DNA of 26,894 nucleotides. Origin: a virus. The notes under the pieces are model-generated. The model saw only the letters and a program-made list of their open reading frames with translations, was not told the origin of the DNA and did not search any database. The stretch covers positions 1 through 26,894 of the IMG/VR virus record IMGVR_UViG_3300010354_000517; one strand, given 5' to 3'. Below are positions 1 through 26,894 of the stretch, one piece after another (position 1 is the first letter of the stretch; every line of letters begins with the position of its first letter). The translations under genes were made by a program, and so were the position numbers.

Positions 1-435
1 AAGCTCCTCCGCATCCGCCACACGAACCGCGCCGTGAAGACCCTCGAAGAGGTCCGCGAAATCATGAACCTCGCCGACCGCGAGTTCACGGCTTCGGCCG
101 AGCAGTACAAGTCGCTCGCCCGCAAGGGGGTGTCGGTCGAGGACCTCAAGTCCTACGTCCGCAAGGTCTTCGCTCCCAAGGTCACGCTGACCGAGGTGCC
201 CGAGGAAGAGCAGAGCGAGCGCCTCATCGGCAAAATCATCCCCCTGTTCGAGCAGGGCCGGGGCAACGACATGCCGGGCGTCCGGGGCACCATGTGGGCC
301 GCCTACAACGCGGTCAACGAGTACCTGGGCTACGAGCGCGGCAACGAGGCCAACCGCCTCGACTCCCTCTGGTTCGGCGACTCCGCGCGCCTCAACGCGA
401 AGGCTCTCCAGACGGCCCTCCGCATGGCGGGCTGA
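1..435 (+). CDS. DUF932-family phage/plasmid-like protein, C-terminal part
   Basis: The frame is open from base 1, so the gene is cut by the window edge; a GTG at 34 is internal. The visible 144 residues begin RIRHTNRAVKTLEE and end in a segment with WAAYNAVNEYLGYERG, then RLDSLWFGDSARL. The combination of RIRHT, 'AYNAVxEY' and 'RLxSxWFGxxARL' matches what I know of the C-terminus of DUF932 (TIGR03299) proteins, which are common in phages and plasmids and have no settled biochemical role. A hairpin follows the stop after nine bases. The family call is from recognition, not a search. Confidence 0.75.
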   Translation, partial: KLLRIRHTNRAVKTLEEVREIMNLADREFTASAEQYKSLARKGVSVEDLKSYVRKVFAPKVTLTEVPEEEQSERLIGKIIPLFEQGRGNDMPGVRGTMWAAYNAVNEYLGYERGNEANRLDSLWFGDSARLNAKALQTALRMAG

Positions 436-444
436 GGCTTCGGG

Positions 445-474
445 GGCGGGGGTGGGCTTCGGCCCGCTCCCGCC
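445..474 (+). terminator. Hairpin after the DUF932-like gene
   Basis: GGCGGG (445-450) pairs with CCCGCC (469-474), and GGGC (454-457) pairs with GCCC (462-465) around a TTCG tetraloop. The hairpin lies 10 bases after the stop codon. There is no clear T tract, so it may be a weak terminator or an mRNA-stabilising hairpin. Confidence 0.55.
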
Positions 475-501
475 GTCAACTTGGCCCTTCCAGAGTCACC
501 T

Positions 502-508
502 GAGTAAG
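502..508 (+). promoter_or_regulatory. GAGTAAG element, weak member of the GGTGTAAG class
   Basis: GAGTAAG at 502-508 is followed by 8 bases and the ATG at 517. The spacing equals that of the GGTGTAAG copies before 10192 and 15341, but the first bases differ, so membership is uncertain. Confidence 0.3.
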
Positions 509-516
509 CTCCGGCC

Positions 517-687
517 ATGCTCTACCGCTTCATCGCCAAGTCCTACGCTCGCAAGAGCGACGTGCTCGCCCTCGCTGCCATCCTGAAGGGGGTCTACCCC
601 TTCAGGGTCGAGCGGCGGGGCTCCAGGTGGGCCTTCACGGCCATCGTCGCGGAGGCCGACTACCCGTCCCTCGCCCGCTGCCTCTAG
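517..687 (+). CDS. Small hypothetical protein (56 aa)
   Basis: An ATG at 517 opens a 56-residue frame ending in TAG at 685-687. It starts MLYRFIAKSYARKSDV and contains a central hydrophobic run, then a basic stretch (RVERRGSRW). It is too short for default ORF calls. It is supported by codon choice like its neighbours, by filling an otherwise empty gap, and by a GAGTAAG element 8 bases before the ATG, the same geometry as the GGTGTAAG elements elsewhere. I do not recognise a family. Confidence 0.55.
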   Translation: MLYRFIAKSYARKSDVLALAAILKGVYPFRVERRGSRWAFTAIVAEADYPSLARCL

Positions 688-721
688 GGCGCGTTAGTCT
701 TTCGATGCCCCTACCGAAGGT

Positions 722-1375
722 ATGCGGCGCATCGGTACCTCGGACCCTCGGTGGAAGACGGCCTCGACTGGCAAGACGGCCGCGCTTAGTGCCGCCCTCA
801 AGAAGAAGCTCCTCGCTCGCTTGAAGGACATCGCCCACTGGGCTCCCTACCGGGGGACGACTCAGCAAGCTGCTGAAATCAACAAGGTGTTCGCCGAGTT
901 CATGCAGGATGCAGAGAGCCTCGGCTACCAGGCAAAAATCCGCAGCACGGGTTCTTCCGGCCCCTCCTTCGACCTCATCACGAGCCCGCTTCTCGCTGCG
1001 ATGTCGGTGGGCATCGAAGAGAATCTCGGCAAGTTTGTCGAGGAAGCCTTCAGCAAGGTGCAGTTCGTCGAAACCGAGTCCGTGTTCCGCATGTTCGCGC
1101 AGGACATCGCCGAGGAGATGCTGAACTACGTCCAGAACCACACGTCCGGCACGTCCGCCAAGCCCCACATCCAAGTCGTCGAGGATGACGTGCAGGTCAG
1201 CCTGGCGGTCGATGAGAACACGCTCTCGGACAACCAGTACGGCGAAATCGAGCGAGTGCTCAACGGGCTCTCGCAGGCCCTTGCGCGCAAGCACGACCTG
1301 AAGTTGCAGAGCTACGGCATCGACTACGACCGTGGGTCGTTGGTCTATGCGGTGTTCTTCTCGGACGAGGACTGA
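722..1375 (+). CDS. Hypothetical protein (217 aa) with DPRWK N-terminal motif
   Basis: The protein is 217 residues, mixed alpha/beta in look, and ends in an acidic tail (FFSDED). No family is recognised. Its first residues (MRRIGTSDPRWK) resemble those of the next gene (MRPNDPRWK), so the two share a short N-terminal motif while the rest differs. The ATG at 722 has a GAAGG very close upstream, so the exact start is moderately uncertain. The downstream ATG at 1378 lies two bases after its TGA, suggesting one transcript. Confidence 0.75.
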   Translation: MRRIGTSDPRWKTASTGKTAALSAALKKKLLARLKDIAHWAPYRGTTQQAAEINKVFAEFMQDAESLGYQAKIRSTGSSGPSFDLITSPLLAAMSVGIEENLGKFVEEAFSKVQFVETESVFRMFAQDIAEEMLNYVQNHTSGTSAKPHIQVVEDDVQVSLAVDENTLSDNQYGEIERVLNGLSQALARKHDLKLQSYGIDYDRGSLVYAVFFSDED

Positions 1376-1377
1376 CC

Positions 1378-1656
1378 ATGCGGCCGAACGACCCCCGCTG
1401 GAAGGTGGCCGCCGTCGCGCTCGAAGCTCGGCCCCCGAACCCGAGCGTCGTCATGCACGAGCATGAGGGGGTGACCCCGCGCTCCTACATGGCCGTCCAG
1501 AACCTCACGGCCATCATGCGGGCTGCCCACGAGGTCATGGCCCTCCTGAACGAGGAGGACGAGCTTCCGGCCTGGTGTGAGCAGCTTCTCGCGGAAGCCA
1601 AGGCGAACGTCAGCAAGGCACGCGATTACGTGGTCGGCGAAAAATCTGGTTGGTAG
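1378..1656 (+). CDS. Hypothetical protein (92 aa) with DPRWK N-terminal motif
   Basis: This 92-residue protein begins MRPNDPRWKVAAVALEAR. A helical segment follows (NLTAIMRAAHEVMALLNEED), and it ends GEKSGW. It starts two bases after the previous stop, so translation is probably coupled. The shared DPRWK opening with its upstream neighbour suggests a common sorting, processing or partner-binding tag, or descent of the N-terminus from one source. The function is unknown. The type 1 promoter-like element at 1650 overlaps its last codons. Confidence 0.75.
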   Translation: MRPNDPRWKVAAVALEARPPNPSVVMHEHEGVTPRSYMAVQNLTAIMRAAHEVMALLNEEDELPAWCEQLLAEAKANVSKARDYVVGEKSGW

Positions 1657-1678
1657 CCGCCGTGCTCACCTCGTAGAG
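1650..1678 (+). promoter_or_regulatory. Type 1 promoter-like element, copy 1
   Basis: TTGGTA (1650-1655), a 17-base spacer ending CTCACCTC, then GTAGAG (1673-1678). The ATG of the acidic-protein gene lies exactly five bases later. The same architecture occurs at 9903, 17654 and 18773. A -35/-10 pair with a 17-base spacer fits, and the transcript would start at or next to the ATG. GAGGG after GTA could alternatively act as a ribosome binding site. Confidence 0.6.
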
Positions 1679-1683
1679 GGAGC

Positions 1684-1911
1684 ATGTACGACACCGACTT
1701 CGACGCCTACCTCCCCGAGTTCGAGCGCACCGACGACGACTGCTTCGAGGTCGAGCGCGACTACGACGCCGACTACGACGACGCCGACCCCGGCGAGATG
1801 GACGGGGACCACGAGAGCGCGCTTGAAAGCGTGTACGGTCCCTGCGACGACTACAGCGACGCGGCCTACGAGGACCGCTTCGACGACGGGTACGACGGCG
1901 GGGACTTCTGA
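1684..1911 (+). CDS. Extremely acidic small protein (75 aa)
   Basis: The 75 residues are dominated by Asp and Glu with interspersed Tyr (for example DYDADYDDADPGEMDGD) and almost no basic residues. The ATG at 1684 sits exactly five bases after a type 1 promoter-like element, which fixes the start. Such composition is typical of DNA-mimic or histone-like-protein antagonists of phages, but it also occurs in proteins of other function, so this is only a hypothesis. A strong bidirectional hairpin follows 10 bases downstream. It forms its own short transcription unit. Confidence 0.75.
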   Translation: MYDTDFDAYLPEFERTDDDCFEVERDYDADYDDADPGEMDGDHESALESVYGPCDDYSDAAYEDRFDDGYDGGDF

Positions 1912-1920
1912 GACGCGAAA

Positions 1921-1949
1921 GGGGCGGGAGCCGTCTGGCTCACCGCCCC
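1921..1949. terminator. Bidirectional intergenic terminator hairpin
   Basis: GGGGCGG (1921-1927) pairs with CCGCCCC (1943-1949), and GAGCC (1928-1932) with GGCTC (1937-1941), leaving a GTCT loop and one bulged A. On the + strand TTCGTCATTT follows. It separates the converging acidic-protein gene (+) and the structural operon (-) and can serve both. Confidence 0.8.
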
Positions 1950-1968
1950 TTCGTCATTTACCCGGAGG

Positions 1969-2172
1969 TCACGCCTTGGAGGCGAACTTCCGCACTACCC
2001 GGATGGTATCGAGGTGCAGGCCGAGGGCTTCGGCCTTGTCGAGCGCCGCATCCTCGGATGGGAAGTCCACGGTGTTGGCGTGAAACAGGGCCGGAGACTT
2101 GAACGCATCGCTCTTGTCGAGGAACTGGTTGCCCTTCGAGAGAGCGAAGACCTCCACCTTCTTGCTGCTCAT
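1969..2172 (-). CDS. Hypothetical protein (67 aa)
   Basis: This 67-residue protein starts MSSKKVEVFALSKGNQ. Its start overlaps the stop of the upstream gene by ATGA, indicating translational coupling. The body resembles a small beta-rich fold followed by a helix (EDAALDKAEALGLHL), like the short 'phage-modifier' proteins often seen in pairs. No family is recognised. It is the last gene of the leftward structural operon, ending 20 bases before a strong hairpin. Confidence 0.7.
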   Translation of the reverse strand: MSSKKVEVFALSKGNQFLDKSDAFKSPALFHANTVDFPSEDAALDKAEALGLHLDTIRVVRKFASKA

Positions 2173-2357
2173 GCCTCACCTTCCTTGCGCTCACGCTTGA
2201 CGATGATGCACTCGACACCGGGAGGGAACGCAGCGGTGGCTTCGGCCTCCGAGGCGAACTCCGCGAGTCGGTAGGAGCCGAAGTCTCGGCTCCAAGTGCC
2301 CTGCTTGTTCAGCACCTCTCGGGTGCGCTTGTTTCGGACGAAGTAGACGGTCGTCAT
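2169..2357 (-). CDS. Hypothetical protein (62 aa)
   Basis: This 62-residue protein begins MTTVYFVRNKRTREVLNKQG. An AAGGAG ribosome binding site lies just upstream on the minus strand. The pattern of an N-terminal beta-hairpin followed by F-A-S-E-A-E-A helix recalls small phage proteins of unknown role. It overlaps its downstream neighbour by four bases and follows the glycine-rich structural gene closely, so it is probably co-transcribed with the tail-fibre genes. Confidence 0.7.
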   Translation of the reverse strand: MTTVYFVRNKRTREVLNKQGTWSRDFGSYRLAEFASEAEATAAFPPGVECIIVKRERKEGEA

Positions 2358-2376
2358 GGCTTTGCTCCTTCTGGAA

Positions 2377-4560
2377 TCAGGGGACGATGGTACCGGCCAC
2401 CGCGTACCAGACGCCGCCCGGACCCGTCAGGAACATGCTGCTCGCCAGGCTTGCCGATACGTCGCCAGTCGCCGTTCCCGCCGAATCGTTCAGGGTGTTC
2501 TTGGTCGGCATCAAGTTGACCTTCAGCATGGCGGGGGTGTCGTAGAACGGGGACTTGCGGATGTAGACGTTCCCGCGTGAGGTCATGTTGATTTGGTTCA
2601 CCATGCACGTCCCGTGAAGCGCCAGTTCCACGTCCGAGACGGGGGCAGAGCCTCCCACCCCAAACGTCCCGTCCAGCATGTTGATGTTCGAGGTAGTCAC
2701 ACCTGCGCGGAAGGTGGCATACCCTGCACGACCGGCCACGCTCGCATCCCCCGTGAGAACGGACTCCACGGAGTTACCCCCAGAAAGGGTGAAGTTGTAG
2801 GTGACAGAGGCGTGCCCGTACACGGTCAGGTTACCCCCGTTGCCTCCGCCGTTCGCGATTGCCTGGCCGCCTGAGAGGCTGAGGTTGCCCTCGATAATGC
2901 AGTCCCCAGTGACGGTCATGCTACCGCCACTCCCCCCTCCCGCGTTCAGGTAGTTCGTGAAGATTCCGCCACCATTGAGGTCCACCGACGCGCGAGAGAT
3001 AAAGTCCCCTCCCACGTTCAGGTTCCCACCGTTCGGAGGACTCGCAAAGGGGTACGCTACCGTGGTGGCTCCGAAGCGGTTGCCCCCGGTGAGGTAGAGG
3101 TCGTCATCATCCCCGTAGAAGAGGAAGTTACCTTCGACGCTGATGCTGCCGCCGGACCCCGCAGAGTGGACTTCGTTGGTCGAGTTGCAGGCACCACCTT
3201 CGCCGTTGTAAAACTCGTTGCAGGTAAGGCTGCCTTTGACGAAGAGGTAGGCCCCGTTTCCGCCGTTACCGTTGGTGGCAGAGCCGCCCTCCAGGCGAAC
3301 TTCGTCGATGTTCAAGTCTCCGTAGAAGTAGCCACTACCGCCATTCCCGCCATTCCCATTTCCGGCGTAACCGCCGTTGATGTCGAAGTCGTCTTCGATG
3401 GAAGCATGGCCCTCGACGTTGACGTAGCCACCGTTCCCGCCGTTCCCAACTACGTCGGCGAAGCCACCCTCGAACTGGAGGTCGTCCGCCACATTCAGGA
3501 AACCGTCAACACTCAGGGTGCCGCCGTCCCCAGCGTCATGAGGCGCGAAGCCACCTGTCCATACTCGGCCACCACGAGCATTGAGGTCGCTGCATGAGAG
3601 GCCCCCTCGCGCTTCGATGTAGCCCGCGTGAGGAGGAGGGTTTGCTCCGCTGGTCGATAGGGTGCCGTAGCGGTCACCCCCCGACACGGTGATGGAGTTG
3701 GCCCACGTCACCTGCCCGTAAACGTAGACGTAACCACCACTACCGGAGCGGTGTAGTTCGCTATCGGAGAAGCAGTTTCCACCGTAGGCGGAAATCTCCG
3801 ATCCCGTGAAGTTGGTGTCCACGTAGAGGTTTCCGGCATTACCGGCGTTCCCGTTCTGTGCCGTACCACCTCGCACCGACACGGTTCCGTCAGGCACCGA
3901 GAGGCTGCCGTACACGTCCACGGTTCCGCCGTAGCCAGCGTCGCCGTTCGCGGCAGCACCACCGGAAAGGTCGAGGTTGTAGGCGGTGAGGCAGTCGCCG
4001 TATACGACGAGATTTCCGCCGTTCCCGGCCGCTCCAGCCAGGTTCTCCCCGCCGTAAAGCTGTACGTCCGTGACGATGAGGTCGCCGTACACAAGGACAC
4101 TCAGGCCGGGCGAGCCCGGAACGCCAAGGGAGCCATCAACCCCGCTGCCGTTCAGGAGGGTGCCGCTAAAACCCGCTGCTCCAATGAGGTTGCCGCCGAC
4201 GCGGAGAAGAGCTTGGTATCCGCCGCTCTGACGGAAGTTCATCTGCGTGAAGATGAGGTCGCCGTCCACCTGGAGGTTCGACTGCGGCTGCGTCGGGTCC
4301 GCGTGGTCGAAGTTGATGGACTGGGCGTACAGGTCGCCGTGAATGGTGACGGGGTGACCCCCGTCGTTGATGAAGTTGCCGCGCACGACCATCGAGCCCA
4401 TGACTTCCAAGGGGCCGGTGACGTACACGTCACCCTCGGAAATCAGGTTGTTCGTGTAGTCGCCCGAGATGTTGTCGTCCGGGGGGAGAACCCCACCCCC
4501 GCCGCCCCCAGTTTCGAGGGCCGCGATGATACTGCCAAAGCCGTCTGTAGCGATGCTCAT
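2377..4560 (-). CDS. Glycine-rich repetitive structural protein, likely beta-solenoid (727 aa)
   Basis: I chose the ATG at 4560 (MSIATDGFGS) because an AAGGAG site lies seven bases upstream. After a Gly-rich linker (residues 17-23), residues 30-600 consist of short units such as 'GGNLxVYGDxxxxxxLxLSGG', with NGGNGG turns and alternating hydrophobic beta strands. A higher-order repeat is visible: residues about 195-365 resemble residues about 390-565 (GGNCFSDSELHRSGSGG at 260 against GGACNSTNEVHSAGSGG at 455). The C-terminal 120 residues are non-repetitive and could be a trimerisation or tip domain. Position among tail-fibre genes suggests a virion appendage or spike; no enzymatic motif is seen. 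Confidence 0.8.
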   Translation of the reverse strand: MSIATDGFGSIIAALETGGGGGGVLPPDDNISGDYTNNLISEGDVYVTGPLEVMGSMVVRGNFINDGGHPVTIHGDLYAQSINFDHADPTQPQSNLQVDGDLIFTQMNFRQSGGYQALLRVGGNLIGAAGFSGTLLNGSGVDGSLGVPGSPGLSVLVYGDLIVTDVQLYGGENLAGAAGNGGNLVVYGDCLTAYNLDLSGGAAANGDAGYGGTVDVYGSLSVPDGTVSVRGGTAQNGNAGNAGNLYVDTNFTGSEISAYGGNCFSDSELHRSGSGGYVYVYGQVTWANSITVSGGDRYGTLSTSGANPPPHAGYIEARGGLSCSDLNARGGRVWTGGFAPHDAGDGGTLSVDGFLNVADDLQFEGGFADVVGNGGNGGYVNVEGHASIEDDFDINGGYAGNGNGGNGGSGYFYGDLNIDEVRLEGGSATNGNGGNGAYLFVKGSLTCNEFYNGEGGACNSTNEVHSAGSGGSISVEGNFLFYGDDDDLYLTGGNRFGATTVAYPFASPPNGGNLNVGGDFISRASVDLNGGGIFTNYLNAGGGSGGSMTVTGDCIIEGNLSLSGGQAIANGGGNGGNLTVYGHASVTYNFTLSGGNSVESVLTGDASVAGRAGYATFRAGVTTSNINMLDGTFGVGGSAPVSDVELALHGTCMVNQINMTSRGNVYIRKSPFYDTPAMLKVNLMPTKNTLNDSAGTATGDVSASLASSMFLTGPGGVWYAVAGTIVP
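2866..3393 (-). repeat. Second copy of internal ~195-aa super-repeat
   Basis: Encodes about residues 390-565. The matching landmarks are GGSATNGNGG, GGACNSTNEVH, GGNRFG and GGGIFTN. Divergence from the first copy is substantial, so the duplication is old. Confidence 0.6.
3466..3978 (-). repeat. First copy of internal ~195-aa super-repeat
   Basis: Encodes about residues 195-365 of the glycine-rich protein. Ordered landmarks (GGTAQNGNAG, GGNCFSDSELH, GGDRYG, GGRVWTGG) recur in the same order about 194-200 residues later. The boundaries are approximate. Confidence 0.6.
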
Positions 4561-4570
4561 GGGGACTCCT

Positions 4571-5017
4571 TCAGCCAAGCCGAATGTGGAAGTTGAGCGC
4601 ACCCGCCGTCGTGTTGGTGATGACGACGGACGTGAACACGGGCTGGCTGATTCCGGGGACGACGCTGTGGATGGCGTCGTACGTGCCCGTCGCGTCCACC
4701 CAGGTCAGGCCAACCTTCTTGAGCACGGTGACCTTGGGCGCGAAGCCGAGGTTGTGCGTGAGCGTCACCGAATCACCGGGGTTGCCGTTCGCGGCAAGGT
4801 TGATGGTGTCGTTGAGCGAGATGACTCCCGCTTCGAGCCAGGCGCGAAGGTCGCCGTCGAAGGCCGACCGAATCACCTGGGAGGTGTCCGGCAGGTACAC
4901 GGAAGCGCCCGGAGCGAGGTAACGGTCCTCACCCCTCCGTCCTTCCGTTTGTGCCTGCGGGACGAACTTCAAGTCCCGCAGGTAGATGGGGCCAGAAGAG
5001 ATGTTGGTGACTTTCAT
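4571..5017 (-). CDS. Tail-fibre-associated small protein (148 aa)
   Basis: This 148-residue, beta-rich protein starts MKVTNISSGPIYLRDLKF after a GAGGAC site. The N-terminal half ('LAPGASVYLPD', residues about 40-50) resembles structural modules in other phage fibre operons. The C-terminal half (GDSVTLTHNLGFAPKVTV, ending NFHIRLG) resembles the 'HNLG-P-V-V' beta-sandwich found at fibre or tail tips. It lies between two larger fibre genes in the leftward operon, separated by short gaps. A structural or chaperone-like role on the fibre is inferred; no enzymatic residues are seen. Confidence 0.6.
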   Translation of the reverse strand: MKVTNISSGPIYLRDLKFVPQAQTEGRRGEDRYLAPGASVYLPDTSQVIRSAFDGDLRAWLEAGVISLNDTINLAANGNPGDSVTLTHNLGFAPKVTVLKKVGLTWVDATGTYDAIHSVVPGISQPVFTSVVITNTTAGALNFHIRLG

Positions 5018-5053
5018 GGGGTGTCCTCTCGTCGTTGCGCAGACAATAAAGGG

Positions 5054-6286
5054 TTAGTGGTTCTCGGCCCAGTTGAGGGTGGCCTTCACGTTCGAGGTGT
5101 TGTTCAGACTCGTGCAAACGAGCGAGAACGCGATGGGGTTGGCCCCATTGAGGTCGAGCGTGATGGGGTACTTGAAGTCAATCAACGACCCAATCTCTCG
5201 TGCGAAGCTGCCCTGAGCCGCGACTCCGAATCCCGAGGCCACGACGATGCCCCCCGTGATGGCCCCCGTCCCCACTCCGCTGTGAACTGCGTACTCGACC
5301 GAGGAGTCCGCCGTGTTGGCGTCTTGCCACACGGGCGCTCCCGTGAAAGTCGGCCGGTAGACAAGCTCCCAGAGGTTGTCGTTCGTGGTCGTGAGCATCG
5401 CGAAGTTGGCGGGAACCACCTTGATGCGGTTGGTGAGGCCCTTGAAGGTGAGCTTCGGACGCACCGAAAGGACAGCCTGCCGCGCCGTGACCCCGATTTG
5501 GGACGTGTAGCCGACTCCGAAGTACCTCGGCCGAGAAGCAATCAGGTCGCCGCCTTCTGACTGGACGGTGCTGCAAATCTGCTTCAGCGTTCCGGCTCCG
5601 CCCGTGCTCGTGATTTCGTAGCGCATCGGGAGCGCCGCCGTCGTCATGTAGACGGTGGGCCGGACGTTGGCGTTCTGTTCCTCGTGGCAGAGGATGGGGA
5701 AGCCGTCCGGCCCCCAGACCCCGAACCGCACGCGGCCGACGCCGAGCCACTCGATGTCCATCCAGAAGATGTTGGAGTTCTGCGGGGCAAGAGTGAACCC
5801 GCTAGGCCCCGAGCCGTTCAGCTTATCGACGTTCCAGCTTGCTTGCGGATACCGAAGAGCATCGGAGGGAGCCCCACTCACGCTGGAGCGGATGACGACC
5901 GCCATACCAGCCCCCGTCTGCTCGAAAAAGATGCCGTTGGCCGTGTCGAAGTAGCCGATACGCTTCGTGACGTTCGCCGCCGCCAAGCCAAAGGTGCCGG
6001 TCATGATGATGAGTTGGCTCTTGCCGGGCTCGTACCGGAAGTACTCGTAGGTCTGGCGGACAGCCGAGTCTCCCGCTCCCGTGACACTCAGGTTGGCCGA
6101 TGCCTCGGCCGCCGTGAACCCGATGGCTCCTGCGCCGGTAGTGCTCTCAGACCACCAAAGTTCGCCTCGCTCGTACTGGTTGATGGAATCGAAGAGGGTG
6201 ACGGGTTGGCTGACGCGCCACCGGGCGAAAGCGTCAACGCTACCCGTGTTCGCAGAGAGGATTTGTGTTTTCGGCCAGTACGTCAT
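5054..6286 (-). CDS. Virion fibre / receptor-binding-type protein (410 aa)
   Basis: The 410-residue protein begins MTYWPKTQILSANTGSVDAFARWR; the start follows a TGAGGT site. Around residues 75-105, the segment YEYFRYEPGKSQLIIMTGTFG is one I recognise from phage structural proteins of unclear exact role, often annotated as tail or receptor-binding proteins. It continues with a concanavalin-like pattern of strands and conserved aromatic residues (IFWMDIEWLGVGRVRFGVW). No catalytic motif is visible. It is flanked on both sides by fibre genes with small gaps, so a virion attachment role is likely. Confidence 0.7.
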   Translation of the reverse strand: MTYWPKTQILSANTGSVDAFARWRVSQPVTLFDSINQYERGELWWSESTTGAGAIGFTAAEASANLSVTGAGDSAVRQTYEYFRYEPGKSQLIIMTGTFGLAAANVTKRIGYFDTANGIFFEQTGAGMAVVIRSSVSGAPSDALRYPQASWNVDKLNGSGPSGFTLAPQNSNIFWMDIEWLGVGRVRFGVWGPDGFPILCHEEQNANVRPTVYMTTAALPMRYEITSTGGAGTLKQICSTVQSEGGDLIASRPRYFGVGYTSQIGVTARQAVLSVRPKLTFKGLTNRIKVVPANFAMLTTTNDNLWELVYRPTFTGAPVWQDANTADSSVEYAVHSGVGTGAITGGIVVASGFGVAAQGSFAREIGSLIDFKYPITLDLNGANPIAFSLVCTSLNNTSNVKATLNWAENH

Positions 6287-6297
6287 GGGTATTTACC

Positions 6298-7506
6298 TCA
6301 GATAATCCACCAGTTAGAACCGTCCGACACGACCGTCTGCGTGACGTACTGTGCGGTCACTTGGTAGTTCGGCTGCCCGTCGATAAGCTCCGCCCCTTGC
6401 GCGTCGATTTCCATCACGTTGCCATCCGGGCTCACCTTCTTGATGTTGATGGGCTTGCCTGGGCACGAGGCCGCGAGCGGGAGCGTGATGGTGACCTTTC
6501 CGGCCGTTGTGGTGACGAGCACGATGTCCCACGGGGCTGCCGTGAGGTTGACGGCGGTAGGCACCATGTTGTAGGCACCCGCGAGGCCACCGCCCAAGCC
6601 GGGAGCCCATGCGAGGCCGTTCCAGACGAGGGGGTCGCCAACCGCCGGAGCCGCCGCCGATACGGGCCGATTCTGGAGCCCGTCCACGACGGGGTTCGGG
6701 TACGTCCCCCCGAGGTCGCCGCCTGCCGCGCCGGTCGGAGGTCGGGAATCCGAGAGGCGGGGGTCGTTACCCGCACACACGGTGTTGGCGAGAGAGCCGT
6801 AGGCCACTTCCTCCCAACCCGTGTTCAGGGCGTTGCGTTTGAGGAAGCCATTGGCGACCGAGGCCGGAAGCGGGTTCGAGAGAAGGCCCGTGACGCTCGG
6901 GTTCGGGTAGAGGCCGCCGAGGTCGCCTCCAGCGGGGCCGACTGGAGGACCACCGCCAAAGACGATGGGCGCGTGCTCCCATTGAGCCGTGAAAGAGTTG
7001 TAGAGGAGGGAATCGCCGTTGTTCGGGACACCCGTTTGCACGGGGATGTTCTCAATCGCGACAACCGTCGGATTCGGGTATGTCCCCGACAAGTCACCCC
7101 CTGCTGGACCCGACGGGACCGCTTTCCCGACTGTCCAGCCGACCCCGGTGGACCAGTAGGCCGTCTCCTCGGTTGTGTTCCAGACGAAGACCCCGGCCGG
7201 GTAGCCCGCCGCCGGGGGTAGCGCCGGAGTCGTGTAGGACTCCGGCACGTAGAACATCTGAGACTGCAAGACCCCGACGTTCGTGAACTTCAGGATACCG
7301 CCTTGCTCGTAGGAGAGCATCGAGCGGGACGAGGCGTTGATGTCGATGTAGCCGCCCGGCGGGACGTAGACCGGCACCTTCCGGTGCTGATTCTCGTACC
7401 CCACGTCGAGGTCCGTCACTTGGACGGGGCTGACGTTAGGTCGCCCATCGGCGTACAGACCCGTGTGGGTAAGGCGAATGATGAGTGCTGGGCGCGGGGG
7501 CGGCAT
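6298..7506 (-). CDS. Tail fibre protein with GDLxGxYPNPxV repeats (402 aa)
   Basis: Three copies of the classic tail-fibre unit are present: GDLSGTYPNPTV (about residue 137), GDLGGLYPNPSV (194) and GDLGGTYPNPVV (263). The last is preceded by CAGNDPRLSDSRPP, a segment often seen with these repeats. The N-terminal 130 residues probably attach to the tail or to another fibre part. The C-terminal 90 residues end in VVSDGSNWWII, the usual capping fold of such fibres. It is the first gene of the leftward structural operon; its ATG lies 82 bases from the divergent VWA gene. Confidence 0.85.
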   Translation of the reverse strand: MPPPRPALIIRLTHTGLYADGRPNVSPVQVTDLDVGYENQHRKVPVYVPPGGYIDINASSRSMLSYEQGGILKFTNVGVLQSQMFYVPESYTTPALPPAAGYPAGVFVWNTTEETAYWSTGVGWTVGKAVPSGPAGGDLSGTYPNPTVVAIENIPVQTGVPNNGDSLLYNSFTAQWEHAPIVFGGGPPVGPAGGDLGGLYPNPSVTGLLSNPLPASVANGFLKRNALNTGWEEVAYGSLANTVCAGNDPRLSDSRPPTGAAGGDLGGTYPNPVVDGLQNRPVSAAAPAVGDPLVWNGLAWAPGLGGGLAGAYNMVPTAVNLTAAPWDIVLVTTTAGKVTITLPLAASCPGKPINIKKVSPDGNVMEIDAQGAELIDGQPNYQVTAQYVTQTVVSDGSNWWII

Positions 7507-7549
7507 GGGTTCGCCCCCTGAAAATCTATCGAAGGAAACCCGAGGCCCC

Positions 7550-7557
7550 GGTGTAAG
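7550..7557 (+). promoter_or_regulatory. GGTGTAAG element before the VWA gene
   Basis: GGTGTAAG lies in the 82-base divergent gap, 31 bases before the ATG at 7589. Unlike other copies, this one leaves room for an AGGAGG ribosome binding site at about 7572-7577. It is a probable -10-like promoter element for the rightward VWA/GT51 region. Confidence 0.5.
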
Positions 7558-7588
7558 AGAGCGGGGCCACTAGGAGGCGCAGACGCAA

Positions 7589-9892
7589 ATGCCCAACAAC
7601 ACCAGCTACAAAATCGCAGACAAGCTCTTCCTCATCTCCCAGCCCCTCGAAGCGAAGCCCGCCACCACCGAGGTCGCGAGCCCCACGAACCACATCGTCG
7701 TCATCGACTGCTCGGGGTCGATGTACGGGGAACTGCCCGAAATCAGGACGCAACTCAAGAAGAAGCTCCCGAAGCTCCTCGCCGAGCAGGACACGCTCTC
7801 GGTCGTGTGGTTCAGCGGGAAGGGTCAGTTCGGGACGCTCATCGAGAACGAGCCCGTCTCGACGCTCGCCGACCTCAAAGATGTCGAGAAGGCCATCGAC
7901 CGCTGGCTCAAGCCGGTCGGCCTGACGGGGTTCAAGGAGCCCCTCCTGGAGGTCGAGAAGCTCGCTGCGCGCATCGCGAAGGCTCGTCCTGGTAGCGTGT
8001 TCAGCCTCTTCTTCATGTCGGACGGCTGCGACAACCAATGGCCGAAGGCCGACATCCTGAAGGCCGTCGAGACGGCTGCCGGGACGCTCGCCGCCGCGAC
8101 CTTCGTGGAGTACGGCTACTACGCCGACCGTCCGCTGCTCACGAGCATGGCCGAGAAGGCCGGTGGCTCCCTCATTCACGCCAAGGACTTCGACAGCTAC
8201 CAGCCCGCCTTCGAGGCCGCGATGGCGAAGAAAATCATGGGCGGCAAGCGGGTCGAGGTCACCATCCCCGGCGACCCCATCGGCGGGTTCGCGTACGCGC
8301 TCGTGGACGGCGACCTCGTGACGTTCGGGCTCCAGGGCGACAAGGTGCTCGTCCCCGAGGGGCTGACCGAGGTCTACTACGTCTCGCCGTCAAGCGTCGG
8401 AACCGTCCAGACGGACGTGACTCCGGTGCTCGGTGCGGCATACGGGGCCATGAGCCTCTACTCGACCCGCATGAAGTCGGACGTGATTCTCCCGTTCCTG
8501 AAGGTCACGGGCGACGTGGCTTTCATCGAGCAGTTCGCGGGCCTCTTCGGCAAGCAGGCGTACTCGGCGTTCATGGACTCCGCCAAGGCTGCCGCGTTCG
8601 ACGCGAGCAAGCGGCTCACCAAGGGCCGTGACCCCAACCGAGTCCCCCGTGAGGACGCCTACACGGTGCTCGACTTCCTCCGTGCGCTGACGGACGACAA
8701 CGGCAACCGGCTCCTGCTGGAGCACTCGGAGTTCCGGTACAACCGCATCGGTCGTGGCCGCACGGACGCCTCGCAGGTGCTCACCGACGAGGAGCAGGCC
8801 GAGGTCCAGAAGCTCACCGAGGAGATGGGCAAGACCAAGGACGCCAAGAAAGTCGCGGAGTTGGCCGGGCAAATCGCCGCCATCACGAACAAGCCCGAGG
8901 CCCTGAAGTTCCAGGGCACGCCGTCGCCCGAGGGCTACTCGGTCAGCAACCTGACCTACAACGAGGACCGCCCGAACATCAGCGTCCTCGTGAAGCGCCC
9001 CGGCACCGTGGACATCGCGTCCCGCAACCCGCCGAACGGCATCCCGGCGAAGTTCGATACCTTCGTGTACCGCAACTACGCCATCGTGAAGGACGGGCTC
9101 GTCAACGTGAAGGTGCTGCCTTGCACGCTCACGGAGGCGACCCGCAACAACCTGAAGGCCGCGCAAGCGGACGGCCGAGCGTCGGCCGATGCCTTCGAGT
9201 TCTTCGACGACGGCACGGTCTTCGCGAACCTCGACAAGCTGCCGGTCATCAACCGCCAGATGGTCAAGCAGGTGTCGGCCAAGGAGTTCTTCGAGAAGCA
9301 GTACGCCCTCACGGTCGCGCAGGCCGAGGCGAAGGTCTACAACACCATCAAGAAGGAGCAGTTCCCCCGCAAGTCGGAGGGCTTCGCGGCCCTCTACGGC
9401 GACGACGGCGCGAACTGGCTGAAGGAGCAGGGCTTCACGGACTACTCGGGCTTCAACCCGAAGGCCGTGCAGGCCGAGGCGACCGACTTCTACATGGGCA
9501 AGGAACTGAAGACGAGCCTGAAGGGCCTCTCCAGCCTCCCGACCCTGAAGGTCGCTCGCGAAAACATCGCGAAGAACAAGGTCAACGCCCCGACCGCGCT
9601 CATGCGCGCGGCCATCGAGGCCGTGGACACGTTCCTGGCGTCCGATGCCTACAAGACGGCAGCCGACCAGCCCAAGCTGTTCGAGGCGTGGCTTGACGGG
9701 CAGACGAAAGCCGCCACCGACCGGACGCGCACGCTCATCCGCGAAATCGCCGAGACGACCTTCACGCTCATCGTCGGGCAGGTCTGGTTCTCGGAGTTCG
9801 CGAGCCTGGACGAGAACACCATGACCATCACGGTCGGCGGCGCGTCGGTCGAGTGCAAGGCCGAGATGCGCGAGGTCGAGGTGAAAATCTGA
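7589..9892 (+). CDS. VWA-domain protein (767 aa)
   Basis: A von Willebrand factor A domain occupies about residues 33-215. The MIDAS metal site is seen as HIVVIDCSGSM (D40, S42, S44), with a second acidic loop at FFMSDGCDNQ. This fold binds partner proteins through a metal ion. The remaining 550 residues have no recognised domain; there is a charged helical segment at about residues 395-430 (EEQAEVQKLTEEMGKTKDAKK). There is no signal peptide or membrane span, so it probably acts in the cytoplasm or in the virion. AGGAGG precedes the ATG. VWA proteins of large phages have no agreed role. It faces the tail-fibre operon divergently. Confidence 0.85.
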   Translation: MPNNTSYKIADKLFLISQPLEAKPATTEVASPTNHIVVIDCSGSMYGELPEIRTQLKKKLPKLLAEQDTLSVVWFSGKGQFGTLIENEPVSTLADLKDVEKAIDRWLKPVGLTGFKEPLLEVEKLAARIAKARPGSVFSLFFMSDGCDNQWPKADILKAVETAAGTLAAATFVEYGYYADRPLLTSMAEKAGGSLIHAKDFDSYQPAFEAAMAKKIMGGKRVEVTIPGDPIGGFAYALVDGDLVTFGLQGDKVLVPEGLTEVYYVSPSSVGTVQTDVTPVLGAAYGAMSLYSTRMKSDVILPFLKVTGDVAFIEQFAGLFGKQAYSAFMDSAKAAAFDASKRLTKGRDPNRVPREDAYTVLDFLRALTDDNGNRLLLEHSEFRYNRIGRGRTDASQVLTDEEQAEVQKLTEEMGKTKDAKKVAELAGQIAAITNKPEALKFQGTPSPEGYSVSNLTYNEDRPNISVLVKRPGTVDIASRNPPNGIPAKFDTFVYRNYAIVKDGLVNVKVLPCTLTEATRNNLKAAQADGRASADAFEFFDDGTVFANLDKLPVINRQMVKQVSAKEFFEKQYALTVAQAEAKVYNTIKKEQFPRKSEGFAALYGDDGANWLKEQGFTDYSGFNPKAVQAEATDFYMGKELKTSLKGLSSLPTLKVARENIAKNKVNAPTALMRAAIEAVDTFLASDAYKTAADQPKLFEAWLDGQTKAATDRTRTLIREIAETTFTLIVGQVWFSEFASLDENTMTITVGGASVECKAEMREVEVKI

Positions 9893-9902
9893 CGGGAGCC
9901 CG

Positions 9903-9931
9903 TTGGTAACCGGCCCCCTCATCACGTAGAG
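9903..9931 (+). promoter_or_regulatory. Type 1 promoter-like element, copy 2 (drives a non-coding region)
   Basis: TTGGTA (9903-9908), 17 bases ending CTCATCAC, then GTAGAG (9926-9931), with an ATG five bases later at 9937. Here the ATG opens only an eight-codon frame, and the sequence beyond is structured and lacks a long ORF. The element starts 11 bases after the VWA stop codon. Confidence 0.6.
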
Positions 9932-9936
9932 GGGGT

Positions 9937-9963
9937 ATGAGAAGAGCCAAGCCCCTCGCCTAA
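9937..9963 (+). CDS. Possible eight-codon leader peptide
   Basis: ATG at 9937 encodes MRRAKPLA and stops at TAA 9961-9963. It sits exactly where the ATG of a gene sits after the other type 1 elements. Its stop lies in the loop of a GCCCC/GGGGC hairpin. It may be a leader peptide, or the ATG may simply be part of the conserved element. Confidence 0.3.
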   Translation: MRRAKPLA

Positions 9964-10142
9964 GTGGGGCCAAGAGATAGGAGTGGCGCTACGGCCAGCC
10001 ACTCCCGCGATGGTGGAGGGGGGCGACCTACCACACAGCGACGTAGCCGAACCGAGGATGGACCGTAGCTCTCCGCCTCGTACCGTTCCCAGCCGGTCTG
10101 GCAGCCTGGGCGAGGGCGACCCTGCTTGTGGGGGTCGCCCTT
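9937..10142 (+). ncRNA. Candidate structured small RNA (~205 nt)
   Basis: This 299-base gap between genes has no convincing ORF but holds an ordered set of hairpins: GCCCC/GGGGC around a 10-base loop (about 9951-9970), a perfect 8-bp stem GGAGTGGC (9980-9987)/GCCACTCC (9998-10005), a weaker pairing near 10011-10033, and a terminator (10114-10140). A type 1 promoter-like element ends just upstream. Promoter, structured body and terminator together suggest a discrete phage small RNA. No tRNA-like T arm is seen. It could be a regulatory RNA, or an mRNA leader for the GT51 gene if the terminator is leaky. Confidence 0.5.
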
Positions 10143-10152
10143 CGTCGTTTCC
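10114..10152 (+). terminator. Intrinsic terminator after the small-RNA region
   Basis: GGGCGACCC (10114-10122) pairs perfectly with GGGTCGCCC (10132-10140) over nine base pairs with a 9-base loop, followed by TTCGTCGTTTCC. It isolates the upstream transcript from the GT51 gene, which has its own GGTGTAAG element 36 bases downstream. Confidence 0.75.
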
Positions 10153-10175
10153 GGCTCTTACCTTGCCCTCGGGGC

Positions 10176-10183
10176 GGTGTAAG
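10176..10183 (+). promoter_or_regulatory. GGTGTAAG element before the GT51 gene
   Basis: GGTGTAAG is followed by AAGCGGGC and then the ATG at 10192. It lies between a terminator and a start codon, where a promoter is expected. No convincing -35 is seen at the usual distance, so an extended -10 or a phage-specific factor is possible. Confidence 0.55.
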
Positions 10184-10191
10184 AAGCGGGC

Positions 10192-11823
10192 ATGAAGAAG
10201 CTAGCCTGGGCGCTCGCGGCTCTCGCGGTGTGCGCCCTCGGAGCCTACCTGTCGTTCCCCCGCATCGTCCGATGGCAGGTCGAACGCCGGTTTCCCGACG
10301 TGGCGTTCAGCGAGGTCGCGGTCACCTGGGGCGAAGGCACCCTGACGTTCACGGGGGTCGGCTTCGACCGTGGTTGGGTCAAAGGTAAGCTCGACCGTGT
10401 GACCTCCGACTGGGAGCGCACTCGCCTAACGGTCGTGGGCGGGGACATCGAGGTTGACCTCGATGCGCGCCGAGAAGGCACCGGGGAGGCGCAGAAGCGC
10501 ACCCTGGAAGCCTCCGGGCTCACCGTCCGCGTCAAGCGTGGCAAGCATCAGGCAACGCTCACAGAGGCCCGCCTGGAGGGCAGCCGGGTGTGCTTCAAGA
10601 CCGCCGTCGTCGTATCCCCACCGCTCACGGTCGAGGACGGGTGTGTCGAACGTGACGGCACCTCGGCGACCGCCGAGAAGGTGTCGGCCGCCGAGCTACC
10701 CGTGCAGGGGGTCGAGGTCGGGCCGGTTGTCGCGACTGGCGTCGAGGTCAACATCCAGGGCAAGAGTGCGAAGGTGAAGTCCGTCACGACCACCGTGACG
10801 CTCGAAGGGCAGACGCTCCCGGTTGAGGCTACGGGCGTCGAGGCCCAGCATGGGGAGACGGACAGCTTGAAGCTCGCGACCCTGCGGACCAAGCACCCGT
10901 GGCTCGCACCCGACTGGACGACCATCGAGGACGTGGCCGTGACGCGCGGCAAGGAAGTCACCGTCCAGGTCGGCCCGAGCACCATCCACGTCGAGCCCGA
11001 CACGCTGACCGTCTGGGGGGACGAGCCCTGCCAGACGTGGGCCTCGGCGCTCCCGAAGGCGCTCCAGACGCCCCCGCTCGACACCATGAAGCTCACGGGC
11101 TCGACGAGCTTCCGGGTCACGCTGCGGCCGAAGCCAAGCCTCACCATCAAGTCTGCTTGCAAGGCAACGTGCTCGACGATGCCCAACCTCCGGCGCGCGT
11201 TCCGGTACATGGCCTACACCTCGAAGGGTGAGCGGTTCGAGCGCACGAGCGGGCGAGGAACGAAGGGGTGGATGCCCATCGGGCTCATGGGGCACATGCC
11301 CGTGGCCGTCCCCGCGCTCGAAGACCCCGGCTTCGCGAGTCACCGGGGGTTCATCACGCAAGCGTTCGCGAACTCCCTGACCGACAACCTGAAGCAGGGG
11401 CGCTTCCTACGCGGGGGCTCGACCCTGACGATGCAGTTGGTCAAGAACCTCTGGCTGACCCGCGAGAAGACGCTCGGCAGGAAGGCCCAGGAGTTCCTAC
11501 TCGCGCAGGCGCTCGAATCCTGCTACCAGAAGGACGAAATCCTCGAACTGTACCTGAACGTCGTCGAGTTCGGGCCTGACCAGTACGGGGCAGCGGCGGG
11601 CGCGGAGCATTGGTTCAAGAAGGGGCCTGGCGAGCTAACGCCCACCGAGTCGTTCTGGATGGCGAGCATCCTGCCTCGCCCAAGCCGGACGGGACCGCCT
11701 ACCGAGGCCGCTCTCGCGCGCGTCGAGAAGCTCATGAAGAAGCTCGCCGAGAACGGGCGCATCCCCGAGTTCGTGTCTGAGGCGGACGATGCCGATGCCG
11801 CCGGATGGGAGGCTAGTCCATGA
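10192..11823 (+). CDS. Membrane-anchored GT51 peptidoglycan glycosyltransferase (543 aa)
   Basis: This enzyme would polymerise lipid II into glycan strands at the outer face of the inner membrane. Residues 4-22 form one membrane span after MKK, giving an N-in topology. About 330 residues of beta-rich periplasmic sequence follow (AsmA-like in character, uncertain). The C-terminal GT51 domain (about 360-530) shows all main motifs: ALEDPGFASHRG with catalytic Glu at about 377, GGSTLTMQLVKN (408-419), RKAQEFLLAQALE with the second Glu, and KDEILELYLNVVEFG (447-461). No transpeptidase domain is present. The form resembles myxobacterial/deltaproteobacterial monofunctional transglycosylases, so acquisition from a host is likely. 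It overlaps the dNMP kinase gene by ATGA. Confidence 0.9.
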   Translation: MKKLAWALAALAVCALGAYLSFPRIVRWQVERRFPDVAFSEVAVTWGEGTLTFTGVGFDRGWVKGKLDRVTSDWERTRLTVVGGDIEVDLDARREGTGEAQKRTLEASGLTVRVKRGKHQATLTEARLEGSRVCFKTAVVVSPPLTVEDGCVERDGTSATAEKVSAAELPVQGVEVGPVVATGVEVNIQGKSAKVKSVTTTVTLEGQTLPVEATGVEAQHGETDSLKLATLRTKHPWLAPDWTTIEDVAVTRGKEVTVQVGPSTIHVEPDTLTVWGDEPCQTWASALPKALQTPPLDTMKLTGSTSFRVTLRPKPSLTIKSACKATCSTMPNLRRAFRYMAYTSKGERFERTSGRGTKGWMPIGLMGHMPVAVPALEDPGFASHRGFITQAFANSLTDNLKQGRFLRGGSTLTMQLVKNLWLTREKTLGRKAQEFLLAQALESCYQKDEILELYLNVVEFGPDQYGAAAGAEHWFKKGPGELTPTESFWMASILPRPSRTGPPTEAALARVEKLMKKLAENGRIPEFVSEADDADAAGWEASP

Positions 11824-12482
11824 TTCTGGGTATCTCCGGCTTGGCCGGTTCGGGCAAAGACACGTTCGCGCGGTTCCTCGTCGAAGACCACGGGTTCGTC
11901 GTGGTCAGCCTCGCCGACCCCCTCAAGCGCATCTGCCGGGACGTATTCGACTTCTCGGATGAGCAGTTGTGGGGGCCTTCCGAGAAGCGGAACGAGCCGG
12001 ACCTCCGCTACCCCCGTGCGAAGTGCCACGGGTGTCAGACGTGCGAGTTCCGGTGCGACCACTACCTCGGCTACCTCACGCCGCGCTACGCGCTCCAGCA
12101 GCTTGGGACCGAATGGGGCCGCGACTGCTACGGGAACGTGTGGGTCGAGTACGCGCTGCGCGTGGCGGCTACTCTGCGGCAGGGCAACCATCTGTACAAC
12201 CCGAAGGATGGCTTGTTCCGTTCGCACCTGAGCGTGCAGCACGTCGCCATCCCCGACGTGCGGTTCCGCAACGAGATTGAAGGCATCCGTCAGGCGGGCG
12301 GCAAGCTCGTCCGCATCCGTCGTCCGGGGGCCGGGCTCTCGGGTGCGGCTGGTGTTCACGCGAGCGAGGCCGAGCAGGCTGGCATCCCTGATGACGTGTT
12401 CGACCTCGTGGTCGAGAACACCGGGACGCTAGAAGAGCTACGGGCGAAGGCGGCAGCCGCGCTACCGTTCCTCCGCCCGTAG
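11820..12482 (+). CDS. Deoxynucleoside monophosphate kinase, T4 gp1-like (220 aa)
   Basis: The P-loop GLAGSGKDT (residues 7-15) opens the protein. The body pattern (SLADPLKRICRDVF, then LQQLGTEWGR, then VAIPDVRFRNEIEGIRQAGG) is that of phage deoxynucleoside monophosphate kinases, which phosphorylate dNMPs to supply phage DNA synthesis. Within the lid region, residues 69-79 carry CHGCQTCEFRC, four Cys spaced like a metal-binding knuckle, which I do not regard as universal in the family. Translation is coupled to the GT51 gene through an ATGA overlap, although the functions are unrelated. The call is firm at superfamily level and good at family level. Confidence 0.85.
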   Translation: MILGISGLAGSGKDTFARFLVEDHGFVVVSLADPLKRICRDVFDFSDEQLWGPSEKRNEPDLRYPRAKCHGCQTCEFRCDHYLGYLTPRYALQQLGTEWGRDCYGNVWVEYALRVAATLRQGNHLYNPKDGLFRSHLSVQHVAIPDVRFRNEIEGIRQAGGKLVRIRRPGAGLSGAAGVHASEAEQAGIPDDVFDLVVENTGTLEELRAKAAAALPFLRP

Positions 12483-12502
12483 GACGTGCCGAGAGTCGAG
12501 GA

Positions 12503-12566
12503 CTACTTCTTCGACTTCTTCGACTTCTTCCCCTCGACGGGGGCCTCGGGTGCAGCCTCGGGTGCA
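12503..12566. repeat. Short tandem repeats in the low-complexity gene
   Basis: CTTCTTCGA-type 9-base units repeat at 12503-12533 (encoding the Lys/Ser end), and GCCTCGGGTGCA is repeated exactly in tandem at 12543-12554 and 12555-12566. Such repeats are prone to length change by slippage. Confidence 0.8.
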
Positions 12567-12874
12567 GCCTCGGCCGGAGTCTCCTCCGTAGCGACCTGAA
12601 CAGGCTCCGCGACGGGCTCCGGGGTGGGTTCTGCGACGGGCTCTGCCTGGACCGGGGCCGCGAGCGTCGGCGACTCCTGCGTCACAGGAGCAGCGTCGTT
12701 TTCTTCAGCGAGCGTGAGAAGATAGAGCAGATGCTCCGTCGAGTTCGGGGCGACACCGACCGGCGGGGCCTTGCCACCAAGGTCTTCGACGTATTGCTCG
12801 GCCCACGCGACCTTGTAGCCGCGCGTGTGGGCGGCGAGGACGCGAGCCTTGAGGGAAAGGAGGTCGGGCTTCAT
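12503..12874 (-). CDS. Protein with Pro/Glu/Ala-rich tail and Lys-rich end (123 aa)
   Basis: Residues 1-58 (MKPDLLSLKARVLAAHTRG, then YVEDLGGKAP) form an ordered domain with alternating helices. Residues about 60-115 are a low-complexity Pro/Glu/Ala/Val tail (AEPVAEPTPEPVAEP), and the end is KKSKKSKK. It starts after an AGGTGA site. A flexible acidic spacer with a basic tip suggests a tether that binds nucleic acid or another protein, but no function can be assigned. It converges on the dNMP kinase gene with a 20-base gap. Confidence 0.7.
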   Translation of the reverse strand: MKPDLLSLKARVLAAHTRGYKVAWAEQYVEDLGGKAPPVGVAPNSTEHLLYLLTLAEENDAAPVTQESPTLAAPVQAEPVAEPTPEPVAEPVQVATEETPAEAAPEAAPEAPVEGKKSKKSKK

Positions 12875-12912
12875 GGGTTCACCTGTTAGGTGCGAGTCGA
12901 TAAGACGTTCCG

Positions 12913-13689
12913 CTACTTCCCGACGTAGTTCTGAAGCAGACGGGCGAGCATATCCTTGTCCGTGAGCGTGACCGGCCCGAAGGCTTGCGTGGTTGGAGCC
13001 GTCGCCGAAGGCGTGGACTGAGGCGGGGCAGCAGGCTGAGACGGCGGAGCGGCCGGAGGCAGCAGAACCGAGTCATCGAAGCCCGGCGGGTGTGCCGAAT
13101 ACCACCTCATCGCGAGCCCCATCCGACTGGCGCTCTCCTTCGCGCCGCCCTGACACGAGCCCGAAGCGTAGACTCGGAGCCAGTCCTTCTGGGGCATCGA
13201 GGAGCACGCCCCGAAGGATAGCCGCAGTACGCGCAGCCCGGCTCGGATGCACTTCTTCCGGTCGGCGAGGATTTCCTTGGCCGTCCAGCCCTCCTGGACC
13301 TCGGACGGAGGGTCGCTCGGGAGCGCCGCACGGTCCTGCACGGTGTTCCACTTCATCGTCTTCCCCTTGCCGATGTTCAACTGCATCATGCACACGCTGT
13401 TGCCGTTGTCCCCCTTGGCGAGCTTGCCGAGGCCGAGGTCAACGTCGCGACGGAAGCCGCTCTCGTGGAACATGACACTCATGATGACCGACGAAGTTCG
13501 GATTTTCCCGTCCTTACCCTTGAAGAGTGGACGCTCGGTCTTGAGCACTTCCGCGATGTCGTTGGCAATCTGCTCGTAGCGAACCCTCGTATCGGCCGGT
13601 GTCTCCTTCGCTTCCGGGATGTAGTGCGGGCGGTCTACGGGAGCCTTCGAGAGCATGAAGGCCATCAACCATGCGATGTACTGTTGCAA
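12913..13689 (-). CDS. SLT-type lytic transglycosylase / endolysin-like (258 aa, TTG start)
   Basis: Residues about 66-108 show the goose-lysozyme/SLT signature: SVIMSVMFHESGF with catalytic Glu76, then GDNGNSVCMMQLNIG. This enzyme class cleaves the MurNAc-GlcNAc bond. The C-terminal 55 residues are Pro/Ala-rich, ending ARLLQNYVGK. I chose TTG at 13689 because GGAGGTG lies six bases upstream; the frame extends to an ATG at 13782, but that start has no ribosome binding site. No signal peptide is clear, so release would need a holin or the protein acts from the virion. It could be a lysis enzyme or a virion entry enzyme. Confidence 0.75.
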   Translation of the reverse strand: MQQYIAWLMAFMLSKAPVDRPHYIPEAKETPADTRVRYEQIANDIAEVLKTERPLFKGKDGKIRTSSVIMSVMFHESGFRRDVDLGLGKLAKGDNGNSVCMMQLNIGKGKTMKWNTVQDRAALPSDPPSEVQEGWTAKEILADRKKCIRAGLRVLRLSFGACSSMPQKDWLRVYASGSCQGGAKESASRMGLAMRWYSAHPPGFDDSVLLPPAAPPSQPAAPPQSTPSATAPTTQAFGPVTLTDKDMLARLLQNYVGK

Positions 13690-13840
13690 CGGACACCTCC
13701 AGATGGGTCGTACTTGCTGACCCCCAAGGGGCCATTCTGTTTCGTTGGGCCGGGTTCTAACCGGCTCTGACCAGTAAGGCAAGCAAACTGCGCAGACCCT
13801 ATGGGTCCCGATAAGAAGTTTCGGCGCTTAGGTAAGCATT

Positions 13841-13849
13841 TGGTATGCT
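13841..13849 (+). promoter_or_regulatory. Extended -10 promoter candidate
   Basis: TG-G-TATGCT matches the sigma70 extended -10 pattern (TGnTATAAT, with two hexamer mismatches). It lies within AGCAT-TTGGT-ATGCT (13835-13849), a short inverted repeat. No good -35 is visible. It would read through the palindrome at 13885 toward the gene at 13960. Confidence 0.4.
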
Positions 13850-13884
13850 GTTTGCACGGGGTTTCTGCCCATTTGGGGTCAGAG

Positions 13885-13903
13885 CTTGGGGTCCGACCCC
13901 AAG
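13885..13903. promoter_or_regulatory. Perfect 19-bp palindrome, candidate operator
   Basis: CTTGGGGTC, one C, then GACCCCAAG. The one-base centre makes an RNA hairpin unlikely and a dimeric repressor site likely. A third half-site, TTGGGGTC, lies at 13873-13880 in direct orientation, and a near-match (GACCCCCAAG) lies at 13719-13728. Confidence 0.6.
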
Positions 13904-13927
13904 GACGCGAACAAATCGAGGGGGCTT

Positions 13928-13948
13928 CTTACACCGGATTGGTGTAAA
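13928..13948. promoter_or_regulatory. Back-to-back GGTGTAAR elements
   Basis: GGTGTAAG on the minus strand (13928-13935) and GGTGTAAA on the plus strand (13941-13948) face away from each other, separated by five bases. The plus copy is 11 bases before the ATG at 13960. The arrangement recurs at 26208-26227 between another divergent gene pair. Confidence 0.55.
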
Positions 13949-13959
13949 AGCTGGGGACG

Positions 13960-14442
13960 ATGCGAAAGCAGGCGATGAACCTCCAGCGAGTGCTTGGGAA
14001 AGTGCAGCCCGACCCCGAACAACTGCCCCTCTTCGAGGGAGCCCCCACGAAGCGCGGGTTCGCGTGGCCGAGGGGGCTAACGGAACGACAGAAGGCCCTG
14101 CTCTTCGAGGCCGTTCTGTTGCTCGCGCTCGCACAGGCCCATGAGGGAGAGGTGTTCCTGTTCGTGCCCCGTGAGCTATCGGGGTGGGCAACCGAGCAAA
14201 TCCGTCGCATCGCAAGCGAGATGTTCACTCGATGTAAGACGACCAAGCAGGTGCGGGTCGCCGAACACCTGGGCAAGCTCTACCGGGCGCTGCTCATCGG
14301 GAGTCGCGTCACGCCCGCGACTCCCGAGCCCGAGCGTTGGGTAGTCTACGGGTTCGAGGCAGATGACGACACCTTGCCGAAGTGGCTCACCGACGCCCAG
14401 CTTCCGGTGTATGCGTTCCTTCGTGACGACGAAGACCTCTGA
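13960..14442 (+). CDS. Hypothetical protein (160 aa)
   Basis: The 160 residues start MRKQAMNLQRVLGKVQPD, with an alternative ATG at 13975. A hydrophobic helix-rich core (LLFEAVLLLALAQAHEGE) and a segment rich in Arg (QIRRIASEMFTRCKTTKQVR) are visible, which could be a DNA-binding helix-turn-helix, though no clear one can be shown. The last 30 bases overlap the next gene. As the first gene after an operator-like palindrome, it is a candidate regulator, but this is only positional. Confidence 0.6.
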   Translation: MRKQAMNLQRVLGKVQPDPEQLPLFEGAPTKRGFAWPRGLTERQKALLFEAVLLLALAQAHEGEVFLFVPRELSGWATEQIRRIASEMFTRCKTTKQVRVAEHLGKLYRALLIGSRVTPATPEPERWVVYGFEADDDTLPKWLTDAQLPVYAFLRDDEDL

Positions 14443-15331
14443 CCTAGACGACGACTGGCGCGTTCTCGGACACGTCCCGCGCAAGCGTCCTCCCGAACGC
14501 GAGCCCGTCCTTCCAAAGGCAGAGGCCGCGCGAGCTTGGTTCGCGGACATCGGGACGCACCCGCACACGGTGCTGACCGTTCCTGGGGGCAGCCCACAGG
14601 CTCGTGCTGGGTTCTATCGGGGACTCGAAGCCTTCTGCGCCATCGACCAGCAGCACATGAGGACATGGCTCCTGAGAGGGCCGCTTGCCGACTGGACTGA
14701 CCGGCTACGTCGTCTCCCCGTGCTCCCCGAGTGTCTGGAGACGCTTCCGGTGGCGCGCACGGCTCCCACGTTCTGGCGCTGGTTCTGGGCTCTCGCGCAG
14801 GTCGAAGACTTCGTAATCGACGAACCTCTGAGGAGCATGGTGGACAGGCCCTACCATCTCGTCCATGACCTGCTGAGGCTCTTCATGGGGCTGCGCTTCC
14901 TTGCCGTGGAAGGGGCACCCGAGGAGCAAGTGGCCGAGAGGCTCGACCTCATCGTTCGTTGGATGACGATGGAGCCCGAGCCCGCTGACGCGCGCGTGCT
15001 CGACGAGGTAGGCGTTCGTCGCTCACCCGGTTCGACCGACGAGAGGCTCGACCTTCTCATCCTGCTTCTGACGCTCGCCGAGCAGAATGGCGTGGTTGGC
15101 AAGACGGCCTTCGTGTTCGACGACCTCGACGCCGGGTGTCGTTCCGACAGCCGCCCGTACCTCCGCGAGCTTCACCACCTCATGCAGGCGACGGTGCGGT
15201 GGGCCAAGTTCACGGAAATCCCGGTCGGGCTCATCCTCGGTTTCGACCCAAGGAACGCTCCGCTCCTGCGCCGAACCAACCCCAAGCTCGCGAGCGACGT
15301 TCTGGCCGCGATGACGTGGGCCTCGGTGTAA
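14411..15331 (+). CDS. Possible degenerate ATPase-like protein (~306 aa)
   Basis: Starts are possible at ATG 14411 or GTG 14423; both overlap the upstream gene by 20-32 bases. Residues near the middle of the C-terminal half contain TAFVFDDLDAG, a hydrophobic strand followed by acidic residues like a Walker B motif, and IPVGLILGFDPRN, like a sensor 1 strand. No canonical GxxxxGKT Walker A is found; the only candidate is VPGGSPQARAGF near the N-terminus, lacking the Lys. The protein may be an inactive or divergent AAA-like protein or something unrelated. Its TAA stop is part of a GGTGTAAG element serving the next gene. Confidence 0.6.
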   Translation: MRSFVTTKTSDLDDDWRVLGHVPRKRPPEREPVLPKAEAARAWFADIGTHPHTVLTVPGGSPQARAGFYRGLEAFCAIDQQHMRTWLLRGPLADWTDRLRRLPVLPECLETLPVARTAPTFWRWFWALAQVEDFVIDEPLRSMVDRPYHLVHDLLRLFMGLRFLAVEGAPEEQVAERLDLIVRWMTMEPEPADARVLDEVGVRRSPGSTDERLDLLILLLTLAEQNGVVGKTAFVFDDLDAGCRSDSRPYLRELHHLMQATVRWAKFTEIPVGLILGFDPRNAPLLRRTNPKLASDVLAAMTWASV

Positions 15332-15332
15332 G
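15325..15332 (+). promoter_or_regulatory. GGTGTAAG element overlapping a stop codon
   Basis: GGTGTAAG contains the TAA stop of the preceding gene and is followed by AGAGAACC and the ATG at 15341. AGAGA may add ribosome binding. The spacing matches the copies before 10192 and (minus strand) 26199. Confidence 0.45.
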
Positions 15333-15340
15333 AGAGAACC

Positions 15341-15808
15341 ATGTCCACCGACGCCATTGACGACGTGGGTTTTGGCGATACCTCGGTCGCCCACCTCCCC
15401 AAGGAACGCTTCGACCTCCCCTGCGGCGACTGCGGCGCGCTCATGCGGCTCCGACAAGGGGACTACGGCCCCTACTACCAATGCAGCCGCCGCGCTGACG
15501 GATGCCGGGGCAACCATTCGGCCCGGCCCGACGGAAGCCCCTCCGGGGTGCCTGGGAACGCCGAGACGCGCCGTTGGCGACGGCTTGCCCACGAGACGTT
15601 CGACCGCCTCTGGAAGGGCGAGACGGCTCGGATGACGGCCGACCAGGCGTACGATTGGCTCGCCTGGAAGATGAAGCTCCCTCGTGAGGAGGGGAACATC
15701 GGCCGGTTCTCGCAGGCTCAATGCGAGCACCTCATCGCCATCGTGAAGGCAGAGTTCCCCGAGTTCCGCAACGGGTGGGATAGGCTCCTCGGCGGAGATT
15801 CCTTCTAA
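15341..15808 (+). CDS. Zinc-finger protein, DUF3268-like (155 aa)
   Basis: A four-Cys zinc ribbon is formed by C28, C31, C48 and C55 (CGDCGALMRLR, then YYQCSRR, then GCRG). It is followed by HSARPDG, GVPGNAETRRWRRLAHETFDRLW and a helical segment with MTADQAYDWLAWKM. The zinc ribbon is of the topoisomerase I C-terminal type, and the following AH-x-x-FD-x-LW segment fits DUF3268 proteins, which are small and often phage- or plasmid-borne. It probably binds single-stranded DNA or RNA; the exact role is unknown. It lies in a rightward operon of unknown genes. Confidence 0.75.
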   Translation: MSTDAIDDVGFGDTSVAHLPKERFDLPCGDCGALMRLRQGDYGPYYQCSRRADGCRGNHSARPDGSPSGVPGNAETRRWRRLAHETFDRLWKGETARMTADQAYDWLAWKMKLPREEGNIGRFSQAQCEHLIAIVKAEFPEFRNGWDRLLGGDSF

Positions 15809-15825
15809 GACGAGCCCCTAGTACG

Positions 15826-16353
15826 ATGCCCGAGCTTGCACGCACGCGCGATGTGGTCGTCCTCTTCAAGGGCGACGCTTTCACGGTCATGGTCGATGAC
15901 GCCATGCGGGCCGGGGGCTGGCAAGGGGGCCAAGCGGTCAAGTGGGTGGACTCGCCGCGTGACGAGTTCCTCGTGACCTACTCGGATGGGCTTTACGGGG
16001 GCATCATGCTCTGGGGCTCGAACGAGCCCGCCGACCAGTTCATCAGCATGGTTGAGCAGCAGCCAACCTATGGCTACGGGGTTCTCGGCGTGGGCGGGTG
16101 GCTCATGGCGACCCGGACGTTCGAGCAGTTCACATACGCCTCCCGAACGGGTGGCGGCCCGTTGGTCCCCATCGTCTACACGGTCGGGCAGCGGCTTCTC
16201 TTCTCGCTTCGAGGCTGGTGGACGAACGAGGACGAGTGGACGGCTTCCGGTGACCCGCGCGCACCGAACGGGTATTACGTCGGCAGCGTCGTGCAAGCCC
16301 CCGCGCCGAACGCCGTCGGCGAACTCTACATGACGCTCCAGACGAGCATCTAA
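15826..16353 (+). CDS. Hypothetical protein (175 aa)
   Basis: The 175-residue protein starts MPELARTRDVVVLFKGDAF. It is rich in Gly and aromatic residues (TYGYGVLGVGGWLMATRTFEQF), lacks membrane spans and looks like a beta-sandwich. A minor virion protein is one possibility, but nothing proves it. It starts 18 bases after the previous stop and is followed closely by the next gene, in one rightward unit. Confidence 0.65.
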   Translation: MPELARTRDVVVLFKGDAFTVMVDDAMRAGGWQGGQAVKWVDSPRDEFLVTYSDGLYGGIMLWGSNEPADQFISMVEQQPTYGYGVLGVGGWLMATRTFEQFTYASRTGGGPLVPIVYTVGQRLLFSLRGWWTNEDEWTASGDPRAPNGYYVGSVVQAPAPNAVGELYMTLQTSI

Positions 16354-16376
16354 TCCTCTTGCGCGGCCGGAGGGGC

Positions 16377-17177
16377 ATGACGTTCCCCTCCAACCTCGCA
16401 GCCCGTGAAGCCTACATCCTCGATGCCGTGAAAGCCGGAGACTACGAGTGCTCCTGGACGACGGTCAGTTGGGAGGAGAAGGGCCACACCATCGAGTTCG
16501 ACGTGCTCGCCGACGCCCTGAAAATCGAGGGCGTCCGGGTCAACGTGTCGGCCCGGCTCTCGCAGCAGATGGCTGACGTGACCGGCGCGATGCTGATGAC
16601 CCCGAAGATTGCCGACCTCTGCTACCACCGGGCCGCGTTTCGGATTGGCCCGAGCCCACAACCCATCACGTCCTCAACCGAAGCCATGCTGGCTCACAGC
16701 AAGCGGGTCGATGCCGCGCTCGCGAAGGTCGCCGGGTACGACGCCTCGGCCAATCCCCTGGTCGATACCGTGGGCAAATACTGGTGCATCTCGAACGAAC
16801 TGAAGGGCGCGACCACGAAGGCCCTGAACTACGGGTGGCATTTCGTCGGGACGACCTACCAGGGCATCAAGGGCTACCGTTGCGACTCGGGCCTGCCCTA
16901 CAGCACCATCCAGCCGAGCGCGACCGGCCACGACTACGCTCACGCGGACTACTCGCAGATTCACCGAACGGTTGCCGAGGTCTGCCGGGTCGATGGGGAG
17001 CAGAAGCTCCTCCGAGACGTGCTCACCGACCCCGCCCTCTGCTACCTCGTGAGCCACGAGGGGCCGCTCGCCGTGCTCCGACAGCCGAGTGTGCCGGAGC
17101 CCGCAGAGCGCATCGTCGTGCTCCCCCGCGTCACCATCACGGGCGACGCTAGTAGCTCTCCCACCCCGTCGGTGTGA
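16377..17177 (+). CDS. Conserved-looking protein with HDYAHADYS motif (266 aa)
   Basis: I chose ATG 16377 (MTFPSNLAAREAYI), with GGAGGGG directly upstream, rather than 16359. The pattern 'LADALKIEGVRVNVSARLSQQMADVTGAMLMTPKIADL' split over residues 45-85 resembles a family of unnamed proteins of phages and Gram-negative bacteria, often near cell-wall genes, including a later region ending HDYAHADYSQ. The two His and two Asp there could bind a metal as in M15-like peptidases, but the full motif is absent. The 3' end overlaps the opposite-strand gene by 29 bases. Confidence 0.6.
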   Translation: MTFPSNLAAREAYILDAVKAGDYECSWTTVSWEEKGHTIEFDVLADALKIEGVRVNVSARLSQQMADVTGAMLMTPKIADLCYHRAAFRIGPSPQPITSSTEAMLAHSKRVDAALAKVAGYDASANPLVDTVGKYWCISNELKGATTKALNYGWHFVGTTYQGIKGYRCDSGLPYSTIQPSATGHDYAHADYSQIHRTVAEVCRVDGEQKLLRDVLTDPALCYLVSHEGPLAVLRQPSVPEPAERIVVLPRVTITGDASSSPTPSV

Positions 17178-17451
17178 GGACGTGAGTGACGTTGGCCTCG
17201 CGCCGCTCGACGCGCTCCCAGAAGCCGTCGGGTGGCGTGATGCCGAACTCGACGAGCTTCGTGCGGAGCCGGAGCGTGCTCTTGCGGTCCACGTCGGACG
17301 GGAACGCGATGGCGCTCCAGAACGTCTCGTCGTCGGCCTCGGGGTCGAGGTCGAAGAGCGTCATGTAGAACTCCGCCAAGGGGCGGTCCCACCCCGCCAT
17401 GACCTCGCACGGCTTACCCTGGTAACTCGTCTTGAACTTGACCTGACTCAT
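17149..17451 (-). CDS. Small conserved protein, YQGKPxEVxxGWDRPL type (100 aa)
   Basis: The start at 17451 (MSQVKFKTSYQGKPCEVMAG) overlaps the stop of the upstream gene by ATGA; the longer frame to 17562 is rejected. The opening 'YQGKPCEVMAGWDRPLAEFY', followed by a short linker and LRTKLVEFGITPP, recalls a family of small proteins of plasmids and phages with no known function. It runs convergent to, and overlaps, the rightward gene ending at 17177. It ends a two-gene unit led by a type 1 element. Confidence 0.65.
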   Translation of the reverse strand: MSQVKFKTSYQGKPCEVMAGWDRPLAEFYMTLFDLDPEADDETFWSAIAFPSDVDRKSTLRLRTKLVEFGITPPDGFWERVERREANVTHVLTPTGWESY

Positions 17452-17648
17452 GCGACCCTCGTGAGCGTGAAGGAAGCGGACGCGCCGCCCCCGTAGGTGA
17501 TGGTTTCGCCGACCCCAAGGAGGCGAATCTCCTCGATGTCGGCCACGTCGAAGTGCCCGCACTCGACGTTGCAGACGATGAACTCGATGATGCTCGTCGG
17601 CTGACCGTCGAGCGTGAACTGGCGGCTCTGAACTTCGCGCGGGACCAT
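17448..17648 (-). CDS. Hypothetical protein (66 aa) behind a type 1 element
   Basis: The 66 residues (MVPREVQSRQFTLDGQPTSI, then CNVECGHFDVADIEEI) look like a small mostly beta protein with two nearby Cys and a His. The start lies exactly five bases after the type 1 element at 17654-17682 and so is well fixed. It overlaps the 100-aa gene downstream by four bases. No family is recognised. Confidence 0.65.
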   Translation of the reverse strand: MVPREVQSRQFTLDGQPTSIIEFIVCNVECGHFDVADIEEIRLLGVGETITYGGGASASFTLTRVA

Positions 17649-17653
17649 GCTGC

Positions 17654-17682
17654 TCCTACGAGGTGAGGGGTCGAGTTACCAA
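17654..17682 (-). promoter_or_regulatory. Type 1 promoter-like element, copy 3
   Basis: On the minus strand: TTGGTA (17682-17677), 17 bases ending CTCACCTC, GTAGGA (17659-17654), five bases, ATG at 17648. It lies in the 62-base gap between two leftward units. Confidence 0.6.
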
Positions 17683-17710
17683 CGCGGGTTCCGCGCGCCG
17701 AACGGGACGG

Positions 17711-18391
17711 TCAGCCCGTCGAGTCGTAGACCCTCTCGACCCCGCATTTGTGACAGCGGTGGACGTGCTGGAACATCGCGACCGAGCCGACCTCGGCAAA
17801 GTCGTGGACGCACGCCACGTCGTTCGTCCAGCCGTGGCCGCCGCATTGAGGGCAGCCTGCCTTGAAGTGCCCGTAGCGGTGCCGGTTCTCGGGCGTGTCC
17901 TCGTACCCGTGGAGCGGGTAGCAGTTGAGGTCGAGATTCCACGCCCCGTGCCCCTTGCAGCGGGGGCACTCGACGGCATCCGGCATGAACGAGGGCTTCT
18001 CGGGCTTCGCCGGGAAGTCCCGGAAGGCGTCCGGGTGGTTCTCGTCGAGGTAGACCTTGGCGACGTACGCGGGCTCGCGCACTTGGTCGAGCGCATCCTC
18101 GGTGTCGGCGTCGATGAGACGCTCCCAGTCGGAGGGGCGGTTCGTGCCGACCACCAGCACCTTGCGGCGATTGACCGTCTCGAACGCGAGTTCGAGTCCG
18201 GCCCGACGGAGACGAGTGAGCAGGGAGTCGCGGGACCGGCTGTACTGCCCCGACCACTCCTTCGCCTTGCCCTTGAGGGTGGAGCCTGACCACGCCTCGT
18301 AGCCGAGCAGGAGCCCCTTCTGGTAGGAGCCCCGCGCGAGCTTCAGAGCCGTCGAGCGGTCGGCGTCCGAGCAGAACACCGTCCAGGTCAC
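17711..18391 (-). CDS. Phage zinc protein with two CxxCxGHG motifs (226 aa)
   Basis: The C-terminal 90 residues carry CPRCKGHG (142-149), CPQCGGHG (180-187) and a final CHKCG (213-217), with Y-P-L-H and TPENRHRYGHF between them. I recognise this DnaJ-type zinc arrangement with 'TPENRHxYxHF' from many phage genomes, where it is unnamed. The N-terminal 130 residues are alpha/beta with no known motif. The zinc part may chaperone or bind nucleic acid. The gene overlaps the upstream gene by four bases, at the end of a three-gene unit driven from 18801. Confidence 0.7.
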   Translation of the reverse strand: MTWTVFCSDADRSTALKLARGSYQKGLLLGYEAWSGSTLKGKAKEWSGQYSRSRDSLLTRLRRAGLELAFETVNRRKVLVVGTNRPSDWERLIDADTEDALDQVREPAYVAKVYLDENHPDAFRDFPAKPEKPSFMPDAVECPRCKGHGAWNLDLNCYPLHGYEDTPENRHRYGHFKAGCPQCGGHGWTNDVACVHDFAEVGSVAMFQHVHRCHKCGVERVYDSTG

Positions 18392-18597
18392 GACAGCACC
18401 TCCGGGGCGGGAGTGAGGGCGGCCTCGGCCTCCTCACGGGTGTCGAAGTAATCCGACTCGCGGGAGTAAGGCCCGCAGTCGCAGTAGGTGCCGAGGTAGT
18501 AGCCCGCCGCCGAGCGGCAGACTTGGAGGACGAGCTTCACGCCGCAGTCTGAGCAGGTGCAGGGGGCACCTCCGAGGATGGTTTCGCCAGGCAGCAT
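18388..18597 (-). CDS. Small Cys-rich zinc-ribbon protein (69 aa)
   Basis: The start at 18597 (MLPGETILGGAP) overlaps the stop of the upstream 56-aa gene (TGATG), so I prefer it to 18615. CTCSDCG at residues 13-19 and CRSAAGYYLGTYCDCG later give a compact zinc ribbon with five Cys. The end (YFDTREEAEAALTPAP) is the usual 'F-x-T-x-E-E-A' helix of small modifier-like proteins. The gene overlaps the downstream zinc-protein gene by four bases. The role is unknown. Confidence 0.7.
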   Translation of the reverse strand: MLPGETILGGAPCTCSDCGVKLVLQVCRSAAGYYLGTYCDCGPYSRESDYFDTREEAEAALTPAPEVLS

Positions 18598-18767
18598 CAC
18601 GCCACCTCCTGGCACGCCTTCTTACCGGCGCGGCGGACCACCGTCTCCAGAGCCTTCTCGGCCCGGTGGTACGCGGCGCGGCTCACGCCGCGCCGATGCC
18701 CGTGGCGTTGAACCACGAGCTTTCCGATTGAATCCTTGTGGCCCTGCGCTTTGATTCCGGTCTGCAT
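18597..18767 (-). CDS. Small basic protein (56 aa) behind a type 1 element
   Basis: ATG 18767 lies exactly five bases after the type 1 element, and the frame runs 56 residues to TGA 18599-18597. It starts MQTGIKAQGHKDSIGKLVVQ and is strongly basic, with a C-terminal helix (YHRAEKALETVVRRAGKKA). The TGA overlaps the ATG of the next gene. The promoter, the overlap and the lack of any other use for the interval support it as real. It may bind nucleic acid. No family is recognised. Confidence 0.6.
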   Translation of the reverse strand: MQTGIKAQGHKDSIGKLVVQRHGHRRGVSRAAYHRAEKALETVVRRAGKKACQEVA

Positions 18768-18772
18768 ACCCC

Positions 18773-18801
18773 CTCTACGAGGTGAGCCGTGCGGCTACCA
18801 A
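18773..18801 (-). promoter_or_regulatory. Type 1 promoter-like element, copy 4
   Basis: On the minus strand: TTGGTA (18801-18796), 17 bases ending CTCACCTC, GTAGAG (18778-18773), five bases, ATG at 18767. It begins three bases after the pyrB stop codon, so it re-initiates transcription within the leftward block. Confidence 0.65.
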
Positions 18802-18804
18802 CGG

Positions 18805-19728
18805 CTACTTGCCGAAAATCGCCGCAAGGATTGCCATACGGACCCAGAGCCCGTTCTTGACCTGCCTGAAGTACGCGGCGCGCGGGTCGGCGTCGATTTC
18901 CTTGGGTATTTCGTTCACGCGGGGGAGCGGGTGGAGGATTTTGGTCTGCCTCGGCAGGGACGCCACCAACTCGGGGGTGAGCAGGCACGAGTTCTTCACG
19001 GCCTCGTAGGACTCCAGCGAGGGGAACCGCTCCTTCTGGACGCGCGTCATGTACACCACGTTCGCGTCGCCGAGCAGGTCGGCGACCTCGTGGAGCCCGC
19101 TGCGCACGAAGACCTCTTCGCAAGGGATGTCCGGGTGGACGGTCTGGCTGAGACGGAGCATCTCGGGCGAGATGAGGCTGAACCGGATGCCGGGATAGCG
19201 TGCGAGGAGCCGGATGAGCGAGTGAACGGTGCGCCCGTAGGCAAGGTCGCCCACGAAGGCGACGTGCAGGTTCTCCAGCCGCCCGACCTCCCGCTGGATG
19301 GTGTAGAGGTCGAGGAGGGCTTGCGTCGGGTGCTCTCCGATGCCGTCTCCGGCGTTGATGACCGGCACGGGGCTGACCTCGGCCGCGCGCTTCACGGCAC
19401 CCGTCTCGGGATGCCGCAGAACGATGGCGTCCGCGTACTGGCCGAGCGTCGTGATAGTGTCTTCGAGCGTCTCACCCTTCGAGACGCTGCTGAACTGCAC
19501 CCCCTGCGTGATGGGGATGACGTTGCCGCCGAGCTTCGACATGGCCGCGATGAAGCTCGACGACGTGCGGGTCGAGGGCTCGTAGAAGATGCAGGCGAGC
19601 GTGAGCCCGGTGAGCACCTCGCGGTACTCGGCGGGCCGCATACGCGACAGGTGGTCAGCGTACGTAAATACCGTGTGGATGTCGGTGTTTGTGATTTGCG
19701 CGACAGATAGGACGTGCTGACCCTTCAT
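18805..19728 (-). CDS. pyrB: Aspartate carbamoyltransferase catalytic chain (307 aa)
   Basis: This enzyme joins carbamoyl phosphate and aspartate, the first committed step of pyrimidine synthesis. ATG 19728 (MKGQHVLSV) follows a GAGGGAG site. The carbamoyl-phosphate motif FYEPSTRTSSSF (48-59), SVSKGET with K84, R105 in VLRHPETG, GEHPTQALLDLY (131-142), R166, MTRVQ (227-231) and LHPLPR (265-270) are all present, nearly in E. coli numbering, and the length is that of the catalytic chain (about 310). It therefore looks active. No pyrI regulatory chain or other pyr gene is in the window. A phage-borne copy would raise UMP/CTP/dTTP supply, or escape host feedback control. Confidence 0.95.
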   Translation of the reverse strand: MKGQHVLSVAQITNTDIHTVFTYADHLSRMRPAEYREVLTGLTLACIFYEPSTRTSSSFIAAMSKLGGNVIPITQGVQFSSVSKGETLEDTITTLGQYADAIVLRHPETGAVKRAAEVSPVPVINAGDGIGEHPTQALLDLYTIQREVGRLENLHVAFVGDLAYGRTVHSLIRLLARYPGIRFSLISPEMLRLSQTVHPDIPCEEVFVRSGLHEVADLLGDANVVYMTRVQKERFPSLESYEAVKNSCLLTPELVASLPRQTKILHPLPRVNEIPKEIDADPRAAYFRQVKNGLWVRMAILAAIFGK

Positions 19729-19780
19729 GGCTCCCTCGGTTTCTCCCCCGAGGCATAGTCGAAGGAACAGGAGAAACACA

Positions 19781-19812
19781 GAGGCCCAGCAGGGGATTAC
19801 CCGCTGGGCCTC
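19781..19812 (-). terminator. Hairpin terminator between the 64-aa gene and pyrB
   Basis: GAGGCCCAGC (19781-19790) pairs perfectly with GCTGGGCCTC (19803-19812), a 10-bp stem with a 12-base loop. On the minus strand it lies just after the 64-aa gene stop and is followed by TGTGTTTCTCC. It should reduce read-through into pyrB. A clear promoter for pyrB is not seen in the 52 bases between hairpin and start. Confidence 0.75.
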
Positions 19813-19834
19813 CGAGAGCCGTTTCGGCGTCGCG

Positions 19835-20029
19835 CTACCGCTTCGAGACGAAGCTGTAGAGCTTGTCGGCCTCTTCGATGATGGCCTCCGTGGTCACGGC
19901 GGCCCAGTCGGCCGGGCGACCCTGCGCCTTGGCGCTCTCGAACGCCATGTGGGCGTTCTGCGAGAGAACCTCCTTCGCCAGGTGGAGGAGGGAGGCACGA
20001 ATCTCGAACGGCTTGCTGTTGTCGGACAT
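19835..20029 (-). CDS. Small conserved phage protein (64 aa)
   Basis: The sequence MSDNSKPFEIRASLLHLAKE, continuing with an Ala/Glu-rich helix and ending TTEAIIEEADKLYSFVSKR, resembles the small uncharacterised proteins ('KPFxLRxxLLxLAxEI ... ADKLYxFV') found in T4-like phages. It is fully helical in look. The start follows a GAGGTT site. Function is unknown even in the better-studied relatives. A terminator follows 20 bases after its stop. Confidence 0.7.
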   Translation of the reverse strand: MSDNSKPFEIRASLLHLAKEVLSQNAHMAFESAKAQGRPADWAAVTTEAIIEEADKLYSFVSKR

Positions 20030-20090
20030 GATGAACCTCGTGTGTGTGGTGTGGGCCAGGAGCGGCCCGAGGGCGACCCTACCGTGGGGC

Positions 20091-20106
20091 CTTGACGGGG
20101 GTCAAG
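20091..20106 (-). terminator. Small hairpin at the end of the 67-aa gene
   Basis: CTTGAC/GTCAAG with a four-base loop overlaps the TGA stop (20104-20102) of the leftward gene. It is short and lacks a T tract, so termination is uncertain. Confidence 0.3.
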
Positions 20107-20305
20107 CGCCAAGGTCGATGATGCAGACGCCTCGGTCGCGCTCGTCATCGTCCTTCCGCTGGACCTGCGTGGCCGGGGGCGGATACGGCAGGGGGAGTTC
20201 GAGTCGGGGCTGTTCCTGCGCGACCGGGCGTTCCCAGCGTCGCAGACGCTCGATGAGGAAGTCGGGCAGCATACTCTCGCGGCGCAGAGGATGTTTCGTG
20301 GTCAC
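20102..20305 (-). CDS. Small phage protein, LPDFLIERL type (67 aa, GTG start)
   Basis: I place the start at GTG 20305 because AGGAGG lies four bases upstream; an ATG at 20272 is the alternative. The sequence has a helix (MLPDFLIERLRRWER), then a Pro-rich linker (LPLPYPPPATQ) and a final strand (GVCIIDLGA). This plan ('LPDxLIExI ... LPLPxPPP ... xVVIIDL') is one I recall from small phage proteins of unknown function. It faces the rightward gene at 20333 with a shared 27-bp intergenic element. Confidence 0.65.
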   Translation of the reverse strand: MTTKHPLRRESMLPDFLIERLRRWERPVAQEQPRLELPLPYPPPATQVQRKDDDERDRGVCIIDLGA

Positions 20306-20314
20306 GGTTCCTCC

Positions 20315-20322
20315 TATACACC
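20315..20322 (-). promoter_or_regulatory. GGTGTATA element in a 27-bp divergent gap
   Basis: On the minus strand GGTGTATA leads directly into AGGAGG and the GTG at 20305. On the plus strand the same bases read TATACACC, with GTG/ATG starts at 20330/20333. One short symmetric A/T-rich core could serve as the -10 for both directions. Confidence 0.4.
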
Positions 20323-20332
20323 GGCCAAGGTG

Positions 20333-21058
20333 ATGCTCCGCCTGTCCGCCGACAAGTACGACCACATCGACTTCAAGCCCCCCAAGTCCGTCGCCGACGC
20401 GGCGGAGCGCGGCTTGGAGTACCGCAAGAAGGCGAACCCGTCCGACAAGGGCGGCCTCACGCCCGCCGAGGCGTCCAAGCAGGGCATTGGCTCCGGTGTG
20501 CAGCGGGCCACGAACCTCAAGAACCGGACGAACGTGAGCCCCGAGGTCATCCGGCAAATGTGCGCGTTCTTCTCACGGCACGAGAAGAACAAGGGTATCT
20601 CCGCCGAGAACAAGGCGACCCCCTGGAAAGACAAGGGGCACGTCGCGTGGCTCCTTTGGGGAGGCGACCCCGGTAAGACGTGGGCAGAAAAGGTGAGGGA
20701 CCAGATGGACCGTGCGGACGAGGACGCTAAGAAGAAGACAGCCCACGGGCTCATCGACCACGAGCTTGTGAACGACCTCGCTTCGGCCTACCGTGGCAAG
20801 AGGATGCGGGACGGCATCCGCGACATGGAGATGGCCGGGATGCCCGAGCAGGTGGCCGAGCGGTTCTACGAGGCCCTCGGCGAGCACGCGGACGAGGTTC
20901 GCGGCGAGCTTCACCGCATCATCGAGGCAAGCGGTCCCTGCCAATGCGGGGGCAACTGCGGCGGAAGCTGCGGTGGCGGCAGTTGTGACTGCGGGTGCGG
21001 CTCCGACTGCCCCTGCATGAAGTCGCGGGTCGCGCGCCGGTACGTCCGGGCCGTCTAA
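20333..21058 (+). CDS. Conserved phage protein with Cys-rich C-terminal tail (241 aa)
   Basis: The start may be GTG 20330 or ATG 20333; ATG 20291 is less likely. Residues about 30-110 contain the phage motif 'GIGSGVQRATNLKNRTNVSP', 'MCAFFSRHEKN' and 'HVAWLLWGGDPGKTWAEKV', which I have seen in many phage genomes, sometimes within head- or DNA-associated proteins, with unknown function. The last 40 residues (202-228) hold nine Cys in Gly-rich spacing (CQCGGNCGGSCGG, then CDCGCG and CPC). That is metallothionein-like and probably binds metal. The basic end is RVARRYVRAV. Confidence 0.7.
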   Translation: MLRLSADKYDHIDFKPPKSVADAAERGLEYRKKANPSDKGGLTPAEASKQGIGSGVQRATNLKNRTNVSPEVIRQMCAFFSRHEKNKGISAENKATPWKDKGHVAWLLWGGDPGKTWAEKVRDQMDRADEDAKKKTAHGLIDHELVNDLASAYRGKRMRDGIRDMEMAGMPEQVAERFYEALGEHADEVRGELHRIIEASGPCQCGGNCGGSCGGGSCDCGCGSDCPCMKSRVARRYVRAV

Positions 21059-21060
21059 CC

Positions 21061-21399
21061 GTGCAGACGTACTCGGACGGCGAGCACACATGGGCGGTCG
21101 AAGACCTTTGGCAAGCCGTCGAAGGTCAGACCGCCAAGCGCGTGCCGCTCGCCGACCTCGACGTGGAGGGGCTCCTCGACAGCCACGCATGGGCCGAGGA
21201 AGGTGAACGGCTCACCGTGCGGGAGATTCTCGACCACGCGCGGCGGGTCGAGGAAGCCGACCTCTCCTACCCCATCATCATGACGCCCGATGGCGACATC
21301 GCGGACGGCTACCACCGGGTCATCAAGGCATACCGTCTCGGATACCCCGACATCATGGTCGTCCGACTTCACGCGATGCCCTCACCCATCGAGGCTTAG
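21061..21399 (+). CDS. ParB/Srx-like small protein (112 aa, GTG start)
   Basis: Start at GTG 21061, two bases after the previous stop, judged from homologous content rather than from a ribosome binding site. Residues about 65-100 show YPIIMTPDGDIADGYHRVIKAYRLG, the ParB/sulfiredoxin-fold pattern 'P-I-x-x-x-x-DG-x-I-x-DGxHR', with a conserved Asp/Gly/His/Arg. Such single-domain proteins occur widely in phages, where they may act as CTPases, nucleases or DNA-binding adaptors. Partition seems unlikely because there is no helix-turn-helix domain and no parA nearby. Confidence 0.75.
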   Translation: MQTYSDGEHTWAVEDLWQAVEGQTAKRVPLADLDVEGLLDSHAWAEEGERLTVREILDHARRVEEADLSYPIIMTPDGDIADGYHRVIKAYRLGYPDIMVVRLHAMPSPIEA

Positions 21400-21433
21400 G
21401 GCACTTGTGCGCCGTTAGGGGTAAGGAGTCGTT

Positions 21434-21958
21434 ATGTCCTTCCTCGGCATCGCCGTGCCCCATGAAATCAGTCGGCTGCTCGCTTCCGTGGACGTGCCTG
21501 GCGACCCCAAGCCGACCTCCAGCTACCACGTCACCCTCTTCTACCTGGGTGACGACATACCCGTCGATAAGCTCTCGGACGCACTCTCGCCCATCTACGA
21601 AGTCGTCTCCCGAACCCCGCCCTTCACGGTTGAGACGAGTGAAATCACGAGCTTCCCGCCGAAGCCCGACGGCACGGTTCCGGTCGTGGCCCGTATCGTC
21701 TCGAACGACCTCCTCCGCCTCCGAGCAGAGTTGAAGGGGGCGTTCGATGCGGCGGGCATCGAGTATTCCAAGACGTTCCCGGACTACCGGCCCCACGTCA
21801 CGCTCGCGATGCTACCGGGCGGCGAACGTCCCGCCGACATCCCCATCCGAAAGGTTGAGTGGGGCGTTGGGGAAATCGTACTATGGGGAGGCGACTACGA
21901 GGACGACAAGCTCATCGTGACCTTCCCGCTCGTCCTGAACCCGGAGCCCACAACATGA
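21434..21958 (+). CDS. 2H phosphoesterase / 2'-5' RNA ligase-like (174 aa)
   Basis: Both catalytic HxT motifs of the 2H superfamily are present: YHVTLFYLG (H32, T34) and RPHVTLAML (H122, T124), about 90 residues apart as usual. The start after AAGGAG is firm. Family members join or hydrolyse 2'-5' bonds or open 2',3'-cyclic phosphates, including in tRNA-repair and in cleavage of cyclic or 2'-5' oligonucleotide signals. Location just before a CCA-adding-type gene, with a four-base overlap to the gene between, supports an RNA-repair or anti-defence role. Exact substrate cannot be told from sequence. Confidence 0.8.
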   Translation: MSFLGIAVPHEISRLLASVDVPGDPKPTSSYHVTLFYLGDDIPVDKLSDALSPIYEVVSRTPPFTVETSEITSFPPKPDGTVPVVARIVSNDLLRLRAELKGAFDAAGIEYSKTFPDYRPHVTLAMLPGGERPADIPIRKVEWGVGEIVLWGGDYEDDKLIVTFPLVLNPEPTT

Positions 21959-22305
21959 ACCTCTCCGACTATCAGGCGCTCTACCAGGAGTGCCTTGCCC
22001 GGCAGCACACGCTCGAAGACGTGCTTTCGGGCCGTTGCCTCGTCGGGGTCGAAGGCGACTCGGGTCGTGACCTCGTGCGCGCCAAGCAACTCGGGCTCTT
22101 CACCTGCAACGTGAAGGGTGTGGACATCTTCGCCAAGTGCGAAGCCGACGCCCGACCGCTCATCCACTACCTAGAGCGCGGCGGGGTCTACGGGAGCGTG
22201 GAGTTCAGCCGCTTGCTGGGATACACGGACGAAGAGATTGCCGGGTATGCGCGCCTCCTGGCCCTGCCCGTGAACGCAAAGGTAGCGATTCGTTTTCTCA
22301 GTTAG
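21955..22305 (+). CDS. Hypothetical protein between 2H and CCA genes (116 aa)
   Basis: The ATG at 21955 overlaps the 2H gene stop as ATGA, so I prefer it to the longer frame from 21859. The 116 residues (MNLSDYQALYQECLARQHTL, then DSGRDLVRAKQLGLFTCNVKG, then EFSRLLGYTDEEIAGYARLL) look alpha/beta with a helical C-terminus. I do not recognise a family. Tight coupling to two RNA-processing enzymes makes a related function worth testing. Confidence 0.7.
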   Translation: MNLSDYQALYQECLARQHTLEDVLSGRCLVGVEGDSGRDLVRAKQLGLFTCNVKGVDIFAKCEADARPLIHYLERGGVYGSVEFSRLLGYTDEEIAGYARLLALPVNAKVAIRFLS

Positions 22306-22313
22306 GTAGGACA

Positions 22314-23570
22314 ATGTTCAAGAGCACCGCCGACCAGGACGCCCACGGGCGCTCCATCGCCCTCATGAAGTTCCTTTCGGGGGTCGCCAAGCGCCTCGGG
22401 GTGGCCGAACACGTCTACGTGGTGGGCGGCGCGGTGCGCAACTTCCTCATCGACCAGCCCATCAAGGACATCGACGTGGTGATTGACTCGGTGGCCGCCG
22501 GACACGACTCCGAGTGGTTCGCCCAGCAGGTCGCGAAGGCTATCCCGGCCAAGACGAACCTGACCACGAACAACTACGGGGTCGCCATCCTCTCCATCGA
22601 CCCCTCGTGGGTTCTCGACGGCTACTCGATGGCGGGACCGAAGAACACCGGGGAAACCATCGAGATTGCCAACGCCCGCAAGGAGTCCTACGGCGGCGAG
22701 ACGGGCAAGGGCTACAAGCCGCACCTCGTCGAGCCCGCGACCATCGAGGAAGACCTCGTGCGGCGCGAGTTCACGTTCAACACCCTGCTCTGGCGGCTCT
22801 CGGACCTCGCGGAAGGCCCCGACAAGGCCGAGGTCATCGACATGCTCGGTGGCCGCAAAGACCTCTCGGAAGGGGTCATGCGAACGCCCGTGAACCCCGA
22901 CAAGACGTTCTCGGACGACCCGACCCGGATGCTGCGGGCCATCAAGTTCGTCGCCAAGTACGGCTTCAAGGTGCCGCCCGACATGGCGGCGAGCATCCGC
23001 AAGAACGCTCCGAAGCTCAAGGGGATGCCCTGGGACGCTGTGCGGAAAATCGTCACCGAGGACATCCTCGACGCTCCGAACCCGCGCAAGTCCACCGCCC
23101 TGCTTCAAGACCTCGGGCTCGCCGACGTGCTCCGCGAGATGATGCAGGCGGAGCCGGGCTTCGCGGCAGCGATGGGCCGGAGCCTCTCTGACAAGGAAGC
23201 CCTCCTGCTACTCGACCTCCTCGACCTCGGGTGGGCCATCCGCACGCCCATCGGGTTCCTCGACAAGGCGGGCCAGAAGCGCCTCCGAGGCATCCTGCTC
23301 TCGCTGGATGACGCCGAGGGCAAGGCGTTCGTGGATGCGCTCGTGAAGCCGCCCATCAATCAGCCGAGGCTCTTCGAGGAGTACGGGGTGCCCCCGAAGG
23401 AACGGCAGCAGGTAGCCGGGCTAGCTCGGCAGTTCCTCCTTGACGACCCCACGCTTGCAGGCGATGCGCGCGGATTGGAGGCTCTCGTCGAGCAGGCTCT
23501 CTCTCGACGGATGCCCAAGGTAGCGGCCGAGCGGGTTGTCGCCCGTTTCGTAGCACGAGGTGGACGATGA
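22314..23570 (+). CDS. tRNA CCA-adding / poly(A) polymerase-type nucleotidyltransferase (418 aa)
   Basis: Class II nucleotidyltransferase motifs are in order: YVVGGAVRNFLID (35-47), KDIDVVID with metal-binding D52 and D54, RREFTFNTLLWRL, and FSDDPTRMLRAIKFVAKYGF. The C-terminal 180 residues are helical as in the family. Length is normal for a CCA-adding enzyme (about 400). It adds nucleotides to RNA 3' ends; CCA addition to tRNA is likelier than polyadenylation, but the two cannot be told apart by motif alone. It starts eight bases after the 116-aa gene and overlaps the endolysin gene by four bases, so it is expressed with both. It may repair tRNAs cut or trimmed during infection. Confidence 0.85.
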   Translation: MFKSTADQDAHGRSIALMKFLSGVAKRLGVAEHVYVVGGAVRNFLIDQPIKDIDVVIDSVAAGHDSEWFAQQVAKAIPAKTNLTTNNYGVAILSIDPSWVLDGYSMAGPKNTGETIEIANARKESYGGETGKGYKPHLVEPATIEEDLVRREFTFNTLLWRLSDLAEGPDKAEVIDMLGGRKDLSEGVMRTPVNPDKTFSDDPTRMLRAIKFVAKYGFKVPPDMAASIRKNAPKLKGMPWDAVRKIVTEDILDAPNPRKSTALLQDLGLADVLREMMQAEPGFAAAMGRSLSDKEALLLLDLLDLGWAIRTPIGFLDKAGQKRLRGILLSLDDAEGKAFVDALVKPPINQPRLFEEYGVPPKERQQVAGLARQFLLDDPTLAGDARGLEALVEQALSRRMPKVAAERVVARFVARGGR

Positions 23571-24349
23571 AGACGCTGCGCAAAGGTGACCAGGGCATTT
23601 CCGTTGTTTCGTGGGAGACGTTCCTGACCGGCCAGGGGTTCTACCGGGTCGTCGTGGACGGGAAGTTCGACGACGACACCTACCAGGCGACCATCGGGTT
23701 CCAGAAGGCCAACGGGCTCACGGCCGATGGCGTCGTTGGCCCGAAGACCTACGGGGTCGCGCTCGGGCTCGGGTTCCCCGGCGTCGAGGATTCGAGCACG
23801 GAAGTCGTTGGCCCGAACTGGCCGCCCCGTCCTGACCTCAAGCCGGTCAACCAAGCGCGGCGGGAGGAGCTATTCGGGAAGTTCGCGTACGTCCCTGCCC
23901 CGACAGAGGCGAACCCCGAAGCCATCACCATCACGGACGGGTGGGCAGCCGCCAACATCGTGACCGTCGAGGTGCCCCAACTCGTCGGGGTAGCGGGCGC
24001 TCCGAAGGGTGGCCGGGTGAGCTTCCACAAGGCAGCGGCCCCGCAGCTTCAGGCGCTCTTCGCGGCCTGGGAGGCAGCGGGCCTTCTGCCGCTCGTTCTC
24101 TCGTGGGCCGGAACCTGGGTACCGCGATTCGTCCGTGGCTCGCGGACGAACCTCTCGAACCACGCATGGGGGACGGCGTTCGACATCAACGTCCCGTGGA
24201 ACGGGCTCGGTGCGACCCCGGCGCTCGTCGGGGCTCGGGGTAGTGTCCGCAAGCTCGTGCCCCTCGCGAACGAGCATGGCTTCTACTGGGGCGGGCACTT
24301 TGGCGGTCGGCCGGACGGTATGCACTTCGAGGTCGCCGCGTTGGTGTAA
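23567..24349 (+). CDS. Peptidoglycan-binding M15 endolysin (260 aa)
   Basis: Residues 4-66 are a peptidoglycan-binding-1 domain (LRKGDQGISVVSWETFL, then DGKFDDDTYQATIGFQKANG, then DGVVGPKTYG). The catalytic domain is M15/VanY type: SNHAWGTAFDIN supplies H199 and D206, and DGMHFEV supplies H253 with E255. The family cleaves L-Ala-D-Glu or D-Ala-D-Ala peptide bonds in the wall. No signal peptide or membrane span is present, so a holin would be needed; none is recognised nearby. The ATG overlaps the nucleotidyltransferase stop by ATGA. With the SLT enzyme at 12913, the window has two distinct wall hydrolases. Confidence 0.9.
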   Translation: MKTLRKGDQGISVVSWETFLTGQGFYRVVVDGKFDDDTYQATIGFQKANGLTADGVVGPKTYGVALGLGFPGVEDSSTEVVGPNWPPRPDLKPVNQARREELFGKFAYVPAPTEANPEAITITDGWAAANIVTVEVPQLVGVAGAPKGGRVSFHKAAAPQLQALFAAWEAAGLLPLVLSWAGTWVPRFVRGSRTNLSNHAWGTAFDINVPWNGLGATPALVGARGSVRKLVPLANEHGFYWGGHFGGRPDGMHFEVAALV

Positions 24350-24350
24350 G
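24343..24350 (+). promoter_or_regulatory. GGTGTAAG element overlapping the endolysin stop
   Basis: GGTGTAAG includes the TAA stop of the endolysin gene. It is followed by AAAGCGGGC and the ATG at 24360. The sequence to the ATG is almost identical to that before the GT51 gene at 10176. Confidence 0.5.
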
Positions 24351-24359
24351 AAAGCGGGC

Positions 24360-24887
24360 ATGGCCCGCAAGTACCGGCTCACCCTCACCGAAGACCACCT
24401 TCACGCGCTGCTCATGGCGACCGAGTTCCACGAGCGGATTGCGATGGGGCAGTTCCGGGAAATCCTCGAAGTCGCGGACCCCGGCTTCAAGCTCCCCCAA
24501 GAGAACCGTGAGATGGCCGAGCAGATGCTCACCATCGCGCGCCGGTACCTCATGCCTGCACTTGCGACCGACAACTCCTACTGGGGCATCCGGTCGCGAG
24601 AGGTCCGCGACGAGAACCGCGTGATGTACGACATCCTCCAGGTCGTCCGGCACCGGCTCGCGTGGGACCGCCACCCCGAAGGCGGGATGACCATCAACTT
24701 CGACAGGCCGTGGAGGTCGAGCGAGAAACTCGACCTCATCGAAATCGAGCTTCTGCCCGGTCAGGAGTCGTCCGAAGAGAGCTTGGCCCAGTCGGCTTCG
24801 CGCTCGACGACCTCGGGGACACGCTCGAAAGCGGGGTCGAAGTCCGGCAAGGGCACCCGGAAGACCGCTCCCAAGAGCGCGAAGTGA
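24360..24887 (+). CDS. Conserved phage protein with basic tail (175 aa)
   Basis: The ATG is at 24360, ten bases after the endolysin stop. Residues 1-110 (MARKYRLTLTEDHLHALLMA, then ARRYLMPAL, then YDILQVVRHRLAWDRHPEGG) match an unnamed phage family I recall, with 'LTExQLxxLxxAxExxxRixxGQ' and 'DixQVIRHxLA'. It is helical and not an enzyme by visible motif. The last 40 residues are Ser/Thr/Lys-rich (TRSKAGSKSGKGTRKTAP) and disordered. These last 127 bases overlap an opposite-strand gene, so the tail's composition is constrained by a second frame. Confidence 0.75.
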   Translation: MARKYRLTLTEDHLHALLMATEFHERIAMGQFREILEVADPGFKLPQENREMAEQMLTIARRYLMPALATDNSYWGIRSREVRDENRVMYDILQVVRHRLAWDRHPEGGMTINFDRPWRSSEKLDLIEIELLPGQESSEESLAQSASRSTTSGTRSKAGSKSGKGTRKTAPKSAK

Positions 24888-25246
24888 GACTGGTGCGCCC
24901 ACTCGGTTGTGTCCTGCTGCACCTCTAGCCACCAACCGTTGCCGCCCTCGTGTTGGAGCGTCAGGGAGTAGCTCCCGCGCGTCAGGTCGGTGCCGTCGGT
25001 CTGCGCGGTGTGAATCCAGAACGTCGTCTCGGTACCCGTCAGGTGCCTGCGCCCGACGACAAGCTCGAAGACCCTGAAGGGCTCGAAGGACTCGTCTTCG
25101 ACGGGCTGCAACATCAGAGACGAGAAGCCATCGCCGACCGCGATGAACCCCTCGTAGTCCGGGTGGTCAGCGATGCGGAGCACGAGGGTACGCGGCTCCT
25201 CATGGGGTAGCGCCACGATGGCCCCCTCCGTGAAGTCGATAAGCAT
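24761..25246 (-). CDS. Hypothetical protein (161 aa) overlapping its neighbour
   Basis: ATG 25246 (MLIDFTEGAIVALPHEEPR) is preferred over the upstream start at 25357, which lies inside the preceding gene. The protein is beta-rich with several Trp (TTFWIHTAQTDG, then GGNGWWLEVQQDTTEWAHQ) and may be a small beta-barrel. No family is recognised. It follows the DUF2325-like gene by five bases, so it is co-transcribed leftward. Its C-terminal 42 codons overlap the rightward 175-aa gene; both reading frames look protein-like, and both may be real. Confidence 0.65.
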   Translation of the reverse strand: MLIDFTEGAIVALPHEEPRTLVLRIADHPDYEGFIAVGDGFSSLMLQPVEDESFEPFRVFELVVGRRHLTGTETTFWIHTAQTDGTDLTRGSYSLTLQHEGGNGWWLEVQQDTTEWAHQSHFALLGAVFRVPLPDFDPAFERVPEVVEREADWAKLSSDDS

Positions 25247-25251
25247 CCTAC

Positions 25252-26046
25252 TCAGGAGGGGCGAAAGAACGATCCTTGGCTGGGGCTGGTCTTTCGGTCG
25301 AGTTCCTGGAGCGCGGTCGTGATGGTGCCAACTCCGGCGCGGGCACCATAGGCCCACGGGACACGCGAAGCGTTGCAGGCTTCGACCATTGGAACCGTCG
25401 CCTTGTGGGGCAGGAACGCTTCAAGCAGGATGACAGCCCCCACGCTACGCTTGCGGATGCGACGAAGCGCGTTCTCGGTCGAGCGCGGAGAACCAGAGTC
25501 GATTTCAAGCCATTCGACGGTGAGGTCGAACTTCCGGTGGAGCAGGTCTACCTTCTCGTTGATGGCGATGCCGCCGACGAGCGCGACGGGCCTATCCGCT
25601 AGGGCTCGGCGGAGGTTGTCGAGCGCGATGACCTCCGTCGGGGCTTCCAGGATGACGCGCGGAGCGAGTTGGACAACGGGTGGCGGAAGGGTGAGGACTT
25701 CAGGCTCGGCCACCTCGACGACCTCATTCGGTCGAGGTGGCTCCACGAAAGGGTCGGGCTCTCCTAGCTGCCCGAGCAAGGCGCGGAGCGATGACTTCAG
25801 CTTGCCCTCAATGTCGGGGCAGGGGTCTGTGAAGCCGGGGGTCTTCTCGCCGACGCTCGCGAGCATGGCCGCGAGTGTTCGATGGCGTACCTCGGCGCGG
25901 ACTCGACTCTCGAACTCGTCGAGGAACCCGCGTAGGGACTCGACCTCGCAGAGGTGCAGGGCCGTCTCTTCCTCGATACGCCGTTCCAGCGCGCCCTGTA
26001 GCAGGGCCGCAACCGGGTCGGACGACTCGACCTTGTTCGTGCTCAT
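25252..26046 (-). CDS. DUF2325-like C-terminal domain protein (264 aa)
   Basis: I chose ATG 26046 (MSTNKVESSDPVAALL) for its GAGGAG site. ATG 26199 would add 51 Pro-rich residues and lies eight bases after a GGTGTAAG element, so it is a real alternative. The N-terminal 100 residues are helical and charged. The C-terminal 110 contain RPVALVGGIAINEKVDLLHR, then AVILLEAFLPHKATVPMVEACNASRVPWAYG and a final VGTITTALQEL. This is the order of strands and 'GG', 'H', 'C', 'P' landmarks of DUF2325 domains, an unknown Rossmann-like fold. The match is moderate. Function is unknown. Confidence 0.6.
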   Translation of the reverse strand: MSTNKVESSDPVAALLQGALERRIEEETALHLCEVESLRGFLDEFESRVRAEVRHRTLAAMLASVGEKTPGFTDPCPDIEGKLKSSLRALLGQLGEPDPFVEPPRPNEVVEVAEPEVLTLPPPVVQLAPRVILEAPTEVIALDNLRRALADRPVALVGGIAINEKVDLLHRKFDLTVEWLEIDSGSPRSTENALRRIRKRSVGAVILLEAFLPHKATVPMVEACNASRVPWAYGARAGVGTITTALQELDRKTSPSQGSFFRPS

Positions 26047-26207
26047 GGGAGGCTCCTCGATGGGTAGCGCGAGCGTGGGGGGTGGGATGGAAACCGGGAC
26101 CGCCCGAGGTTGGTGTAGGAGGGTGGGCGGCGCGTAGGTCGCGCCACCCAGTTGCGCCAGAAGGGCACAGGGCGACACGGGGGGATGGGCAAATCCCATG
26201 AGCCCTT

Positions 26208-26227
26208 CTTACACCGGCTGGTGTAGA
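26208..26227. promoter_or_regulatory. Back-to-back GGTGTARR elements, second divergent site
   Basis: GGTGTAAG on the minus strand (26208-26215) faces left, eight bases before ATG 26199. GGTGTAGA on the plus strand (26220-26227) faces right, 15 bases before ATG 26243. Only four bases separate them. The site mirrors 13928-13948. Confidence 0.55.
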
Positions 26228-26242
26228 AACCTGGGGCGAACC

Positions 26243-26536
26243 ATGCCGAAGACCAAGAAGACTGACCTCCAGGTGCTCCGCGCGCTGCTCTCGATGCCGC
26301 CCGGCAAGCTAACCGCCTCCGAGCAGACGAGCTTCCAGGCGATGTACGACCAAGTGGCGACGGGCCGTCAACTTAGCCTAAGCCAAAAACAACGAATGTG
26401 GGCCGACTCGGTGTATGACAGGCACGACCTCGACAAGGAGCGCCCCCCGGCGCGTCCGGTTGCGGTCAAGGACAAGAGCCTGGTTGGGGGTCTGGACTCG
26501 ATGCCGAAGCCGCTCAAGCCGCCGGGACGCAAGTAG
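26243..26536 (+). CDS. Small conserved phage protein (97 aa)
   Basis: ATG 26243 (MPKTKKTDLQVLRALLS) rather than the ORF start at 26198, which lies inside the divergent promoter region. The middle, LSLSQKQRMWADSVYDRHDL, resembles a phage protein family with 'LSxxQRxWVDxxYxRL' and no known function. N- and C-termini are basic, ending PLKPPGRK. It may bind nucleic acid. Five bases separate it from the next gene start region, so an operon is likely. Confidence 0.65.
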   Translation: MPKTKKTDLQVLRALLSMPPGKLTASEQTSFQAMYDQVATGRQLSLSQKQRMWADSVYDRHDLDKERPPARPVAVKDKSLVGGLDSMPKPLKPPGRK

Positions 26537-26547
26537 AGGAGATGAAG

Positions 26548-26894
26548 ATGCGGATTTACCACGTCACCCTGACCCGCGAGATGAACTGCACCATCGCGGC
26601 CGAGAACGAGGCCGAACTCCAGAAGGCGCTGGCGGACGCGAGCTACGACTTCGACGACTGGAACCCGCCCGACTGGGAGTGGACGGTGTTCGACCCCCTC
26701 AAGGCCATCAAGAAGCCCGAAGACCTCGAACGACTGCCCAAGTGGCAGGAGAAGCCCGACATGGGGGTGGACGACCGGGGCGAAATCCAAGCCTTCTCGG
26801 ACCTCGACGGAGCCGCCACGATGGAGAAAATCGAGGCAACCGTGCGCGAGGTCAAGCTGATGGTCGGGATGAGCGACCGTCAGGGCAAGCTGCC
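26548..26894 (+). CDS. Hypothetical protein, cut by the window end
   Basis: ATG 26548 (MRIYHVTLTREMNCTIAAEN) has AGAGGAG with six-base spacing; ATG 26542 sits too close to it. At least 115 residues are encoded and no stop occurs before the window ends. The start 'V-T-L-T-R-E-M-x-x-x-I-x-A-E-N-E-A-E' looks like a short beta strand with a following helix, as in other small phage proteins. No family is recognised. Acidic residues dominate (YDFDDWNPPDWEW). Confidence 0.7.
   Translation, partial: MRIYHVTLTREMNCTIAAENEAELQKALADASYDFDDWNPPDWEWTVFDPLKAIKKPEDLERLPKWQEKPDMGVDDRGEIQAFSDLDGAATMEKIEATVREVKLMVGMSDRQGKL

Follow-up and report, generated by a model that had tools for sequence, protein, structure and literature searches.

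Cutting and blocking of peptidoglycan are familiar phage activities, and the two active-site glutamates of the GT51 family of peptidoglycan glycosyltransferases have an established catalytic role. Among described GT51 proteins, the class A PBPs (PBP1a/1b/1c) have a transpeptidase domain, and MtgA (TIGR02070; S. aureus MGT, 3vmq/3hzs) has neither a transpeptidase nor a beta domain. AsmA-like proteins with a GT51 domain occur in Bacteroidota (e.g., Bacteroides fragilis, L054) and, as uncharacterised proteins, in Myxococcota (L117‒L146, mostly about 720‒1000 aa). The window (the whole 26.9-kb stretch of DNA analysed here) encodes a 543-residue protein, hereafter P0001, that can be compared with each of them. 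P0001 has the GT51 catalytic motifs in common with the class A PBPs, whereas the transpeptidase domain is absent from P0001 and from 23 related phage records. P0001 resembles MtgA in its fold and in carrying GT51 without a transpeptidase, but it scores below the cut-off of the MtgA equivalog model TIGR02070 (116.8 vs. 182.65 bits). The Bacteroidota proteins have the architecture of P0001 and are homologous over approximately residues 279‒526 and more weakly beyond; however, they form a tree branch separate from the phage copies, and two of them (L005 and L007), as aligned, lack a Cys pair that is invariant in the phage copies. The Myxococcota proteins show the same order of anchor, beta domain, and C-terminal GT51 domain, match both ends of the phage profile, and are nearest in the trees, although the phage copies lack roughly 150‒200 residues of their beta region. 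Myxococcota bacteria have further GT51 proteins besides these. Phage lytic transglycosylases and endolysins likewise act on peptidoglycan, but by the opposite reaction and with an unrelated fold.

The ORF of P0001 lies at positions 10192‒11823 on the plus strand with an ATG start, and its GC fractions at the three codon positions are 0.65, 0.50, and 0.87, the third being strongly GC-rich. Pfam Transgly (PF00912) covers residues 368‒517 (positions 11293‒11742) with E = 8.8e-42 and 143 bits against a cut-off of 27; it is the sole Pfam domain found in P0001, with no C-terminal transpeptidase. All GT51 motif residues are present, in the stretches E377-D378-P-G-F381-A-S-H384-R-G386, R-G-G409-S410-T411-L-T-M-Q415-L-V-K418-N419, G-R430-K431-A-Q-E434, and K447-D-E-I-L-E452-L-Y454-L455-N456. 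In a phmmer comparison with the A. aeolicus PGT (2oqo/3nb6; E = 2e-26), E377 and E434 pair with its two active-site Glu residues and are thus the predicted catalytic residues. Both are kept in 33 of 33 aligned phage copies, and nearly every GT51 motif residue is invariant across them (E377, D378, H384, S410, T411, Q415, K418, N419, R430, K431, E434, K447, Y454, and N456). The assignment of P0001 to the GT51 family is strong at the sequence level. The preliminary description had read this ORF as a membrane GT51 synthase with intact motifs and both expected catalytic Glu residues and had proposed the PF00912 search, and its reading holds.

The AlphaFold model of P0001, built from 14 phage homologues, has a mean pLDDT of 86.7 and consists of a helix (residues 2‒33), 19 strands (residues 41‒279), and a helical GT51 domain from residue 369. 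The single N-terminal helix coincides with a hydrophobic stretch and supports the previously proposed membrane anchor as a prediction (residues about 1‒33, positions 10192‒10290). Nearly every phage copy whose 5′ end is complete begins with a similar stretch. Since the helix has positive charges at either end, the positive-inside rule leaves the topology undecided. The all-beta domain (residues 41‒279, positions 10312‒11028) is followed by a stretch between C280 and C323 (positions 11029‒11160), a pair that is invariant in all 33 phage copies and may form a disulphide. In Foldseek searches with the model, PGT and MtgA structures rank first (TMt 0.75‒0.80 to the A. aeolicus PGT), and the beta part gives low TM-scores to bridge-like lipid-transfer and Lpt proteins, namely LPD-3, the Atg2 N-terminus, and LptD. 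DUF748 matches stay below threshold in some homologues, and a TamB match reaches E = 0.016. We regard the AsmA-like character of the modelled beta part as a lead, with membership unproven. The 330-residue region to which no role had previously been assigned consists of this beta domain plus a linker, and it resembles AsmA-like or bridge-type grooves.

The window is phage DNA, with virion and lysis genes alongside the GT51 gene. A virion structural protein (phrog_1645, 9.4e-90) is encoded at 5054‒6286 on the minus strand, and an endolysin with PG_binding_1 and M15 peptidase domain matches at 23567‒24349 on the plus strand; by gene content, the phage with the putative wall synthase thus also cuts the wall. 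The endolysin gene is adjoined by a tRNA nucleotidyltransferase gene of the CCA-adding type (22137‒23570, plus strand; PF01743, 2.4e-16). Immediately downstream of the GT51 gene is a deoxynucleoside monophosphate (dNMP) kinase (11820‒12482, plus strand; phrog_139, 1.9e-45), whose start overlaps the GT51 stop by four bases (ATGA), so the two genes are probably co-transcribed. Neither a sigma-70 promoter nor an intrinsic terminator was found upstream of the GT51 gene. The upstream neighbour, a VWA-domain protein (phrog_2426, 1.1e-177; 7589‒9892, plus strand), is matched by homologues from 498 phage records, many of which measure around 150 kb. It is conserved from Ackermann-type phages through to a 529-kb contig, and its gene is split into two ORFs in the L091 record. 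Right after the VWA gene (9890‒9985) lies a GC-rich hairpin (CCCCCTC...GAGGGGG) that has no T run and a folding z-score of −1.57. A small ORF at 9983‒10195 was rejected as a gene on composition. The Rfam search gave no match, and no tRNA genes were found in the window.

The window is a fragment, and many relatives with the same neighbours lie on contigs of 275‒529 kb. Recurring around GT51 in the huge-phage contigs are the dNMP kinase (a neighbour also in L091, L097, L098, L157, L159, and L160), the VWA gene (nearby in L097, L098, L105, L155, L157, L159, and L160), the endolysin, a LigT-like gene, the gene at 12913‒13782, and a carbamoyltransferase. The LigT-like 2H phosphoesterase (21434‒21958, plus strand), which has copies near GT51 in many contigs, shows a weak match to anti-CBASS Acb1 that falls under the cut-off (E = 0.0012). 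The 289-residue protein at 12913‒13782 (minus strand) has no Pfam or PHROG match, and copies 42‒54% identical to it are found near GT51 in at least eight huge-phage contigs. The aspartate/ornithine carbamoyltransferase (18805‒19779, minus strand; PF02729, 6.9e-46) has copies 61‒64% identical near GT51 in L091, L097, and L103, indicating that a pyrimidine or arginine pathway enzyme is carried by huge phages.

Relatives of P0001 were not found by single-protein scans and required alignments. When IMG/VR was scanned with successive alignments, the P0001-type architecture was found in about 43 contigs, counted as contigs of distinct size, a few of them near-duplicate assemblies and one recognised by PF00912 only; 27 of them are of at least 200 kb, and the largest is 618,736 bp. 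A pattern-based census of IMG/VR gave 37 P0001-type matches (median contig 231 kb) and 26 ordinary PBP-type matches or fragments (median contig 11 kb, longest 51 kb). The profile scores of the two types do not overlap, and every GT51 match on a virus contig longer than 51 kb is P0001-type. Of the first 16 records checked, every one had exactly one GT51. The PBP transpeptidase PF00905 was absent from all 23 related records searched, including one of 619 kb, an absence that would be very unlikely for bacterial DNA of the same total size. Together with the virion and lysis genes and the shared huge-phage neighbourhood, this led us to reject a host-chromosome artefact and supports the phage origin assumed in the preliminary description. 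The GT51 gene of the window is more than an isolated moron and belongs to a family. Among the 20 contigs of at least 184 kb that bear the VWA gene, some of them fragments, 11 carry GT51, which is therefore frequent across the wider lineage without being universal. Terminase PF03237 and phrog_1645 were rejected as common hallmarks because they are present in few records, and this scarcity is uninformative since huge-phage proteins diverge. GT51 matches in INPHARED were likewise set aside as phage precedents, those opened being ordinary PBPs beside bacterial genes or unannotated short contigs. The record MW495066.1 (L002; 274 kb, labelled Microcystis phage MaAM05), has secDF, secF, glyS, fabI, and gatD around a class A PBP, and this stretch looks like bacterial chromosome, not phage.

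Identity to P0001 among its first 13 relatives is 25‒49%, and L157/L160, the one pair close enough for dN/dS yet not near-identical, gives a value of 0.16, indicating purifying selection. In a careful tree with bacterial homologues, as previously suggested, 13 of 14 phage copies form one clade with 95/94 support whose neighbours are Myxococcota proteins, and 10 of these copies make up a core supported at 100/100. A larger quick tree unites 32 of the 33 phage copies, except for a single Polyangium row on a long branch. The L106 copy groups with Bdellovibrionota-like proteins, and a single origin of all phage copies is not rejected (AU test, p = 0.108). Myxococcota homologues of the same layout are found in 249 of 379 genomes at E ≤ 1e-50. 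Bdellovibrionota were rejected as the source of the main phage clade, their best match (1.8e-76) being weaker than that of Myxococcota (3e-103). A myxobacterium-like bacterium is the probable source of the phage GT51, which was apparently acquired long ago, and perhaps on two occasions if L106 is included; since the cellular homologues were collected with phage-derived profiles and cover few phyla, the donor assignment is provisional. In a search for a host link, run without a positive control, no homologue of the phage VWA protein was found in the 379 Myxococcota genomes.

Taken at the level of sequence, the GT51 gene is likely to encode an active, selected, membrane-anchored monofunctional synthase of a huge-phage lineage. 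We infer that P0001 is expressed, exported, and active, and we infer its purpose in the same way. The N-terminal helix would anchor P0001 in the inner membrane, where the periplasmic AsmA-like beta domain may position or feed the C-terminal GT51 domain. This domain would polymerise host lipid II into glycan strands via E377 and E434, and the strands would be cross-linked by host transpeptidases, since the phage has no transpeptidase. Long cycles and large virions are generally ascribed to large-genome phages. The preliminary description had raised resealing, cell enlargement, blocking of other phages, and countering of wall damage as possible roles. P0001 could serve to preserve the wall, or to sustain its growth, through a long infection that yields many very large virions, offsetting damage until lysis; of the purposes considered, we rate this one highest, though tentatively. 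Somewhat more speculatively, the huge-phage lineage might drive the growth of the host wall, its own lipid II polymerase keeping cells enlarging or sealed after host synthesis falters, as a counterpart to the endolysin.

An active synthase could instead be directed against competitors or act at entry, thickening or resealing the wall against the tail lysozymes of superinfecting phages or repairing the phage's own entry hole. The GT51 active-site residues are conserved and in several contigs GT51 lies close to the VWA and endolysin genes, which fits such a role, and this step is an established phage target: T4 Spackle is an inhibitor of the tail lysozyme (PMC7677548). However, a polymerase that diffuses in the membrane, and for which no targeting partner is known, would not obviously act locally at an entry site, and its occurrence in large-genome phages suits a long cycle at least equally, so that we consider a role in exclusion or entry unlikely. 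It is also conceivable that the groove carries the main function, P0001 remodelling the envelope as an AsmA-like lipid-transfer factor, with GT51 secondary. At low TM-scores, the beta domain is similar to bridge-like lipid-transfer proteins, and a part in phospholipid transport has been ascribed to AsmA-like proteins (PMC8593681, PMC8912898), which would fit. However, the invariant residues are nearly all in the GT51 active site, and the beta region is shorter than that of Myxococcota and the most divergent part of the phage proteins, making a primary lipid-transfer function improbable. Finally, a chance host gene with no role in infection (a moron, mis-binned bacterial DNA, or a transduced fragment) would accord with the ordinary PBPs and the short or dubious records among the other public phage GT51 matches opened, but it is very hard to reconcile with the deep phage clade, its invariant catalytic residues, the conserved neighbourhood, the absence of transpeptidases from 23 records, and the clean separation of phage-type and host-type matches by size.

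No earlier description of a GT51 synthase in huge phages was found in the open-access literature, including jumbo-phage reviews and surveys, an absence that is no proof. The active phage synthase favoured here suggests, from its sequence, that these viruses add to the host wall as well as breaking it. The conservation of a synthase with an apparently intact catalytic site over deep divergence implies that some phages need wall-making in infection, and the GT51 family offers a tangible way into the question of how cells infected by huge phages stay whole through long cycles.
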